From contig CAACVI010000050.1 of the NCBI GenBank assembly GCA_900659855.1, positions 1 through 64,000 on the forward strand: a stretch of 64,000 nt of DNA, written 5' to 3'. The notes below the pieces were generated by a model, which had not been told where the DNA came from, did no database searches, and worked only from the letters and a program-made list of their open reading frames with translations. Position numbers and translations under genes: made by a program. The stretch comes from Candidatus Desulfarcum epimagneticum (GTDB lineage: Bacteria; Desulfobacterota; Desulfobacteria; Desulfobacterales; CR-1). Shown piece by piece: positions 1 to 64,000 of the stretch (its first letter is position 1; each line of letters opens with the position of its first letter).

Positions 1-256
1 GCTTGCCGGCCTCAACAGGAAAGACACGGGGTTTGATATACTCACGATTGAAATAGCCCTTGACTTGTCCATGCCTCGAAAACGACGCATTATCACGCGC
101 CAACACCGCCTGAACGGCATAAAACATGGCGTAATAGATACGATTCATGGCCGGGATGAGCATGGCGTTTTCCCGTAACAGTCGAGCTGCCCGCAACGAC
201 TCTTCCGAGCGTTCCAACCGATAGATGACAATCGCGCGCCGATCTTCAGGCGTCAT
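1..256 (-). CDS. HEPN domain protein, partial at left window edge
   Basis: Only the N-terminal 85 codons are visible; the gene runs off the left edge. The pattern YYAMFYAVQAVL at residues 41-52, preceded by an Arg/Glu-rich helix, is the hallmark of the HEPN family of small helical proteins paired with MNT nucleotidyltransferases. The ATG overlaps the TGA of the MNT gene (ATGA, 253-256), so the two are probably translationally coupled. Many HEPN/MNT pairs act as toxin-antitoxin modules in which HEPN is the RNase toxin and MNT silences it. Whether this HEPN has the RNase motif cannot be seen because the C-terminus is missing. The local sequence is more AT-rich than the metabolic genes to the right, in line with mobile accessory DNA. 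Confidence 0.8.
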   Translation of the reverse strand, partial: MTPEDRRAIVIYRLERSEESLRAARLLRENAMLIPAMNRIYYAMFYAVQAVLARDNASFSRHGQVKGYFNREYIKPRVFPVEAGK

Positions 257-570
257 AGACGCACCCCCTCCCGCAGAATATTGCGGTAGATCGGCAAGTG
301 GTTGGAATGTGTTTTGACGACGGCGTCTGAGAGCAGAATAACGTCAATCAAACAATCGTATTTCAGTTCTAAATCATAGGCCATATTATACACATCCTGC
401 TCCATATCCTTCGTGAGATCGGCGAGCTGAAGAAAAATATCAATATCCGACTCTTCCGTCGCGTCTCCTCGCGCATTGGAGCCGAACAACCACATATCAG
501 TCACGGTATATTTGGCGGCGACAGCCTGTTTGAACTCATGAACAATGTCGGTCATATGTGTCGTGACCAT
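253..570 (-). CDS. MNT-family nucleotidyltransferase, partner of HEPN
   Basis: A 105-residue protein with the minimal nucleotidyltransferase signature: GSNARG at residues 30-35 followed by the metal-binding pair D42 and D44 in SDIDIF. Family members transfer nucleotides, and those paired with HEPN proteins can AMPylate or otherwise silence the HEPN RNase. The start at 570 is preceded by an AAGGAGGGGA-type ribosome site at 581-590; an internal ATG at residue 6 is possible. The stop overlaps the start of the downstream HEPN gene. The class is clear from the motif, while a toxin-antitoxin role is inferred from the pairing. A second, unrelated-looking HEPN/MNT pair lies at 34.1-34.8 kb. Confidence 0.85.
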   Translation of the reverse strand: MVTTHMTDIVHEFKQAVAAKYTVTDMWLFGSNARGDATEESDIDIFLQLADLTKDMEQDVYNMAYDLELKYDCLIDVILLSDAVVKTHSNHLPIYRNILREGVRL

Positions 571-762
571 GCGCTCTGTCTCCCCTCCTTTCCTGTATTA
601 TCGAGAATATACGTATTCCGCGCCGCTACTTACGTGTCCCACACTATTGTAAATAATACACCATATTGTGATGACAGCGTCAATCTTTTCTTGCAAAAAA
701 CAGGCGAACAGGTCACGCGTCAACTGTGACAAGTCCATAGGGTGTGTGGATAAAAAACGGGA

Positions 763-2349
763 TCACATCCCCCAAATATCAATCATGCGCCCTCGATAAT
801 TCTCTTTGCGCTGAAAAATTTTTTCATCCCACGTTTTTTCCGCGTCCCGGTCGAAAACAATCAGATTGCCGGTTTCGGCGCCGCATTTATCCATATATTC
901 AAAAGTTTGCTCAAGCCCCGCGCTGATTGTCCGCTCAAGCTCGCCATATTTGATTTTCAGCTCTATGACGATCCTTTGCGCTCCTTTTTCCCAGGGCCAG
1001 ATGATCAGAAGATCCGTGCGTTTTCTGCCAAGTCCGTATTCTCTTTCTATTCTTCCGCCGCCGTTTATGATTCGCTGCAAAAACGCCTGAAGCAAAAGCT
1101 GCGGGCCGGCTTCAAGATAGTCGAACTGCTGGATCCAGCTTTCGGAATTTTCTCTGAAAAACTGTTGAAATTCGGAGAGCAGTTTTTCAGCGTCAACCCG
1201 CCCCTCTTCGTTGAGATACCATAAGCCTGTGAACAGAGGCATGAAATTATCCTGGGCCGTGTAGGTCAATTCCCTCGGGATCACCTCCGCGTAAATCGGA
1301 TTCGAGATGACAAGCCCCTCCCGGCCTCGTTTCATCATTCCCAGATCAATCAGATATTGGGTGTCGTCGGGGCGATTTTGTTTGATTTTTCCGCCCGTAA
1401 GAAACGGCTCTATCAGCCGCCTGACCCGGTCTTCCTTCAGTTTGTCGACCAGCTGGTCAATATGGGTCTCCCGTCTTATGATGATATTTTCTTTTGCCCG
1501 GCGTATCATTTCCGCCGTGATGGAAATGGTCCTGTCCCGGTTTTTTTTCATATCGAAAGTCGCCTCGTACCCGAGGGCATTCACCAGCCAGGGCTGTCCC
1601 TGGGTATATTCCCACGCCAGCTCCATCGCGTCTTCGTCAAATGTCTGACCGGTTTCATCCGTATGCATGGCATACAGTTTTTCCACCTCTTCTCTGGAAA
1701 AATCCCCGAGCCTGAACGATTTCGCCTTGATATTGAAAGCGGAGCCGCCTGTGATAATCTCTTTTGTTCTCGAAGAATGGATTCTGTAATCTCTGATGTC
1801 CCGAATTCCGCACAGGATAATGGATTGAGGAAACATGTCCGGTCTTTTGGTATATCCGGCCCTCAACTGCCGGAGGACGGAAATCAGGGTGTCGCCGATC
1901 AACGCGTCTATTTCGTCTATGATCAGGATGACCGGCCTGTCGGACGCGACGCACCATCTTGATATGACGGCGTCGAGAGCCGCGTCTTCGCCATGCCGGT
2001 CCAGCACATCCCGCCATATATCCTGAACCGTGAGGTCACGCAGATACATTTCGGCCCTGTCCGCGATTTGGCTCAAAATCGCGGTCATGCCCCTTTTCAC
2101 ATCCTCCCGGGCGCCCTGGGCGGATTCGACATTGCAATACAGGCATTTGTATTTGCCCTGTTGGTTGAGATGCTCCGCGAGCGCGAGAATGCAGGTGGTT
2201 TTGCCTGTCTGACGCGGCGCGTGAAGGGTGAAATATTTTTTTTGATCAATCAAAGACAATATTTCGTCCATATCGAAACGTTCGAGAGGCGGAAAGCAGT
2301 AATGATCCTCGCTGTTGTTCGGCCCCGCCGTGTTGAAAAATCGTGTCAT
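763..2349 (-). CDS. AAA ATPase with C-terminal PD-(D/E)XK-like domain
   Basis: A 528-residue protein. The N-terminus (TRFFNTAGPNNSEDHYCFPPLER) is typical of a family of AAA-like ATPases often found in mobile or accessory regions. Walker A is APRQTGKTT (about residues 44-52) and Walker B is VILIIDEID (about 145). A C-terminal stretch with GLGRKRTDLLII followed by RIVIELKIKYG has the D...ExK spacing of a PD-(D/E)XK nuclease fold. The start at 2349 is chosen because GAGGGAGA sits 5 bases upstream; an in-frame ATG 30 bases earlier has no such site. The biological role is unknown; related proteins are suspected in defence or mobile-element biology. It is not obviously co-transcribed with its neighbours. 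Confidence 0.8.
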   Translation of the reverse strand: MTRFFNTAGPNNSEDHYCFPPLERFDMDEILSLIDQKKYFTLHAPRQTGKTTCILALAEHLNQQGKYKCLYCNVESAQGAREDVKRGMTAILSQIADRAEMYLRDLTVQDIWRDVLDRHGEDAALDAVISRWCVASDRPVILIIDEIDALIGDTLISVLRQLRAGYTKRPDMFPQSIILCGIRDIRDYRIHSSRTKEIITGGSAFNIKAKSFRLGDFSREEVEKLYAMHTDETGQTFDEDAMELAWEYTQGQPWLVNALGYEATFDMKKNRDRTISITAEMIRRAKENIIIRRETHIDQLVDKLKEDRVRRLIEPFLTGGKIKQNRPDDTQYLIDLGMMKRGREGLVISNPIYAEVIPRELTYTAQDNFMPLFTGLWYLNEEGRVDAEKLLSEFQQFFRENSESWIQQFDYLEAGPQLLLQAFLQRIINGGGRIEREYGLGRKRTDLLIIWPWEKGAQRIVIELKIKYGELERTISAGLEQTFEYMDKCGAETGNLIVFDRDAEKTWDEKIFQRKENYRGRMIDIWGM

Positions 2350-2430
2350 ATTCTCCCTCGTCTTTGTTTTTTGCCTCAAGTCTGTATTTTAATACGCGGT
2401 CACCCGGGAAAGCAACCCCATTTTTGACAA

Positions 2431-2574
2431 CATCGTAAAAATCCGATCTACTGCGTTGCGGCGGTTTTTTGTTCGTTCGGCATACTGGGTATCGCCTCGC
2501 TTATTTAAAAACCACCACGCCTTGTACATCGAATTTTTACGATGCCGTCTGATCCACTTTTTACGAGTTTATCA
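2431..2574. repeat. Dispersed palindromic repeat, copy A
   Basis: The ends CATCGTAAAAATCCGAT and ATCGAATTTTTACGATG form imperfect inverted repeats (2431-2544), followed by the flank TTTTTACGAGTTTATCA seen in other copies. The interior palindrome is degenerate here (GGCATACTGGGTATCGCC). This copy fills most of the gap between the AAA ATPase and the promoter of the Hdr-like membrane gene. The rest of 2350-2700 holds only that promoter and ribosome site. Confidence 0.85.
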
Positions 2575-2623
2575 TTTTTAGCCGGGGGCGTTTTTTCATC
2601 TCCCGCGAAGACCCATTAAATTC

Positions 2624-2652
2624 TTGACATCCGAACCCATTGGATATATTTT
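2624..2652 (+). promoter_or_regulatory. Putative sigma-70 promoter for the Hdr-like membrane operon
   Basis: TTGACA at 2624-2629, a 17-base spacer and TATTTT at 2647-2652, about 50 bases upstream of the GTG at 2701. TATATT at 2645 is an alternative -10 with a 15-base spacer. Prediction by pattern only. Confidence 0.5.
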
Positions 2653-2700
2653 TATCGTTTGAAAATTTAATTTCTTACTTAAGATAAAGGGGAATTGGTT

Positions 2701-4449
2701 GTGGAGTTAAAAACAAGTCTTTACATTGCTCTTGTCATTTTCGGTTTGGGCGTCGTTTACAAGGTTTCAACCTGGTTTCGCCACAGTCTCTCTCCGCAGG
2801 CGGAAGCGTTCGGCCCCGGGAAAAGGATCGCGGCGGTTTTGAAAGGAATTTCGGGGACCCTTTTTGGCCCCGGAATTTTGACCCTGGGGCGGGTCCTGGT
2901 TCTGGATGTGATCCTGCAGCGGCGGATATTGAGGGAGAGCGCCCTGCGATGGGCCATGCACATGTGCATATACGGCGGTTTTATGGCCCTTTTGTTCATG
3001 CACGCCCTGGGCTTTATGTTTTTTGCGGATTTCCAGTCCACCGTCAACCCCTTTCTTTTTTTAAGAGACCTGTTCGGAGTCATTGTCGTGGTCGGTCTGG
3101 GAATTTCGTTTTACCGGCGCCATATTCTGAAGATTCCAAGGCTTGTGAACAACGCCATGGACCATTACATGGTCGCCATTCTGGCCGCGATCATGCTCAC
3201 CGGTTTTCTGCTCCAGGCCTCCCAGATCACCTCTCATTCGGTTTATGAGCAGATGGTGCAGGATTATTCGGACATTGAGGACGAAGACGAGCTTAAGGCC
3301 CTTGAGGCCTTCTGGGTTGAAAATTACGGCGTGGTTTCCCCCGGGTCCAAACCCCCTTTTGACGCCGATCTCCTGGAGCTGGGGGCCGAGGCCAATGAAA
3401 TGAACTGCGCCGACTGCCACGCCCCGGCCCAGGCGGCCTTTGTCAGCTACGCCGTTTCCGCGGGGATCCGGCCCATCGCCTTGTATCTGAACCGGATCGG
3501 CTTTCACGACATCCTTTATTATTTTCATTTCTGGCTTTGCCTCATCGGGCTGGCCTATCTGCCGTTCAGCCGAATGTTTCATATCATCGTCAGCCCCATA
3601 TCGCTTCTGGCCAACGCCGTCGCGGATCCTGAGAAATCCGATCCGGCCGTCGTCGCCGTCCGCCAGATCATGGAGCTTGACGCGTGCACGCACTGCGGAA
3701 CATGCAGCGTGAACTGTTTCGTGGGGGTGATGTTTGAGGAGGCGGGAAACGCCAACATCCTTCCGTCTGAAAAACTGGCTTCGGTGAAAAAATTCGTCGC
3801 CGGCAAAACCTGCGAGACGGATGTCGGCGATATCCAGGAAGGGCTTATGATGTGCGCCAACTGCCGAAACTGCACGGTGGTGTGCCCGGTGGGAATCAAC
3901 CTCCAGGAACTGTGGTTTTCGGCCCGGGAAACGGCCCTGAAAGAGGGCGGCCCCCAGATGATGGCCCTTTCTTCCTTTTCCTTTTACCGGGGCCTGAAAA
4001 AAGAGGAGATTGAATCCGGTGATTACGCGGCGCCCGCGGACAGGGCGACCCAGGCGCTTGAGGAAAAGTTCGCCGACTTCGGCGAGGCGGACATATCCGT
4101 CAACCTTGAGGAAGGGGAGAGCGAATTCAAAAAAAGCCTGTCGCGGCTTTCCATCAACGGAAACACCTTCGCCTCATGCTTCGCCTGCACGACATGCACA
4201 TCCGTGTGCCCGGTGGCGAACCAGTATGAGGACTCCCCGGGGGACTTAGGGATCGGTCCGCACCAGATTATTCATTCCGCTGTGATGGGGTTTGACGATT
4301 TGATATTCAGGTCCAAAATGCTGTGGAGCTGCCTGGGATGCTATGAATGCCAGGAGGCATGCCCCCAGGGGGTTCCGGTGACCGACGTGTTTTATGAAAT
4401 CAAGAACATGGCCGCAAGACGTATAAAAGAAGATTCTCAAAGAGTGTAA
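2701..4449 (+). CDS. Membrane cytochrome / multi [4Fe-4S] Hdr-like oxidoreductase subunit
   Basis: A 582-residue protein. The N-terminal half has about five hydrophobic helices (roughly residues 6-25, 84-108, 122-140, 155-176, 268-298) resembling the cytochrome b part of DsrM/TmcC/NarI-type proteins. Between helices four and five lies a c-type heme motif, CADCH, at 236-240. The C-terminal half carries four ferredoxin-like clusters: CTHCGTCSVNC (329), CANCRNCTVVCP (385), CFACTTCTSVCP (493) and CLGCYECQEACP (544), like two HdrC modules in series. GTG at 2701 is chosen because AAGGGG lies 8 bases upstream; TTG at 2695 is too close to it. It probably links the quinone pool or a periplasmic cytochrome to the HdrB-like protein encoded 8 bases downstream. 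The electron donor and acceptor are not evident. Confidence 0.8.
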   Translation: MELKTSLYIALVIFGLGVVYKVSTWFRHSLSPQAEAFGPGKRIAAVLKGISGTLFGPGILTLGRVLVLDVILQRRILRESALRWAMHMCIYGGFMALLFMHALGFMFFADFQSTVNPFLFLRDLFGVIVVVGLGISFYRRHILKIPRLVNNAMDHYMVAILAAIMLTGFLLQASQITSHSVYEQMVQDYSDIEDEDELKALEAFWVENYGVVSPGSKPPFDADLLELGAEANEMNCADCHAPAQAAFVSYAVSAGIRPIALYLNRIGFHDILYYFHFWLCLIGLAYLPFSRMFHIIVSPISLLANAVADPEKSDPAVVAVRQIMELDACTHCGTCSVNCFVGVMFEEAGNANILPSEKLASVKKFVAGKTCETDVGDIQEGLMMCANCRNCTVVCPVGINLQELWFSARETALKEGGPQMMALSSFSFYRGLKKEEIESGDYAAPADRATQALEEKFADFGEADISVNLEEGESEFKKSLSRLSINGNTFASCFACTTCTSVCPVANQYEDSPGDLGIGPHQIIHSAVMGFDDLIFRSKMLWSCLGCYECQEACPQGVPVTDVFYEIKNMAARRIKEDSQRV

Positions 4450-4457
4450 GGAGACGG

Positions 4458-5498
4458 ATGGATATGGAATACGCAATACAACGCTGCTGCGCGACGGCGG
4501 TCTTTCTGGAACAGTACAATGTGTCCACAGACGCGGTGATGAAGAGACTGGGCGTGAATATCGTGGATATCAAGGAATTCAACTGCTGCGGTTATCCGGC
4601 GAAAAGCTGCGATTACAACGCCTACGCCCTGGCTTCGGCCCGGAATCTGTCCCTTGCCGAAAAGCGGAATCTGGATGTGATGACCTTCTGCAACTGCTGT
4701 TACGGCAGCCTGAAACATGTGGATGACCTGCTTCGGCGGGATCCCGAGGCCCTGGAAGGGGTCAACGAAAAGCTTCAAAAAGAAGATCTGCGCTTTGGAG
4801 GATCCTCCAAAATCAAGCATCTGCTGGAGGTCCTTTATTTTGATATCGGGATTGAGCGCATCCGGGAAAGACTGGTGAGGAGTTTTGAGGGAACGAAGAT
4901 CGCCGTCCACTACGGGTGTCATATCCTTCGGCCCGGGGAGGTCGCGAATTTCGGCGCTCCCGGGTCCGCCGCCATATTTGATGAGCTGGTGAAAATCACC
5001 GGCGCGGAGCTGGTCCCCTGGGACTTGCAGTCCCGATGCTGCGGCGCCTCCATGCGGGGGGTGGATGACGACCTTTCCGACAAAATCGTCCGGGGAAAAA
5101 TCGCCGACGCCAAAAAAGCGGGCGCCGACTGCGTCTGCTCGGCCTGCGCCTACTGCCAGCTTCAGCTGGACCGGGGCCAGCGGATGATGGCGGATCAAAA
5201 CGAGGGAGACCGGAAAAACGCGCTGCCCTCCATTCTGTTCACCCAGCTTTTGGGATTGAGCCTGGGAATTGATCCAAAGGAGCTGTCTGTTGAAAAAAGC
5301 GAAATGAGTCTTCAGACCATTGTGGACGCGCTTCTGGACAAAAAACCCGAGATCAAGAAAAAGAAGAAAAAGAAAAAAAAGAAAGTCGCCAAAAAATCCA
5401 AAAAAGCGGCCAAAAAGAAGACGGAAGCCAAAGCCGAAAAAGCCGACGATCCGCCCAAGGCTGAAAAACCGGCGGACGGCGGCGAAAAAGAAGAGTAG
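4458..5498 (+). CDS. HdrB-like CCG-domain protein with lysine-rich tail
   Basis: A 346-residue protein. Residues 1-285 resemble HdrB, the heterodisulfide reductase subunit with two CCG domains. Cysteine motifs are NCCGYP (42), CNCCYG (78), HYGC (151), RCCGAS (193) and CSACAYC (228). In HdrB these bind noncubane [4Fe-4S] clusters that reduce a disulfide. AAGGAG lies just upstream of the ATG, and the gene follows its membrane partner by 8 bases, so the two form one operon. The last 50 residues are an unusual tail: a run of about ten lysines, then Lys/Ala repeats, then an acidic end. This tail is not part of the family and may mediate membrane or partner binding. The true disulfide substrate is unknown. 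Confidence 0.8.
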   Translation: MDMEYAIQRCCATAVFLEQYNVSTDAVMKRLGVNIVDIKEFNCCGYPAKSCDYNAYALASARNLSLAEKRNLDVMTFCNCCYGSLKHVDDLLRRDPEALEGVNEKLQKEDLRFGGSSKIKHLLEVLYFDIGIERIRERLVRSFEGTKIAVHYGCHILRPGEVANFGAPGSAAIFDELVKITGAELVPWDLQSRCCGASMRGVDDDLSDKIVRGKIADAKKAGADCVCSACAYCQLQLDRGQRMMADQNEGDRKNALPSILFTQLLGLSLGIDPKELSVEKSEMSLQTIVDALLDKKPEIKKKKKKKKKKVAKKSKKAAKKKTEAKAEKADDPPKAEKPADGGEKEE

Positions 5499-5512
5499 AA
5501 AAAAGATAAAAC

Positions 5513-5557
5513 AAAAAAAAGGGGGGCGGGCTCCTTTGACAGAGCCGCCCCCTTTTT
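5513..5557. terminator. Bidirectional rho-independent terminator
   Basis: GGGGGCGGGCTC (5522-5533) pairs with GAGCCGCCCCC (5541-5552) around a CTTTGACA loop, with an A-run on the left and a T-run on the right. It lies between the convergent HdrB-like gene and metF and can serve both strands. Confidence 0.85.
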
Positions 5558-5592
5558 GTTTCTTATAGACCGTCTTAGATCAGGTTTCGGTT

Positions 5593-6522
5593 TTAGACCT
5601 GGGGTCTGGGCAGAACGTTGGCCCGCTCGGCGATCTCAGGCACCTTGTGCTCCCACTCAATGGCCATGAAGTGAACGCCGTGAACGCCCTCCATCTCCTT
5701 GAACTCCTCGATCTGCTCACAGGCGATTTTGATGCCTTCCTCGGCCACCTTTCCCTTTTCCGCGCCCTGGAGACGTTTGATGATCTCCTCCGGGACATCC
5801 ATCCCCGGCACCTTGGACTTCATGTATTTGGCCATACCCACGCTTTTCATGGGGGTGACACCGGCCAGGATGTAGGCTTTTTCCGTCAGCCCCATGTCGT
5901 TGGCCTCTTTGATCCAGTTTCGGAAGCGCTCCATGTTGTAGATGCACTGGGTCTGGATGAAATCCACCCCGGCCCGGATTTTTTTGGCCAGGCGGTGGAC
6001 CCGCCATTCATACGGCTCGGCAAAGGGGTTGGCGGCGGCGCCGATGAACATTTTGGGCGCCTCGTCCAGTTCGGTGCCGCTCAGAAGCTTTCCCTCGTCC
6101 CGCATTTTTCGCGTCATCTGGATGAGCTGCATGGAATCCACGTCGAACACGCCCATGGACTGGGGATGGTCCCCGAACTGGGGATGGTCCCCGGAGAGGC
6201 AGAGCATGTTCCGAATGCCGAGGGCGTAGGCGCCCAGGATGTCGGACTGCATGGCCAGGCGGTTCCGGTCCCGGCAGACCATCTGGTAATTGGGCTCCAC
6301 CCCTTCCTGGATCGCGATGAGGCTGGCGGCCCAGCTGGACATGCGCACCATGGCGGTCTGGTTGTCGGTGATGTTGACCGCGTCCACCACTCCTTTAAGG
6401 TAACCGGCCTTTTTCCGCACCTCCTCGCTGTTGGCCCCCTGGGGGGGGCCCAGCTCGCCGGTGAATGCAAAGTGGCCGTTTACCAATATTTTTTCTAAAT
6501 TGCTCCCTGATTTCAACTCCAT
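5593..6522 (-). CDS. metF: Methylenetetrahydrofolate reductase MetF
   Basis: A 309-residue protein of usual length for the short anaerobic MetF. Visible family features are the N-terminal FTGELGPPQG, the NITDNQTA strand, LCLSGDHP and FIQTQCIYNMERF, which build the FMN/FAD TIM barrel. It reduces methylene-H4folate to methyl-H4folate, the last step of the methyl branch of the Wood-Ljungdahl pathway. It is the last gene of the operon that begins with hdrA2 and lies 33 bases after metV. The short MetF lacks its own NADH site and in Moorella takes electrons through MetV and an Hdr-MvhD assembly; the gene order here implies the same. A terminator follows at 5.5 kb. Confidence 0.93.
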   Translation of the reverse strand: MELKSGSNLEKILVNGHFAFTGELGPPQGANSEEVRKKAGYLKGVVDAVNITDNQTAMVRMSSWAASLIAIQEGVEPNYQMVCRDRNRLAMQSDILGAYALGIRNMLCLSGDHPQFGDHPQSMGVFDVDSMQLIQMTRKMRDEGKLLSGTELDEAPKMFIGAAANPFAEPYEWRVHRLAKKIRAGVDFIQTQCIYNMERFRNWIKEANDMGLTEKAYILAGVTPMKSVGMAKYMKSKVPGMDVPEEIIKRLQGAEKGKVAEEGIKIACEQIEEFKEMEGVHGVHFMAIEWEHKVPEIAERANVLPRPQV

Positions 6523-6555
6523 TTCAAGCGCCCTCTTTATCGGTTTGATTGAATT

Positions 6556-7224
6556 TTATTCGGATTTTTTGGAATACCCCGGCTGAATCACCGTTCGGGG
6601 AGTCTGGTTTCTCCAATCCTGGGGGGGGACCACATCCAGGATGGAATCCAGCCTGTCCTGTTTGGACAGCCGCTCGTAAATCATATGCCAGGCGCATGGC
6701 TGATCGGGATTGATTTCGCAGCTTCCTTGGTTGGTGCCGCCGCAGGGGCCGTTGTAGAGGCCCTTGGCGCACATGGTGACGGGGCAGATTCCCCCGGTCA
6801 TGCCCAGCACACAGGAGGCGCAGGAGCGACAGCGCTCTTCGTACCAGCCCACATCCTGGTTGATCCCGATAAACGAGGTGTCCACCCCCGGGAAAACAGG
6901 TTTGTGGGGGTAGCGCTCCGCAAGAAACTGGATGCCGGCGCCGCAGGCCATGGACAAAAGGGCCTCGCTTTCCTCCACCCGGTCGTCCAGGACCTCCATG
7001 TATTCCCGGTCGCATTGCCGCTCAACAGTGTAGGCGGCAAGATCAATGGGGTTTTCATCCAGCTTTCGCGCCATGTCCAGCTCCGCGTTTAAGACGTCCA
7101 CTTCCTTTTCGCCGCCGGCCAGGCATACGGCCACGCAGGTGCCGCAGCCGATGGTCAAAACCCTTTTGTAGTCCTGGATCATGTCTTTGATTTCATCAAA
7201 GGGTTTTCTTTTTGCAACTATCAT
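6556..7224 (-). CDS. metV: MetV, zinc/iron-sulfur partner of MetF
   Basis: A 222-residue protein of the methylenetetrahydrofolate reductase C-terminal (MetV) family. It opens with the typical KPFDEI and TIGCGTCVAVCLAGG. A second Cys-rich block, CRSCASCVLGMTGGICPVTMCAKGL, is followed by GPCGG; together these bind an iron-sulfur cluster and probably zinc. MetV couples MetF to its electron donor in acetogens and related anaerobes. GAGGAGGAG lies directly upstream of the ATG. The gene follows the hdrCB stop by 23 bases and precedes metF, so it sits at the junction of the electron-transfer and folate parts of the operon. No in-frame UGA is present here, unlike the five genes upstream. Confidence 0.92.
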   Translation of the reverse strand: MIVAKRKPFDEIKDMIQDYKRVLTIGCGTCVAVCLAGGEKEVDVLNAELDMARKLDENPIDLAAYTVERQCDREYMEVLDDRVEESEALLSMACGAGIQFLAERYPHKPVFPGVDTSFIGINQDVGWYEERCRSCASCVLGMTGGICPVTMCAKGLYNGPCGGTNQGSCEINPDQPCAWHMIYERLSKQDRLDSILDVVPPQDWRNQTPRTVIQPGYSKKSE

Positions 7225-7247
7225 CGCTCCTCCTCGTCAAATAAGCG

Positions 7248-8567
7248 CTACATGGCCGTTTCAGGGTGAAAGACATTCACCTCTTTGAGATCATCAGCAA
7301 GATATTCACGCTCATTGGGTCCCAAAATGCCCAGGGAAAGGCATATGAGGGTCCATAAATGAAGCACCGGGTAGTTCCCGCCGTAGTGCTCGCTCAGCTC
7401 ATGGATCTGGGCGTGGCAGTTGTGGCATCCCGCGATGCAGTAGTCCGCGCCGGTGGCCTTGATCTGCTCGTCTTTCAGCCTTCCGTACTTGAGCCGCTCC
7501 TCTTTGTAGCCGGACTGCAGAAAGCCTCCGCCGCCGCCGCAGCAATAGTTGTTGGACTTGCTGGGCGCCATGTCCACAAAATTCTCCTCGCCCACGACCG
7601 ATTTGACCACAAATCTCAAATCGTCGGCGATGGGATCGCCAAAGGTTTTCCGGACAATCTGGCACGGGTCCTGCACCGTGAACTTGATTTTTAAATCCTT
7701 GTTCCAGTCCGAGTTGACCTTGAGCTTGCCTTCCCGAATCCATTTGGCGTAATACTCATAAATGTTTTTGACCTGAAAGCTGTGAGGGATGTTGAATTTT
7801 TTCAGTCCTACCAGGACTGCGAAGGTGACGTGCCCTCACTCGGTGTTGAGATAGGTCTTGGCCTTGAGCTTCTCGGCCTGACCGGCCTGGCTTTCGACGA
7901 TCGTTTTCCAGCCCTCGTTGTCGGCCATGAAGAGGCAGTAGTTTTCCCCGGCCCATCCCACGCTGCCGTATGTCCAGTCCACCCCGGCCAGGTGGAGGAT
8001 TTTCCACAAAGGAACCATTTCGTCGGGCTCGGTCACCGGCTCCCTGGAGTTCTGGTTGACGAAGAATTCGGCGCCCTCTTTGTCGATGGGGGCCTGCATG
8101 TCCTTAAATTCGGGCTGGGACTCCCGGTACTCCTCCAGAACGTCCTCCACCACGAACTTGAAATCCTCGGGCGATGTGCCCATGGCGCTTCGGGTCTCGG
8201 TTTTAAGGGCCGTGTCGCATGAGCCCAGGATTCCCTTGGGCCGCTCTTCACGGGGGCGCAGCTGCCGGGCGTTGAAGATGAGCTGGGGAATGTCGATTTT
8301 CATGGGGCACAGGTAAACGCACCGCTGGCACATGGTGCACATCCAGGGCCACTCGGACTCGTATATCTCGTCGTCCATGCCTAATGCCGCCATGCGCAAA
8401 AATTTCCGGGGGTCCATGTCCTTGAGTCCGGTGGCGGGGCATCCCGAAGAGCAGAGCCCGCATGTCAGGCAAAGGTTCAGGTTTCCTCCCTCGGGGAGAA
8501 TCTCCATCACCCTGTCTTTGAAAGAGCCGGCCTTTTTGCCTCCTATCCTGATTACTTCTTCTGCCAT
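7248..8567 (-). CDS. HdrC-HdrB fusion (HdrD-like) selenoprotein
   Basis: A 439-residue reading frame if the UGA at 7836-7838 is read as selenocysteine (U244). Residues 33-87 carry two [4Fe-4S] motifs of HdrC type (CLTCGLCSSGC, CTMCQRCVYLC). The remainder is a CCG domain of HdrB type: U244-GH, DPC (C302), CCGGGGG (342-343) and CIAGCHNC (378-385). Homologues have Cys-Gly-His where this gene has UGA-Gly-His. Reading frame and conservation continue without a break past the UGA, and there is no start codon with a ribosome site after it. The start at 8567 has AAGGAG 9 bases upstream. Expected role: disulfide or ferredoxin-type electron transfer next to HdrA/MvhD and MetV. A stop at 7836 would leave a useless half protein. 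Confidence 0.85.
7803..7838 (-). promoter_or_regulatory. bSECIS hairpin after UGA of hdrCB
   Basis: Read on the minus strand, UGA (7838-7836) is followed after 23 bases by a GGU loop closed by a perfect 7-bp stem, CAGUCCU/AGGACUG (7803-7819). A hairpin with G in the first loop positions at 16-37 bases from the UGA is the bacterial selenocysteine insertion consensus. Confidence 0.8.
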
Positions 8568-8608
8568 TATCTTGACTCCTTGGTTGATTGATCGCAATGG
8601 TTGCGTCT

Positions 8609-9022
8609 TTATTTGTCCTTTAAGGGATTCGGGCCTATTTTTTTAACATTTTCAGCCATTTCCCGGGCGTAAGCGGCGAAGGTGGGGCCTTCCCCGGATG
8701 ACAGGTTGTACATCCTGATCCGGTCCCCCTCAAGGCCGATCTCATCCAGAACCGCCCGGGCGTGATTGACCCGCTCCCTGCACCTTAGGTTGCCCTCATT
8801 ATAGTGGCACGCCCCTTCCAGGCATCCCACGCAATAAACGCCGTCCGCGCCCTTCCGGATGGCGCGCAAAAGATACATGACATCCACCTTTCCGGTGCAG
8901 GGGACCCTGATGATTTTAATGTTCGCCGGATATTCGAGTCGCATGGAACCTGCCAGGTCCGCGGCCGAATATCCTCAATATTCGCAGCAAAAGGCGATGA
9001 TGGTGGGTTCAAAGTCAGCCAT
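8609..9022 (-). CDS. mvhD: MvhD selenoprotein (hydrogenase-type iron-sulfur subunit) 1
   Basis: A 137-residue protein with selenocysteine at residue 16, encoded by UGA at 8975-8977. The N-terminus reads ADFEPTIIAFCCEY-U-GYSAADLAG; homologues have the pattern CCEWCAYAAADLAG, so the UGA sits on a conserved Cys. Further Cys are C42 (RVPCTGK), C64, C67 and C72 (GCLEGACHYNEGN). MvhD binds a [2Fe-2S] cluster and connects HdrA to an electron donor such as hydrogenase or formate dehydrogenase. The ATG overlaps the TAA of hdrA1 by one base (TAATG), a sign of translational coupling. Without the UGA reading, the only start would be the internal ATG at 8944, which loses the first 26 residues and the cluster site. 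No hydrogenase gene is in the window. Confidence 0.88.
8945..8977 (-). promoter_or_regulatory. bSECIS hairpin after UGA of mvhD1
   Basis: On the minus strand the UGA (8977-8975) is followed after 20 bases by a GGC loop (8954-8952) in the stem GGACCU/AGGUUCC (8960-8945), with one bulged base. Spacing and loop G match the bacterial SECIS rule. Confidence 0.7.
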
Positions 9023-12000
9023 TAAACTCCTCCCGAAAGCAATGCGTCAATTTTGCATTTGATCTGTTCGTCTTCGTAAAAACCGAGCTGAATGGCCTGC
9101 CGGGGGCAGGCTCCCGCGCATGTGCCGCATCCGTGGCAGATGGCCTCGTCGATTTCGATGACCTTTTTCTCTTCGTTGAAAGCCGGCACATCAAAGGGAC
9201 AGGTTCGAAGGCAGGTGAGACACCTGACACAATGATCCGTGTCCACATGGGCCGTGATGGCGGACAGCTTGATCTCGGGCCTGGCCAGGAAAGTCGTGGC
9301 GCGGGCCGCCGCGGCCTGGGCCTGTGAGATGGTCTCGGATATCAGCTTGGGTCCGTGGGCCGTTCCGCACAGGAAAATGCCCTCCCCGGGCATGTCCACC
9401 GGCCGAAGCTTCACATGGGCCTCGATGAAGTAGCCTTCCTGGTTGGCGTTGAGCTTCATGATGCCGGCCAGCTCTTTCGTGTCGGCGGCTCTCACCCCCG
9501 CGCTTAAGGCCAGAAGGTCGGCCCGGATCTCGATGTCCCTTTCCAGGACATGGTCGCGGGTTCTCACCAGCACGCCTTCGTCGGAGGCCGAGACTTCGGG
9601 GAGGGAATCCAGATCGTGGCGGATAAACATCACGCCTTTTTCCCGGGCCTCTTTGTAAAAATCCTCCATCAGACCGTAGGTTCTCATGTCCCGGTACAGC
9701 ACAAACACCTGGGTGTCCGGGCTTTTTTTCTTGATCTTCAAGGCGTTTTTCACAGCGGCCTGGCAGCAGATCCTGGAGCATTCCGCCATTTCGTCGTTTC
9801 GGGAGCCCACGCACTGGATCATGACCACGCACTCGGGATCGTCCCAGGGGCCGTCTTCCAGCATGCGGGACAGCTCCACCTGGGTGGAGACCCGTTTGTC
9901 CTGCCCGTAGAGATATTCCGAGGGCTGGTATTCCACGGCGCCGGTGGCCACGATAATGACCCCGTGTTTGACGATTTTTTCATCGGTTTCGCCGTCAATG
10001 GAAAGCCGGGTCTCGAAATTGCCCTTGTAGCCGCCGAACCCTTTGATATGGGCGCCGGTGAGGACTTTTATTTTTTCATGGGCCGACACCTCGTTTGAGA
10101 GTTTTTCGATATAGGCGCCGATGTCGGCCCCCTCGATGGTGTGGATCAGGTTTCGCGCGAAACCTCCCAGAACCGGCTCTTTTTCCGTCAGAACCACCTC
10201 GAATCCCTGCCGGGCCAGACTCAGGGCCGAGTTCATGCCGGCCACGCCGCCCCCGATGACCAGGGCCTTCTGGATCACCTGGATGACCTTTTCCTTCAAA
10301 GGCTTCAGGGTCCCGGCGCGGGCCACGGCCATTCTCACCAGGTCCTTGGCCTTGGCGGTGGAGACTTCGGGCTGTTTGGAGTGAATCCACGAGTTCTGGT
10401 TGCGGATGTTGGCCATCTCAAAGAGATACCGGTTGAGCCCGCACGCCTCCAGGGTCTCCATGAACATGGGCTCATGGGTCTTGGGGCTGCACGAGGCCAC
10501 CACCACGCGGTTGAGATCGTGGGTTTTGATCATCTCTTTGATTTTTTCCTGGGTGTCCTGGCTGCATGTGAAGAGGTTGGAGTCGGCGAACACCACCCCG
10601 GGAAGGGTGGAGGCGTATTCCTGAACGGCGGGGACATCCACAATGCCGCCGATGTTGATGCCGCAGTTGCAGACAAAAACGCCGACCCGGGGGTCTTTGC
10701 CCGCGATGTCGATTTCCTCGGGCTGCTTCACGTGATCAATGTCGGCGCCCCGGGACTCGGACAGGTCCGCTCCGGCCAGGCAGGCCGCCGCGCCGGCTTC
10801 CGTGACCGATCCCGGTATGTCCTTGGGACCCTGGAAAACCCCGCAGACATAGATGCCGGGCCTGGAGGTTTCCACCGGTGAAAAGGGGTCGGTTTCGGCG
10901 AAATGGTACCGGTCCATGTCCACGTCCAGCCGTTTGGCCAGATCGACGGCGGAGTCGGGAATGGTGAGCCCCACGGAAAGCACGACCATGGAAAAGACCT
11001 CTTCCACGATGTCGCCGGCCTCATTGGCGTAGCGCAGCGCCAAATCCCCGGTCTCGGAAATCTCGGTGATGGTGTGGGCCCTGGCCTTGACGAACCGGAT
11101 GCCCTCCTTGTCCCGGGCCCTTAAGAAATATTTCTCATAGTCCTTGCCGAAGGTTCGCATGTCCATGTTGAACACGGCGCAGTCCAGATCGCCGTGGATA
11201 TGCTCCTTGGCGATCATGGCCTCCTTGGCCGCGTACATGCAGCACACCGACGAGCAGTAGCCGTTCCCGCACTGGTTCGAGTCCCGGGAGCCCACGCACT
11301 GGAGCCAGGCGATGCTCTTGGGCTCCTGGCGGTCCAGGGGGCGCATGACATGTCCGAAATACGGTCCGCCCGCCGAAAGGATTCGCTCAAAGCCCTCGGA
11401 GGTCACCACGTTGGGGTATTTGCCGTATCCCAGCGCCTCAATCCCGGACGGATCAAACCCTTTTGTTCCGGGCGCCAGGATGACGGAGCCCACGGTTTTT
11501 TTGGTTTCTTTGACCTTGTCGTCGTACCGCACGGCATTTGCCAGACACATTTTTTCGCAAAGACCGCAGCCCACGCACGCCTGGGCGTCGATGGCGAAGG
11601 CCAAAGGAACCGCCTGGGCGTACTCGATGTGCGTGGCCCGCCGGTCGTTTAAGCCCTTGTTGATTTCATTGACCGCCGAGACCGGACAGGCCCGGGCGCA
11701 GTCCCCGCAGCCTGTGCAGGCGGCGGGATCAATATAGCGGGGGTGGTTCGCCAGGGTGGCCATGAAATTTCCGGGCCTGCCCTCGACGGATTTCACCTCC
11801 GCGTTGGTGATCAGTTCAATGTTCATATGCCGGCCGACCTCGACCAGTTTGGGCGAGATGACTCACATGGTGCAGTCGTTGGTCGGGAAGGTTTTGTCCA
11901 GCCTGGCCATCAGGCCGCCGATGGTCGGGCCTTTTTCAACCAGGTAAACCTTATAGTCGGCGTTGGCCAGATCAAGAGAGGCCTGCATGCCCGCGATGCC

Positions 12001-12054
12001 GCCTCCCACCACCATGACCGAGCCGCTTTTTTTCATGTCCGTCACAGATCCCAT
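9022..12054 (-). CDS. hdrA: Long HdrA selenoprotein 1 (electron-bifurcating type)
   Basis: A 1010-residue protein with U64 from UGA at 11863-11865, in [17 protein letters not shown]. Homologues carry Cys at this site. Residues 14-60 form a Rossmann start ([11 protein letters not shown]). Two [4Fe-4S] motifs follow ([11 protein letters not shown] near 113, [11 protein letters not shown] near 160). A second, canonical HdrA begins near 460 with FVCNCG and a FAD site GGGVAGMNS (about 601), and ends with two ferredoxin motifs ([11 protein letters not shown] near 941, [11 protein letters not shown] near 972). Usual HdrA is about 650 residues, so this is a fused, double-headed form. HdrA carries the bifurcating flavin in Hdr complexes. 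ATG at 12054 has AAGGAG 6 bases upstream. It is flanked by mvhD2 and mvhD1. Confidence 0.88.
11833..11865 (-). promoter_or_regulatory. bSECIS region after UGA of hdrA1
   Basis: UGA at 11865-11863 is followed after 17 bases by a GGUCG apical loop (11845-11841) on a bulged stem spanning 11854-11833. The loop recalls the GGUCU loop of E. coli fdhF. A 33-base run around it (11827-11859) is identical in hdrA2. Confidence 0.6.
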
Positions 12055-12063
12055 CGTTTCTCC

Positions 12064-12816
12064 TTATCCAATGGCGGTGAACACCGGTTTTCGGTCTTCC
12101 ATTCCGGAAAATTCCACCCGATTGGATCTTTCAAGGTCGGCCAGGAGATAAGAGACCCGCAAAAGCTCAATGCCGGCGCTCTTCGCCACGTCCCGAACCG
12201 ATCTGTCTCCATTTTTAATGGAAAGGAAAATCAGGTTTTTCTGGTATTCCCTTTCCAGTTCATTGTCAATGACGTCCTCATAGCGCTCCTTGTCCCAGGG
12301 GCGCCCGTAAACGTCTCCTTTGGCCGTGATCGCAGACTCTTTTCCCACCAGCCATCGGATGGACTGGTTTTCAAGGGTCATTTCCACCGCCTCAAGCTCT
12401 ATTTCAAAGTCTTCGGGCTTGAATTTTCCGCATTTTCGCACACAGTCCGTGACGCGATGGGCCGTGTCCACAAAACGCTGGGCCTCGGCGGAGGACACCC
12501 ATTCGATGTGGAGCCGCTCGGCGCCGATTCCGGAGATATCCAGCAGTTTTTTCGCCATTCGTATTTTTTTGTCGGCGTGAACATTACCTTCCAGGTAATG
12601 GCAGTCTCCGAAATGTCACCCCGCCACCAGGACGCCGTCGCATCCCTGGCGAAACGCCTTGATGACAAAGAGCGGGTCCACCCTTCCGGAGCACATGACC
12701 CGGGCCGAGCGGACGGAGGAGGGGTAGCGCATCCGCGAAACCCCCGCCAGGTCCGCGCCCGCGTAGGCGCACCAGTTACAGAGAAAAGCCAGAATTTTAG
12801 GCTCGAATTCATTCAT
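12064..12816 (-). CDS. MvhD selenoprotein 2 with C-terminal extension
   Basis: A 250-residue protein with U67 from UGA at 12616-12618, in [17 protein letters not shown]; homologues have GGCHPGDCHY here. The N-terminus ([23 protein letters not shown]) keeps Cys at 13 and 16. Residues 1-150 are MvhD; the remaining 100 residues form an extension that ends in a winged-helix-like segment ([24 protein letters not shown]). The start at 12816 is preceded by AAGGTG. The gene lies between hdrA2 and hdrA1 with short gaps (51 and 9 bases), so each HdrA has its own MvhD. Expected role: [2Fe-2S] electron entry to HdrA. If the UGA were a stop, neither half would be a functional MvhD. Confidence 0.86.
12582..12618 (-). 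promoter_or_regulatory. bSECIS hairpin after UGA of mvhD2
   Basis: UGA (12618-12616) is followed after 23 bases by a GGA loop closed by a perfect 8-bp stem, CAUUACCU/AGGUAAUG (12600-12582). This is the cleanest of the five hairpins. Confidence 0.82.
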
Positions 12817-12867
12817 ATTTTTCACCTTAGATTTTTCACTTGGTTTGTCCAAATCATGCCCGCGTCG

Positions 12868-15800
12868 TCACACCGCCAGAATGGACGCCTCGATCTGGGC
12901 GTCTCTGAAATGCAGCATGTCGATGGCCTGTTTGGGGCAGGACGCGGCGCACAGGCCGCATCCCTTGCATGAGGCCGGTATGTTTTTGGCCCGGCTTCCC
13001 GCGCCGTCGGTCTCTTCCAGGACAATGGCGCCGAAGGCGCAGATCTCCTCGCAAAGCCCGCATCCGACGCATTTTTCCGCGTCGGCTTTGGACACCAGCG
13101 GGGAAATGTCGATAGAGTCTCTGGCCAGAACCGCCGCGGCCCGGCTGGCCGCCGCCATGGCCTGGGCGACGCTGTCGTCGATGGATTTGGGATAATGGGC
13201 CAGGCCGCACATGAAAAGGCCGTCGGAGGCGAACTCCACAGGTTTGAGCTTGGCGTGGGCCTCCATGAAGAAATTCTCCTCGTTCACGGGGAGTTTGTAA
13301 AAAGAGGCCAGCTCCTGGTTGTCATGGGGCTCGATGGCCGTGGCCAGGTTGATGAGATCGGCCTTGATGTCCAAGTCCCGGCCGATGACGGGGTCGTGGA
13401 CCCGGACCATGAGATCGCCGTTTTCCTCTCTGACCTCGGGCTTTTTTTCCGGCGTGTAGCGAATGAACAAAACCCCTTTCTCCCGGGCCTCTTTGTAAAT
13501 CAGCTCCCTTTCCCCGAATGTCCGGATGTCCCGGTACAGGATATAAACCTGGGCGTCGGGGTTTTCGTCCTTGATGTCGATGGCCATGGACACCGAGGCC
13601 GTGCAGCATATGCCCGAGCAGTAGGGATGGCCTTCCTCCCGGGACCCGACGCACTGGATGAAGACCACGCTGTCGGCGCCTTTGAGACGCCCGGGGTCGT
13701 TTTCCAGATCGTGCCACACGCTCACCCGGGGGTCTTTGCCCAGAAGGTATTCATCGGGGCTGGAGGAGTGGCCGCCGGTGGCCATGATGGCCACGCCGTG
13801 CTCAATGGAGGCGGGCGTCCCGTCCACAGACACGTCTGTGACATAATTGCCCACAAAGCCGGAGGCCCCGGTGATGGCGGCGCTCAGAAGCGTGTCGATG
13901 TCGGGATGCTTTTCGACTCTTTCGATCATGTCTTTTAAAAAGGCCTGGACATCGGCGCTTTTCCAGGTTTTTTTAACGTCCCGGGCCGCGCCGCCCAGAA
14001 CGGCCTCTTTTTCCACGATGGTGGTTTTAAATCCCTGTTCCGCCAGGCTCAGCGCGGCCGTCATGCCGGCCACCCCGCCGCCCGCCACCAGCGCGGATTT
14101 TTTCACCTCCACGGAAAGATCGGGAATGGGCTCCAGAACGCCCGCCCGCGCCACGCCCATTCTCACCAGGTCCCGGGCCTTTTGGGTGGCTTTTTCTTTT
14201 TCGTCCGAATGCACCCAGGCGCACTGGTTTCGGATATTGGCCATTTCAAAAAGATAGGGGTTGAGTCCGGCGTTTCGGATGGTCTCCTGGAAAAGGGGCT
14301 CGTGGGTTCTCGGGGTGCAGGCCGCCACCACGACGCGGTTGAGCCTGTTTTCCCGGATCGCCTCGGCCATTTTTTCCTGGGTGTCCTGACTGCATGTGAA
14401 GAGGCTCTCCTCCACGTACTCCACGCCGGGAAGGCTTTTGGCGTATTCCACGACGCCCGGCACATCCACCACCCCGCCGATGTTCACGCCGCAGTTGCAC
14501 ACAAAGACCCCCAGGCGGGGCTCTTCGCCGGCCACGTCGGTTTCGTCGGGAAAGCGTTTCGCGGACGTCATCTCGCCCCGGGCCGGGGCCAGCTTCATTC
14601 CGGCGGCGCAGGCGGCGGCGCCGGCCTCCACCACGGACTGGGGGATGTCTTTGCAGCCCCGTATGACGCCGGCGGCGTATATGCCGGGTCTGGAGGTGGA
14701 GACCGGGGCGATGTCTTCGGTTTTGACGAAGTTGAACCGGTCCAGCTCGATTCCCAGGCGGCCGGCCAGGTCCGCGACGGAGTCGGCCGGCTCCATGCCC
14801 ACGGAAAGGACGAGCATGTCGAATGTCTCGTTTTCGATTTCCCCGGACTCGGACACGTAGGCCAGCTTGAGGGTTCCGGAGTCGTCCGCCTCCTGGACGG
14901 TGTGAACCCGGGACCGGATGAACCGGGTCCCCTGGTCCTTGGCCCGTTCGTAGTATTTTTCAAAATCCTTGCCGTGGGTCCGCATGTCGATATAAAAAAT
15001 GGTGGGCTCAAAGGAATCCCCGATATGCTCCTTGGCGATGACGGACTCCTTGATGGCGTACATGCAGCACACGGACGAGCAGTATTCGTTGTCGCACCGG
15101 TTCATGTCCCGGGATCCCACGCACTGGAGCCAGGCGATTCTTTTCGCTTCCTGTCCGTCCGAGGGACGAAGCACATGGCCGCCCGTGGGGCCGCCCGCCG
15201 CCAGGATGCGCTCAAACTCCAGGCTGGTGACCACATTGGGAAAGGCGTGATGCTGGTAGTTGTCCAGACCCGAGGGATCAAAGGGTTTGAATCCCCCGGC
15301 CACGATCACGGACCCCACGTTGATTTTTAAAATCTCTTCGGTTTCGTCAAAACGGATGGCGTCGGTGGGGCAGAACTTTTCGCACGCCTTGCATTTTCCC
15401 TTTTTAAAATAAATGCACCTGTCGGCGTCGATGGCGTATTTCAGGGGAACCGCCTGGGGGTAGGGCAGGTAGATGGCCTTTCTTTTGGCCAGGCCCTCGT
15501 TGAACTCGTCGGAGGTTTTCGCCGGGCATTTTTCAGCGCACGCGCCGCAGGCGATGCACTTGTCCAGGTCCACATACCTCGGGGATTTTTTGACCGAGAC
15601 GGTGAAATTGCCCTCTTCCCCCTCAATGCCTTCAATGGTTGACAGGGTTAACACTTCGATATTCAGATGCCGGCCGACCTCGACCAGTTTGGGCGAGATA
15701 ATTCACATCGCGCAGTCGTTGGTGGGAAACGTTTTGTCCAGCCGGCTCATCACGCCGCCGATGGCCGAGGTTTTTTCAACCATGTGCACATAATAGCCGG

Positions 15801-15882
15801 AATCGGCGAGATCAATCGCCGCCTGCATTCCGGTGATTCCGCCCCCGACCACCATGACGGATCCCACGGGCTTGTCAGTCAT
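12868..15882 (-). CDS. hdrA: Long HdrA selenoprotein 2
   Basis: A 1004-residue paralogue of hdrA1 with the same layout: N-terminal Rossmann segment (VVGGGITGMQA), U60 from UGA at 15703-15705 in [17 protein letters not shown], two ferredoxin motifs (CIACGACAEKC, then a modified CIYFKKGKCKACEKFC), a canonical HdrA half (FVCNCG, GGGVAGMTA) and two C-terminal [4Fe-4S] motifs ([22 protein letters not shown]). The start at 15882 has AAGGAG 7 bases upstream. It is the first gene of the operon, with a 321-base upstream region shared with the divergent kinase gene. The second N-terminal cluster differs from hdrA1 by an inserted stretch between the first two cysteines. Two different long HdrA in one operon suggest two bifurcating sites or a heteromeric complex. 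Confidence 0.88.
15673..15705 (-). promoter_or_regulatory. bSECIS region after UGA of hdrA2
   Basis: The sequence after the UGA (15705-15703) is identical to hdrA1 over 15667-15699, giving the same GGUCG loop 17 bases from the UGA. Identity exceeds that of the surrounding coding sequence. Confidence 0.6.
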
Positions 15883-15969
15883 AAAGAACTCCTTACACTT
15901 TCTAATTCTTGTCAATGCCATGAAACAAAACAGCCTGGAAATGGCTGTGATCTTGTCGCCGCCACCGTA

Positions 15970-15996
15970 ATTATGTCAAATAATATTTTTAGTCAA
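15970..15996 (-). promoter_or_regulatory. Weak candidate promoter for the hdrA2-metF operon
   Basis: On the minus strand TTGACT (15996-15991) and CATAAT (15975-15970) are separated by only 15 bases in an AT-rich stretch about 90 bases before the hdrA2 start. The rest of the 15883-16203 gap shows no recognised motif. Low certainty. Confidence 0.3.
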
Positions 15997-16203
15997 GGAA
16001 AAACCGCTTTTTTCGACGCTGATCAGCCGAATGTCTTGAAATGAAAAAACCCCGTTTTTTTTCTGTTTTTCTTTCATTTTCAGCCGGAAAGTCGCGACCC
16101 AGGTGGTTTGAGGGTTCCGGGACCCGGCCAGGCGAAATTTAAACCCTTTACTTCACGCGTGTTTTGTGGTACCCGGGTAATTTAGTTTTTAAATTTGATT
16201 CAC

Positions 16204-17778
16204 ATGATTTCAAAAACCCAAAAACGTCTCACACTCAGGGCTCAGATGGAAAAACAAACAGGCGCTCAGCCGCCGGAAATCAAAAAACTGGATGAAAAAC
16301 AAAAAGAGCTGATTCTCAAAGCGTTCCAGTCTTTCAAAAAGAAACTCATTATCGTCTCCCCGGACTTTGATATCCTGTTCTGCAATTCCGCAAAGCCCCG
16401 GGACAAAGAGGCCGAATGCGTGGGGGAAAAATGCCATGAGTTTTTTTACGGTCATGACAGGCCCTGCGAGGATTGCGCGGTGGTGGACGCCATTCGCAAA
16501 AAATCCCCGGAGCTGAAGCAGATTCCCGGAAAATTTCTGAAAACCGACATGATGGCCTGCCAGTACGCCTATCCCATCCGTTTGCCGGACGGGGAGGTGG
16601 AGGCCTTTGTGAGCATGAAATTCGATTTGCGGATCCAGGAAAAGCTGGAGAAGAAATTCAACCGCGCCAACTCGTTTTTAAGGAATCTCATCAACAGCGC
16701 CGTGGACGGCGTGGTGGGCGCCGACAAGAAGGGCAATATCCTGATTTTTAGCGAGGTGGCCGAGAGAATCTCCGGGTATTCCGCCAGGGAGGCCATGTCG
16801 TCGCTCAACATTCGGGACATCTACCCCGAAGGCGTCGCGTCGGATATCATGAAGAAAATGCGCGGAGAGGAATACGGGGGCCCGGGCAAGCTCAGGCAGT
16901 GCCACGTGGACTGCATCGGGAAAAACGGCGTCATCGCCCCCATCAGCCTCAACGCCTCCATTGTGTATGAAAACGGGAAAGAGGCGGCCACCATCGGTTT
17001 TTTCCATGACCGGCGCGAGGAGCTTGAAATCAAGCGCAAGCTGGAGAAAACCCGCATCCAGCTTCTTCAGGCGGAGAAGATGTCCTCTTTGGGCAAACTT
17101 TCGGCCGGGGTGGCCCATCAGCTCAACAATCCCCTGGGCAGCATCATGCTTTTCGCCAGGCTGATCCTGGAGGAGCACGAGCTGGAGGAGTCGGCCCAGG
17201 ACGATCTCAAACGGATACTGGAGGACGCGGAGCGGTGCCGCAACATTGTCAAGGAGCTTTTGGAGTTCGCCCGCCAGACCAATTACAAAATGGGGCCGTG
17301 CGACGTCAACAAGGCCCTTTCGCGCACTCTTTTTCTTCTGGAAAATCAGACCGTTTTTCACAACATCGCCATCGGGAAAGAATTTTTCCCGGACCTGCCG
17401 AAAATCATGGCCAACGAGCAGCAGCTCAACCATGTGTTCATGAACATTATTTTAAACGCGGCCCAGGCCATGGAAGGGAAGGGCTCCCTTGATTTGAGCA
17501 CGGATTTCATCCAGGACCGGGATGTCATTGAGATTCGGATATCCGACTCAGGACCGGGCATCCCCGATGACATCGTGTCCAGTATTTTTGATCCGTTTTT
17601 CACCACCAAGGAGGAGGGAAAGGGAACCGGTCTGGGGCTGAGCCTGGTGTACGGCATTGTCAAAAAACACGGCGGGACGGTGTCCGCGGAAAGCGGGGCC
17701 GGCGGGACCACTTTCATCATACGGTTTCCCGTTCTTCGGGAGCGGAAAGGAAATGACAAGGAAAATGAAATCGGATAA
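16204..17778 (+). CDS. PAS-domain sensor histidine kinase
   Basis: A 524-residue soluble kinase. Residues about 45-140 form a PAS-like domain with a Cys-rich insert (C60, C72, CHEFF at 77, PCEDC at 88-91) that could bind a metal or respond to redox state. A second PAS domain spans about 155-270. HisKA follows with phospho-acceptor H305 (GVAHQLNNPLGS), then an ATPase domain with N-box NIILNAAQAM, SDSGPGIP and GTGLGLS. No membrane segment is seen. The start is uncertain: ATG 16204 has no clear ribosome site, and TTG 16195 or ATG 16246 are alternatives. It is divergent to the hdrA2 operon and overlaps the next gene, so it may sense the redox state and control that operon; this is inference. Confidence 0.8.
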   Translation: MISKTQKRLTLRAQMEKQTGAQPPEIKKLDEKQKELILKAFQSFKKKLIIVSPDFDILFCNSAKPRDKEAECVGEKCHEFFYGHDRPCEDCAVVDAIRKKSPELKQIPGKFLKTDMMACQYAYPIRLPDGEVEAFVSMKFDLRIQEKLEKKFNRANSFLRNLINSAVDGVVGADKKGNILIFSEVAERISGYSAREAMSSLNIRDIYPEGVASDIMKKMRGEEYGGPGKLRQCHVDCIGKNGVIAPISLNASIVYENGKEAATIGFFHDRREELEIKRKLEKTRIQLLQAEKMSSLGKLSAGVAHQLNNPLGSIMLFARLILEEHELEESAQDDLKRILEDAERCRNIVKELLEFARQTNYKMGPCDVNKALSRTLFLLENQTVFHNIAIGKEFFPDLPKIMANEQQLNHVFMNIILNAAQAMEGKGSLDLSTDFIQDRDVIEIRISDSGPGIPDDIVSSIFDPFFTTKEEGKGTGLGLSLVYGIVKKHGGTVSAESGAGGTTFIIRFPVLRERKGNDKENEIG

Positions 17779-19285
17779 AAAACCCCTGGGCGTGGATGTC
17801 ATGATCGTGGACGACGAAAAGGGCATCCGGGACGCCTCGGGACGGATACTTTCCAGGATGGGGTTCGCCGTCGTCACCATGCCCAACGGCGACGAGGCCC
17901 TCAAAAAGCTGCCTGAAACCGATGTCTCCATGGTGTTTCTGGATCTGAAAATGCCGGGCATGGACGGCATGGAGGTTTTGAAGCGGATCAAAGACACGCG
18001 GCCCGAGATCCTGGTCATCGTGATCACGGGATACGCCACGGTGGAGACCGCCATCGAGGCCATGAAAAAAGGCGCCTACGATTTCATCACCAAACCCTTT
18101 GAGCCGGACCAGCTCAGGATCGTGGCCAACCGGGCGCTGGAAAAAATCCTTCTGACCGAAGAGACCCGAAAGCTGGAGAGGGAAAAGGAAAGGACCCTGT
18201 CGGATCTGGACGCGGAGAAAAGCCGGATGCTGACCATTGTCAATTCCCTGCCGAACGGGGTGGTGGTCACCGACACCGGGGGCCGGGTGGTTTTGATGAA
18301 CCCGGCGGCCAGGGGCCATCTGGAGCTGGACCCTTCGGCGGGCGCCGGCAAAGAGATCGGGGCGTATATCGACGACGAGGGGCTGGGAGCGCTTGTGGCC
18401 GACATTTCCCGGGGGGCCTACGTGGATTTTGAGGACATCCCGGATTATGAGATCGTCATTTCCGAGAAAAAATATCTCCTGGCCCGGGGCAAGCCGGTGC
18501 TGGGGGAAAAGCGGGAATGCATGGGCGCGGTCATCACCCTCATCGACATCACGCCCATCCGGATGCTGGACAACCTCAAAACCGAGTTCATTGAAAAGGT
18601 GTCCCACGAGCTTCGGTCCCCATTGTCCACCATCCATGAGCAGCTGGTCTCGGTTTTAAAGGAAAGGACGGACGATCCCTCGGCCCAGGACCATTACCTG
18701 CTTTCCCGGGCCCGGGAAAAGACAAAGGGCCTGATCTCTTTGATCGGGGACCTTCTGGACATTTCCAGAATCGAGGACGGGATCCTTTGCCACGAACGAC
18801 AGACCGTGGCCGTGGACACACTTCTGGCCGACATCGTGGATTTTCTCTCGGCCAAGTCCCGGGCCAAGGATCAGACCCTGACCCTTTCGGTTCCCGACGA
18901 GCCCCTTCCCCCTCTCAACGCCGATCCCATGGGCCTTGAGAGCATCTTCGGAAATCTCATCACAAACGCCATCCACTACACCCCGGAAGGGGGCCGCGTG
19001 GAGGTGTTCATTGACATGGCCGGGATCAACATGCGCGTGAGGGTTTCGGACAACGGCTTCGGCATGGACGGCCGTCATCTGGACCGGATATTTGATAAAT
19101 TTTACCGGGTGAAGGACGACAACACCCGCCACATCACCGGAACCGGCCTGGGCCTTTCCATCGTCAAGGGCCTGGTGGATTCCCTGGGCGGGATCATCGA
19201 GGTGGAAAGCGCCCCGTCCAGCGGCTCCACGTTCACGGTTCTTCTGCCCGTCCAGCCCGACGTCCCGGACCCGGTCCCGGCTTAG
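17753..19285 (+). CDS. Hybrid response regulator / PAS / histidine kinase
   Basis: A 510-residue protein. It starts with a receiver domain (VDDE at 20-23, phospho-acceptor D64 in VFLDLKMPG, Lys in ITKPFEP), continues through a helical linker and a PAS domain (about 155-265), and ends with HisKA (H285 in KVSHELRSP) and an ATPase domain (NLITNAIHY, SDNGFGMD, GTGLGLS). The ATG at 17753 lies inside the end of the upstream kinase gene and is preceded by GGAAAGGA, so the two proteins are made together. A likely phosphorelay runs from the upstream kinase H305 to D64 here. It has no DNA-binding domain, so a further output regulator must exist elsewhere. Confidence 0.85.
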   Translation: MTRKMKSDKKPLGVDVMIVDDEKGIRDASGRILSRMGFAVVTMPNGDEALKKLPETDVSMVFLDLKMPGMDGMEVLKRIKDTRPEILVIVITGYATVETAIEAMKKGAYDFITKPFEPDQLRIVANRALEKILLTEETRKLEREKERTLSDLDAEKSRMLTIVNSLPNGVVVTDTGGRVVLMNPAARGHLELDPSAGAGKEIGAYIDDEGLGALVADISRGAYVDFEDIPDYEIVISEKKYLLARGKPVLGEKRECMGAVITLIDITPIRMLDNLKTEFIEKVSHELRSPLSTIHEQLVSVLKERTDDPSAQDHYLLSRAREKTKGLISLIGDLLDISRIEDGILCHERQTVAVDTLLADIVDFLSAKSRAKDQTLTLSVPDEPLPPLNADPMGLESIFGNLITNAIHYTPEGGRVEVFIDMAGINMRVRVSDNGFGMDGRHLDRIFDKFYRVKDDNTRHITGTGLGLSIVKGLVDSLGGIIEVESAPSSGSTFTVLLPVQPDVPDPVPA

Positions 19286-19295
19286 AGGTTCCTGG

Positions 19296-20294
19296 ATGGC
19301 ATCCCTTTCCCTGTCCCACGAGCAGATGGCCGGCCAGCGCATCATGGCCGGTTTTGACGGCGCCGAATTCAACGACGACTTAAAAAGGCTCATCGGCGAA
19401 ATCAAAGTCGGCGGGATCATTCTTTTTTCCCGAAACATCTCCACGCCCGGAAAAACCGGGAAAATGTGCCGGGACGCCCAGAAACACGCGGCGGCGCGGG
19501 GCCTTCCCCCGCTTCTGATCGCCATCGACCAGGAGGGCGGCCAGGTGGCCCGGCTCAAAGAGCCCTTTGAGCGCTTCCCGGGAAACCCGGCCATGAAGGG
19601 CGTAAAAGACGCCGTTTATTTCGCGAAAACCACGGCCGCGGATTTAAAAAGCCTGGGGATCAACATGAACATGGCGCCGGTTTTGGACATCGCCCCGGGG
19701 GATATGGACAGCGTCATGGCGGGAAGGTCCTTTGGACCCGAACCCGAATGGGTGTCGAAACTGGGGGCCGCCGTCATCAGGGAATTCACCCGAAACGGCG
19801 TTATATCGGCGGCCAAGCATTTTCCCGGCATCGGCCGAACCACACTGGATTCCCATGTGGACGCCCCGGTTTTCAAAGGGGGGGAAAACGAGCTGGAGTC
19901 CTTTGATCTCATTCCCTTCAAAACCGCCATTTCAAAGGGGGTCCCGTGCGTGATGCTCTCCCACATCCTGTACCGGGACGTGGACCCTGTCTGGCCGGCG
20001 AGCCTTTCCAAAATCATCGTCAGGGGGCTTTTGCGGGAAAAGATGGGCCACGACGGCCTGGTCGTCACCGATGATCTGGACATGGGCGCCATCAAAAAAA
20101 AATATGGCGTTCAAAGCGTCGTTTCCCGGGTCATGGACGCGGACATCGACATCGCGCTCATTTGCCACAAGGGCCCGGACATCAAGGCCGCCTTTGATGA
20201 AATGCGCAAACGCCCCCCCGGCGCCCACGTGAAATCGGTGGAGAGGATTCTGGCGGTTAAAGAGAAGTTTTTAAAGAAGGGGGGGGATTTTTGA
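19296..20294 (+). CDS. nagZ: Beta-N-acetylhexosaminidase NagZ (GH3)
   Basis: A 332-residue glycoside hydrolase family 3 enzyme. Signature elements are IDQEGGQVARL (78-88), NMAPVLDI, the KHFPGIGRTTLDSH loop (174-187) carrying the catalytic His, and VVTDDLDMGAI with nucleophile D259. It removes GlcNAc from muropeptides in cytoplasmic cell-wall recycling. There is no signal peptide, as expected. It starts 10 bases after the hybrid kinase stop with AGAGG upstream. Its 3' end overlaps that of the convergent tsaD gene by 24 bases. Confidence 0.92.
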   Translation: MASLSLSHEQMAGQRIMAGFDGAEFNDDLKRLIGEIKVGGIILFSRNISTPGKTGKMCRDAQKHAAARGLPPLLIAIDQEGGQVARLKEPFERFPGNPAMKGVKDAVYFAKTTAADLKSLGINMNMAPVLDIAPGDMDSVMAGRSFGPEPEWVSKLGAAVIREFTRNGVISAAKHFPGIGRTTLDSHVDAPVFKGGENELESFDLIPFKTAISKGVPCVMLSHILYRDVDPVWPASLSKIIVRGLLREKMGHDGLVVTDDLDMGAIKKKYGVQSVVSRVMDADIDIALICHKGPDIKAAFDEMRKRPPGAHVKSVERILAVKEKFLKKGGDF

Positions 20295-21296
20295 AAACAC
20301 ATCCGCCCCCAGACCGGGCGAGATATTTTCAGGGCCTTTTTCCATCAGACGCCAGTGGCCCGCCGAGGCGATCATGGCGGCGTTGTCCCCGCAAAGACCC
20401 GGGGAGGGAATATGGACCGTCATCCCGGCCGCGTCCGCGTCTTTCCGGACCCGCGCCCCAAGCCCCTGGTTGGCGGCCACGCCTCCCACGACCGCGATAT
20501 GCCGGCAGTCTTTTTTTTCAGCCGCCCGGATGAGCTTGCAGGCCAGGACATCCACCGCCGCCGCCTGGAACTCCGCCGCGATGTCCCGGATTTCTTTTTC
20601 GGAAAGGGCGCCGGCGGCTTCGATGTGGCGTTTGACCGCGGTTTTCAGTCCGCTGAAGCTGAAATCAAAGGCGTTTTTGTCCAGCCAGGCCCGGGGAAAG
20701 GAGAGGTTTCCCGGCTCCCCGGCGGCCGCGAGATCGTCGATGACTTTTCCCCCGGGGTATCCCAGGCCCAGCATGCCCGACACCTTGTCATAGGCCTCCC
20801 CGGCGGCGTCGTCCCGGGTCTGGCCCATGATTTCCATTCGGGTGTGGGAGGTGGCGTGATACAGGGTGGTGTGCCCCCCGGAGGCCAGAAGCGCCACAAA
20901 GGGAAAGGGCGGGGGGGCCGGCTCCAGGAACACGGAGTTGACATGGCCCTCCAGGTGGTTGACCCCGATCCACGGAAGGCCCCGGGAAAAGGCGCACGCC
21001 TTGGCGAATGAAAATCCCGCCAGAAGAGACCCGATGAGCCCCGGCCCCATGGTGACGGCGATGGCGTCAATGTCGTCAAATCCCAGGCCCGCCTTTTCAA
21101 AGGCGTCGTCCAGCGCCGGGACCAGGGCCTCGATGTGTTTCCGGGAGGCGATCTCCGGCACCACGCCCCCAAAGGGCCGGTGGGCCCGGATCTGGGAAAA
21201 CACCGTGGAAGACAGGATTTTCGTTCCGTCGGACACCAGGGCGGCGGCGGTTTCGTCGCACGATGTCTCAATGCCCAGGATGATCATGTCCTTCAT
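20271..21296 (-). CDS. tsaD: tRNA N6-threonylcarbamoyladenosine transferase TsaD
   Basis: A 341-residue ASKHA-fold protein. It starts ILGIETSCDET and has the metal-binding VNHLEGH, the ASGGHT phosphate loop and GGVAANQGL near the end, all diagnostic of TsaD/Kae1. It transfers threonylcarbamoyl to A37 of ANN-decoding tRNAs together with TsaB and TsaE. The start at 21296 is chosen for GGAAAGGA directly upstream; it lies just past the purM stop (21314), giving a tight purM-tsaD operon. Confidence 0.94.
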   Translation of the reverse strand: MKDMIILGIETSCDETAAALVSDGTKILSSTVFSQIRAHRPFGGVVPEIASRKHIEALVPALDDAFEKAGLGFDDIDAIAVTMGPGLIGSLLAGFSFAKACAFSRGLPWIGVNHLEGHVNSVFLEPAPPPFPFVALLASGGHTTLYHATSHTRMEIMGQTRDDAAGEAYDKVSGMLGLGYPGGKVIDDLAAAGEPGNLSFPRAWLDKNAFDFSFSGLKTAVKRHIEAAGALSEKEIRDIAAEFQAAAVDVLACKLIRAAEKKDCRHIAVVGGVAANQGLGARVRKDADAAGMTVHIPSPGLCGDNAAMIASAGHWRLMEKGPENISPGLGADVFSKIPPLL

Positions 21297-21313
21297 TTCC
21301 TTTCCTGTCCGTT

Positions 21314-22360
21314 TTAATCCGTCCATTCAAACCGGTCTCCGGACGGGGTCCTTTCCGTGATTTCGCCGATGACAAAGCCTGTTTCGCCCATATCCTCCAG
21401 GCGTCGCAGGATGTCCGCCGCCGCCTTTTCCGGCGCGATGACGGCCAGGCCCAGGCCGTTGTTGAAAGTCCGGGCCATTTCTTTCTCCGGCACATTCCCG
21501 GCCTCTTTCAAAAAGGAGAAAATTCGGGGAACGTCCCAGCTTTTTCTTCGAACGGACACGCGCAATGTCTCCGGGACCGAGCGGATGATGTTGTCTGAAA
21601 TCCCGCCCCCGGTGATATGCGCGATTCCCCGGACCGGGAAGTCCCGGACCAGCGCGGAGATGGTTTTGGCGTATATTTTGGTGGGGGTCAAAAGCGCCTC
21701 GCCGATGGATGTCCCCAGCTCCGGGGCATGGCTGTCGATGTTGAGCCCGAGGGTTTCAAAGCAAATTTTCCGGGCCAGGGAATAGCCGTTGCTGTGAAGA
21801 CCGGACGAGGCGACCCCGATGATGGCGTCCCCCTTTTCAACGCCCGAGCCGTCGATGACATTTCCCCGGTCGATGACGCCCACCGCGAAACCGGCCAGGT
21901 CGTATTCGCCCTTGGCGTACATGCCGGGCATCTCGGCCGTCTCGCCCCCCAGAAGGGCGCAGCCGGCCATGCGGCATCCCGCCGCCACTCCCCGGACGAT
22001 GTCGGCGGCCGCGCCGGATTCCAGTTTTCCCATGGAGATGTAATCCAGGAAAAAAAGGGGCCGGGCGCCTGAGACCGCGATGTCATTGACGCACATGGCC
22101 ACCAGATCGATTCCCACCGTGTCGTGGCGCCCGGTCATAAAGGCGATTTTGAGTTTGGTGCCCACCCCGTCCGTGGAGCTGACCAGAACCGGCTCTTTCA
22201 TTCCGGAAAGATCCGGGGCGAAGAGTCCCCCGAACCCCCCGATTCCGCCCAGAACGCCGGGAATATGGGTTTTTTCCGCGATTTTTTTGACCACGCCCAC
22301 CAGGCGGTCGGCCTTGTCGATGTCCACGCCCGCGTCGGCGTATGTGAGAGGTTTTTTCAT
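21314..22360 (-). CDS. purM: Phosphoribosylformylglycinamidine cyclo-ligase PurM
   Basis: A 348-residue AIR synthetase of normal length. Family landmarks are LTYADAGVDID at the N-terminus, GGFGGLF, VSSTDGVGTKLKIA, the ATP-binding GGETAEMPG and ITGGGISDN. It closes the imidazole ring of AIR in purine synthesis. AAGGAC stands 7 bases before the ATG. It leads a two-gene operon with tsaD. Confidence 0.95.
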   Translation of the reverse strand: MKKPLTYADAGVDIDKADRLVGVVKKIAEKTHIPGVLGGIGGFGGLFAPDLSGMKEPVLVSSTDGVGTKLKIAFMTGRHDTVGIDLVAMCVNDIAVSGARPLFFLDYISMGKLESGAAADIVRGVAAGCRMAGCALLGGETAEMPGMYAKGEYDLAGFAVGVIDRGNVIDGSGVEKGDAIIGVASSGLHSNGYSLARKICFETLGLNIDSHAPELGTSIGEALLTPTKIYAKTISALVRDFPVRGIAHITGGGISDNIIRSVPETLRVSVRRKSWDVPRIFSFLKEAGNVPEKEMARTFNNGLGLAVIAPEKAAADILRRLEDMGETGFVIGEITERTPSGDRFEWTD

Positions 22361-22462
22361 GGCCGTCCTTATTTATTAAAGCGTTCATCGTTTTTGAAAG
22401 CCAACCTTTTTATATAGGAAGAATGCCTTTCAAAAGTCAAAACATTTTTTTGGCCATTTTTT

Positions 22463-22491
22463 TTGACATGGACGCCGTTGTGGTGTAAGAA
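22463..22491 (+). promoter_or_regulatory. Candidate promoter for alaC
   Basis: A consensus TTGACA at 22463-22468 is followed after 17 bases by TAAGAA (22486-22491), a poor -10. It sits about 70 bases before the aminotransferase start. Confidence 0.4.
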
Positions 22492-22561
22492 GTGCCATGA
22501 TGGCATAAAGTCAAGCGGTTTTTATCTTTTTTAAATTTTTCACCAAAGGAAAGGCGCTGTC

Positions 22562-23728
22562 ATGAGAGAATTCGCCCGGCTGGATCGTTTGCCCCCTTAC
22601 GTGTTCGCCACCGTCAACCAGATCAAAATGGACGCCAGGCATGCGGGAGAGGATATCGTGGATTTGGGAATGGGGAACCCGGACATCGGGACCCCCGGCC
22701 ATATCGTGGACAAACTCAAGGAGGCGGCGGAAAAGCCCCACAACCACCGGTATTCGGCGTCCATGGGGATCACCAAGCTGCGCATGGCCATCTCCGACTG
22801 GTACAAACGGCGCTTTGACGTGGACATCGACCCCGATTCCGAGGCCATCGTCACCATCGGCGTGAAGGAGGGAATGTCCCACCTGGTGCTGGTGACCATC
22901 CGCCCCGGGGATGTGGTGTTCACCCCCAGCCCCACCTATCCCATCCATCCGTACTCGGCCATCATCGCCGGCGGGGATGTGCGGGGAATCCCGGTGGGGC
23001 CGGAATCCGATTTTTTCGAAAATCTCATGGACGCCACCCGGCAGACCTGGCCCAAGCCCAAGGTGCTCATCCTGTCCTATCCCCACAATCCCACCACAGA
23101 GGTGGTGGATTTGGGGTTTTTTGAAAAAATCGTGGATTACGCCAAAGAAAACAATATCCTGGTGATCCATGACTTCGCCTACGCCGATCTCACTTTTGAC
23201 GATTACAAGGCCCCCAGTTTTCTCCAGGCCAAAGGCGCCAAAGACGTGGGGGTGGAGTTTTTCTCCCTGTCCAAAAGCTACAGCATGGCCGGATGGCGGG
23301 TGGGGTTCTGCGTGGGAAATCCCGAGACCATCTTCGCTTTGAAGCGAATCAAAAGCTACCTGGACTACGGCATTTTCCAGCCCATCCAGATCGCCTCCAT
23401 CATCGCCTTAAACGGCCCCCAGGAATGCGTGGGCGAAATCCGGGACACCTACCGGGACCGGCGCGACGCCCTGATCACCGGGCTCGGGCGGGCGGGGTGG
23501 GAGATTTCCCCGCCCAAAGGGACCATGTTTGTGTGGGGAAAGATTCCGGAGAAGTTCTCCAAAATGAGATCCGTGGAATTCTCCAAATTCCTCATCAAAG
23601 AGACCGGGGTGGCCGTGGCCCCGGGGCTGGGATTCGGGGAGTATGGAGATGATTACGTGCGGTTCGCCCTGATTGAAAACAAGATGCGGATCAATCAGGC
23701 GGTGAGGGGCATCCGCAAGATTATGTGA
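22562..23728 (+). CDS. alaC: AlaC-type alanine aminotransferase
   Basis: A 388-residue class I PLP aminotransferase. It follows E. coli AlaC closely at the N-terminus ([18 protein letters not shown]) and has SYPHNPT, HDFAYAD and the PLP-binding K238 in [15 protein letters not shown]. Likely reaction: pyruvate plus glutamate to alanine plus 2-oxoglutarate. AAAGGAAAG precedes the ATG. It is a single-gene unit with its own terminator. Substrate choice between alanine and aspartate-family amino acids cannot be settled by motif alone. Confidence 0.88.
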
Positions 23729-23740
23729 GAAACGCGATAA

Positions 23741-23785
23741 AAAAAGCCCCGGGGGAAAGGCGGCTTTGCCCCGGGGCCTTAAAAC
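23741..23785. terminator. Rho-independent terminator between alaC and the Met-rich gene
   Basis: GCCCCGGGG at 23746-23754 pairs with CCCCGGGGC at 23769-23777, preceded by an A-run (useful for the minus strand) and followed by CCTTAAAA. It is placed between convergent genes. Confidence 0.75.
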
Positions 23786-23796
23786 GTCTCACTTCA

Positions 23797-24447
23797 TCAC
23801 TTCTTTTTCGTCATGCCGCCGTCCATCATGGGGCACGGTTTTTTGCCCATGCCTTTTTTCATTCCCATGCCCATGCCTTTCATCATTCCCATCCCCATTT
23901 TGCCTTTGCCCATCCCTTTTTTCTTTCCAATGGGGCCGCCCATGAACATGGCGTAGGGGTTGATTTTTTTAATGTCGTTGATGAAGTGCTCCACATGTTT
24001 CCGGTCGAGCATGGCTTTTAAAGCGGACATCTCTTTCTGGATGTTTTGGGCCATCCTGGAATCGGGCCTGGTTTTGGCCAGGGCCGCCTGAAGCTCAAGA
24101 CCCTTGACTTTGATCTGGTGTTTGAGGTCCCGGGTCTCCATCTGGAATTTTTCTTTCGCCGCCTTCAAACCGGCAATCTGCTCAGGCGTGAGGCCGTCAT
24201 GGGCCATGCCGCCCATCATCATGCCGCCGCCCATCATGCGGCCCTTGCCCATCATCATGCCGTGATGGGTCATGCCGTCGTGTTTCATGGGGGCGTCTTT
24301 TTTCATGGCGTCGGGTTTCATGGTGTCGTCATGGGTCATGGCGTCGCCCGGCTGCCCATGGCTGGTGGCGAAAGCGCAGGCCGAAAAGCCGAAGATTCCC
24401 GCGACAAGGGCGGTCAGAAGTAAAAGTCCGGTGGTTTTGGTTTTCAT
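23797..24447 (-). CDS. Met/His-rich periplasmic protein, Spy/CpxP/ZraP-like
   Basis: A 216-residue exported protein. Residues 1-27 form a signal peptide (KTKTTGLLLLTALVAGIFG followed by ACAFA). Then comes a Met/His/Asp-rich stretch with repeats such as MTHDDTMKPD and MMMGKGRMMGGGMMMGGMAH. A helical core (LTPEQIAGLKAAKEKFQMETRDLKHQ and on) resembles the LTxxQ repeat of Spy/CpxP/ZraP proteins, and a second Met/Gly/Lys-rich tail follows. Such proteins act as periplasmic chaperones or bind copper or zinc. The start at 24447 has AAGGAG 8 bases upstream; earlier in-frame codons lack one. No metal-efflux gene lies next to it. Confidence 0.75.
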   Translation of the reverse strand: MKTKTTGLLLLTALVAGIFGFSACAFATSHGQPGDAMTHDDTMKPDAMKKDAPMKHDGMTHHGMMMGKGRMMGGGMMMGGMAHDGLTPEQIAGLKAAKEKFQMETRDLKHQIKVKGLELQAALAKTRPDSRMAQNIQKEMSALKAMLDRKHVEHFINDIKKINPYAMFMGGPIGKKKGMGKGKMGMGMMKGMGMGMKKGMGKKPCPMMDGGMTKKK

Positions 24448-24641
24448 GGTGTTTTCTCCTTTTGCTTTGGGGATGGTGGCGAAAAAATTTACGGAAACGG
24501 GTTTGACACGTTTTAGATATGGAGATTGGGCCTGGATTTGAAAGGAAATAAGACGATTGAAAATAACACGGTCGTTGTTTCGGATGACGCTTTTTGGCTG
24601 ATTATCCCATTCTTTTGCCGGGAGAGCAAGCTTTTTTGAGG

Positions 24642-25874
24642 TCAGTCCGTCATGTCCCCGGCGATGGACATGGTCCGGTCGGCCAGCATGTGCACATATC
24701 CCGCCATTTCGTTGTCGTACCATCCGTAGATGACGGCCTGGGTCACCGGCACCCGGACGTGGGCGTCGTCGGCCGGACTCGCGTCTTCCATGCCCGGCAC
24801 ATGTTTCAGGTCGATGTTCACCTCAAAGGTCCGGGTGTGGGTCTCATGCCCCTCGATGACGGCGGCGGCCCTGGCGATTCCCGTGATGTCGCGCGAGACG
24901 TTCTGTTTTTCGGAGAAATCCAGGTAGTTCTTCGGGTCCCCGGCCGCGGCCTCGCGATAAATGTCGTTGATGACATGCTTGGTGATGGTCTCCCGGGACG
25001 GGTCGTTCTGGGCCACGATGACCAGGATGATGAGAGAGCCTGTGGCCACCGGCACCCGGACCGATTCGGCCATGAAGCCGATTCTCGACATTTCCGGGAT
25101 CACCAGGCGCAGGGCGTCGGCCGCGCCGGTGGTGGTGAGAATGATGTTGTTTAAAATGCTCCGGTTTTTCCTGAGATCGTTTTTTCCGGCCCCGGGAAGC
25201 CGGTCCAGCGCCTGCTGGGAGCCGGTGACGGCGTGAACCGTGGCCATGGAGGCCGACAGGATCCGCTTGTACCCGAAGGCGTTTAAAAGGGGCTTGATCA
25301 TATGGGCCAGGCACGTGGTGGTGCAAGACGCGTTGGAGATGATCCGGTGGGTCCGGGGGTCGTAGCTGTTTTCGTTGACGCCCATCACCGTGGTCACGGC
25401 GTCTTCGGGCATCCCGGCGCCCTTTTGTCTGATCTTGAAAGGCGCGGACACGATGACCTTTTCGGCCCCGGATTCCAGATGTCCCCGGACCGAGCCGCCC
25501 GGCGCGTCCGGGGAAAGGGTCGGGTCCAGGTATTTCCCGGTGGCGTCCACCACGAGCCGGACGTTTTCCTTCGCCCATCCGATCCGGGCGGGGTCGCGCT
25601 CGCTTCTTAAAAATTTGACCTTGACGCCGTCCACCCGCATGGACCCCTCTTGTTCGTCAATGTCGGCGATGACGTTTTCGGATCTGTATCCCTTTAAAAA
25701 TCCTCTGAGCAGTCCGTAGGTGGAGTCCCGCTCGATGTAATGGGCGATGTCCTCAATGGAGTTTCCCACTTTGCGCCCCAGGTTGACCACCAGACCGTCA
25801 AAAAATTTTTCGCCCAGGTGATGCCATGCCGTCAGTTTTCCGATTCTTCCAAAGCCGTTGATTCCCAGTTTCAT
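24642..25874 (-). CDS. Glyceraldehyde-3-phosphate dehydrogenase family protein, long form
   Basis: A 410-residue protein, clearly longer than the usual 330-340 of GapA. It has the NAD site INGFGRIGKL, the catalytic NASCTTTCL with C184, HAVTGSQ and LTTTGAADA. The canonical WYDNEWGY is altered to WYDNEMAGY. Extra length lies mainly in residues 20-75 and in the C-terminal half. It probably oxidises glyceraldehyde 3-phosphate or works in reverse in gluconeogenesis, but the divergence leaves room for erythrose-4-phosphate or another aldehyde. It is transcribed away from rarA. Confidence 0.8.
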   Translation of the reverse strand: MKLGINGFGRIGKLTAWHHLGEKFFDGLVVNLGRKVGNSIEDIAHYIERDSTYGLLRGFLKGYRSENVIADIDEQEGSMRVDGVKVKFLRSERDPARIGWAKENVRLVVDATGKYLDPTLSPDAPGGSVRGHLESGAEKVIVSAPFKIRQKGAGMPEDAVTTVMGVNENSYDPRTHRIISNASCTTTCLAHMIKPLLNAFGYKRILSASMATVHAVTGSQQALDRLPGAGKNDLRKNRSILNNIILTTTGAADALRLVIPEMSRIGFMAESVRVPVATGSLIILVIVAQNDPSRETITKHVINDIYREAAAGDPKNYLDFSEKQNVSRDITGIARAAAVIEGHETHTRTFEVNIDLKHVPGMEDASPADDAHVRVPVTQAVIYGWYDNEMAGYVHMLADRTMSIAGDMTD

Positions 25875-26066
25875 TGATCGATTTTTCCTGAAAAAGAGGT
25901 TGTGCGGCGCGTTGAGTTTTTAAAACAGCCGCGTCTTGAATGGGTTTAAATAAAACAGATTTTTCCCCCCAAATCAAGGAAATTGTATTTTCCCTTGCGC
26001 CCGGGGCGCCGATTCCATTATATGATGGGGCGACGGTCAAAACCCTAAAAAAGGATGGAAAGAAAC

Positions 26067-27410
26067 ATGGACGCGGATTTGATTCAGCGCCTCCGGAGCC
26101 GGGAGCCCCTTGCCGAGAGAATGCGGCCCGTTTCCCTGGATGAGTTCAGGGGACAGGGCCATATCGCGGGGGAAAACGCCCTGGTTCGGCGGTCCTTTGA
26201 GGAGGACCGGGTTTTTTCCATGATCCTGTGGGGGCCGCCGGGATGCGGCAAAACCACCCTGGCCGGCCTGCTGGCCCGGGTCGCCCGGGCCCATTTTACT
26301 CATTTTTCCGCCGTGCTTTCCGGTGTCAAAGACATTCGGGCGGTCATCGCCGATTCCGAAAAGAGGCGTTCGGGATCCGGGGAAAAGACCCTGCTTTTTG
26401 TGGATGAGATTCATCGTTTCAACAAATCCCAGCAGGACGCCTTTCTTCCCCATGTGGAAAGCGGCCTGATCACCCTGATCGGCGCCACCACTGAAAATCC
26501 CTCCTTTGAGGTGATACCGGCCTTGATGTCCAGGTGCCGGGTGGCGGTTTTAAAGCCCCTGGAGCCCCCGGACATCGACGCCATCATGGAAAACGCCCTT
26601 AAAGACCCGGAAAGGGGGCTGGGGGCCTTCGGCGTTTTCCTGGAGCCCGGGGCCCGGGACCATCTGGTCCGGCTGGCCGACGGGGACGCCCGGGCCGCTT
26701 TGAACAACCTGGAGGCGGCGGTTTTTTTTAAAATGTCCGCCGGCGGCGGGGACGGCCCGACCCCGCTTTCCCGGGATGAGGTGGAAAAGGCCCTGGATCA
26801 AAAGGCGCCGCTGTACGACAAAAACGGGGAGGCGCATTACAACCTCATATCGGCGTTTCATAAAAGCCTTCGGGGAAGCGACCCGGACGCCGCGCTTTAC
26901 TGGCTTAAGCGCATGCTCCAGGGGGGCGAGGACCCCTTTTACATCGCCCGCAGAATGGTTCGTTTCGCCTCGGAGGACATCGGAAACGCCGACCCGGACG
27001 CCTTGAGGATCGCCCTGGACGCCATGAGCGCCTTTCGTTTCTTAGGCTCCCCGGAGGGGGAGCTGGCGTTGTCCCAAAGCGCCGTTTACCTGGCCACGGC
27101 GCCCAAGAGCAATGCCGTTTATATGGCCGAAAAGCGGGCTGCGGCCGCCGCGAAAAAATTCGGCTCCCTGCCGGTTCCCCTCCATATTCGAAACGCCCCC
27201 ACAAAGCTCATGAAACGCCTGGGATACGGAAAGGGCTACCAGTACGACCATGACCGAAAAGGGGCTTTCGCGCCCCAGGAGCATCTGCCCGACCGGCTGG
27301 CGGGAACGGTTTTTTACCGCCCCACGGAACGGGGGGGTGAGAAAATCGTGAAAGAAAGGCTCCGGAAATGGAGAAGCTTAAGGGCGGCGGCGGGAAAAAA
27401 GACCCCGTGA
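26067..27410 (+). CDS. rarA: Replication-associated recombination protein RarA
   Basis: A 447-residue AAA+ ATPase of the RarA/MgsA/WRNIP1 family. Walker A is WGPPGCGKTT (55-64), Walker B is LLFVDEIHRFNKSQQDAFLPHVE (near 113), and sensor 1 is IGATTENPSFEV. The C-terminal tetramerisation region ends in YGKGYQYDHDRKGAFAPQEHLP. It acts at stalled replication forks with SSB. ATG 26067 is preferred over 26055 because AAGGA at 26051 overlaps the earlier ATG. It is followed 81 bases later by radC. Confidence 0.93.
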   Translation: MDADLIQRLRSREPLAERMRPVSLDEFRGQGHIAGENALVRRSFEEDRVFSMILWGPPGCGKTTLAGLLARVARAHFTHFSAVLSGVKDIRAVIADSEKRRSGSGEKTLLFVDEIHRFNKSQQDAFLPHVESGLITLIGATTENPSFEVIPALMSRCRVAVLKPLEPPDIDAIMENALKDPERGLGAFGVFLEPGARDHLVRLADGDARAALNNLEAAVFFKMSAGGGDGPTPLSRDEVEKALDQKAPLYDKNGEAHYNLISAFHKSLRGSDPDAALYWLKRMLQGGEDPFYIARRMVRFASEDIGNADPDALRIALDAMSAFRFLGSPEGELALSQSAVYLATAPKSNAVYMAEKRAAAAAKKFGSLPVPLHIRNAPTKLMKRLGYGKGYQYDHDRKGAFAPQEHLPDRLAGTVFYRPTERGGEKIVKERLRKWRSLRAAAGKKTP

Positions 27411-27491
27411 GGGGGGGCGGTAAAAAACCGTTCGTTTTTTTTTAAAAAAGCGCTGGATCATTTCGGCCCAAATGGGTATAGTGACAGGATT

Positions 27492-28274
27492 ATGACGGCG
27501 ATTCGGCAAAACGGGCCGGGGGAATCGGAGATGGGCGGGGAAGAGACGACGCGCCGGGAGCCGCACAAGGGGGCGGGGCACCGGAAAAGACTTCGGGAGC
27601 GGTTTTTGAACGCGGGCCTTTCGGGGTTTCATGATTACGAGGTCATTGAGCTGCTCTTGACCCTGGCCACCCCGGTGAGGGACTGCAAAGACCCGGCCAA
27701 GGCGGCGCTGAAAAAATTCGGGAGCCTGAGAGGAGTCGTCGAGGCCCCGGCGGACAGCCTGCGCGAAATCAAAGGGATCGGCCCGGTCAATGTGTTCGGA
27801 ATCAAGCTCATCAAGGCGGTTTCGGACCGCTACCTGGAAGAAAGGCTTCGCGAAAAGGCCCTGGTGAGAAATTCCCGGGAGCTGTTTGATTTTTTGTATC
27901 ACAACAAGCAAAATCCCCGGCGGGAGTCCTTCACCGCCGTTTTCCTGGACGCCAAAAACCGGGTCATCGCCTCCGAGACCCTGTTCACCGGGACCTTGAC
28001 CTCCAGCTCGGTCTATCCCCGGGAGGTGATTTCAGCGGCCATTGAGCGGGGCTCTGCGGCCCTGATATTCGCCCACAACCATCCGTCCGGGGACCCCCAG
28101 CCCTCGCGGGAGGACATCGCCATCACCCGGCGCCTTCTTTTCGCGTGCCGGGCCATGGGGATTCGGGTCCACGAGCACATCATCGTGGGAGACGACCGGT
28201 ATTTCAGCTTTGCCGACGAGGGGTTTATTGGGCGGATGAATGATGAGTATGATCAGCATTTCACAGCGCCGTAA
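27492..28274 (+). CDS. radC: RadC family protein (JAB/MPN domain)
   Basis: A 260-residue protein with an N-terminal helix-hairpin-helix (SLREIKGIGPVNVFGIKLIKAV) and a C-terminal JAMM metalloprotease-like domain. H195, H197, S205 and D208 match the HxHx7SxxD motif in AHNHPSGDPQPSRED. The exact role is unknown despite the DNA-repair name. The final codons and the TAA stop lie inside a perfect palindrome of the dispersed repeat family (28270-28322), so the repeat supplies the stop. ATG 27531 is an alternative start. Confidence 0.9.
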   Translation: MTAIRQNGPGESEMGGEETTRREPHKGAGHRKRLRERFLNAGLSGFHDYEVIELLLTLATPVRDCKDPAKAALKKFGSLRGVVEAPADSLREIKGIGPVNVFGIKLIKAVSDRYLEERLREKALVRNSRELFDFLYHNKQNPRRESFTAVFLDAKNRVIASETLFTGTLTSSSVYPREVISAAIERGSAALIFAHNHPSGDPQPSREDIAITRRLLFACRAMGIRVHEHIIVGDDRYFSFADEGFIGRMNDEYDQHFTAP

Positions 28275-28354
28275 AAAATCCGATATACAAGGCGCGGCGC
28301 CTTGTATATCGGATTTTTTACGACGCTGTTCCGTGATTTTTTACGGGATTATCA
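28264..28354. repeat. Dispersed palindromic repeat, copy B (short form)
   Basis: 28270-28322 is a perfect 53-base palindrome: two 26-base arms around a single G. With one mismatch it extends to 28264-28328. It lacks the inner TTATTTTTAATTGAGGC module and has the flank TTTTTTACGGGATTATCA on the right. Confidence 0.9.
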
Positions 28355-28397
28355 GCGCATTTAAAGAGCTGAGAAAGGAGTTTCCGAAAGCGGCGCC

Positions 28398-28682
28398 ATG
28401 AATCAAAAAACCAGCAGACAGCCCGAGTGTTTCGGCGATTTGAGCCGGGTGTTTCCCAGGGAAAAAGACGGGGACCGAAGCTCCCCGATGGCATGCATGG
28501 GGTGCGTGTTTAAAACCGAATGCCTGAAAGAGGCCATGGAGACCCAAAAGGGCCTCCGGTTCCGGGAGGAGCGCCTGGGCCGGGCCCAGGAATCGGGCAT
28601 GATGGGGTTTTTTGAAAGATGGTCCCAGAAAAAGTCCCTTCACAACAAAATGAAGGGGAAACGGGCGACGAAAACCACATGA
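28398..28682 (+). CDS. Small cysteine-containing protein, unknown
   Basis: A 94-residue protein I do not recognise by name. It has Cys at 11, a CMGCVFKTEC motif (33-42) and a C-terminal SGMMGFFERWSQKKSLH followed by a basic end. Four Cys could bind an iron-sulfur cluster or zinc. An AAGGAG lies about 18 bases before the ATG, which is long, so the start is tentative. Its stop overlaps the pgk start (ATGA), so it is coupled to pgk. Confidence 0.65.
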   Translation: MNQKTSRQPECFGDLSRVFPREKDGDRSSPMACMGCVFKTECLKEAMETQKGLRFREERLGRAQESGMMGFFERWSQKKSLHNKMKGKRATKTT

Positions 28683-29836
28683 AAACCATAAGAGACCTGG
28701 ACATAGAGGAAAAACGGACCCTTATTCGGGTGGATTTCAATGTGCCCCTGGACGAAAACGGCCATATCACGGACGACACCCGAATCCGGCGCTCCCTTAA
28801 GACCATTGAGCGCGCGCTTGAGAAAAAGGCCAAAATCATCCTGGCCTCGCACATGGGCCGCCCCGGCGGCAAACCCGACCCGGCCCTGTCCCTGTCCCCG
28901 GCGGCGGCGCGGCTGGGGGAGCTTTTGGGAGAGACGGTTCGTCTCGCGCCCCTTCAGGACATGGCGGCGGGCGTGGGGGAGGGCGAGATCGTTTTGCTGG
29001 AGAACCTGCGGTTTCACCCCGGGGAGGAGGAAAACAGCGACGACTTCGGCCGGAGTCTGGCCGGGCTCTGCGATGTGTACATCAACGAGGCGTTTTCGGT
29101 CTCCCACCGTCAAAACGCCTCGGTGTGCGCCGTCGCCCGCCACGCGCCTGAGACCGGCGCCGGTTTTCTGCTTGAAAGCGAGCTGTTGTGGCATGAAAGG
29201 GCCTTTCAGTCCCCGGCCCGTCCCCTGGCGGCGGTCATCGGGGGGGCCAAAATATCGGGTAAGATCGAGGCGCTCAAGAACCTGGCGGACATCGTGGATA
29301 TTCTGATCATCGGCGGCGCCATGGCCAACACCTTTTTGAAAAGCGCCGGGATCGGGGTCGGAAAGTCCCTGTTTGAGGAAAAACGCCTGGACATGGCCCG
29401 CGCCGTCATGGAAAGCGCCCGGGAAAGGGGGCCGGAGCTTTTGATTCCCGTGGATGTGGCCGCGTCCGGAACCCTGGAGGCGGGCGCGGAGCGGGAGGTT
29501 TTTGCGGCCGGGGAAATCCCGGAAGACCAAATGGCCCTGGATATCGGCCCTGAGACCTCCGCGATTTTCGCAAAGGCCCTGGGCCGGGCCCGGACCATTG
29601 TCTGGAACGGCCCCATGGGCGCCTTTGAATACCCCCCCTTTGACCGGGGGACCATGGACATGGCGCGAAGCGTGGCCGAATCGGGCGCCTTTTCGGCGGC
29701 GGGCGGCGGGGACACCGTGGCGGCCGTGAACCGGGCCGGCGCGGCTGATAAAATATCGCATATCTCCACAGGGGGCGGGGCCTTTCTGGCCCTTTTGGAG
29801 GGAAAGACCCTTCCTGGGGTCGCCGCGCTTCACTGA
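28679..29836 (+). CDS. pgk: Phosphoglycerate kinase
   Basis: A 385-residue kinase of normal length. It begins KTIRDLDIEEKRTLIRVDFNVPL and has SHMGRPGG, the substrate-binding NEAFSVSHR, AVIGGAKISGK, GPMGAFE and the nucleotide loop AAGGGDTVAAV. It makes ATP from 1,3-bisphosphoglycerate or runs in reverse in gluconeogenesis. The ATG overlaps the TGA of the small upstream gene; an in-frame ATG at 28619 would add 20 unrelated residues and is rejected. Confidence 0.94.
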   Translation: MKTIRDLDIEEKRTLIRVDFNVPLDENGHITDDTRIRRSLKTIERALEKKAKIILASHMGRPGGKPDPALSLSPAAARLGELLGETVRLAPLQDMAAGVGEGEIVLLENLRFHPGEEENSDDFGRSLAGLCDVYINEAFSVSHRQNASVCAVARHAPETGAGFLLESELLWHERAFQSPARPLAAVIGGAKISGKIEALKNLADIVDILIIGGAMANTFLKSAGIGVGKSLFEEKRLDMARAVMESARERGPELLIPVDVAASGTLEAGAEREVFAAGEIPEDQMALDIGPETSAIFAKALGRARTIVWNGPMGAFEYPPFDRGTMDMARSVAESGAFSAAGGGDTVAAVNRAGAADKISHISTGGGAFLALLEGKTLPGVAALH

Positions 29837-29879
29837 CGGACGCTTTTAAAAAAACCCCGGGGGAGAACCGGCCGGCATC

Positions 29880-30590
29880 ATGACGTTTAAATCTTTTTTT
29901 TCCAGCAAAAAAATTCTCGCGGCCCTGTTTTTTCTGGCGGCCCTTTCGGCCGTCGCTTTTTTTTTCCGCGCCTCCCTGTGGGAGGCGGCGGCCGGGGCCT
30001 GGGATGTTTTTTCCGACCGGGACAAGACCGCGGAATTCATCCGATCCATGGGCCCCTGGGCCCCGGCCGTTTTTGTGGCGCTCCAGATTTTGCAGGTGAT
30101 CTTCGCCCCCATTCCCGGGGAGGCCAGCGGATTCATCGGTGGGCTTTTGTTCGGCGCCTTTGAGGGATTCTGGTATTCCAGCCTGGGCCTGGCCGTCGGA
30201 TCGGCGTGCAATTTTTTCATCGCCCGCCGCCTGGGGCGGCCCTATGTGACGCGGCTGATCAAGCCGGCGCTCATGGAAAAGGCGGACCGGGCGGTGAGGC
30301 GCCAGGGCATCATCGCGCTGTTTATCCTGTTCGTTTTTCCCGGTTTTCCCAAGGACTACCTGTGCCTGGCCCTGGGACTGACCTCCATTCCCGTCAAGGC
30401 GTTTCTGATTATCGCCTCCCTGGGCCGCATGCCCGGCACATTGGCCTTAAGTCTCCAGGGGGAGTTTTTTCATAAACAAATGTACGGGCCGTTCTTTTTT
30501 CTTTTGGCCGTCTGCCTTGCGGCGGCGCTGGTGGCCTACCTCAACCGGGAGCGGCTGTATGAGTGGGTTGAAAGGCTGAATGGAAAATGA
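29880..30590 (+). CDS. TVP38/TMEM64 (VTT domain) membrane protein
   Basis: A 236-residue inner-membrane protein. Hydrophobic segments are at about 13-28, 55-75, 80-105, 140-160, 170-190 and 203-222. The VTT/DedA-like core shows FAPIPGEASGFIGGLLFGAFEGFWYSSLGLAVGSACNF and FPGFPKDYLCLALGL. Related proteins are thought to be lipid scramblases or transporters. It starts 43 bases after pgk and may share its transcript. Repeat copy C follows the stop by 3 bases. Confidence 0.82.
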   Translation: MTFKSFFSSKKILAALFFLAALSAVAFFFRASLWEAAAGAWDVFSDRDKTAEFIRSMGPWAPAVFVALQILQVIFAPIPGEASGFIGGLLFGAFEGFWYSSLGLAVGSACNFFIARRLGRPYVTRLIKPALMEKADRAVRRQGIIALFILFVFPGFPKDYLCLALGLTSIPVKAFLIIASLGRMPGTLALSLQGEFFHKQMYGPFFFLLAVCLAAALVAYLNRERLYEWVERLNGK

Positions 30591-30593
30591 AGG

Positions 30594-30665
30594 TTGATGG
30601 CGTCGTAAAAAAAATGCGTCGCGGCGCTTATTTTTAGCATATGTATTTTTTTACGACGCCATCAA
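30594..30665. repeat. Dispersed palindromic repeat, copy C1
   Basis: TTGATGGCGTCGTAAAAAAA at the left and its complement TTTTTTTACGACGCCATCAA at the right bound a short core with GCGTCGCGGCGCTTATTTTTAGC. It starts 3 bases after the VTT stop. Confidence 0.85.
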
Positions 30666-30667
30666 AG

Positions 30668-30820
30668 TTGATAAACTCGTAAAAAATCACGGGACAGCGT
30701 CGTAAAAAATTCGATATACAAGGCGTAGTGGTTATTTTTAATTGAGGCAATACATGTAGTATGCCTCAATTAAAAATAAGCGCTGCAACACAGTAGATCG
30801 GATTTTTTACGATGCTGTCA
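30668..30820. repeat. Dispersed palindromic repeat, copy C2 (long form)
   Basis: It contains the flank TTGATAAACTCGTAAAAAA, the outer arms CGTAAAAAATTCGATATAC and ATCGGATTTTTTACG, and the full inner palindrome TTATTTTTAATTGAGGC / GCCTCAATTAAAAATAA around ATACATGTAGTAT. Together with C1 it accounts for the 293-base gap after the VTT gene. Confidence 0.9.
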
Positions 30821-30883
30821 AAGTTGACTTTGGGTCGAAACAGCGCTATTGTAAAAGTTTGAAAAAACAGGGGAGCGCAAACA

Positions 30884-31948
30884 TTGACTTACTGGCGGGC
30901 GAGAGATGATCTGAGCCGTGTGGACCGTTTGAGACGGTCGTATTATGAACTTTTCCGGGATGAGCTGGACTCCTTTCTGCTGGAGCACGCCCTGATGGAT
31001 TCCTACCAGAATTTTGTTTCCCGGAAAAAACGCTATCCTTTTGTGGAAAAAAGGGAGTTGAAGCCCCGCGCCCGGATCCCCGACGTGGAGTATGAGTCTC
31101 AAAACGCCTTCCTCGTGATTTTTTTGGAGGATCAGCTGTCTCCGTCGGACAAGAAATACATCCGTTTTTTCGACGACAACAAGACCACCAAAAAAAATCT
31201 GCTTCGCTCCAAAACCCTTCCGCTTCCGGAAAACTACGACCGGTACCACAAGCACTTTGACTCGGAGCCTTTTTTTGATTTCGTCAAGGCCGTTCTCCCG
31301 GTGGACTACGCGCTTTTGATCCAGTCCGATCCCTCGGCCCGGGCCGCCAACCGATACGCCCTGTCCCATTTTCATGTGCGAATCGACTGGCCCATCGCCG
31401 ACGCGGCCGAGGACATGGCCAAATCCCTGCGCTATATTTCCAAGGAGCTGTATGAGAAGGGGGAAAAGCAGGCCGAGGACATCCAGAAAAAGTTTTTTGA
31501 ATTTTACGGGCTTCCGGCCATGTGCGGCGGCCGTCGCACGGCGGCCATTGTGGCGGCCCAGTATTTCAAACGAATTCCCTTCATCTCCACCGTGTACGTG
31601 GGAAGCAGCGAATCCAGGGCCCTGATCAAAATTTCGGAATGCGGCGTGTCAAAGGCCGCGCTGATGTATCTGTCCGATCCGGAGATCGAGGAGATCGCCG
31701 CGTCCAACGGTTTTTCGCCGGAGGCCTTTTCCAAACATTATATGGTGGCCCGGAAAGGGAAAAAGGGCGGGGTTTTTATCTTCCGGGCGAAATATTCCAA
31801 CACCGAGCACGCCTGCGAGCCTGCGGACGGCAAACTAAGGGAGATGAAGCCGGATCTGTCATGGATCACGGTGGAAAGCCAGCGCCTTTTGCCGAAGCCG
31901 GACGCGGTTAAGATGCCGCCTGTTCCCATGAACGTCATTTACTCTTAA
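30884..31948 (+). CDS. Uncharacterised 354-residue protein
   Basis: I do not recognise this family. The predicted start is TTG at 30884, 8 bases after AGGGGAG; no ATG occurs until residue 38. The N-terminus is charged and helical (RARDDLSRVDRLRRSYYELFRDEL). The middle has GGRRTAAIVAAQYFKRIPFISTVYVGSSESRALIKISECG, which looks like an alternating beta/alpha domain. The C-terminus is Pro-rich. No membrane segment or signal peptide is seen. Codon use is like the neighbours, so this is probably a genuine vertically inherited gene. It is followed by a small His-rich gene in the same direction. Confidence 0.7.
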   Translation: MTYWRARDDLSRVDRLRRSYYELFRDELDSFLLEHALMDSYQNFVSRKKRYPFVEKRELKPRARIPDVEYESQNAFLVIFLEDQLSPSDKKYIRFFDDNKTTKKNLLRSKTLPLPENYDRYHKHFDSEPFFDFVKAVLPVDYALLIQSDPSARAANRYALSHFHVRIDWPIADAAEDMAKSLRYISKELYEKGEKQAEDIQKKFFEFYGLPAMCGGRRTAAIVAAQYFKRIPFISTVYVGSSESRALIKISECGVSKAALMYLSDPEIEEIAASNGFSPEAFSKHYMVARKGKKGGVFIFRAKYSNTEHACEPADGKLREMKPDLSWITVESQRLLPKPDAVKMPPVPMNVIYS

Positions 31949-31971
31949 TATTGATAAAAAAAGGAGCGAAC

Positions 31972-32250
31972 GTGTCCCACAGCCACACCCCCCACAGCCA
32001 TTCCCACAGCGGAGCCGGGCATTCCCACGACGAGCCCGGCGCCATGTCTTTTCCGGAAAAGATGGCCCGGCTTCTTGAGCATTGGATCGCCCACAACGAA
32101 GACCACGCGGCGTCCTACCGGGACTGGGCCGGAAAAGCCGGCGAAAACCATATCCCCGAAGCAAAGGCGCTGCTTGAGGAGGCCGCCGAAATGACCGGGC
32201 GCATCAGCGAAAAATTCGAGCGGGCCGCCGGAATCGTTAAGAAAATTTGA
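31972..32250 (+). CDS. Small His-rich N-terminus protein
   Basis: A 92-residue protein starting at GTG 31972 with AAGGAG just upstream. Residues 2-26 hold nine His in Ser-His-rich repeats (SHSHTPHSHSHSGAGHSHDE), a likely nickel, zinc or cobalt-binding tail. The rest is a helical domain with WIAHNEDHAASYRDWAGKA and HIPEAKALLEEAAEMTG. I cannot assign a function; a metal-handling role is suggested by composition only. Its 3' end overlaps the convergent MOSC gene by 14 bases. Confidence 0.7.
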   Translation: MSHSHTPHSHSHSGAGHSHDEPGAMSFPEKMARLLEHWIAHNEDHAASYRDWAGKAGENHIPEAKALLEEAAEMTGRISEKFERAAGIVKKI

Positions 32251-32686
32251 TTTCCAGAGTGTCCCCGGGCCTGATTTTTCCACCTTTCAGGACCTTGGCG
32301 AACACCCCCTCCCGGGGCATGATGCAGTCGCCGGTCTGGTGGTAGATCTCGCATTTCTGGTGGCATTTTTTGCCGATCTGGGTGATTTCCGCCAGCGCGG
32401 ATTCCCCAAGCCGGACCCGGGTTCCCACCGGAAGGGTCTTCCAGTCCACGCCCGTTGTGGCGATGTTTTCGGCAAAATCCCCAAAGTCCGCCTTTCCCCC
32501 TTTTTTTCGAAAATCCTCAATGCGCTCGGAGGCCAGGAAGCTGATTTGCCTGTGCCAGTTTCCCGCGTGGGCGTCGCCTTCGATGCCGTGGTTTTCCACC
32601 AGCGTCGCCTCTTTGACACAAACCTTTCGGGTTTTCTTTTTTTCGCTCATCGCGATGGCCAAGATTTTCATGTTTTTTTCCGCCAA
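32237..32686 (-). CDS. MOSC domain protein
   Basis: A 149-residue single-domain MOSC protein. It shows VENHGIEGDAHAG, the ISFLASE strand, FAENIAT, LGESALAEITQIGKKCHQKCEIYHQTGDC and MPREGVFAKVL, all typical. MOSC domains bind sulfur or molybdenum cofactor through a conserved Cys. The start is TTG 32686 because GGAGGA lies 7 bases upstream; ATG 32671 lacks one. The substrate of stand-alone MOSC proteins in anaerobes is not known. Confidence 0.85.
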   Translation of the reverse strand: MAEKNMKILAIAMSEKKKTRKVCVKEATLVENHGIEGDAHAGNWHRQISFLASERIEDFRKKGGKADFGDFAENIATTGVDWKTLPVGTRVRLGESALAEITQIGKKCHQKCEIYHQTGDCIMPREGVFAKVLKGGKIRPGDTLEIKFS

Positions 32687-32756
32687 ATGATTTCCTCCGA
32701 TTTCGTTTTTTTAAACAGCCGTTTTTTTTTGAAAAAGCCGTCCATCCCAAAACCTT

Positions 32757-33383
32757 CTAAGGGGCGCGGCGCATTCCGGCGGTCAAAATGCCGGCGCCGA
32801 TCAGGGCGCTCCCGCCCAGGCGGTTGAGCCACTTGCGGACGCTTTTTTTTCTCATCTGCTCGCCGAGCCGTCCGGCGAAAAAGGCGAACAGGGCCGCGTT
32901 GACCCCGGCCAGGAACAGAAAGGTCGCGCCAAGGGTCGTCATCTGGGCCAGGGCCGGTTTCAGGGGGTCCATGAATTGCGGAAGAAACGCCACAAAAAAG
33001 GCGATGCTTTTGGGGTTTAAGGCCGTTGTGACAAAGGAGCTTTTAAAAAGGGACCGGCCGGAGGCGCGTGTCGCCTTTCCCGGCGCCGGGTTCTGCCGGG
33101 GAGAGGAGACGATCATCCGGATGCCTAAGAAAATCAGGAAAAGGGCCCCCGCCCACTTGAACAAGGTGAAAAGGGCCGCCGAGGCGGACAGCAGCGCCCC
33201 AAGACCCAAAAGAGAAAGGGTCATGGCGGTGAAGTCCCCGAGAACCACGCCCGCCGCGAGCGGGGCCACGGACCGGCGCCCGTGGGACAGGGCCTGGCTG
33301 ACCACCAGGATGACGGTGGGGCCCGGTATGATCAGAACCAGGGCCGCCGCCAGGGCAAAGGGAATCCAAAGTTCCAGGGTCAT
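32757..33383 (-). CDS. LysE/RhtB family exporter
   Basis: A 208-residue inner-membrane protein with about six hydrophobic helices. The N-terminal IPGPTVILVVSQALSHGRRS and GDFTAMTLSLLGLGALL are the LysE/RhtB signature. Members export amino acids such as lysine, homoserine or threonine; the substrate cannot be told here. The ATG overlaps the TGA of the upstream GNAT gene (ATGA, 33380-33383). Confidence 0.88.
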   Translation of the reverse strand: MTLELWIPFALAAALVLIIPGPTVILVVSQALSHGRRSVAPLAAGVVLGDFTAMTLSLLGLGALLSASAALFTLFKWAGALFLIFLGIRMIVSSPRQNPAPGKATRASGRSLFKSSFVTTALNPKSIAFFVAFLPQFMDPLKPALAQMTTLGATFLFLAGVNAALFAFFAGRLGEQMRKKSVRKWLNRLGGSALIGAGILTAGMRRAP

Positions 33384-33907
33384 GCGCTTTCCCTTTCCAA
33401 AATCGGGCCTTTGGCGGTTTTTTTTGGGTCGGGCTCGAATTTTTTTAAGTCCAGCTCCATATAAACAGGCCCTTCAAGGGGATTGAGCCGGTAGGGCGCG
33501 ATGGGTTTGAATCCCATGGAGGCATACAGCTGATGGGCGCTTTTCATGGACTTGAGGGTGTCCAGACGCATGCGCGCGTATCCCATGGCCCTGCCGGCCA
33601 TGACCGCCGCCTCGGACAGTTTCCGCCCGGCCTGTTTTCCCCTGTGGCCGGGCCGGACATAGAGCCGCTTCATCTCGCATATTCCATCCTCAAGAGGCCG
33701 AACCCCCACGCAGCCGATGAAACGGTTTTCAAAGCGCGCCAGAAACAGGGCGCCTGTGGGCGGGGAATAGTGGTCGGATAAATCGGCGAGTTCCTGGTCG
33801 AAATTTTGGAAACACAGGCTGAACCCTAAGGATTCGGCGTATTCCTGAAAAAGGGCTTTCACTTTAGCGACGCGCTCAGGCGTGTTCGCTTCGATGATTT
33901 GGGTCAT
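33380..33907 (-). CDS. GNAT family N-acetyltransferase
   Basis: A 175-residue protein. The acetyl-CoA-binding motif A is LYVRPGHRGKQAGRKLSEAAV (about 96-116), followed by MRLDTL and the C-terminal LYASMGFKPI, as in GNAT enzymes. It may modify a small molecule, and coupling to the LysE exporter suggests a resistance or amino-acid detoxification unit (inferred). Confidence 0.85.
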   Translation of the reverse strand: MTQIIEANTPERVAKVKALFQEYAESLGFSLCFQNFDQELADLSDHYSPPTGALFLARFENRFIGCVGVRPLEDGICEMKRLYVRPGHRGKQAGRKLSEAAVMAGRAMGYARMRLDTLKSMKSAHQLYASMGFKPIAPYRLNPLEGPVYMELDLKKFEPDPKKTAKGPILERESA

Positions 33908-33969
33908 TTTTTAAATTCTCGCAGTCGCTGCTCGGCGATTTGTCTATTAATGCATTGAAACGATCAACT

Positions 33970-34123
33970 TTGATAAACTCGTAAAAAAGCTTGGGATGGC
34001 TAAGTTAAAAATTCGATATACAAGGCGTGGTGGTTATTTTTAATTGAGGCAATACATGTAGTATGCCTCAATTAAAAATAAGCGCTGCAACGCCGTAGAT
34101 CGGATTTTTTACGACGCCATCAA
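33970..34123. repeat. Dispersed palindromic repeat, copy D (long form)
   Basis: Same structure as C2: TTGATAAACTCGTAAAAAAG, then GCTTGGGATGGCTAAG, outer arms, and the inner palindrome with ATACATGTAGTAT, ending in ACGACGCCATCAA. It lies 7 bases from the hepT stop. Copy F at 44.7 kb is nearly its reverse complement. Confidence 0.92.
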
Positions 34124-34130
34124 CTTTGGG

Positions 34131-34502
34131 TCAGGCAATGTCTTCGATTATTTGGTCTATCGCGTTGAGAAGAGGAGCCAGTTGTTTGTCGCATATTTTA
34201 AATATCGCCTCGGCGTTCACGTCAAAATAATGATGGCTGATGACATCCCTCAAACCCTTGACCTTCTTCCATTCCACTTGGTCATATCGGGCCAAAAGCG
34301 CATTATTTGTGATCTTGTCAATATTTTTGAGACTTTCCCCAATCGCGATCAATTGCATGCAGATCGCGTCAAGTTTTTCCATCCCGTAGTCCGAATGGGT
34401 GAACTCTTCATGTGATTTGAGAGGTTTGAAACGTTTTTGGATTTTTTCAATGGCCCCTTTGATCTGTTTCAGAATCTCAAGGGCAAGCTCTTTGTCATAC
34501 AT
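34131..34502 (-). CDS. hepT: HepT-like HEPN RNase toxin
   Basis: A 123-residue DUF86/HepT protein. The catalytic R-x4-H-x-Y motif is intact: R85, H90 and Y92 in RDVISHHY. In characterised HepT/MntA systems HepT cleaves RNA until MntA adds AMP to the tyrosine. The start at 34502 overlaps the MntA stop by 8 bases, giving the usual antitoxin-first operon. The gene is more AT-rich than its neighbours and follows repeat copy D. Confidence 0.88.
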   Translation of the reverse strand: MYDKELALEILKQIKGAIEKIQKRFKPLKSHEEFTHSDYGMEKLDAICMQLIAIGESLKNIDKITNNALLARYDQVEWKKVKGLRDVISHHYFDVNAEAIFKICDKQLAPLLNAIDQIIEDIA

Positions 34503-34794
34503 AAACCGCCTCGGCGTCGATTCTTTTTTTTAAAAATCCATTCATTTGGTCCCGGTAGCTGACGATATCCACCGGCATGAGCAAAATGTCTTCCAGATCC
34601 TGTTTGATTCCGATCATCAGAAATAAATCCTGTTCCTGGAGATGCAGCACAATGTCCACATCGTCGGGTTTTTTTTCTTCTCTTGCCAGGGAGCCGAAAA
34701 CGCCCATTTTCAAGATTTTGTATCTTTCATAATTTTCATCTTTATACGTTTTCAGCAAATTCAGGATATCCTCTTTTTTCAGGCGGTTTTTCAT
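34495..34794 (-). CDS. mntA: MntA-like nucleotidyltransferase antitoxin
   Basis: A 99-residue minimal nucleotidyltransferase with GSLAR (34-38) and the acidic pair D45 and D47 in PDDVDIVL. In HepT/MntA modules it polyAMPylates HepT. The order mntA-hepT and the overlap support a functional pair. The 205-base gap upstream (34795-34999) shows nothing I can identify. Confidence 0.87.
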   Translation of the reverse strand: MKNRLKKEDILNLLKTYKDENYERYKILKMGVFGSLAREEKKPDDVDIVLHLQEQDLFLMIGIKQDLEDILLMPVDIVSYRDQMNGFLKKRIDAEAVYV

Positions 34795-34999
34795 GTTTTC
34801 TCTTCTTTTCGCAGGACGTGTTATCTGTGAAGCGTCCTCTTTTTCCTGTTACGAAATCAAACGAGTGTGGAATTATGACCGTGACGTCTTCCTCCAAAGC
34901 ATTTTTATTTTTTGAAGGGATAAGAATACCAAAACGAGGTTGAATAATCAAGCCCAAGTCGCGCCGGCCCGCCGGATTTTCATTCTTTTCGGATTTTTT

Positions 35000-36883
35000 T
35001 CACAAAATCCGTTTGAATGATTTTTCGATGGTTTTCACCGGCCATTGAATCCAGGAGGGGCGGCCGTGGGGGCAGTGGGAGGGATGGTCGCATTCGTCCA
35101 TTTCCTTTAAGAGATTTTTCATCTCTTCCATGGGCAGCCGCCGGCCGGATCGGACGGCGCTGTGGCAGGCGATCACCGCCATGCATTCGTCCAGGGCTTT
35201 TTCCACGCCCGGCGCGAAGCCGATTTCGGCCATTTTTTCGATCATGTCCGCGATGAGGCGTTTGATGTCCCGGTTGACGGCCATGGCCGGGACGGATTTC
35301 ACCGCGAAGGTGTTTCCCCCGAAGGGCTCCACCTCAAAACCCATGGCGGCGAGATCCGGGATCATTTCTTTCAGGAGTCCGGCCTCCCGGTAGCCGGTCT
35401 CAATGGTTTCGGGAATCAGCAGATTCTGGACGTCCGGGCGGTTTTCAGCCATGCTTTTTTTAAGCTTTTCAAAAATGACGCGCTCGTGGGCCGCGTGCGG
35501 GTCGATGATGGCCAGCCCTTCCGGTGATTCGCAAAGGATGTAGGCGTTCTTGAGGCGGCCGATGATCCGCATGTCTGAAAAGCGCTTTTTTTCCCACAGG
35601 GGGGCCTGCTCCTCTTTTTTGGGGGGGCGGCTTTCCGGTTTTTCCCTCTTTGTCTCTTCCGGGGTTGTCACGGGTTTTTCACGGAATTTTATTTCCGCTT
35701 GCGGACGGGGGGCGGCGCGGCTTTCAGGGGAAGAGGGGCGGCGGGCCGGGGAAGGGCGGCCGGGGGAGACGGATGGGGTCCGCCCGGCATAGTCGCTCAA
35801 TGTCTCAAAGACCCCGGCGGGCGAAGGCGCGCCCCCGCGAAGGGGTTTCGGCAAAGGGGGGAGCGGGGGACGCCGCCGGGCAAAAGGGGCGTCCAGCCCT
35901 TTCAAGGCGAGGGAAACGGCCCCGGCCACGGTTTCGTAAACGGCCCGGGGATCCGCGAATTTGACTTCCTGCTTGGCCGGGTGCACATTCACATCCACCT
36001 GATCAAAGGGCAGGGTCAAAAAAAGAACCGAGACCGGAAAACGGCCTTTCATCAGACGGCCTTCATATCCCTTTAAAAGCGCCTTTCGCATCACCGGGTC
36101 CCGGGCCGGGCGGCCGTTGATATACATGAATATCCGGGTCCCGGCGCTTCGGGCGCTATCGGGGGTCGATATCCAGCCGGACACGGACATGTCCCCGGGG
36201 GTTTCGGACTCCGCCCGGATCAGGCGGCCGGACAGATCGGCGCCCAGGACATCGATGATCCGGTCGGCCGGGTCCCGGACCGGGGGCCAGTTTTTGACGG
36301 CCCTTCCGTTATGGGAAAGGGTGAGGCGGACCTGGGGCCGCGCCATGGAAATGACCGCCACCGTGTCGGCGACGCGGCCCATCTCCGTTTGGGGGGTTTT
36401 TAAAAATTTTTTTCGGGCCGGGGTGTTGTAAAAAAGGTTTCTCACTGAAACCCGGGTTCCTTTGGGAAGGCCCGCCTCGGAGACTTTTTTCAGCCGGCCG
36501 CCCTCCATGAAAAGGACGGTTCCGGTCTCTGAGGCCTCATCCCGGGTCTCCAGCCTGAAACGGGACACCGAGGCGATGCTGGGCAGCGCCTCTCCCCGAA
36601 ATCCCAGGGTTTGGATGGAGAACAGGTCGTCGTCGGTGAAAATTTTTCCCGTGGCGTAGCGCTCAATGGACAGCATGGCGTCGTCGCGGCCCATGCCCTC
36701 GCCGTTGTCCGACACTTGGATGAGCGATTTTCCCCCGTTTTCCACAGCGATGTCCACGCGCGAGCTTCGGGCGTCCAGGGCGTTTTCAACCAGCTCCTTC
36801 ACCACGGAGGCGGGCCGCTCCACCACCTCGCCGGCGGCGATTTTGTTGGAAAGAATCTCCGGAAGGACCCTGATCCCGGCCAT
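35000..36883 (-). CDS. mutL: DNA mismatch repair protein MutL
   Basis: A 627-residue MutL. The N-terminal GHKL ATPase has IAAGEVVERPASVVKELVENALDA, DNGEGM and GFRGEALPSIASV. A Pro/Arg-rich linker spans about residues 340-440. The C-terminal domain carries DPHAAHERVIFE (461-472), which fits the DxHA(x)2E(x)4E endonuclease motif with Pro for Gln, plus ACHSAV (573) and CPHGRP (604), which build the metal site. The protein is therefore likely a nicking MutL, as in bacteria without MutH. It follows the small 63-residue gene by 3 bases in the gatC-gatA-mutL cluster. Confidence 0.94.
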   Translation of the reverse strand: MAGIRVLPEILSNKIAAGEVVERPASVVKELVENALDARSSRVDIAVENGGKSLIQVSDNGEGMGRDDAMLSIERYATGKIFTDDDLFSIQTLGFRGEALPSIASVSRFRLETRDEASETGTVLFMEGGRLKKVSEAGLPKGTRVSVRNLFYNTPARKKFLKTPQTEMGRVADTVAVISMARPQVRLTLSHNGRAVKNWPPVRDPADRIIDVLGADLSGRLIRAESETPGDMSVSGWISTPDSARSAGTRIFMYINGRPARDPVMRKALLKGYEGRLMKGRFPVSVLFLTLPFDQVDVNVHPAKQEVKFADPRAVYETVAGAVSLALKGLDAPFARRRPPLPPLPKPLRGGAPSPAGVFETLSDYAGRTPSVSPGRPSPARRPSSPESRAAPRPQAEIKFREKPVTTPEETKREKPESRPPKKEEQAPLWEKKRFSDMRIIGRLKNAYILCESPEGLAIIDPHAAHERVIFEKLKKSMAENRPDVQNLLIPETIETGYREAGLLKEMIPDLAAMGFEVEPFGGNTFAVKSVPAMAVNRDIKRLIADMIEKMAEIGFAPGVEKALDECMAVIACHSAVRSGRRLPMEEMKNLLKEMDECDHPSHCPHGRPSWIQWPVKTIEKSFKRIL

Positions 36884-36886
36884 GGG

Positions 36887-37078
36887 TCAAAGGCCCCCTT
36901 CCGTCTCTTCCCCCCGGGCCAGCCGTCCCAGAAAATCCACATTTTTTGGGGACAGGTCGAATTTCATCCCGGCCTCGCCAACCAGCGCGTCGGGTTTTTT
37001 TTCGGGGTTTGAGAGGCGCTGTTCCGAGATCCACTTGACGGCTTTTCGAATGTCTTCGCCTTCAGGCTGTATGCTCAT
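36887..37078 (-). CDS. Small conserved protein between gatA and mutL
   Basis: A 63-residue protein (SIQPEGEDIRKAVKWISEQR ... KFDLSPKNVDFLGRLARGEE) with no motif I can name. It is helical and charged. GGAG stands upstream of the ATG. It begins 11 bases after the gatA stop and ends 3 bases before mutL, so it is certainly co-transcribed. It may be a regulator or adaptor, but nothing in the sequence shows this. Confidence 0.7.
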   Translation of the reverse strand: MSIQPEGEDIRKAVKWISEQRLSNPEKKPDALVGEAGMKFDLSPKNVDFLGRLARGEETEGGL

Positions 37079-37089
37079 GGCGGTCTCCT

Positions 37090-38550
37090 TTATAAAGGGG
37101 GTTTTCGGGCGCGAAAATCCGAGTTTTGCTCCAGGTTCCAGGCTGTTTTGAAAAGCGCGCCCTCGTTGAAATGTCGGGCGGTCATCTGAAGACCGATGGG
37201 AAGCCCATTGGATGAAAAACCGCAGGGGACCGATATTCCCGGAACGCCCGCCAGGTTGGCCGAAAGGGTGAAAACGTCCGAGAGATACATGGCCAGGGGA
37301 TCGTCGACGATTTCCCCGATCTCAAGCGCCGGGGTGGGGGCGGTGGGCGAGGCGATGACATCGCATGTCTCAAAGGCTTTTTCGTAGTCGGCCTTGATCA
37401 GGGTCCTGGCCTGGGACGCCTTTTTGTAATAGGCGTCATAGTACCCGGCCGACAGACAGTAGGTCCCTATGATGATTCGGCGCTTCACCTCCCGGCCGAA
37501 TCCCCTGGAGCGCGTGTTTCGGTACATGTCCATGAGGGCGGTCTGGTCTTTGTCCCGAAAGCCATATTTGATCCCGTCGTAGCGGGCCAGGTTGGAGCTG
37601 GCCTCAGACGGCGCGATGACGTAGTAGGCCGCCACCGCGTGTCGGGTGTGGGGAAGGGAGACCTCCACGCATTTGGCCCCCAGGCTCTCCAGAAGCTGGA
37701 CGGCCTGGTTGACCGCCGCCGCCACTTCGGGGTCCAGACCCTCTGGGTCTTTGTATTCTTTTGAGATTCCGATGACGGTTCCTTTGAGTCCCTTTGTGAA
37801 AAAAGAGGTGTGGTCCGGCGCGTCATGGGGCGCCGAGGTGGAGTCTTTGGGGTCATGGCCCGCGATGGCGTTCAGGATCAGCGCGCAGTCCGACACGTTT
37901 CGGCCCATGGGGCCGATCTGGTCCAGGGAGGAGGCGAAGGCCACCAGGCCGAACCGGGAGACCCGGCCATAAGTAGGCTTTACGCCCACCACACCGCAGT
38001 GAGAGGCGGGTTGTCGGATGGAGCCCCCGGTGTCTGATCCCAGGGCGCCCAGACACATGCCGGCGGCCGCGGCCGCGGCCGATCCCCCGCTTGATCCCCC
38101 GGGAATCCGGGACAGGTCCCAGGGGTTTCGGGTGATTTTAATGCCTGAGTTTTCGGTGGACGAACCCATGGCGAATTCGTCCATGTTGGTTTTTCCCACG
38201 ATCACGGCGCCTGCGTCTTTGAGCCTTTGGGCGACATGGGCGTCGTAGGGTGGGACAAAGTCGCTGAGTATTTTCGAGGCGCAGGTGGTCCTTAAGTTTT
38301 TGACGCAGATCAGGTCTTTGAGGGCCAAAGGAATGCCGGAAAGGGGTTTCATCCGGCCGTTTTGAATGTCCCCGTCGGCTTTTTCGGCCTGCTCAAGGGC
38401 CATGTCCCCGGCCACCGTGATATAGGCCCCGACCCGGTCCTCCACTTCCTCGATCCGCCCAAGGACCGACGATGTCAGCTCCCGGGCGGATATCTCTTTT
38501 TTTTTCAAAAGCCTTAAGGCCTCCGCAATGCCAAGCTCCCACAGGTTCAT
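37090..38550 (-). CDS. gatA: Glutamyl-tRNA(Gln) amidotransferase subunit A
   Basis: A 486-residue amidase-signature protein. It has IPLALKDLICVK (catalytic Lys), GGSSGGSAAA, GALGSDTGGSIRQPA and GVVGVKPTYGRVSRFG, specific for GatA. With GatB and GatC it converts Glu-tRNA(Gln), and often Asp-tRNA(Asn), to the amidated form. GatB is not in the window. A degenerate copy of the dispersed repeat separates it from gatC. Confidence 0.95.
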   Translation of the reverse strand: MNLWELGIAEALRLLKKKEISARELTSSVLGRIEEVEDRVGAYITVAGDMALEQAEKADGDIQNGRMKPLSGIPLALKDLICVKNLRTTCASKILSDFVPPYDAHVAQRLKDAGAVIVGKTNMDEFAMGSSTENSGIKITRNPWDLSRIPGGSSGGSAAAAAAGMCLGALGSDTGGSIRQPASHCGVVGVKPTYGRVSRFGLVAFASSLDQIGPMGRNVSDCALILNAIAGHDPKDSTSAPHDAPDHTSFFTKGLKGTVIGISKEYKDPEGLDPEVAAAVNQAVQLLESLGAKCVEVSLPHTRHAVAAYYVIAPSEASSNLARYDGIKYGFRDKDQTALMDMYRNTRSRGFGREVKRRIIIGTYCLSAGYYDAYYKKASQARTLIKADYEKAFETCDVIASPTAPTPALEIGEIVDDPLAMYLSDVFTLSANLAGVPGISVPCGFSSNGLPIGLQMTARHFNEGALFKTAWNLEQNSDFRARKPPL

Positions 38551-38584
38551 TTTTTCTTCAAAAGTCCTTTTTAAAATTCAGTGG

Positions 38585-38661
38585 TTGATAAACGATTAAA
38601 AAACAGATCAGACGGCGTCGCGTGATATACAAGGCGCGGCGGTTTTTTTACGATGCCGTCA
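38585..38661. repeat. Dispersed palindromic repeat, copy E (degenerate)
   Basis: TTGATAAACGATTAAAAAAC, GATATACAAGGCGCGGCGG and TTTTTTTACGATGCCGTCA are recognisable, but the inner palindrome is missing. The final TCA, read on the minus strand, is the TGA stop of gatC. Confidence 0.75.
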
Positions 38662-38946
38662 CTCGATGATTTTCGGCGCCACAAAAAGCCCCTCATCCTC
38701 TTCCGGCGCGTTGGCCAGAAGCGCGTCCCGGTCCGCGGGCGCTTTTTTTTCGTCGTCCCGCAAAGCGTTGGTCAAAGAAACGGCGTGGAAGGTCGGGGCC
38801 ACTCCTTCGGTGTCGGCTTTGGCCAGGGTGTCCACGTATTCCAGGATTTCCCCGATCTGGCGGGCGAAATCGGCCATGGACTCCCCGGAAAGATCAAGCC
38901 GGGCCAACTCCGCCACATGGACGATCTCTTTTTCGGTTATTTTCAT
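38659..38946 (-). CDS. gatC: Glutamyl-tRNA(Gln) amidotransferase subunit C
   Basis: A 95-residue GatC: KITEKEIVHVAELARLDLSGE, EILEYVDTLAKADTEGVAPTFH and a C-terminal LLANAPEEDEGLFVAPKII, all conserved. It holds GatA and GatB together. GAGGAAAA precedes the ATG. Its TGA stop lies in the end of repeat copy E. Confidence 0.93.
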   Translation of the reverse strand: MKITEKEIVHVAELARLDLSGESMADFARQIGEILEYVDTLAKADTEGVAPTFHAVSLTNALRDDEKKAPADRDALLANAPEEDEGLFVAPKIIE

Positions 38947-39018
38947 TTTTCCTCTATTTTCATTTTTTATGGATTTCTCAGAGATGATGATTTTCTCTCG
39001 TTTTACAAACGCCTGATT

Positions 39019-39729
39019 TCAATCTCTCTTCTCCATCAGCACAATGGCCGAAAATCCTTTTCGGGACAGCGCTTTCGCGGCGGCCCCGGCTTTTTTCCGG
39101 GTGGCGAAATTCCCGACCCGCACCCGGTGATACCGGCCTTTCCCGGGAACAACGCCGGGGGTCCGGTACGCCGAATACCCCCGGCGTTTCAAATCCGCCG
39201 CGATTTTTTCGGCGGCCTCGGGATTTTTCATGGATGCCACCTGGACGGTGAAGCGTTTCCGGGGTTTGGGCGGGGGTTTTGAGGAAACCGACGGGGCTTT
39301 CTTTCTCCGAACGGCGGGCCGAAGAGGCTTCCCGACGTTTTTTTGCGATTTTTTCAGATCCTCGTAAAAAGTCAGATCGGTTTTTTTGGCCGATCCCCCC
39401 CGGTGGATATTGAGCGCTTTGTATTCCTTTTCCCGGGCCTCTTTTTGGGCCCGGGCCACTTCCCGCCCGATGTCCGGGGCGGGGTCCGTGAACGGGGCCG
39501 TTCCCCGGCCCACGAAGACGCCTAAGGCAAACATCCAGAATGAGGCCAGGATGACAAAGAGCCACCGGGCCATAAACGCCCGGAAATAAGCGGCCAGGGC
39601 CTTTGTGTTCCGGGGTTTGGCCCAGGGTTTTGTGTGCCGGGGTTTCGCCCGGGGTTTTGCCGGGGGCTTTTTTCCTGTTTTTTTTCCGGCGCCGCCGGTT
39701 GTCTGTTTCTTTTTTTTCAAAATGGCCAC
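39019..39729 (-). CDS. SPOR-domain membrane protein
   Basis: A 236-residue protein from GTG 39729, chosen because GAGGA is 7 bases upstream and the gene then begins 10 bases after argS. A Lys/Pro-rich cytoplasmic part (1-50) is followed by one membrane helix (about 55-75, RWLFVILASFWMFALGVFVG). A charged linker leads to a SPOR domain (about 158-236, FTVQVASMKNPEAAEKIAADLKRRGYSAY). SPOR domains bind denuded glycan at the septum, so a division role is likely. It sits between argS and gatC, a common arrangement in related bacteria. Confidence 0.85.
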   Translation of the reverse strand: MAILKKKKQTTGGAGKKTGKKPPAKPRAKPRHTKPWAKPRNTKALAAYFRAFMARWLFVILASFWMFALGVFVGRGTAPFTDPAPDIGREVARAQKEAREKEYKALNIHRGGSAKKTDLTFYEDLKKSQKNVGKPLRPAVRRKKAPSVSSKPPPKPRKRFTVQVASMKNPEAAEKIAADLKRRGYSAYRTPGVVPGKGRYHRVRVGNFATRKKAGAAAKALSRKGFSAIVLMEKRD

Positions 39730-39739
39730 GCCGGGTTCC

Positions 39740-41404
39740 TCACATTTTTTCAGGCGCCGAGACCCCCAGGAGCCCAAGGCCGTTTCGGATCACTTTTTTC
39801 AGCGCCAGGGCCATGTAAAGGCGGGCCGAGGACGGGCCGGGGTCGTCGGTCAATATACGCCGGCGGTTGTAATAGGAATGAAACAGCCCGGCCAGGTCCG
39901 TTAAAAAAAAGGCGATCCGGTGGGGCTCCATCAAAGCCGCGCTTTCCCGGACGGTCTCCGGATACCGGGACATGGCCTTGATCAGGGCCAGGTCCTCGGG
40001 CGCGTTTAAGGCCGCCAGCGCCCCGGGGTCCGGCGCGCCGCCGGAAAGGCCGATATTTCGGGCCTTTTCAGCCACGCTGGATATGCGGGCGTGGACGTAC
40101 TGAACATAGTGCACCGGGTTTTCGTTGGTCTTTTTTTTGGCCAGATCAATGTCGAAATCCAGGGGGCTTTCATGGCGCCGGGTCAGAAAGATAAACCGGG
40201 CCGCGTCGGCGCCCACCTCGTCCACCACGTCCTTGAGGGTGACGAATTCCCCGGCCCGGGTGGACATGGCCACAGGTTTTTGGTTTCGCAAAAGATTGAC
40301 CAGGCGAACCAGGACCACGTCAAAGCGCTCCCCGGCTTTGTCCACCGCCTCCGTCGCCGCCTTCATCCGGGGAATGTAGCCGTGGTGGTCGGCGCCCCAC
40401 ACATCGATGACCCGGTGAAACCCCCGGGAAAACTTGTCGTGGTGGTAGGCGATGTCCGAGGCGAAATAGGTGGTCAGACCGTCTTTTTTGATCACCACCC
40501 GGTCTTTTTCGTCGCCGTAATCCGATGTCTTGAACCACAGCGCCCCGTCCTTTTCATAAACGGCGCCGGTTTTTTTGAGATCATTCAAAAGGGAAAAGAC
40601 CCGCTCTGAGTCAAACAGACTTTTTTCGCTGAACCAGCGGTCAAAGGTCACGCCGAAGCGCTCCAGGTCGTTTCGGATTCCCTCCAGGATGGCGTCGGCG
40701 GAAAAGGAGGCGCAGATGCCGATGGACTCCTTTTCGTCAAGCTCCAAAAGTTTGTCCTGGTGGATGTCTTTGACCTGAAGCGCCAGATCCCGCACATAGG
40801 CGCCCTGGTAGCAGTCTTCGGGAAAGTCCGCCGTTTGGCCGAAAAGCTCGCGGTAGCGGAGGAAAACGGATTGGCCCAGGGTCCTTATCTGGCGTCCCGA
40901 GTCGTTGATGTAGTACTCCCGCTGAACCTCGTACCCGCAAAAGGAAAGAATGCGGGCCAACGTGTCGCCCAAAGCGGCGCCCCGGCCGTGCCCCACATGG
41001 AGAGGGCCCGTGGGGTTCGCGCTGACGAACTCCACCTGAACTTTTTCGCCCCGGCCCATGTCACAGGCCCCGTGGGCGGCGTCCTTTTCGTGGATGTCAC
41101 GCAAAACCCCATGCCAGGCCTCCGGGGACATGAAGAAATTGATGAAGCCGGGCCCGGCGATCTCGATTTTTTCAATGATTCCGCCCGGGGCGTCCATGCC
41201 TTTCTGGATGCGCTGAGCGATGTCCCGGGGGGGGCGTTTGCACAGTGAGGCCAGCTTCATGGCGATATTGGTGGAGAAATCCCCCTGTTTTTCAAATTTG
41301 GGGGTCTCCAGCTCGATTTCAGGGATATCGGCCCGGGCGAGTTCTCCCCTTTCCATGGCGTCTTTGACGGCTGTTTCGATTTTTTCAGACAGTTGGTTTT
41401 TCAT
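39740..41404 (-). CDS. argS: Arginyl-tRNA synthetase
   Basis: A 554-residue class I synthetase. The N-terminal Add-1 domain ends in GPGFINFF. The HIGH motif is HVGH (136-139) in NPTGPLHVGHGRGAALGD, and the KMSK region is MSTRAGEFVTL, which is normal for many ArgS lacking a canonical KMSK. The anticodon-binding domain ends the protein. The ATG at 41404 is the family start; an upstream in-frame extension to 41566 is not conserved in character and is rejected. Confidence 0.95.
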   Translation of the reverse strand: MKNQLSEKIETAVKDAMERGELARADIPEIELETPKFEKQGDFSTNIAMKLASLCKRPPRDIAQRIQKGMDAPGGIIEKIEIAGPGFINFFMSPEAWHGVLRDIHEKDAAHGACDMGRGEKVQVEFVSANPTGPLHVGHGRGAALGDTLARILSFCGYEVQREYYINDSGRQIRTLGQSVFLRYRELFGQTADFPEDCYQGAYVRDLALQVKDIHQDKLLELDEKESIGICASFSADAILEGIRNDLERFGVTFDRWFSEKSLFDSERVFSLLNDLKKTGAVYEKDGALWFKTSDYGDEKDRVVIKKDGLTTYFASDIAYHHDKFSRGFHRVIDVWGADHHGYIPRMKAATEAVDKAGERFDVVLVRLVNLLRNQKPVAMSTRAGEFVTLKDVVDEVGADAARFIFLTRRHESPLDFDIDLAKKKTNENPVHYVQYVHARISSVAEKARNIGLSGGAPDPGALAALNAPEDLALIKAMSRYPETVRESAALMEPHRIAFFLTDLAGLFHSYYNRRRILTDDPGPSSARLYMALALKKVIRNGLGLLGVSAPEKM

Positions 41405-41460
41405 GTGTGTGATCCACTCATCAAAATAAATTAGGGGGCGCCGCGGATGTCCGGGCGGCT

Positions 41461-42651
41461 TTATTTGGCCATGAGGCTTTCCACCGCCCCTTCCAGGCCG
41501 TCCAGGGACAGCTCGAACATGGGGAAAATGCTTCCGATCTCGCCGATGGTCCGGGTGTAGCCCCACATCCTTTCCGGGACGGGGTTGAGCCAGGCGCAGT
41601 GGGGAAAGGTCTCGGCCATAAACCTCAGGCGCTCAATACTGGGTTTGCCGCTTCTTTCCTCCAGATGGATGGAGCCGTCCGTGGCCATCAGCTCGTAGGG
41701 CGCCATGCTGGCGTCGCCCACCAGGATGAGCCGGGTTTCGGGATCAAACCGGGCGAATTCGTTCACGGATTTGGGTTTTTTGTACCGGGCCGGGTCCTCC
41801 CACAGGGTGTCGTAGATGGTGTTGTGGAAAAAAAAGGTTTTCAGCTCCTTGAACTGGGCCCGGGAATAATCGAAAAGGGTCTGCACCATGGCGATGTAGG
41901 GGTCCATGGACCATCCGCCGTTGTCGATGGCGATGACGATTTTCAGAAGGTCTTTTAAACTTCTGTCAAAGACGATTTCGATTTCCCCGGCGTTTTTCAT
42001 GGTTTTGTAGATGGTCTCGTCGATGTTCACCATGTCCCGGGGGCCGTGGGGAATCATGTTCCGCAGGCGTTTTAAGGCCTCGCCCATCATGGCCTGGGTC
42101 AGGGGGCCGGAATGGGAGTAGTCTTTGTAGCGCCGGTCCATGGCCACCTTCACCGCCGATTTGTTCCGGGACATGCCCCCCACCCGCATGCCCCCGGGGT
42201 GATTCCCTGAATGGCCCACAGGCGAGGTCCCGCCGGTTCCGATCCACTTGCTCCCCCCGTCGTGGCGCCCGTCCTGGTCTTTGAGACGCTTTTTGAAGTA
42301 CTCGATGAGTTCTTCAGGCGTCATTTTGGCGGCCTCCTCCGGGTCCATGCCCAGGGCCTCGGCGATGGTCTGGGGGTCTTTGAGCCACTCTTCCAGCATG
42401 GACCGGGCCATCTGGTCCAGGTTGAGGTCTTCAAAATCCGGCAGGTCGGCGTCGTGGAAATAATGGGCGAATATCTGGTCGAACATGTCGAAATAGCGCT
42501 CGCTTTTGACCAGAATGGCCCGGGAGGCCGTGTAAAAGCTGTCCAGGGACCGGATGAGCCCCCGGGCCAGCGCCCTTTGGAGGGTCAGAAACGAGGTGGG
42601 CGACACCGGGATGCCCGCGTTTTTCATGATGTAGAAGAACGGGATAAACAT
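41461..42651 (-). CDS. VWA-domain protein, CoxE-like partner of MoxR
   Basis: A 396-residue protein. An N-terminal helical domain is followed by a Gly/His-rich linker (RHDGGSKWIGTGGTSPVGHSGNHPGG) and a VWA-like domain. Its MIDAS is altered: AIDNGGWSMDPY (243-248) instead of DxSxS, so metal binding may differ. The gene begins 3 bases after the MoxR ATPase stop. MoxR/VWA pairs act as chaperone machines that insert metals or mature enzymes. The client is not evident; the flanking MetE-like gene is a candidate by position only. Confidence 0.82.
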   Translation of the reverse strand: MFIPFFYIMKNAGIPVSPTSFLTLQRALARGLIRSLDSFYTASRAILVKSERYFDMFDQIFAHYFHDADLPDFEDLNLDQMARSMLEEWLKDPQTIAEALGMDPEEAAKMTPEELIEYFKKRLKDQDGRHDGGSKWIGTGGTSPVGHSGNHPGGMRVGGMSRNKSAVKVAMDRRYKDYSHSGPLTQAMMGEALKRLRNMIPHGPRDMVNIDETIYKTMKNAGEIEIVFDRSLKDLLKIVIAIDNGGWSMDPYIAMVQTLFDYSRAQFKELKTFFFHNTIYDTLWEDPARYKKPKSVNEFARFDPETRLILVGDASMAPYELMATDGSIHLEERSGKPSIERLRFMAETFPHCAWLNPVPERMWGYTRTIGEIGSIFPMFELSLDGLEGAVESLMAK

Positions 42652-42654
42652 GGC

Positions 42655-43506
42655 TTAATACAGTCTCCGCCGGGTCGAGGCCTTGGAGGCCAGGGCGTAG
42701 TCCCGGCTTTTTTTGAACAGGATGCCCAGAAAGGGCGTCTCTCCCTTTAAAAGTTTTTTGGGTTTGAAATCCGTGTCCATGGCCAGCGCCCGGATCCAGT
42801 TGATCAGCTCCCGGGTGGCCGGGCGTTTCTCAATGGAGTCCAGCTCCCTGAGGCGGTAAAAGGTGGAGATGGCGTTTTCCTCCAGGTCGGAGTCGATGTT
42901 CGGAAAATGGACCCGGATGATTTTTTTCATCATTTTGGGGTCCGGAAAGGCGATGTGGTGAAAGTTGCACCTTCCCAGGAAGGGATCGGACAAATCCTTC
43001 TTGGCGTTGGAGGTGATGATGATCACCGGCCTGATTTTCGCGGGCACTGTTTTGTCGATTTCAATGATGTCAAACTCCATCTGGTCCAGCACGTCCAGCA
43101 TGTCGTCCTGGAAATCCGTGTCCGCCTTGTCGATTTCGTCGATGAGCAGGATGGTTCTTTCCCCGGCCGTGAACGCCTGGCCGATTTTTCCCATCTTGAT
43201 GTAATCCTCGATATTGCTCACGTCCCGGCTGGAGTCCCCGAACCGGCTGTCATTGAGCCTTGTCAGGGTGTCGTACTGGTACAGCGCGTCGATGAGTTTC
43301 ATGCTGGATTTCACGTTCAAAACAATCAGCGGCATGCCCAGGCTCTCGGCGATGGCGTGGGCCAGCATGGTTTTTCCCGTTCCGGGCTCCCCTTTCAGCA
43401 AAAGGGGCATTTCCAGATCCATGGTGATGTTGACGATGTCGGCCAGTTCCTTGTCCAGAACATAGCGCCGGGCTCCTGAAAAAGAGGGCGCTTCTTGCTT
43501 TTTCAT
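42655..43506 (-). CDS. MoxR-family AAA+ ATPase
   Basis: A 283-residue AAA+ protein. Walker A is GEPGTGKT (39-46), Walker B is ILLIDEIDKAD (about 118), and sensor 1 is PVIIITSNAKKDLSDPFLGRC. It ends with the lid domain and a short basic tail. It forms a two-gene unit with the VWA protein downstream. The likely role is ATP-driven assembly or activation of a metalloenzyme. Confidence 0.87.
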   Translation of the reverse strand: MKKQEAPSFSGARRYVLDKELADIVNITMDLEMPLLLKGEPGTGKTMLAHAIAESLGMPLIVLNVKSSMKLIDALYQYDTLTRLNDSRFGDSSRDVSNIEDYIKMGKIGQAFTAGERTILLIDEIDKADTDFQDDMLDVLDQMEFDIIEIDKTVPAKIRPVIIITSNAKKDLSDPFLGRCNFHHIAFPDPKMMKKIIRVHFPNIDSDLEENAISTFYRLRELDSIEKRPATRELINWIRALAMDTDFKPKKLLKGETPFLGILFKKSRDYALASKASTRRRLY

Positions 43507-43536
43507 ATTTTTTTCCTGATTTTTTTGGTTTTTGTT

Positions 43537-44619
43537 TCAGTCCAGGTAGTCGTTTTGTATGATTTTTGACACGTCCCGGGTCAATTCAAGAACCTTGAGG
43601 GCCTGGGCCGGCTCAAGGGATCCGGTTCCGCAGCTGGGGGTGATGAGGGAGCCGGACAGCACGGCGGCCCTGCTCAAACCCGTTTTTTCGATCTGGGCGG
43701 CCCGGGCCATCCAGCTTTCAGCCAAAGACCGGGCGGTCTCTTTTTCGATGTCTTCGGGGCGCAGGGTGGGCACGATCCCCCATGCCAGGATTCCCCCCGA
43801 TTCCATGAAGGTTTTGATGGAATCCGCATAAATGACAAACCGGTCAAAATAGGCGTAGGCGTCGAAATTCACAATGACGGCGCCCGATTCCAGAACGATG
43901 GACCAGTCCGTGTTGGCGCACACATGGACCCCGGGGATTCCCCCGGCGGCGCTCACGGCCCCGGCGACCTCTTTTAAGCATTCCAGGGTCTCTTCCCGGG
44001 ACATGGCGATGTGCTCGGAGGTCCCGAACCCGGCCAGGGACGGCTCGTCCAGAAACACAATGACCGGCGCGCCGCCGGACGCCTCCAGAAGTCTCCGGGT
44101 CTGCCAGACGGCCTTCATGGAAAGCATCTTGACGGCGGCGTCCCGGAGCTGGGGGTCGTAAAAAATCGCCCGCCCGGTCTGGTCTTTGATCCCCGTGGTC
44201 AGGGTGATGGGGCCGGTCACCTGGCCCTTGGCCGCCTTGGGCTTTTGGGGCGGGTCGCTTAAGCGTTTTAAAAAAAGAAAAAACCCCTCGGCCGAATCCG
44301 GGGACAGGGCGAACCGGGAGTTTTCCGGGAATTCGCCGCCCTCCGCGACCGCCAGGTAGTCTTCATAAAAGGCCGTCAGCGCCTCGCTGAAACCCTGTGA
44401 GTCCGAATCAACGAAGAAGTCGCCGTCTTTTTCCAAAAGACCGGGAAGGCCGGGCGCGAACTGGGGGATCATGCCTTCCTTTGAAAACCGGGGAAGCTGA
44501 ACCCACGAGGGGATGTCCGGCGAATGTGAAAACACATGGTCCAGCGCCTCGGCGTGGTCCGAAAGGGGCATGCTTCCAATGAGGGCCGTGGCCCCGTCCC
44601 CTGTGAACAAAGGGGTCAT
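43537..44619 (-). CDS. MetE/UROD-like methyltransferase
   Basis: A 360-residue protein of the UROD/MetE superfamily with only the C-terminal-type barrel of MetE. Key residues are DEPSL (191-195), HVCANTDW with H232 and C234, and PSCGTGSL with C330, which match the zinc site of cobalamin-independent methionine synthase. Canonical MetE has about 750 residues, so this resembles the short core-MetE enzymes of anaerobes, some of which take methyl groups from methyl-corrinoid proteins. A link to the Wood-Ljungdahl methyl branch encoded at 5.6-7.2 kb is plausible but inferred. It leads an operon with MoxR and VWA. Confidence 0.75.
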   Translation of the reverse strand: MTPLFTGDGATALIGSMPLSDHAEALDHVFSHSPDIPSWVQLPRFSKEGMIPQFAPGLPGLLEKDGDFFVDSDSQGFSEALTAFYEDYLAVAEGGEFPENSRFALSPDSAEGFFLFLKRLSDPPQKPKAAKGQVTGPITLTTGIKDQTGRAIFYDPQLRDAAVKMLSMKAVWQTRRLLEASGGAPVIVFLDEPSLAGFGTSEHIAMSREETLECLKEVAGAVSAAGGIPGVHVCANTDWSIVLESGAVIVNFDAYAYFDRFVIYADSIKTFMESGGILAWGIVPTLRPEDIEKETARSLAESWMARAAQIEKTGLSRAAVLSGSLITPSCGTGSLEPAQALKVLELTRDVSKIIQNDYLD

Positions 44620-44659
44620 GGTGGTATTTTGTCCTTTTATTTTAATTGGTTGCCAACTG

Positions 44660-44813
44660 TTGATGGCGTCGTAAAAAATCCGATCTCCTGCGTTGCGGCG
44701 CTTATTTTTAATTGAGGCATACTACATGTATTGCCTCAATTAAAAATAACCACCACGCCTTGTATATCGAATTTTTAACTTAGCCATCCCAAGCTTTTTT
44801 ACGAGTTTATCAA
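44660..44813. repeat. Dispersed palindromic repeat, copy F (long form, inverted)
   Basis: Near-exact reverse complement of copy D: TTGATGGCGTCGTAAAAAAT, inner palindrome with ATACTACATGTAT, then CGAATTTTTAACTTAGCCAT and TTTTTTACGAGTTTATCAA. It occupies the left part of the 425-base gap between the MetE-like gene and tatA. The right part holds the tatA promoter. Confidence 0.92.
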
Positions 44814-44960
44814 CTGTTCAGAAACCGGGCTAAAAAAACAGGCCCGTTCCTGTGTGTATATTTTTCAAAGTTAACATGACGGGCGTATTTTTTCAAGGCT
44901 TATATCGCGACGGTTTTCGAGGGCGGGGGTTTTTTAAAAATAAAGAAAATTCTTAAGGGA

Positions 44961-44989
44961 TTGACACATAAAACGCCGGGCGCTATATT
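44961..44989 (+). promoter_or_regulatory. Sigma-70 promoter of tatA
   Basis: TTGACA (44961-44966), a 17-base spacer and TATATT (44984-44989), 56 bases before the tatA ATG. A near-consensus match. Confidence 0.7.
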
Positions 44990-45044
44990 GCGAATTTTAT
45001 CAAACGCAAACGGGTCCGGCAAGGGGCCCGGCAAGGAGGAATAG

Positions 45045-45227
45045 ATGTTTGGAATCGGAATGCCGGAGCTGATTATTCTTCTGGTGATTATACTGATTAT
45101 TTTCGGGGCCGGAAAACTCCCGGAGATCGGGGGCGGGTTGGGCAAGGCCATCCGGAATTTCAAAGGCGCCTCCGTGGACGATGAGAGTAAGGAGCCTGAA
45201 AAAATAGAAGAGGACAAAAAGTCCTGA
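45045..45227 (+). CDS. tatA: Twin-arginine translocase subunit TatA/E
   Basis: A 60-residue protein: [39 protein letters not shown] is the TatA membrane helix, hinge (FG..KLP) and amphipathic helix, followed by a short acidic tail. It forms the pore of the Tat system for folded, cofactor-bearing exported proteins. AAGGAGG lies 6 bases before the ATG. It is monocistronic; tatB and tatC are not nearby. The TGA stop falls in the edge of repeat copy G. Confidence 0.95.
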
Positions 45228-45330
45228 CAGCGTCATAAAAAACGCGTCGCGGCGCTTTTTTGACCGCCGGCCACACCAGGCAGGCATGGCCCCGTTTTCA
45301 AAAAATCGCCGCGCCTTTTGTAAGGTCCGT
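45225..45330. repeat. Dispersed palindromic repeat, copy G (degenerate)
   Basis: TGACAGCGTCATAAAAAACG at the left and AAAAAATCGCCGCGCCTTTTG at the right resemble the outer arms; the interior differs. The first three bases are the tatA stop. It lies between convergent tatA and ssb. Confidence 0.6.
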
Positions 45331-45369
45331 TTCAGCCCAGGTCCATTCTATCCGGGTCCGGGGAAAACC

Positions 45370-45807
45370 CTAAAAAGGAATGTCGTCCTCCTTAAAATCC
45401 CGCCCCGCGCCCGTGGTTTCCGGCATGTCCGGGACATCCATGGGGGCGTTTGACCGGGACCGGTCCACAGAGCCTTTGGGGTCAAGCATCTGCATCTGGC
45501 CCGCCACAATTTCCGTGGTGTAGCGTTTGACGCCCTCTTTGTCTTCCCAGTCCCGGGTCTGGATGCGGCCCTCAAGGTACACCTTTTTGCCCTTGGCCAG
45601 GTATTCGCCGCATATCTCGGCCAGCCTGCCGAAGGCCACGATGCGGTGCCATTCGGTTTTCTGCCGTTTTTCCCCCGTGTTTTTGTCCTTCCATTCCTCG
45701 CTGGTGGCCACGCTGAAATTCGCCACCGCCAGTCCGTCGGGCGTGTAGCGCATTTCGGGGTCCCGCCCGAGATTTCCCACGATAATCGCTTTGTTGACTC
45801 CGGCCAT
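45370..45807 (-). CDS. ssb: Single-stranded DNA-binding protein
   Basis: A 145-residue [35 protein letters not shown], the OB fold with [30 protein letters not shown], and the acidic C-terminal tip DDIPF that recruits partner proteins. Length and tip are typical. It is transcribed alone. Confidence 0.95.
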
Positions 45808-45904
45808 AATGGATCGCCTCCGTTTGATTCGTTCATTTTTTTGATTTTGGGTGTTATAGCGTTTTCACGTCGATTGTTCAAGCTTTAAAATGGTCTCAAA
45901 CCCA

Positions 45905-46555
45905 TCAAAGACAGGCAAAGGGGACGCCCCCGATTTGTTCGTCATACAGACGGGGAATTTCGTCATTATTGATGACGAGCCCGAAACGACAGTTTTGTTC
46001 CCGGATAAAATCTTTCAGCGCGCGCAGCTGTTTGGGTTTTAAGGTCTGGGAGTATTTGATTTCAATGGGAATCAGCCCGAATTCACCCTCGATGATCAGG
46101 TCGATTTCGGCCCCGGCGCCCGTCCGGTAATAATAATAGTCAAATCCCGCGCCGGCCGCATTGAGCCCCCGGATGATTTCCTCAATGACCATGCCTTCCC
46201 AGGATCGGCCCATCGCCGGATGGGCGGCCAGAATATCCGGCTCCCCTATGCGCAGCAGGCTGTGGAGAAGACCGCTGTCGCGAAAGTGACCTTTTGGATG
46301 TTTGATGACGCGTTTCAGGGCGTTTCGCGTGTAGGCGGGCACGGACCGCCACAGGAAAGTTCCGTCCGCGATTCTGAAATAATCCCGCGCCGTGGGCTGG
46401 GACACCCCCAGCGACCGCGCCACGTCCGAGTAATTGATGACGTTTCCGGAAATGCCGGCCAATATCCGCGCGAACATCTGGAACCTGTTTTCATTGACGC
46501 CCGGGAAGAGTCTCGCCACATCCCGGTACAGATAGGCGCCGATATATTGATTCAT
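45905..46555 (-). pseudogene. Truncated AAA ATPase, DUF4143 C-terminal half only
   Basis: A 216-residue remnant. It corresponds to the C-terminal DUF4143 part of a common family of AAA ATPases: YIGAYLYRDVARLFPG, then GSWEG-like RSWEGMVIEEIIRGL, GAEIDLIIEGEFGLIPIEIKYSQTLKPKQLRAL. The reading frame upstream still encodes family-like residues (KRFHSVW) before it meets a TAG, but the whole N-terminal ATPase domain is missing. The break lies next to a palindromic repeat at 46605-46703, which may have caused the deletion. Confidence 0.75.
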
Positions 46556-46604
46556 CCAGACGGAATGAAATCGTTTGTTTTTTTTAAGCCAGGGCTCCTA
46601 CTAT

Positions 46605-46703
46605 CGGTTGGGTTAAGCGAAGCGAAACCCAGCGCCGTTTACCGCCTTTTTATTTTTGCTCAAGCGCGTCAAAAATGTCGGGCTCCGTTCCTCAACCCAA
46701 CCG
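46605..46703. repeat. REP-like inverted repeat
   Basis: CGGTTGGGTT (46605-46614) and AACCCAACCG (46694-46703) bracket a segment that also contains AAGCGAAGCGAAACCC. Sequences of the form GGTTGGGTT-AGCGAAGCG-AACCC recur in many bacterial genomes as extragenic palindromes. It fills the gap between gltX and the DUF4143 remnant. Confidence 0.65.
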
Positions 46704-46711
46704 TGCCCGAT

Positions 46712-48124
46712 TCAACTCTCCTTCTCCTTGCCCTCAATAAACCCCAAAGCCAGGCGAAGCCTTTCAAGGGATTTTTCCCGGCCCAGGACTTCGATGATCT
46801 CAAAAATGCCCGGGCTCACTGTTTTGCCGGTGAGGGCCACCCGGGCGGGCTGGGCGATTTTGCCGAGTTTGAGGCCGGTGGATTCCATGACCGCTTTAAA
46901 GGCGGTCTCCAGATTTTCTTCGGTGAAATCCTCCAGCGCCTCCAGGCGTTGGATCAGCTCGGCCAGGACAGGGGCCGCGCCGGGTTTGAGATTTTTCCGG
47001 GCCGCTTTTTCCTCGTAGGAAACTTTATCAAGAAAATAAAATTCCGCCGCCTCGGCCATCTCATCCAGGGTTTTGCTCCGGGAGTTTAAGGTGGCGATGG
47101 CTTTTTCCACAAAAGAATCGTCTTTTTTCGGAAAGCCGCGGCGCTCAAGAAACGGGGAAAGGGGGGCGACCAGTTCCGACGGGGGCGCGGCCTTGATGTG
47201 GTCCGCGTTTAAGGCTTTGAGTTTTTCCGGGTCGAATATGCCCGCCGATGTCCCGATGTTTTCAAGGGTGAAGACCTCGATCAGGTCCTTTCGGGTGAAA
47301 AACTCCTGGTCCCCGTGGGACCATCCCAGCCGGACCAGGTAGTTGATCAGCGCGTCGGGCAGAAACCCCATGTCCCGGTAGGCGGTCACCGACATGGCCC
47401 CGTGGCGTTTGCTCAGCCGGGTCCGGTCGGCGCCCAGCACCATGGGGACATGGGCGAAATCCGGGACTTCGGCGCCCAGCGCCCTGTAAAGCTGAATCTG
47501 CTTGGGGGTGTTGTTGAGATGATCGTCGCCCCGGACCACGGTGGTGATTCCCATCTCGATGTCGTCCACCACCACCACGAAATTGTAGGTGGGGGTCTGG
47601 TCGCTTCTGAGGATCACGAAGTCGTCCAGCTCCTGGTTGCTGAAAACCACGCCTCCCTTGACGATGTCTTTGACCGCGGTGGAGCCCGACGAGGGCGCCG
47701 CGAACCGGACCACGGAGCCGGGGCTTTTTTCAAGGCCCCTGTTCCGGCATGTTCCGTCGTACCGGGGTTTTTCGCCGGCGGCCATGGCCTTTTTGCGCAT
47801 GGCGTCGATGTCCTCTTTGGAGCAGTCGCAGTGGTAGGCCATGCCGTCCTTCAGGAGCCGGTCCACATATTCGCGGTAAAGGGGCATGCGCTCGGATTGA
47901 AACCAGGGGCCCTCGTCCCAGTCGATTCCCAGCCACTCCAGGGACTCCAGTATGGCGTCGGCCGACGCCTCGGTGGAGCGGGCCCGGTCCGTGTCTTCGA
48001 TTCTTAAAACAAATTTTCCGTTGAAATGCCGCGCCAGAAGCCAGTTAAACAGGGCGGTGCGGGCGCCCCCCACGTGAAGATGCCCGGTGGGGCTGGGGGG
48101 AAAGCGGGTGATGATGGGTGTCAT
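46712..48124 (-). CDS. gltX: Glutamyl-tRNA synthetase
   Basis: A 470-residue class I synthetase: FPPSPTGHLHVGGARTALFNWL at the N-terminus (HIGH variant HVGG), DTDRARSTEAS and LSKRHGAMSV (KMSK variant). The C-terminal helical anticodon domain ends at GKEKES. It charges tRNA(Glu) and, given the GatCA genes in the same window, most likely also misacylates tRNA(Gln). No T-box leader is seen. Confidence 0.95.
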   Translation of the reverse strand: MTPIITRFPPSPTGHLHVGGARTALFNWLLARHFNGKFVLRIEDTDRARSTEASADAILESLEWLGIDWDEGPWFQSERMPLYREYVDRLLKDGMAYHCDCSKEDIDAMRKKAMAAGEKPRYDGTCRNRGLEKSPGSVVRFAAPSSGSTAVKDIVKGGVVFSNQELDDFVILRSDQTPTYNFVVVVDDIEMGITTVVRGDDHLNNTPKQIQLYRALGAEVPDFAHVPMVLGADRTRLSKRHGAMSVTAYRDMGFLPDALINYLVRLGWSHGDQEFFTRKDLIEVFTLENIGTSAGIFDPEKLKALNADHIKAAPPSELVAPLSPFLERRGFPKKDDSFVEKAIATLNSRSKTLDEMAEAAEFYFLDKVSYEEKAARKNLKPGAAPVLAELIQRLEALEDFTEENLETAFKAVMESTGLKLGKIAQPARVALTGKTVSPGIFEIIEVLGREKSLERLRLALGFIEGKEKES

Positions 48125-48249
48125 GGATGTTCCTTCGCATAATGGGTTTGGATTCGCGCCGTTAAATCGGGCTGGTTTTTTAAAAGAAAATAATTATCAT
48201 AATACTTTGGCCGACGCAACCGGCGAAACCATAAAAAAAATGAAAGTCC

Positions 48250-48278
48250 TTGACAATCCCGGTGATTTGAATTACTTA
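48250..48278 (+). promoter_or_regulatory. Candidate promoter for rpmF
   Basis: TTGACA at 48250-48255 and a weak TACTTA at 48273-48278 with a 17-base spacer, about 80 bases before rpmF. Only the -35 is convincing. Confidence 0.35.
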
Positions 48279-48359
48279 CAGTATCCAAAAACCCCCGGCT
48301 TGAAAACGCGGGAAAAAATAATAAAATTATTTATAATCCAAACACTTAGGAGATTACTC

Positions 48360-48536
48360 ATGGCTGTGCCGAAAAGAAAAAAATCCAAGTCAAAGCGGGA
48401 CATGCGCCGGGCCCACGACAAACACCGGGCCGCCGACCCCGCCAAATGCCCCCAGTGCGGAGCGGCCAGGATGCAGCATCACGCCTGCCCGGAATGCGGA
48501 AATTATGACGGGAGAAAGGTTTTTGAAGGAAAATAA
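48360..48536 (+). CDS. rpmF: Ribosomal protein bL32
   Basis: A 58-residue protein: AVPKRKKSKSKRDMRRAHDK followed by a four-Cys zinc ribbon (CPQCG ... CPECG). Normal length. GGAG stands 8 bases upstream of the ATG. Its TAA stop lies at the edge of repeat copy H. In many bacteria rpmF leads the plsX-fab operon; here an acyl-CoA dehydrogenase comes next. Confidence 0.96.
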   Translation: MAVPKRKKSKSKRDMRRAHDKHRAADPAKCPQCGAARMQHHACPECGNYDGRKVFEGK

Positions 48537-48614
48537 CCACTACGCCTTGTGCTTAAATTTTAGCATACGGAATTTTTAACTTAGCCATCCCAAGCTTTTT
48601 TACGAGTTTATCAA
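48530..48614. repeat. Dispersed palindromic repeat, copy H (right half)
   Basis: AAAATAACCACTACGCCTTG, CGGAATTTTTAACTTAGCCATC and AGCTTTTTTACGAGTTTATCAA match the right half of copy F. The left half is absent. It overlaps the rpmF stop codon and ends just before the acyl-CoA dehydrogenase gene. Confidence 0.88.
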
Positions 48615-48646
48615 TCATGTCACAAAACCAGGGAGAAACCGAAACC

Positions 48647-50329
48647 ATGCCAGGGTCGACGCCACATGATTCCGCCCCTGTCCTGAGAGGCCTGGACTCC
48701 GAATCCCGACAGATGGTCGCGGATATGATCCGGCAGCTGGGGCAGCGGCTTCTTTCCAGGGACAAAATCCTGGAGTTCGACAAAAAAGACATCTTTCCCG
48801 AAGCCGAGATTCGGGAACTGCTCAGCCCGGACATCGGGCTCCAGCTTCTTTTCATCCCCGAGGCTTACGGGGGAATGGGCGGCGGCGCCAGAGACTCCTG
48901 CCTGGCCACCCGGGAGATGTCCAAAATATGCCTGGGCGTGGCCACTGCTTTTTTCGCCATCCAGCTCGGCGCCGATCCCCTCATCGTGGGGGGAACCCGC
49001 GAGCAGAAGGAGAAATGGCTGGGCGCCATCGCCGGCGGGGACTGCCTGGTCTCCTACGCGGTGACCGAGCCGGGCGCGGGCAGCAACCTGGCCGCGCTCC
49101 AGACCTCGGCGGAGCCTGTGGAGGACGATTCCGGAAATATCAAAGGTTACCGGATCAACGGAAACAAACAGTTCATCTCCACCGGGGGATATTCCGATTT
49201 CATCACCCTTCTGGCCAATACCCCCGAGGGGCCGACCTTTTTCGTGGTGGAAAAGGACGCCGAGGGCTTTTCACGGGGAAAGGGCGAGGAAAAACACGGC
49301 ATACGCTCGTCCAACACCTCGCCTTTGTCCTTTTCGGATGTGTTCGTCCCGGTGGAAAACCTCATCGGCGGCGTTCCCGGAAAGGGTTTGAAACAGTCCA
49401 ACGCGGTGTTCGGCTACACCCGGCTCATGGTGGCCTCCATGGCCCTGGGCGCCGGGGAGGCGGCGCTGGACATCGTGATCCCCTACGCGGCCCAGAGAAG
49501 GCAGTTCGGCTCTTTTCTGTCCGAAAAGCAGGGCTACACCCACAAGCTGGTGGTCCCCCACGCGGTCCGGCTGGCCGCGGCCGACGCCTACTGCGACGAG
49601 ATCGCCCTTCGGCTCGACTCCGGGGAGAAAGACCTTCAGACCGAGGGCTCCATCGCCAAATACTTCGCCTCCGAGGCCGCCAATCAAACGGCCGACGACG
49701 CCATCCAGGCGCTGGGAGGCTACGGCTACATCGCCGAGTACGGGGTGGAGAAGATCAAGCGGGATGTGAAAATCACCTGCATTTACGAGGGAACCAGCGA
49801 GATCCAGCAAAACATCATCAGCGTGTTCCGATGGAAGAAAACCCGAAAGACCAAGGGCGCCTTTTACGAAGGAATCGCCTCTGAAATGAAGGCCGCGGCC
49901 GGCTCGGGAAAAGACCTGGGCGCGGAATCCTTCGCCCTGGCCGCCGCCGCCCTGAACCCCGTCATTGAAAAGGTTCAAAAGGCGCGGCTCACCCGAAGCC
50001 AGCATGTCATGTTCGCCCTGGCCGACATGATGACCCATGTGGAGGTGGGCGCCGCCCTGGCCCGAAAAGCGGCGGCTTTGATGGACGCCGGGGACCCGGA
50101 CGCGGAAAAGACGCGGCTGATGTCCAGAATTTTCGCCGCCGAAACCGCCCGGACGGTTTGCGAAAAGACGCTGGAGATTCTGTCCGGCTCCGGCGCTTTT
50201 TCAAAAGACGAAGTGTCGGCGTTTTTAAAGTCCGTGTCATACGACGACATGATCCTGGGCCAGGCCGGCGTCATTCAGGACATGGACGCGCTGGCCGATA
50301 TTTTATTCGGGAGGCGTCATGGCGGATAA
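48647..50329 (+). CDS. Acyl-CoA dehydrogenase
   Basis: A 560-residue flavoprotein with the acyl-CoA dehydrogenase core (VTEPGAGSNLAALQT, INGNKQFISTGG, RQFGSFLSEKQG, QALGGYGYIAEYGVE) and catalytic Glu in CIYEGTSEIQQN. A C-terminal extension of about 150 residues is as in long-form family members. It introduces a double bond at the alpha-beta position of an acyl-CoA. ATG 48647 is preferred over 48617 because GGGAG lies 11 bases upstream. It overlaps the start of fabG by 11 bases, so it belongs to the fatty-acid operon, where plsX, fabH and fabD would usually be. Confidence 0.85.
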   Translation: MPGSTPHDSAPVLRGLDSESRQMVADMIRQLGQRLLSRDKILEFDKKDIFPEAEIRELLSPDIGLQLLFIPEAYGGMGGGARDSCLATREMSKICLGVATAFFAIQLGADPLIVGGTREQKEKWLGAIAGGDCLVSYAVTEPGAGSNLAALQTSAEPVEDDSGNIKGYRINGNKQFISTGGYSDFITLLANTPEGPTFFVVEKDAEGFSRGKGEEKHGIRSSNTSPLSFSDVFVPVENLIGGVPGKGLKQSNAVFGYTRLMVASMALGAGEAALDIVIPYAAQRRQFGSFLSEKQGYTHKLVVPHAVRLAAADAYCDEIALRLDSGEKDLQTEGSIAKYFASEAANQTADDAIQALGGYGYIAEYGVEKIKRDVKITCIYEGTSEIQQNIISVFRWKKTRKTKGAFYEGIASEMKAAAGSGKDLGAESFALAAAALNPVIEKVQKARLTRSQHVMFALADMMTHVEVGAALARKAAALMDAGDPDAEKTRLMSRIFAAETARTVCEKTLEILSGSGAFSKDEVSAFLKSVSYDDMILGQAGVIQDMDALADILFGRRHGG

Positions 50330-51074
50330 AGACGCGTCCCCGGTTGTGGTGACGGGAGGCTCCAGGGGCATCGGGAGGGCCATATGCCTGGCCTTCGCGG
50401 CCCGGGGGGCGGATGTTTATTTTAATTATTTCCCCAAAGACGAAGAGGCGGCCGCCGCTGAGACGGAAAAAAAAGTCTCGGAGCTGGGCGGGCGGGCCCG
50501 GGGGTTTTGCGCCGATGTGGCCTCTGAAAAAGAGGTGGGGGAATTTTTTGACGCCGTTCTAAACGAAACCGGCGGACGGCTGGACTGCCTGGTCAACAAC
50601 GCCGGAATCACCCGGGACGGCCTTTTGGTCCGGATGAAGGAGGCGGCCTGGACCGAGGTGATGGACGTCAACCTCAAAGGCGCCTTTTTATGCTTAAAAC
50701 GCGCCGCCGTCGTCATGATGAAGCGGCGCTTCGGCCGGGTGGTGAACATCGCCTCGGTGGTGGGGGTCTCCGGAAACCCGGGCCAGGCCAACTATTCGGC
50801 CTCCAAGGCCGGGCTCATCGGCCTCACCAAGACGGCGGCCGCGGAGCTGGCGCCCAGGGGAATCACGGTCAACGCCGTGGCCCCGGGGTTCATCGAAACC
50901 GAGATGACGAAACATCTTTCCGAAAAAACGATTGAAAATTTTATGGGCCGCATTCCCTTAAAACGGGCCGGGGCGCCCGGGGATGTGGCCGCCGCCGCGC
51001 TTTTTCTGTGCTCGGACGAAGCCGCGTATATCACCGGCCAGGCGCTGCATGTGAGCGGCGGCATGTATATGTGA
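50319..51074 (+). CDS. fabG: 3-oxoacyl-ACP reductase FabG
   Basis: A 251-residue short-chain dehydrogenase. The NADPH loop is [12 protein letters not shown], then [13 protein letters not shown]; the catalytic triad is S146, Y159 and K163 in [22 protein letters not shown]. It reduces beta-ketoacyl-ACP in fatty-acid elongation. GGGAGG precedes the ATG. Position before acpP and fabF supports FabG over other SDR roles. Confidence 0.93.
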
Positions 51075-51106
51075 AACAGGATTTTAACCGGGAGGAAACA
51101 CTAAGA

Positions 51107-51337
51107 ATGTCCATTGAAGATAAGGTAAAAAAAATCATTGCGGAGAAATTAAGCGTGGAGCTGGAGGAGGTCGTTCCCGAAGCGTCTTTTATCAACGATC
51201 TCGGGGCCGACTCCCTGGACATTGTCGAGCTGATCATGTCCATGGAGGAAGAGTTTGACATCGAAATATCCGATGATGACGCTGAAAAGCTTGTCACGGT
51301 CAAAGATGTGCTCGAATATATCCAGGAACATTCCTAA
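51107..51337 (+). CDS. acpP: Acyl carrier protein
   Basis: A 76-residue ACP. The phosphopantetheine site is S36 in [11 protein letters not shown], and the rest ([23 protein letters not shown]) is standard. The start at 51107 follows GGAGG; upstream in-frame codons overlap fabG and are not used. Confidence 0.96.
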
Positions 51338-51356
51338 ACCGGACAGGAGGTTTTTT

Positions 51357-52598
51357 TTGGAAAGGCGGGTGGTTGTCACCGGCGCGGGTCTGGTCACCCC
51401 GCTGGGAACGGGAGTGGAAAAGACATGGAGTCGGCTGTGCCGGGGAGAGTCGGGAATCGGCGAGATCTCCAGGTTCGACACGTCCGGTTTCAAGACCCGG
51501 ATCGCGGGAGAGGTCCGGGATTTTTCCCCGGGGGATTTTTTGCCGAAGAAAGAGGCCCGGCGAACGGAGCGTTTTATCGCCTACGCTGTGGCCGCCGCCC
51601 GGATGGCCATGGAGGACTCGGGCTTTGTCGTCGACGCGTCCAACGCCCATCGGGTGGGGGTGGTCACCGGATGCGGCCTGGGAGGGCTTTTCATGCTGGA
51701 GGAGGTCTCCCGGACCGTGGACACAAAAGGTCCCAGGCGGGTCAGCCCTTTTTTTATTCCCATGATCATCGGGAACATGGCGGCGGGAGTGATTTCCATC
51801 CACCTGGGGGCCAAGGGCCCCAACGCCTCCATCGCCACGGCGTGCGCGGCCGGCGGTCACGCGGTGGGGGATTCGTACCGCATGGTCCAAAGCGGGCGGG
51901 CCGACGCCATGATCACCGGGGGCGTGGAGTCCGTCATCACCCCCACCGGCATCGCCGGATTCAACGCCATGAAGGCCCTGTCCACGAGAAACGACGCGCC
52001 TGAAAAGGCGTCCCGACCCTTTGAAAGGGACCGGGACGGCTTTGTCATGGGAGAGGGAAGCGGCATTGTGATCATCGAGACCCTGGAGTCCGCCCTTGAG
52101 CGCGGCGCCAAAATTTACGCCGAGATCATCGGCTACGGAATGAGCGGCGACGCCCATCACATGACCGCGCCCCCGCCGGATGGCGACGGCGCCGTTCGAT
52201 GCATGACCGAGGCCCTGGACGACGCGGGAATTTCCCCGGGAAGCGTGGATTACATCAACGCCCACGGCACCGCCACCGCCCTGAATGATCTTTACGAGAC
52301 CCGGGCCGTCAAAACGGTCTTCAAGGAAAAGGCGCCGCTGATCCCCATCAGCGCCACCAAGTCCATGACCGGCCATCTCCTGGGGGGCGCCGGCGGGGTG
52401 GAGACGGTCTTCACGGCCCTTTCCCTGTTTCACGGGATCCTTCCGCCCACCATCAATTTTGAAAACCCGGGCGAGGAGTGCGACCTGGACTATGTGCCCC
52501 AAAAAGCCCGTAAAAAAGACATCTCCGTGGCCATGACCAACTCCTTTGGATTTGGGGGAACCAACGCCACTTTGATCCTGAAAAAACACGCGCTGTGA
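51357..52598 (+). CDS. fabF: 3-oxoacyl-ACP synthase II FabF
   Basis: A 413-residue condensing enzyme. The catalytic triad is C163 (ATACAAGGH), H303 (NAHGTATALND) and H340 (SMTGHLLGGAGG), with the same numbering as E. coli FabF. The start is TTG 51357, with AGGAGG 6 bases upstream. Only 19 bases separate it from acpP. Confidence 0.95.
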   Translation: MERRVVVTGAGLVTPLGTGVEKTWSRLCRGESGIGEISRFDTSGFKTRIAGEVRDFSPGDFLPKKEARRTERFIAYAVAAARMAMEDSGFVVDASNAHRVGVVTGCGLGGLFMLEEVSRTVDTKGPRRVSPFFIPMIIGNMAAGVISIHLGAKGPNASIATACAAGGHAVGDSYRMVQSGRADAMITGGVESVITPTGIAGFNAMKALSTRNDAPEKASRPFERDRDGFVMGEGSGIVIIETLESALERGAKIYAEIIGYGMSGDAHHMTAPPPDGDGAVRCMTEALDDAGISPGSVDYINAHGTATALNDLYETRAVKTVFKEKAPLIPISATKSMTGHLLGGAGGVETVFTALSLFHGILPPTINFENPGEECDLDYVPQKARKKDISVAMTNSFGFGGTNATLILKKHAL

Positions 52599-52607
52599 GA
52601 ATCAGAC

Positions 52608-53081
52608 ATGCAAAATGAAACAAAATCTGTTATAATCGGAAGCGACCACGCGGCCTATGAGCTGAAAAACAAAATCCGGGATTTTTTGGAAAAGAAGGGT
52701 TTTGAAGTCACGGACGCGGGGACGGACGGGCCGGAATCGTCGGATTACCCGGACTTCGGCGCGCGGGTGGCGCGGGGGGTGTCTGAAAAAAAGTTTGAAA
52801 AAGGCGTGCTTTTATGCGGGACCGGAATCGGCATGTCCATGGTGGCCAACCGGTTTGCCCATGTCCGGGCCGCGCTTTGCCGGGGCCTGTTTGACGCCGT
52901 CATGAGCCGCCGGCACAACGACGCCAATATCCTGGTCCTGGGGGGGCGCGTCACCGGGGACGTTCTGGCGTTTGAAATCGTGGACGCCTGGCTCAAGACC
53001 CCCTTTGAGGGGGGGCGGCACCAGAGGCGGCTGGACCAGTTCGATGACATCAGCCTTGACGATATCGCCGGCCGAAAATAA
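52608..53081 (+). CDS. rpiB: Ribose-5-phosphate isomerase B
   Basis: A 157-residue RpiB/LacAB protein: IGSDHAAYELKNKI at the N-terminus, GVLLCGTGIGMSMVANR and RRHNDANILVLGGR, all typical. It interconverts ribose 5-phosphate and ribulose 5-phosphate. It begins 9 bases after fabF. Placement upstream of glyA is shared by many bacteria. Confidence 0.94.
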   Translation: MQNETKSVIIGSDHAAYELKNKIRDFLEKKGFEVTDAGTDGPESSDYPDFGARVARGVSEKKFEKGVLLCGTGIGMSMVANRFAHVRAALCRGLFDAVMSRRHNDANILVLGGRVTGDVLAFEIVDAWLKTPFEGGRHQRRLDQFDDISLDDIAGRK

Positions 53082-53124
53082 TAAGGGCTCGCTCAAAAAC
53101 AACTCATTTTTGACCGAACCCTAA

Positions 53125-54390
53125 ATGGATGGAAAAAACATTTTGAATATTCTGGACACAGTCAAAAAAGCGGATAAAGAGATCGCCGCCGCCATTGAAA
53201 AGGAAATGGACCGGCAGCGCCATACCCTGGAGCTGATCGCCTCGGAAAACATCGTGAGCCGGACGATCATGGCCATCCAGGGATCGGTTCTCACCAACAA
53301 GTACGCCGAGGGCTATCCCGGGAAACGCTATTACGGGGGATGCGAATATGTGGATGTGGCCGAGGACCTGGCCATTGAAAGGGCCCGGGCGCTTTTCGGG
53401 GCCGATTACGCCAATGTCCAGCCCCACTCGGGCTCCCAGGCCAATATGGGGATTTATTTCGCCCTGCTCAAACCCGGCGACACGGTTCTGGGCATGGACC
53501 TGTCCCACGGCGGGCATTTGACCCACGGAAGCCCGGTGAGTTTTTCAGGCAAACTCTACAAATCGGTCTCCTACGGACTGAGCCGGGACACGGGACTCAT
53601 TGATTACGACGAGCTGGCCCGCCTGGCCGAGGCGCATAAACCGGCCATGATCATCGCCGGCGCCAGCGCCTATCCCCGGATCATCGATTTTGAAAGGTTT
53701 GCCGAAATCGCCCGTTCGGCCGGGGCCTATCTTATGGTGGACATGGCGCACATCGCGGGGCTGGTGGCGGCCGGGGTCCATCCCTCCCCGATTCCCCACG
53801 CCGATGTGGTGTCCTCCACCACCCACAAGACATTAAGGGGCCCCCGGGGCGGGCTGATTCTGTCCAGGAAGGATTTGAGCGCCCGGCTGGGCCGGGAGAT
53901 TTTTCCCGGCATACAGGGCGGCCCTTTGATGCACGTCATCGCCGCCAAGGCCGCGGCCTTCAAGGAGGCGGACTCGGACGCATTCAGGGCCTACCAGCGC
54001 GATGTGGTGGAGAACGCCAAAGCCATGGCCCGGCGTCTGGCCGATGAAAAACTGACCCTGGTGTCCGGGGGGACCGACAACCACATGATCCTGGTGGATC
54101 TGAGAAGTTTAAACATCACCGGGAACCGGGCCCAGGATGTCCTGGGGCGGGCCGGGATCACCGTGAACAAGAACGCCGTGCCCTTTGAGGAGCAAAAGGC
54201 CCATGTGACCAGCGGCATCCGGATCGGAACCCCGGCCATCACCACCCGGGGCATGAAAACGCCCCAGGTCGAGGCCATCGCGGACATGATCGCCGATATT
54301 TTAAAAGACCCGGAAAACGACGCGCTCATTGAAAGCGTCCGGGAAAAAACCCGGGAGATGTGCGCCGGGTTTCCCCTGGATATCGACTGA
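53125..54390 (+). CDS. glyA: Serine hydroxymethyltransferase
   Basis: A 421-residue PLP enzyme: [43 protein letters not shown] and the PLP Lys K235 in [14 protein letters not shown]. It converts serine and H4folate to glycine and methylene-H4folate, the substrate of MetF encoded at 5.6 kb. Its TGA overlaps the ATG of the next gene. Confidence 0.96.
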
Positions 54391-54836
54391 TGGCCGACCA
54401 GCGACCCTCGTGGGACAAATATTTTATGGACATCGCCGGGCTGGTGGCCCTTCGCTCCACCTGCATGCGCCGCTCGGTGGGGGCCGTCATCGTCAAGGAG
54501 CGCCGGATACTGTCCACCGGGTACAACGGCGCCCCCACAAACATCTCCCACTGTGAAAAAGAGGGGTGTCTGAGGGAAAAAATGGGCGTGCCCTCGGGGG
54601 AAAGGCACGAGCTTTGCCGGGGGCTGCACGCGGAGCAGAACGCCATTATCCAGGCCGCCTATCACGGCATTTCCATCCGGGGCGCCGAGCTTTTCTGCAC
54701 GACTCTGCCCTGTTTTATCTGCGCCAAGATGATCATCAACGCCGGAATCCTTCGGGTCTGCCACAGCCGGGGATATCCGGATGACATGTCCGCCGGGATG
54801 CTGGGCGAGGCGGGTGTGGAATTAGAAAAAATATAG
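54390..54836 (+). CDS. dCMP deaminase (ComEB-like)
   Basis: A 148-residue zinc deaminase. The zinc site is H80 and E82 in LHAEQNA plus C108 and C111 in PCFICAK; the insert with [10 protein letters not shown] is typical of dCMP deaminases that bind a second zinc. It makes dUMP for thymidylate synthesis. The ATG overlaps the glyA TGA by one base. Confidence 0.9.
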
Positions 54837-54879
54837 GCGCCGCCGCGCGTCCGAAGGCCGAAAGACCGGAGACAAACCC

Positions 54880-55353
54880 ATGAAATGCCCGTTTTGCTCG
54901 AAAACCGACCACAAAGTGGTGGACTCCAGAATGACAAAGGACAGGCGCGCCATTCGCAGGCGCCGGGAGTGCGTTCCCTGCGGCCGGCGTTTCACCACCT
55001 ATGAGCGCGTGGAAAAAACGCCTGCGGTGATTCTGAAAAAGGATGGCCGCCGGGAGAATTTTTCCCGGCCCAAGGCCCTGATGGGCATCCAGAAGGCATG
55101 CGAAAAAAGAAAAATCAGCATGCATGTCATCGACGATTTCATCAGCGTTCTGGAGCGGGACCTGGGGGAGATGGAGGAAAAGGAGATTCCGTCTTCCGTC
55201 ATCGGGGAAAAGATCATGTCCTGGCTCCACGACCTGGACGACATCGCCTATGTGCGGTTCGCCTCGGTGTACCGGGAATTTAAGGATGTGAACGATTTCG
55301 TCGAAGAGCTTAAAAAAATGCTGTCAAAGGAAAACGGGGGAAAACGCGCTTGA
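54880..55353 (+). CDS. nrdR: Transcriptional repressor NrdR
   Basis: A 157-residue regulator with a zinc ribbon (C3, C6, C31, C34) and an ATP-cone domain (PAVILKKDGRRENFSRPKALMGIQKAC). It represses ribonucleotide reductase genes according to dATP/ATP. It overlaps the ribD start by four bases (TTGA). Confidence 0.95.
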   Translation: MKCPFCSKTDHKVVDSRMTKDRRAIRRRRECVPCGRRFTTYERVEKTPAVILKKDGRRENFSRPKALMGIQKACEKRKISMHVIDDFISVLERDLGEMEEKEIPSSVIGEKIMSWLHDLDDIAYVRFASVYREFKDVNDFVEELKKMLSKENGGKRA

Positions 55354-56453
55354 GCGCCGATGACCTTCGCCATATGGAGACGGCGCTGGCCCTGGCCGAA
55401 AAGGGAAGGGGCTTTGTGTCCCCCAACCCCATGGTGGGGGCGATCCTGGTCAAAGACGGCCGTGTGATTTCAGAAGGATATCACCGGAGGTTCGGCTCAG
55501 ACCACGCCGAGGTCGAGGCCATTCAAAAGGCCGGCGGGGCGGCCCGGGGGGCCACGCTGTACGTGACCCTGGAGCCGTGCGATCATTTTGGAAAAACCCC
55601 GCCCTGCTCAAAGCGAATCCTTGAGGCCGGCATCGCCCGGGTGGTCTCGGCCATGGAGGACCCCAACCCCGAGGTCAAAGGAAACGGCCACCGGCGTTTA
55701 AAGGCGGGCGGGGTGGAGGTCACGACCGGGGTTTTCGAAAAAAAGGCCCGCCGGCTCAATGAAATTTTTATCAAACACATTTCCACCGGCCTTCCCTTTG
55801 TCATCGCGAAATGCGCGGCCACCCTGGACGGTTTCATCGCCACAAAGACCGGGGACTCCAGGTGGGTGTCCGGCGAGGCGTCCAGGCGTTATGTCCACCG
55901 GCTGCGCCACACGGTGGACGCCATTATGGTGGGCGCCGGGACCGCGCGAACAGACGATCCCAGCCTGACCACGCGCCTGGAGGGATTGGAGGGCCGCGAT
56001 CCGATCCGGGTGATCCTGGACCCGGTTCTGTCGATTTCGGAAAAGGCGCGGGCGCTCACCCTTGAGTCCGACGCCCAGACCATACTCGTCGCGGGGCCCG
56101 GCGCGCCTGAAAAGAAAAAAAAAGCGATTGAAAAAACCGGGGCGCGGGTCATGGAGGCGCCGGAAAAAGACGGCCTGACGGATATGAAATGGCTGCGCGC
56201 CCGGCTGGGGGAGATGGGAATCTCCGGCCTGCTCATTGAGGGCGGAAGCCGGGTCATGGCCTCGGCCTTCAGGGCCGGGATCGTGGACAAGGTCGTCTTT
56301 TTTTACGCGCCCAAAATCATGGCCGGCGGCGGCTTTCCCATATGCGGCGGCCCGGGACCCGATTCCATGGACGGCTGCGTCCGCTTGACGGATGTCTCCG
56401 CGCGCATGTCCGGCGACGATGTGATGATCGAAGGATACCCGTTATGGGGTTGA
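55350..56453 (+). CDS. ribD: Riboflavin biosynthesis deaminase/reductase RibD
   Basis: A 367-residue bifunctional enzyme. The deaminase domain (1-145) has the zinc site H52, E54 (HAEVEA), C77 and C86 (PCDHFGKTPPC). The reductase domain follows (CAATLDGFIATKTGDSRWVSG, VGAGTARTDDPSLTTR). It carries out the second and third steps of riboflavin synthesis. The start is TTG 55350 overlapping the nrdR stop. No FMN riboswitch can fit, since the gene is coupled to nrdR. Confidence 0.93.
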   Translation: MSADDLRHMETALALAEKGRGFVSPNPMVGAILVKDGRVISEGYHRRFGSDHAEVEAIQKAGGAARGATLYVTLEPCDHFGKTPPCSKRILEAGIARVVSAMEDPNPEVKGNGHRRLKAGGVEVTTGVFEKKARRLNEIFIKHISTGLPFVIAKCAATLDGFIATKTGDSRWVSGEASRRYVHRLRHTVDAIMVGAGTARTDDPSLTTRLEGLEGRDPIRVILDPVLSISEKARALTLESDAQTILVAGPGAPEKKKKAIEKTGARVMEAPEKDGLTDMKWLRARLGEMGISGLLIEGGSRVMASAFRAGIVDKVVFFYAPKIMAGGGFPICGGPGPDSMDGCVRLTDVSARMSGDDVMIEGYPLWG

Positions 56454-56473
56454 TTTTTCGAGGGATGTGAATT

Positions 56474-57136
56474 ATGTTTACCGGAATCATAGAGGGGCTG
56501 GGAACGGTCCGGGCCATTGGGCCCCACCCCCGGGGAGGAGGGAAAACCCTTTCCCTGGAGGCGGACTTTGCCTTAAGCGACGTCCGGGTGGGCGACAGCG
56601 TGGCCGTCAACGGGGCGTGTCTGACCGCCACCACCATTGCGGGAAAGTCCTTCACGGCGGATGTGTCCGCCGAGACCCTTTCCAAAACCGCCCTGGGCGC
56701 GCTCAAAACCGGGGGGCGGGTGAACCTGGAAAGGGCGCTTGCGCTCTCCGGCCGTCTGGACGGGCATCTGGTGTCGGGCCATGTGGACTGCGTCGGGCAT
56801 ATCCGGAAAAAACAGATGATGGGAAACGCCGTCATCATGGCCGTGGGCCTTCCGGAGTCCTTCCCTGGACACATCATCCCCAAGGGCTCCATCGCCGTGG
56901 ACGGCGTGAGCCTCACCCTCAACACATGCGCCGAAAGGGGCTTTGAGGTGGCGCTGATCCCCCATACCGCGGCGCGGACCACCCTGGATTTTAAAAAGCC
57001 GGGGGACGCGGTGAACATCGAGACCGACATGATCGGCAAATACGTGGAGAAAGTTTTATCCGGACAGGCCCGGGAGAAAGGGGGCCGAAAGTCCGGGTTT
57101 GGGATGGACTTTCTGGCGAAGAACGGGTTTTTATAA
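56474..57136 (+). CDS. ribE: Riboflavin synthase, alpha chain
   Basis: A 220-residue protein with the internal duplication of the family: FTGIIEGLGTVRAI, GDSVAVNGACLT in the first half and HLVSGHVDCVGH, KGSIAVDGVSLTLN in the second. It dismutates two lumazines to riboflavin. It lies 20 bases after ribD. Confidence 0.94.
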   Translation: MFTGIIEGLGTVRAIGPHPRGGGKTLSLEADFALSDVRVGDSVAVNGACLTATTIAGKSFTADVSAETLSKTALGALKTGGRVNLERALALSGRLDGHLVSGHVDCVGHIRKKQMMGNAVIMAVGLPESFPGHIIPKGSIAVDGVSLTLNTCAERGFEVALIPHTAARTTLDFKKPGDAVNIETDMIGKYVEKVLSGQAREKGGRKSGFGMDFLAKNGFL

Positions 57137-57193
57137 TCAAACTTTAAAGGGGAAATCCGCGCTATAGACAGGCGCCTTTCCCAGGAGAATCAT

Positions 57194-58408
57194 ATGCCGA
57201 AGATATCCATAGAAGAGGCGATCAAAGACATCCGGGACGGAAAAATGGTCATCCTGGTGGATGACGAGGACCGGGAAAACGAAGGCGACCTCACCATGGC
57301 CGCCGAGGCCGTCACTCCCGAGGCCATCAATTTCATGGCGAAATACGGCCGGGGGCTCATCTGTCTTTCCATGACGGGAGAAAAAATCGACTCCCTGGAC
57401 CTTCCCCTCATGGTGGACAACAATACCTCGGCCTTTCAGACCGGCTTCACCGTGTCCATTGAGGCCCGGCGGGGGGTGACCACCGGAATATCCGCCGCGG
57501 ACCGGGCCACCACCATTCTGACGGCCGTGGCCGACGGCGCCAAACCCGCGGACCTGGCCCGGCCGGGCCATATTTTTCCCCTTCGGGCCAAAGACGGCGG
57601 GGTGATCGTGCGGACCGGGCAGACCGAAGGCTCGGTGGACCTGGCCCGTCTGGCGGGGCTCAAACCGGCCGGGGTGATATGCGAGGTCATGGATGAGGAC
57701 GGGACCATGGCCCGGATGCCGGCGCTTGAGGAGTTCAGCAAAAAGCGCGGCATCGGCATCTGCACCATCGAGGACCTCATCGAATACCGCATGAGAACCG
57801 AGTCCTTTGTCCACAAGGTGGTGGAGGCCAATATCCCCACCTGCCACGCCGGGATGTTCACGGCCATGGTCTATGAAAACGAGATCGAGGACCTTCAGCA
57901 CATCGCCATGGTCAAAGGCGAGATCGACCCGGACGAGCCCATCCTGGTCCGGGTGCATTCAGAGTGCATGACCGGCGATATTTTCGCCTCTCTCAAGTGC
58001 GACTGCGGGGACCAGCTCCGGCTTTCCATGGAGCTGATGGAAAAAGAGGGGGCCGGGGTGTTGCTCTACATCCGCCAGGAGGGCCGGGGCATCGGCCTGG
58101 TGAACAAGCTCAAGGCCTATGTGCTCCAGGACCAGGGTCTGGACACGGTGGAGGCCAACGAGGAGCTGGGCTTTAAACCGGATTTGCGGAACTACGGCAT
58201 CGGCGCCCAGGTTCTGGTGGATTTGGGGATCAAAAAAATGCGCCTGATCACCAACAATCCCAAGAAAATGGTGGGTCTCCAGGGCTATGGGCTGAGCATT
58301 GTGGACCAGGTGCCTTTGGAAGTGGCGCCCAATGAACACAACCGGACGTACCTGGAATGCAAGAAACTTAAGATGGGGCATTTGCTCAATATCGACGCCA
58401 ATCCTTGA
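57194..58408 (+). CDS. ribBA: RibBA: DHBP synthase / GTP cyclohydrolase II
   Basis: A 404-residue fusion. The N-terminal DHBP synthase part has [16 protein letters not shown] and [16 protein letters not shown]. The C-terminal GTP cyclohydrolase II part has the zinc cysteines in [20 protein letters not shown] and RQEGRGIGL. It supplies both precursors of riboflavin. The last codons run into repeat copy I, whose edge provides the TGA stop. Confidence 0.95.
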
Positions 58409-58525
58409 TGGCGTCGTAAAAAAAACGCGTCGCGGCGCTTATTTTTAATTGAGGCATACTACATGCATTGCCTCAATTCAAAATAAGCGCCGCGCCTTGT
58501 AGATCGGATTTTTTACGATGCCGTC
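58405..58525. repeat. Dispersed palindromic repeat, copy I
   Basis: TTGATGGCGTCGTAAAAAAA, the inner TTATTTTTAATTGAGGCATA with ACATG(C/T)AT centre, then GCGCCTTGTAGATCGGATT and TTTTTTACGATGCCGTC. The TGA at 58406-58408 is the ribBA stop. It separates ribBA from ribH inside the riboflavin operon. Confidence 0.92.
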
Positions 58526-58554
58526 CTGCAAATAGACAAAAGAAGGGGGAAAAC

Positions 58555-59028
58555 ATGCCGCAAGTTCTGGAAGGCAAACTGGTCGCAAAGGGGAAGAAGT
58601 TCGCCATCATTGTGAGCCGTTTCAACGATTTTATCACCGAAAAACTGACAGGGGGCGCCGTGGACGCGCTGACGCGCTGTGACGCCGATCCCGACGATAT
58701 CAAGATCATCAAGACCCCGGGGGCCTTTGAGATTCCGCTTCTGGCCCAGAAGGTCGCGGAAAAAGGCGGCTTTGACGCCATCATATGCCTGGGCGCGGTG
58801 ATCCGGGGCGCCACTTCCCATTTCGATTACGTGAGCGCCGAGGTGTCCAAGGGCGTCGCGGCGGTGTCCCTGGAAGCCGGGGTCCCCGTGATATTCGGGG
58901 TCATCACCACCGACTCCATTGAGCAGGCCGTGGAAAGGGCCGGGACCAAGTCCGGGAACAAGGGCTGGAGCGCGGCCATCTCGGCGGTGGAAATGGCCAA
59001 TCTCATGGAACTGGTGGACAAGGCGTAA
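58555..59028 (+). CDS. ribH: 6,7-dimethyl-8-ribityllumazine synthase
   Basis: A 157-residue lumazine synthase: [41 protein letters not shown] (catalytic His) and [24 protein letters not shown]. It joins DHBP and the ribitylamino uracil. AAGGGGG precedes the ATG at 58555. Confidence 0.95.
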
Positions 59029-59038
59029 ATTAAAAAAA

Positions 59039-59470
59039 ATGGGAAACCGTCGCCGATCACGGGAGCTGGCCCTTCAAGCCCTGTTTTATATGGATATCCG
59101 TCACTCCGTGTCTGAAGACACCCTGGCGCTTTTTCGCGCTCATTTTCCGCCCTCCGATGAAATCGAGCCTTTTTTCACAAAGCTGACCACAGGCGTGATG
59201 GAGGAAAATCAGGAGATCGACCAGGCCATCAAGCGCTGTTCCAGCAACTGGAGACTCCGCCGCATGACCTGCGTGGACCGGAACATCATGCGCATCGCCG
59301 TTTATGAGCTTCTGCACTGCGACGACATTCCCCCCAAGGTGTCCATCAACGAAGCCGTGGACATGGGAAAAAAATTCGGCTCCGATGAATCCGGGGCCTT
59401 TATTAACGGCATCCTGGACGGCGTCCGGCTTGAGGCCGAGGGGAAAGAAAAAGAGAAAAAGGACCCGTGA
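59039..59470 (+). CDS. nusB: Transcription antitermination factor NusB
   Basis: A 143-residue all-helical NusB: RRRSRELALQALFYMDI, DRNIMRIAVYELLHCDDIPPKVSINEAVDMGKKFG, FINGILDGV. It binds boxA of rRNA leader RNA with S10. The start at 59039 is 10 bases after ribH; the ribosome site is weak, so it is probably translated by coupling. It ends in a Lys/Glu-rich tail. Confidence 0.93.
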   Translation: MGNRRRSRELALQALFYMDIRHSVSEDTLALFRAHFPPSDEIEPFFTKLTTGVMEENQEIDQAIKRCSSNWRLRRMTCVDRNIMRIAVYELLHCDDIPPKVSINEAVDMGKKFGSDESGAFINGILDGVRLEAEGKEKEKKDP

Positions 59471-59572
59471 CATAAAGGCGAATGTGTTTCGGGGGGCGGA
59501 TTCCGGTCAGCGCTCAGCCGCGCCCGGTCCGACGCTTATTTTTTAATATGAATCGGGGGGGTGGCGAGATTT

Positions 59573-59773
59573 TCAGGAAACGCCGAGCTGTTTTTTCGCG
59601 TCATTCAGCGAAACCGCAGGCGCGGAGCCTTCGTCTTCTTTGGCCTGACGCAACGCCGCCAAATCCTGGTAATCATCCAAAATTTCTTGCAACTTCAGAA
59701 ATTCTTCGTAAGGCAAAACCACAAAAGCTTTTTGGCCGTCATGTTCTAAAATGTTCGGATGAAGCGGCGCCAT
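59573..59773 (-). CDS. Orphan Phd/YefM-like antitoxin
   Basis: A 66-residue protein: LHPNILEHDGQKAFVVLPYEEFLKLQEILDDYQDLAALRQAKEDE, then VSLNDAKKQLGVS. This is the pattern of small Phd-type antitoxins that normally precede a RelE/Doc toxin. No toxin frame follows: only about 100 bases separate it from nusB, and upstream there is AT-rich non-coding DNA (59774-60033). It may be a leftover or act on a toxin elsewhere. Confidence 0.7.
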   Translation of the reverse strand: MAPLHPNILEHDGQKAFVVLPYEEFLKLQEILDDYQDLAALRQAKEDEGSAPAVSLNDAKKQLGVS

Positions 59774-60033
59774 AGCTGTTTTTCCCCACCAGCGGTTAGT
59801 TGGAAGCTGATATTTTATAAAATTAGTTTAATTTTTTTTTATATTTTTTTCAACCGAAAAAAATGAAAAAAACCTTCGTCTTACGAGGAAGAAACGGGGG
59901 TGGATCACGTCCGGCGGTCAATCTCGTCCGGTCATGGCGTTATTTTTAATCATTGCCTTGAATGGATTTGATTGATATCCTCACCACCAAATGAATTCGC
60001 GGATTTTGATCCGTGTTTTGAGGAGAAACGCCT

Positions 60034-61065
60034 ATGAAAAGGATTGCGATGGCATTCGCGGGATCGGTCATGGCCGTTTTTTTACTTCTGGCCGCCCTTT
60101 TTTACCTGTCCACCTATCATCCCGAAGATGTCCAGGAAGAGCCGGTGGTGTGCCCGGCCGGCGCGCCGCTCCTGGAGCCGGGCCAAACCGTGAAGGTTTT
60201 GAGCTGGAATGTCCAGTTCATGGCCGGAAATCAAAACAACCATTTCTTCTTTGACGACGGAAAGGACCCCTGGCCGCCCCGGGAAACCATTGACGCCGTC
60301 ATCCAAAGGGTCGCGGACGTCATCCGCGACGAAAACCCGGACATCCTCCTTCTCCAGGAAGTGGACCACGGCGCCGAACGAACCTTTCACGAGGATCAGC
60401 TCAGGCGCCTGCTGGAAAAGCTGCCCGAAGACTACGCCTGCCACTCCTCGGCCTTTTACTGGAAAGCCGCCTTTGTCCCCCACCCGTCCATCATGGGGTC
60501 GGTGGGCATGAAACTTTCCATTGTGTCCCGATATAAAATCGACAAAACCTTTCGCCACGCCCTTTCCCCCATCCCAACCGATTCCTTCATTCTCCGGCAT
60601 CTCAAACCCAAACGGGCGGCCCACGAAGCCCTGATGCCCGTGAGAGGCGGAGCGCCCCTGCATGTGATCAATGTCCATCTGACCGCCTTTGCCAAAGGGA
60701 CCGATGTCCAAAAACGCCAGGCGGCGCAGGTGACAGGAATCCTGGACGCGGTGGGAAAAAGAGGCCGGGCCGGTTTCGCGGCCGGGGATTTCAATCTGAC
60801 GCCTCCCCCGGGGTCCGGCATCCAGCCGCTGTTCGACGCCTTTCACGCCGTTCCGTCCCTTGAAGATATCCATTCAAAACAGGGCCGAAAATGCCTCACC
60901 CACATGGACACCCGTGAAAAGGTCAAAGCACCGGACAAAACCATCGATTACATGTTTTTCACCCGAAATATCCCCGTGGGCCGGACCCATATCCGTCAAA
61001 AAGACGCCCTGGACATTTCAGACCACCTGCCCGTGACGGCGGTTTTCACGGTTCCGGGCGGATAA
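60034..61065 (+). CDS. Endonuclease/exonuclease/phosphatase family protein
   Basis: A 343-residue protein. An N-terminal hydrophobic segment (5-25) is a signal anchor, so the catalytic domain is probably outside the cytoplasm. EEP motifs are LSWNVQFM (about 56), LLLQEVDHG, NVHLTAFAKG, AGDFNLTP and SDHLPVTAVF at the end. Such enzymes cleave phosphodiesters of nucleic acids or lipids; the substrate is not evident. It stands alone. Confidence 0.82.
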   Translation: MKRIAMAFAGSVMAVFLLLAALFYLSTYHPEDVQEEPVVCPAGAPLLEPGQTVKVLSWNVQFMAGNQNNHFFFDDGKDPWPPRETIDAVIQRVADVIRDENPDILLLQEVDHGAERTFHEDQLRRLLEKLPEDYACHSSAFYWKAAFVPHPSIMGSVGMKLSIVSRYKIDKTFRHALSPIPTDSFILRHLKPKRAAHEALMPVRGGAPLHVINVHLTAFAKGTDVQKRQAAQVTGILDAVGKRGRAGFAAGDFNLTPPPGSGIQPLFDAFHAVPSLEDIHSKQGRKCLTHMDTREKVKAPDKTIDYMFFTRNIPVGRTHIRQKDALDISDHLPVTAVFTVPGG

Positions 61066-61131
61066 CCCTTGCGCCGGGATATCCGTTCCATTAAAATGAA
61101 TGGGAAATTAAACCCGAAAGGAGGGGCGTCC

Positions 61132-61416
61132 GGCATGGCGTGGATTTCGGCGGTAGGGGCGGTTCGCGAACCGCCCTTGTCTGGCCAACCCCGAACGGGA
61201 TTTTCGGCAAAATGACCATAAACCCCGGGCAGTTGAAATGGAGCCGAATCATATCAATGCGTTTGGTCCGCCGGTAGGGGCGAAAAATTTTTCGCCCCTA
61301 CATGGCCAAGCCAAAATGTTTTTTTGTTGGGGTTTTGAATATCGGTGGGATAACGCCCATCCATCGGCGAGGCATGGCGTGGATTTTGCCGTAGGGGCGG
61401 ACCCCTGTGTCCGCCC
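61132..61416. repeat. Cluster of GTAGGGGCG palindromes and direct repeats
   Basis: Three palindromes: 61157-61176 (GGGCGGTTCGCGAACCGCCC), 61274-61301 (28 bases, GTAGGGGCG arms around AAAAATTTTT) and 61395-61416 (GGGCGGAC/GTCCGCCC). The 16-base unit GGCATGGCGTGGATTT occurs at 61132 and 61371 before the first and third. They fill the 390-base gap between the EEP gene and the radical SAM gene, which otherwise shows no gene. Confidence 0.8.
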
Positions 61417-61455
61417 TTGTTCCGTCCGCCATGCGCAAAAAAAAGGAGCCGGACC

Positions 61456-62412
61456 ATGAAACGCCCGTCCCAATATATCAAAGCCCTTGAAACCGGTCTT
61501 TTGGAAAAACAGGCGGCGAGGGCGTTGGAGATGATGGCAAACTGCCGTCTGTGCCCCCGGAAATGCGGGGTGGATCGAATGGCCGGGGAAACGGGATTTT
61601 GCGGCGCGGGAAATCGCGCGCGGGTGTCGGATTTCGGGCCGCATTTCGGCGAGGAATCGCCCATTTCCGGGACCCGGGGGTCCGGAACCATTTTTTTCGC
61701 CCACTGCGGCCTGGGTTGCGATTTCTGCCAGAATTTCGACATCAGCCACCAGGGCCGGGGGAGGGACGTGTCCGATGATGAGCTGGCGGGCATGATGCTC
61801 TCCCTCCAGGAATCGGGCTGCCACAATATTAATTTTGTGACGCCGTCCCATTGGGTTCCCCATATTCTGTCAGCGCTTTTGCCGGCGGTCGAAGGGGGCC
61901 TTGAAATCCCCCTGGTGTATAACACCTCGGCCTATGATCGGGTCAAAACCCTGCGGCTTTTAGACGGGATCGTGGACATTTACATGCCGGATTTTAAATT
62001 CTGGGATGAAAAAATCGCCGAAGACACGTGCGGCGCCCCGGATTATCCCGAGGCGGCCCGGAGGGCGATTTCGGAGATGGGCCGCCAGGCCGGGGACCTG
62101 GCGCTGGACGGGGAGGGAATCGCTGTGTCCGGTCTTTTGATCCGTCACCTGGTTCTTCCCGGGGGCCTGGCCGGAACCGGGAAGGTCATGGCCTTTATCG
62201 CCCGGGAGATTTCCGCCAACGCCTACGTGAATGTCATGCCCCAGTACCGGCCCATGCGCGAGCGGTCGGGGGACGGGAAGAAAACCGCCCGGGACATGGA
62301 AAGACCCATTTCCGAAAAAGAATATGAAACGGCCCTGAAAGAGGCCCGGGCCGAGGGCCCGCTTCGCCTGGACCCGCCCCGGCGGGTGTGGATGATTCAG
62401 GGTTTCGAATAG
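61456..62412 (+). CDS. Radical SAM protein, PflX/AmmeMemoRadiSam-related
   Basis: A 318-residue radical SAM enzyme. The SAM cluster motif is C84xxxC88xxC91 in HCGLGCDFCQNF. An N-terminal Cys set, C30, C33, C37 and C49 (CRLCPRKC), may hold an auxiliary cluster, as in the COG1313 (PflX-like) family. It resembles pyruvate formate-lyase activases but the target is unknown. AAGGAG stands 8 bases before ATG 61456. Confidence 0.85.
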   Translation: MKRPSQYIKALETGLLEKQAARALEMMANCRLCPRKCGVDRMAGETGFCGAGNRARVSDFGPHFGEESPISGTRGSGTIFFAHCGLGCDFCQNFDISHQGRGRDVSDDELAGMMLSLQESGCHNINFVTPSHWVPHILSALLPAVEGGLEIPLVYNTSAYDRVKTLRLLDGIVDIYMPDFKFWDEKIAEDTCGAPDYPEAARRAISEMGRQAGDLALDGEGIAVSGLLIRHLVLPGGLAGTGKVMAFIAREISANAYVNVMPQYRPMRERSGDGKKTARDMERPISEKEYETALKEARAEGPLRLDPPRRVWMIQGFE

Positions 62413-62459
62413 TCCGGCGGGGAGGCGCAGGGGGGCCTGACTGTTTCATGACAGGAAAT

Positions 62460-63209
62460 TTAATCGTCTTCGAGCAGCGCGATGAAACGGGATTTGATGA
62501 TTTCAGACAGCCGTTTGCCCATTTCCGGTTTGACATGGGTGGTGGAGCTGAGAACGCCGTTCGTTCCGGTCCAGGATTTCGGGACCGGGTATTTGTAAAT
62601 GCCTTCCGGAATGTGTCCCTTATGATCCAGGGCTTTTTCAAACCGGACCTGCTCCGGGGCGTATGCCAGCATCAGGGCGGTCTCCGCCTGGCCCGCGTGC
62701 TCGGCGCTCCACCCGGGGAAAAAGCCGAAAATATCCAGCGCCTCTTTTTCGCTCACCAGGTTCCACCAGCTTGCCGCCACGATTTTTGAAGATTCAAGAT
62801 ATTTTTTTTCCCGCGCCCTTTCCAGCGCCTCAAACAAAAACGCCTCATTTTCCCAGTGGGCGTTGACCAGAAGAATTTTTTCGGCCCCGTTTTGAATATA
62901 GCCATGAATCAGTCGCTCATACATGTCAATGAGCGTTTTCCCGGGAAAAAACACCCCCCCGGGGTAGCCGGGCCCCCCGCCGCTGTTCGGGAGACTCCTG
63001 CCGCCGTATTCCATGGCCGGGGCCGTCACGCCGCCGATTTCCGCCGCGACCTCGCGGGCCATGTGTCCGGCCAGAACCGTGTCGGTCCCCAGCGGGAGAT
63101 GGGGCCCATGCTGCTCCATAGACCCGAAGGGCAGAATCAGCCATCTGCCGGCCAGCGCCTTTTTGACACCGGGCCAGGCGAGTTCATTGTAAGGGACGCT
63201 TTTTTTCAT
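62460..63209 (-). CDS. Creatininase family protein
   Basis: A 249-residue amidohydrolase-like protein. Metal ligands are visible in GSMEQHGPHLPLGTD (E32, H34, D43), VNAHWENE (about 116) and AEHAGQAETALML. Family members hydrolyse creatinine or act in riboflavin-like and mycofactocin pathways, so the substrate is open. It is followed upstream on the same strand by an ABC permease with 38 bases between, and the two may share a transcript. Confidence 0.84.
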   Translation of the reverse strand: MKKSVPYNELAWPGVKKALAGRWLILPFGSMEQHGPHLPLGTDTVLAGHMAREVAAEIGGVTAPAMEYGGRSLPNSGGGPGYPGGVFFPGKTLIDMYERLIHGYIQNGAEKILLVNAHWENEAFLFEALERAREKKYLESSKIVAASWWNLVSEKEALDIFGFFPGWSAEHAGQAETALMLAYAPEQVRFEKALDHKGHIPEGIYKYPVPKSWTGTNGVLSSTTHVKPEMGKRLSEIIKSRFIALLEDD

Positions 63210-63247
63210 GCCGGTCTTCCTTTTAAAGAATTTCAGAATCGCCCTTT

Positions 63248-64000
63248 TTATTTTTTATTTTTTCCCCGCATAAAAAATTGAGCCATGAGGGGAAGGCAGA
63301 TGGTGACCAGGATCATGACCGCCGCCAGGACATTGATTTGGGGATTCAGCTCGGTTTTAATCATGGAAAAAATGCGTATGGGAACGGTGATGGTTCCCGG
63401 GGTGGACAGAAACTGGGACGCCGGAAATTCATCAAAGGAGATGGTGAAAGACAGGAGCATCCCGGCCACAATGGCGGGAAAAATAGCCGGCAGCGTGATG
63501 GATTTAAAAGTCTGGAAGGCGTTGGCGCCCAGGTTCATGGCGGCCTCTTCGGTGGACCGGTCGAAACCCGCGAGACTGGATGAAACCACGATGATCACGT
63601 AGGGCAGGGAAAAAAGAGTGTGCGCCGCCGCGAGACTGACAAACCCCCGGGGAAAATGGATGGCGTTGAAAAAAGAGAGCATGGCCACCCCCAGCACCAC
63701 GCCTGAAATCACCATGGGAGCGAATGTCGCGGCGTTTAAAAGTTTGGCCACGGGGACTTTTGACCGGACAATGGCGAAGGCGGCGAGGGTCCCGATGACG
63801 CCGGCCATGAGCGCGGATGTCACTCCCAGCAAAAGGCTCACGCGCAGGGAGTTTAAAAGATTGTGGTTGGAAATGAACTTGACGTACCATTTGAGGCTGA
63901 ACCCGGGCATGGGGAAGGACACGATCTCATGGGGATGGAATGACATGAGGATGACCACCAGTATGGGGGCGAAAATAAAAATATAGACCGCCACGGTGAT
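63248..64000 (-). CDS. ABC transporter permease (PotC-like), 5' end beyond window
   Basis: The visible 250 residues form a six-helix binding-protein-dependent permease: YIFIFAPILVVILMSFHP, then the EAA-type loop EEAAMNLGANAFQTFKSITLPAIFPAI. It is close to PotC/YdcV, inner-membrane permeases for spermidine or putrescine. The reading frame stays open to the right edge, so the start lies outside; a GTG at 63994 is not a convincing start. The coupling to a creatininase-like enzyme hints at uptake and hydrolysis of an amide or guanidino compound. Confidence 0.85.
   Translation of the reverse strand: MTVAVYIFIFAPILVVILMSFHPHEIVSFPMPGFSLKWYVKFISNHNLLNSLRVSLLLGVTSALMAGVIGTLAAFAIVRSKVPVAKLLNAATFAPMVISGVVLGVAMLSFFNAIHFPRGFVSLAAAHTLFSLPYVIIVVSSSLAGFDRSTEEAAMNLGANAFQTFKSITLPAIFPAIVAGMLLSFTISFDEFPASQFLSTPGTITVPIRIFSMIKTELNPQINVLAAVMILVTICLPLMAQFFMRGKNKK

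Follow-up and report, generated by a model that had tools for sequence, protein, structure and literature searches.

A cytochrome b–HdrC fusion with a predicted periplasmic heme c loop and its recurrent pairing with HdrA in Desulfobacterota

The window, that is, the whole stretch of 64,000 nucleotides of Candidatus Desulfarcum epimagneticum analysed here, contains a gene whose single product joins a cytochrome b, a CADCH heme c motif and four [4Fe-4S] motifs, and which is directly followed by a gene for an HdrB-like protein. This agrees with the original prediction, and Pfam, the motifs themselves and a structure model all bear it out. The features of the two genes are as follows:

2701–4449, + strand: fusion gene, cytochrome b (five helices), heme c loop and two dicluster domains, 582 aa
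2959–3003, + strand: helix 2 with the heme b ligands His87 and His101, in 85 of 85 rows
3232–3501, + strand: acidic loop joining helices 4 and 5, residues 178–267, predicted periplasmic from its charge
3253–3255, + strand: Met185, a candidate for the sixth ligand of heme c, conserved in 83 of 85 rows
3406–3420, + strand: CADCH heme c attachment motif, residues 236–240, with CxxCH aligned here in 84 of 85 rows
3526–3582, + strand: helix 5 with the heme b ligands His276 and His294, in 85 of 85 rows
3676–3927, + strand: dicluster domain 1, residues 326–409, SdhB/DsrK-like (Fer4_8; SdhB and FrdB chains)
4162–4431, + strand: dicluster domain 2, the HdrC domain, residues 488–577 (TIGR03290, 69 bits)
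4458–5498, + strand: HdrB-like protein with two CCG domains and both sets of five Cys, 346 aa
5349–5495, + strand: lysine-rich tail of the HdrB-like protein, 20 K/R among the final 45 residues

The anatomy of the fusion protein is evident from its sequence, its conservation and the structure model, which was computed without cofactors (mean pLDDT 89.9). The model has five long helices (residues 2–27, 81–101, 118–141, 152–177 and 268–289), and two histidines on each of two of them mark a di-heme cytochrome b of the HdrE/NarI type. His87, His101, His276 and His294 are invariant in alignment A3, whose 85 rows comprise the window, 17 of the order-level set and 67 of the 80 named loci; the other 13 named loci had partial or mis-started ORFs. 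From NarI we infer that the two histidines of helix 2 would pair with those of helix 5. The NarI-like family PF02665 stayed below its threshold (22.1 bits, cut-off 22.9), while Pfam recognised two Fer4_8 diclusters. These hold 16 cysteines in four [4Fe-4S] motifs (C329/332/335/339, C385/388/391/395, C493/496/499/503 and C544/547/550/554). The second dicluster domain matches an HdrC chain (8rvu, E 2.5e-19; structural Z 12.9); the HdrC here is part of a membrane protein and not a small soluble subunit. The best structural match of the whole chain is mycobacterial EtfD (Z 23.3, 335 residues, alignment spanning residues 1–552), and NarI aligns with residues 1–316 (Z 11.2); among the structures listed by Foldseek and VIA-align, none was nearer than EtfD, HdrC and NarI. 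The GTG start of the 2701–4449 ORF is preceded by AAAGGGGA.

Given the helix positions in the model, CADCH falls in the loop that joins helices 4 and 5, where it had been expected. CxxCH is present in the homologous ORF of all 80 named loci, which had been retrieved with patterns free of CxxCH, and the only row of the alignment that lacks it is one that has lost the entire loop. Homologues therefore retain the His of the motif (84 of 85 rows), and its occurrence at a single column rules out a chance motif or pseudo-heme site. The loop is predicted to face outside, as judged from the alignment with EtfD and NarI, the model and the positive-inside distribution of charges: it carries 4 K/R against 16 D/E in the window, and across the family the median net charge of the loops predicted to lie inside is +4 and +5, that of the outer ones −1 and −9. 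The fold and this charge pattern speak against a cytoplasmic heme motif, which we ruled out. With a conserved CxxCH on the predicted periplasmic side, the fusion can be classed as a c-type cytochrome with a putative covalent heme. The position of Met185 is occupied by His in L068 and by a gap in the loop-less L019; such conservation is what a sixth heme ligand would be expected to show, so that the heme would be coordinated by His240 and probably by Met185.

The HdrB-like protein shows two CCG domains in Pfam but does not reach the cut-off of TIGR03288 for CoB-CoM HdrB (243.8 bits, cut-off 345). Both C-CC-CxxC sets are present (Cys11, 43, 44, 78 and 81; Cys154, 194, 195, 230 and 233), and both catalytic cysteines are retained, including Cys81 and the Cys234 equivalent. 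Elsewhere in the family Cys81 is replaced by Gly (6 of 86 HdrB proteins) and the second catalytic cysteine by Ser or Thr (13 of 87). The K/R count of 20 in the tail compares with 12 in the second highest of the 87 sequences.

Several known systems share parts of this architecture. In DsrMK and TmcBC, a cytochrome b works with an Hdr-like Fe-S protein and heme c is supplied by other subunits. The fusion differs from these, as had been proposed, because its heme c motif lies in the cytochrome b itself, and it scores far below the cut-offs of the DsrK (23.3 versus 400 bits) and TmcB (18.5 versus 735 bits) models. QmoC is an HdrC joined to an HdrE-type membrane part with HdrA-like flavoproteins as partners, yet its domain order is opposite to that of the fusion, which moreover has an extra dicluster, a heme c and an accompanying HdrB, and which does not reach the cut-off of the QmoC model NF038018 (62.3 versus 300 bits). 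HdrDE of Methanosarcina has the HdrE-like cytochrome b, HdrC and HdrB domains of our two-gene unit; here, however, HdrC is fused to the cytochrome, HdrB is separate and heme c is added. EtfD/EMO/HdrF, which combine cytochrome b, a dicluster and two CCG domains, have the membrane and dicluster fold in common with the fusion (Z 23.3), but carry the CCG domains in the cytochrome b chain, whereas these occur here only on the separate 4458–5498 product. The fusion also has an additional HdrC domain and heme c loop, and we saw no link to an electron-transfer flavoprotein. Compared by description only, the HotSeep-1 pair AMM42179–AMM42180, reported as a possibly bifurcating combination of HdrA with a CCG-domain protein that binds hemes c (PMC10553843), unites in one protein the CCG domain and heme c that are divided here over two. 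No description of this fusion was recognised in the searched literature, which leaves out most subscription papers.

Gene order establishes the fusion and HdrB as a two-gene unit across Desulfobacterota that is recurrently paired with HdrA. Of the 85 loci that leave 1 kb or more behind the fusion, 83 have HdrB directly after it on the same strand, and of the 74 that leave at least 2 kb, 35 have a same-strand HdrA downstream; in 32 of these 74 it follows within 1.2 kb and is usually selenocysteine-bearing. The neighbour survey found HdrA in 42 of 100 loci (97 distinct loci, since L032/L063, L046/L104 and L058/L060 are same-protein pairs), as opposed to none of 20 random stretches from eight genomes of the phylum (Fisher p = 8e-5).

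Part of these loci point to the methyl branch of the Wood-Ljungdahl pathway. The one-strand order fusion-HdrB-HdrA-MvhD-MetV-MetF occurs in L045, L152 and L163 (the last confirmed by Pfam), the same order lacking MvhD in L085 (identical to L154), and HdrA-fusion-HdrB-MvhD-MetV-MetF in L153. The run fusion-HdrB-HdrA-(MvhD-)MetV-MetF is thus found in at least four species, with the fusion in the position of the soluble hdrC; the runs of L163 and L152 leave no room for a separate hdrC. The gene set and the order HdrC-HdrB-HdrA-MvhD-MetV-MetF of L045, L152 and L163 are those of the MetFV-HdrCBA-MvhD cluster of Moorella thermoacetica and Sporomusa ovata, except that the small soluble HdrC of that cluster is here fused to a cytochrome b with heme c. 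Earlier reports state that an unknown component links MetFV-HdrABC-MvhD to the membrane (PMC8578096, PMC9430772, PMC6895022). CODH/ACS genes lie immediately upstream of the unit in L051 (identical to L160), L087 and L103. Wood-Ljungdahl genes occur in 18 of 100 loci compared with 1 of 20 controls, a difference that by itself does not reach significance (p = 0.19).

In the window, a MetF-MetV-HdrD-MvhD-HdrA operon converges on the fusion-HdrB pair:

5593–6522, − strand: MetF (MTHFR), in the convergent operon (PF02219, 135 bits)
6556–7224, − strand: MetV (DUF5981; PF12225, 125 bits)
7248–8597, − strand: HdrD/DsrK/TmcB-like protein, in-frame TGA at 7836–7838
8609–8944, − strand: MvhD (PF02662, 124 bits)
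9022–12054, − strand: HdrA, in-frame TGA at 11863–11865

The in-frame TGA of the HdrD-like gene likely encodes selenocysteine, and so, likely, does that of the HdrA gene. Unlike in the Moorella and Sporomusa cluster, the genes are split over two convergent operons. L158 resembles the window in that a MetF-MetV-MvhD-HdrA operon converges on fusion-HdrB, and neither an HdrB nor a fusion of its own was seen in that operon. A scan for promoters and terminators gave signals no more frequent than in shuffled sequences. The genome itself contains CODH/ACS and cytochrome c assembly proteins. As regards a pairing of the two operons of the window, it counts against it that they do not form one transcript and that an HdrD-like protein is encoded within the MetF operon itself.

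The fusion appears to be a membrane-anchored version of the normally soluble electron carrier HdrC. On genomic grounds, we favour with moderate confidence the reading that it is a membrane-integral HdrC terminating HdrA-based complexes, its partner in the window most probably being MetF-MetV-HdrD-MvhD-HdrA. The original prediction had linked periplasmic cytochromes and quinone to a cytoplasmic disulfide or thiol cofactor. The heme loop is still predicted to be periplasmic, but by gene order the cytoplasmic partner is not primarily such a free cofactor. Instead, the gene order points to complexes built on HdrA, chiefly MetFV-HdrA, with HdrA modules linked to NADH or formate in addition.

Co-occurrence across genomes says less. 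Among 58 genomes of the order, 18 of 20 carriers had CODH/ACS, as did 28 of 38 others (p = 0.19). In the phylum sample it was present in 45 of 53 carriers versus 212 of 342 others (p = 0.001), and MetV in 48 of 53 versus 253 of 342 (p = 0.009). These cross-tables were tallied by hand from match listings, four of the 53 carriers (G102, G137, G195, G350) match only the dicluster half, and the p values are too small because the genomes are related. CODH/ACS had no match in 8 and MetV none in 5 of the 53 carriers, including G328, G265 and G442, which are 99–100% complete and lack both. As proof, co-occurrence is weak and was set aside.

An alternative explanation might be an oxidoreductase, parallel to DsrMK or Tmc, for DsrC-trisulfide or another disulfide. 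It would exchange electrons with a disulfide protein of the cytoplasm at the HdrB site, and through its membrane part with menaquinone and with cytochrome c in the periplasm. The window HdrB holds every cysteine of both non-cubane sites, its genome has one DsrC-family gene and dsrA, and dsrA is commoner in carriers than in others (39 of 53 versus 151 of 342, p = 9e-5, a value subject to the same caveats as those above). However, dsrA had no match in 14 of the 53 carriers, of which nine have a completeness of 90% or more (only a soluble variant is present in two of these nine), the replacements of the catalytic cysteines noted above do not fit, and no DsrC was seen adjoining in neighbour searches that were run without a DsrC query. 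We consider this explanation unlikely.

We hold it similarly improbable that the unit is a general membrane hub, one membrane HdrC/HdrB shared by HdrA complexes of several kinds, for NAD(P)H, for formate and, as only one client, for MetFV. Electrons would then be bifurcated or confurcated among ferredoxin, the donors named and the pool of quinone and cytochrome c. Many loci do have HydB/HydG-like, NuoEF or formate dehydrogenase genes after HdrA (the NAD(P)H-type HYDB in 9 of 100), and Wood-Ljungdahl linkage changes 12 times on the family tree. Because of these other modules and of the carriers without MetV or CODH/ACS, a strictly Wood-Ljungdahl function was rejected. Yet the nearest HdrA in the window belongs to the MetFV operon, and several of its closest relatives are linked to Wood-Ljungdahl genes (L051, L085 and L152 are among the rows nearest to it in the tree).

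A quinone reductase of beta-oxidation like EtfD/EMO/HdrF, fed by electron-transfer flavoprotein, is highly improbable: EtfD is the top whole-chain match and the L043 variant joins the heme c membrane part to CCG domains in one chain, but no EtfAB-type cluster was conspicuous among the neighbours named, in searches without a dedicated EtfAB query, and the window HdrB keeps the bridging Cys that EtfD is reported to lack (PMC13083937).

As a membrane-integral HdrC, the fusion would comprise a cytochrome b of the NarI/HdrE type that carries two b hemes, a loop in the periplasm with covalently bound heme c (His240 and probably Met185), one relay dicluster domain and the C-terminal HdrC domain, with HdrB supplied by the adjoining gene. 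Electrons would pass from a cytoplasmic flavoprotein module through the HdrB/HdrC clusters and dicluster 1 to the two b hemes, and from there to menaquinone and/or via heme c to periplasmic cytochromes c. If its partner is the MetF-MetV-HdrD-MvhD-HdrA complex, electrons from methyl-tetrahydrofolate (E0' −200 mV) would reach menaquinone through the window unit when acetyl-CoA is oxidized by the Wood-Ljungdahl pathway running in reverse, or would flow back when CO2 is fixed.

Tentatively, and with somewhat less confidence, this may extend to many Desulfobacterota, where the methylene-tetrahydrofolate reductase MetFV-HdrABC-MvhD might be a membrane-integral respiratory complex with its HdrC fused to a cytochrome b bearing a periplasmic His/Met heme c. 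If true, one complex would tie flavin-based bifurcation or confurcation and the methyl branch of the Wood-Ljungdahl pathway to menaquinone and periplasmic c-type cytochromes. The gene in the hdrC slot offers a concrete candidate for the long-sought membrane link in acetate oxidizers of sediments, including cultured ones. Cultured carriers of the fusion are, for example, Desulfatitalea alkaliphila, Desulfatibacillum alkenivorans and Desulfobacter latus. A periplasmic c-heme port added to an Hdr complex could join carbon metabolism to hydrogen, formate or interspecies electron transfer.

The fusion gene and its HdrB-like neighbour lie in tandem:

2701-4449, + strand: fusion, 582 aa, with a GTG start preceded by AAAGGGGA
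4458-5498, + strand: HdrB-like protein, 346 aa, starting eight bases past the fusion stop

Pfam assigned two Fer4_8 dicluster domains to the fusion and two CCG domains to the HdrB-like protein, and a NarI-like match on the fusion scored slightly below threshold (22.1 vs 22.9 bits). The top NCBIfam models for the fusion (GlpC, 70.6 bits; HdrC, 69.0 bits; QmoC, 62.3 bits) each remained far under their own cut-off, and the HdrB-like protein reached 243.8 bits with the HdrB model (cut-off 345). Therefore, neither protein is a plain member of any named family. The window HdrB-like protein also carries a lysine-rich C-terminal tail (5349-5495; 20 K/R among the last 45 residues), and no matching tail was present in the 86 relatives compared with it.

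An AlphaFold2 model of the fusion, built on an 85-row protein alignment of the family (A3), had a mean pLDDT of 89.9. Its best whole-chain structural match was mycobacterial EtfD (9ojn; Z 23.3, 335 residues, span 1-552). NarI matched the first 316 residues (Z 11.2), and the HdrC structures 8rvu and 8rwn matched residues 462-576 (Z 12.9). In sequence searches, residues 466-577 matched methanogen HdrC, the first dicluster domain matched SdhB/FrdB-type proteins, and the neighbour matched the 5odc HdrB. The membrane part has five helices, and the family median net charge is +4 and +5 for the inside-predicted loops versus -1 and -9 for the outside-predicted loops. Because of the five helices, the clusters on the inside and these loop charges, the CADCH loop is predicted to lie in the periplasm. 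The heme motif stands 36 residues ahead of His276, and hence heme c should neighbour the outer heme b.

The homologue set drew on 58 genomes of the order and on a single scan of named genomes. The scan contributed 80 loci in MAGs or isolates whose titles name Desulfobacterota, Deltaproteobacteria, Proteobacteria or subgroups, and 13 of these 80 were excluded from A3 (partial ORF or mis-called start). The scan used two peptide patterns, neither containing CxxCH. The heme c motif of the original prediction occupies a single shared column in 84 of the 85 rows, His 87, 101, 276 and 294 are invariant, and Met185 is kept in 83 rows. In the sole row that lacks CxxCH (L019), an in-frame deletion has removed the loop between residues ~184 and 270 and left the cytochrome b in place, and in L068 Met185 is replaced by His. 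One swap to His and one loss jointly with CxxCH are the pattern expected of a ligand, which makes Met185 a candidate sixth ligand of heme c. The L019 gene, also recorded as L049:8111-9595, has thus naturally lost the whole heme c loop, Met185 and CxxCH included; the rest of the fusion is intact, and HdrB and then HdrA lie downstream.

The full set comprised 100 loci (20 from the order set and the 80 named) with 97 distinct proteins. HdrB came next on the same strand in 83 of the 85 loci with at least 1 kb past the fusion. Where the sequence ran on for 2 kb or more past HdrB (74 loci), a same-strand HdrA followed in 35, at most 1.2 kb away in 32 of them. Anywhere in the locus, HdrA was found in 42/100 cases versus 0/20 control stretches (random, 17.7 kb, from eight genomes of the phylum; p 8e-5). 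Of 36 of these HdrA frames, 28 are bounded upstream by a TGA that follows an HdrA N-terminus (TNDCAM-U-ISPK type), and this TGA probably encodes selenocysteine. The genes after HdrA vary by locus (HydB/HydG-like, NuoEF or formate dehydrogenase). An ATPase gene (Pfam CbiA), which we take to be CooC-like, follows HdrB in 10 of the 100 loci.

In several MetFV clusters, the fusion occupies the hdrC position. Three loci (L045, L152, L163) share the one-strand order fusion-HdrB-HdrA-MvhD-MetV-MetF, with the final MetF of L152 past the contig end and the L163 run verified gene by gene with Pfam. The order is fusion-HdrB-HdrA-MetV-MetF in L085 (= L154, same protein) and HdrA-fusion-HdrB-MvhD-MetV-MetF in L153. 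In L163 and L152, the successive open frames of the run leave no space for a separate hdrC. In L155-L157, a soluble protein of 299-312 aa with two dicluster domains only, homologous to the C-terminal half of the fusion and followed by HdrB, lies near HdrA-MvhD-MetV-MetF:

L155:9388-10284, soluble double-dicluster protein
L156:9583-10518, soluble double-dicluster protein
L157:10965-11900, soluble double-dicluster protein

The membrane half of the fusion is therefore an added part. CODH/ACS genes lead into the fusion in L051 (= L160), L087 and L103. A second, more distant MTHFR-family protein, distinct from the cluster-end MetF, is encoded directly upstream of the fusion in three loci, and in L152 it is the first MTHFR-family gene of the locus:

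L152:7271-8152, minus strand, second MTHFR-family gene
L163:3446-4360, second MTHFR-family gene
L164:446-1318, second MTHFR-family gene

In the window, the fusion and HdrB face a convergent operon across a gap of ~95 bases. The minus-strand Wood-Ljungdahl/Hdr gene run that includes it (5593-15882) holds four in-frame TGA codons at selenocysteine-like positions:

5593-12054, minus strand, MetF-MetV-HdrD(U)-MvhD-HdrA(U) operon
7836-7838, minus strand, TGA in the HdrD-like gene
11863-11865, minus strand, TGA in HdrA
12616-12618, minus strand, TGA in MvhD
15703-15705, minus strand, TGA in a second HdrA

L158 has the same convergent layout, and neither HdrB nor the fusion was found within its MetFV operon. 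The window fusion falls in a supported tree set of 31 of the 105 rows. Measured by path, the rows closest to it include L051, L085 and L152, each Wood-Ljungdahl-linked, as well as L055 and L077, without such a link. Its own genome has one CODH/ACS match above cut-off, two cytochrome c assembly matches, and DsrC, Qrc, Tmc and dsrA.

Every part of the fusion is of a known kind. Within the open-access texts covered by our literature search, neither its combination on one chain nor its placement in MetFV clusters was found described. The nearest published systems, judging from the excerpts retrieved, are a complex of HotSeep-1 in which HdrA is paired with a protein that has heme c and CCG (PMC10553843) and Desulfobacterium autotrophicum HdrF, in which a membrane domain is combined with HdrC and HdrB domains (PMC2702500). 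A 745 aa variant (L043:833-3067, minus strand) shares the membrane part with heme c and the first dicluster domain, but continues into two CCG domains in place of HdrC; its layout resembles that of EtfD/HdrF, with CxxCH.

From the parts, their conservation and their gene order, all of which were observed, we infer an electron route. During acetate or acetyl-CoA oxidation, MetF would oxidize methyl-THF, for which an excerpt of PMC9430772 gives a potential of -200 mV. Electrons would then pass via MetV to HdrB/HdrC, where HdrA could bifurcate or confurcate them with ferredoxin, NADH or MvhD. Onward, they would travel through the first dicluster and the two b hemes to reduce menaquinone (-74 mV), or alternatively leave through heme c to periplasmic cytochromes. 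In the reverse direction, periplasmic donors would supply electrons for CO2 fixation.

Several results argue against one single role. One of the two catalytic bridging Cys of HdrB is swapped for Gly in 6/86 proteins and for Ser/Thr in 13/87, which may convert the centre from disulfide chemistry to a plain electron relay and suggests that HdrB only relays electrons in part of the family. Proteins with a swapped Cys occur in L058, L060, L071, L082, L087, L103; L039, L040, L076, L078 and others. Wood-Ljungdahl genes were present in 18/100 loci versus 1/20 controls (p 0.19). The family occurs in 53 of 395 sampled genomes of the phylum (four with the dicluster half only), of which 45 have CODH/ACS, 48 MetV and 39 dsrA. 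In three nearly complete genomes (G265, G328, G442) dsrA is present and neither MetV nor CODH/ACS was found, while G067, G105, G309 and G330 are among the carriers without dsrA. Since some carriers thus lack MetV and CODH/ACS and others have no dsrA, our preferred view of the unit is that of a membrane end-piece of HdrA complexes; of its clients near the branch of the window, MetFV can be identified most clearly.
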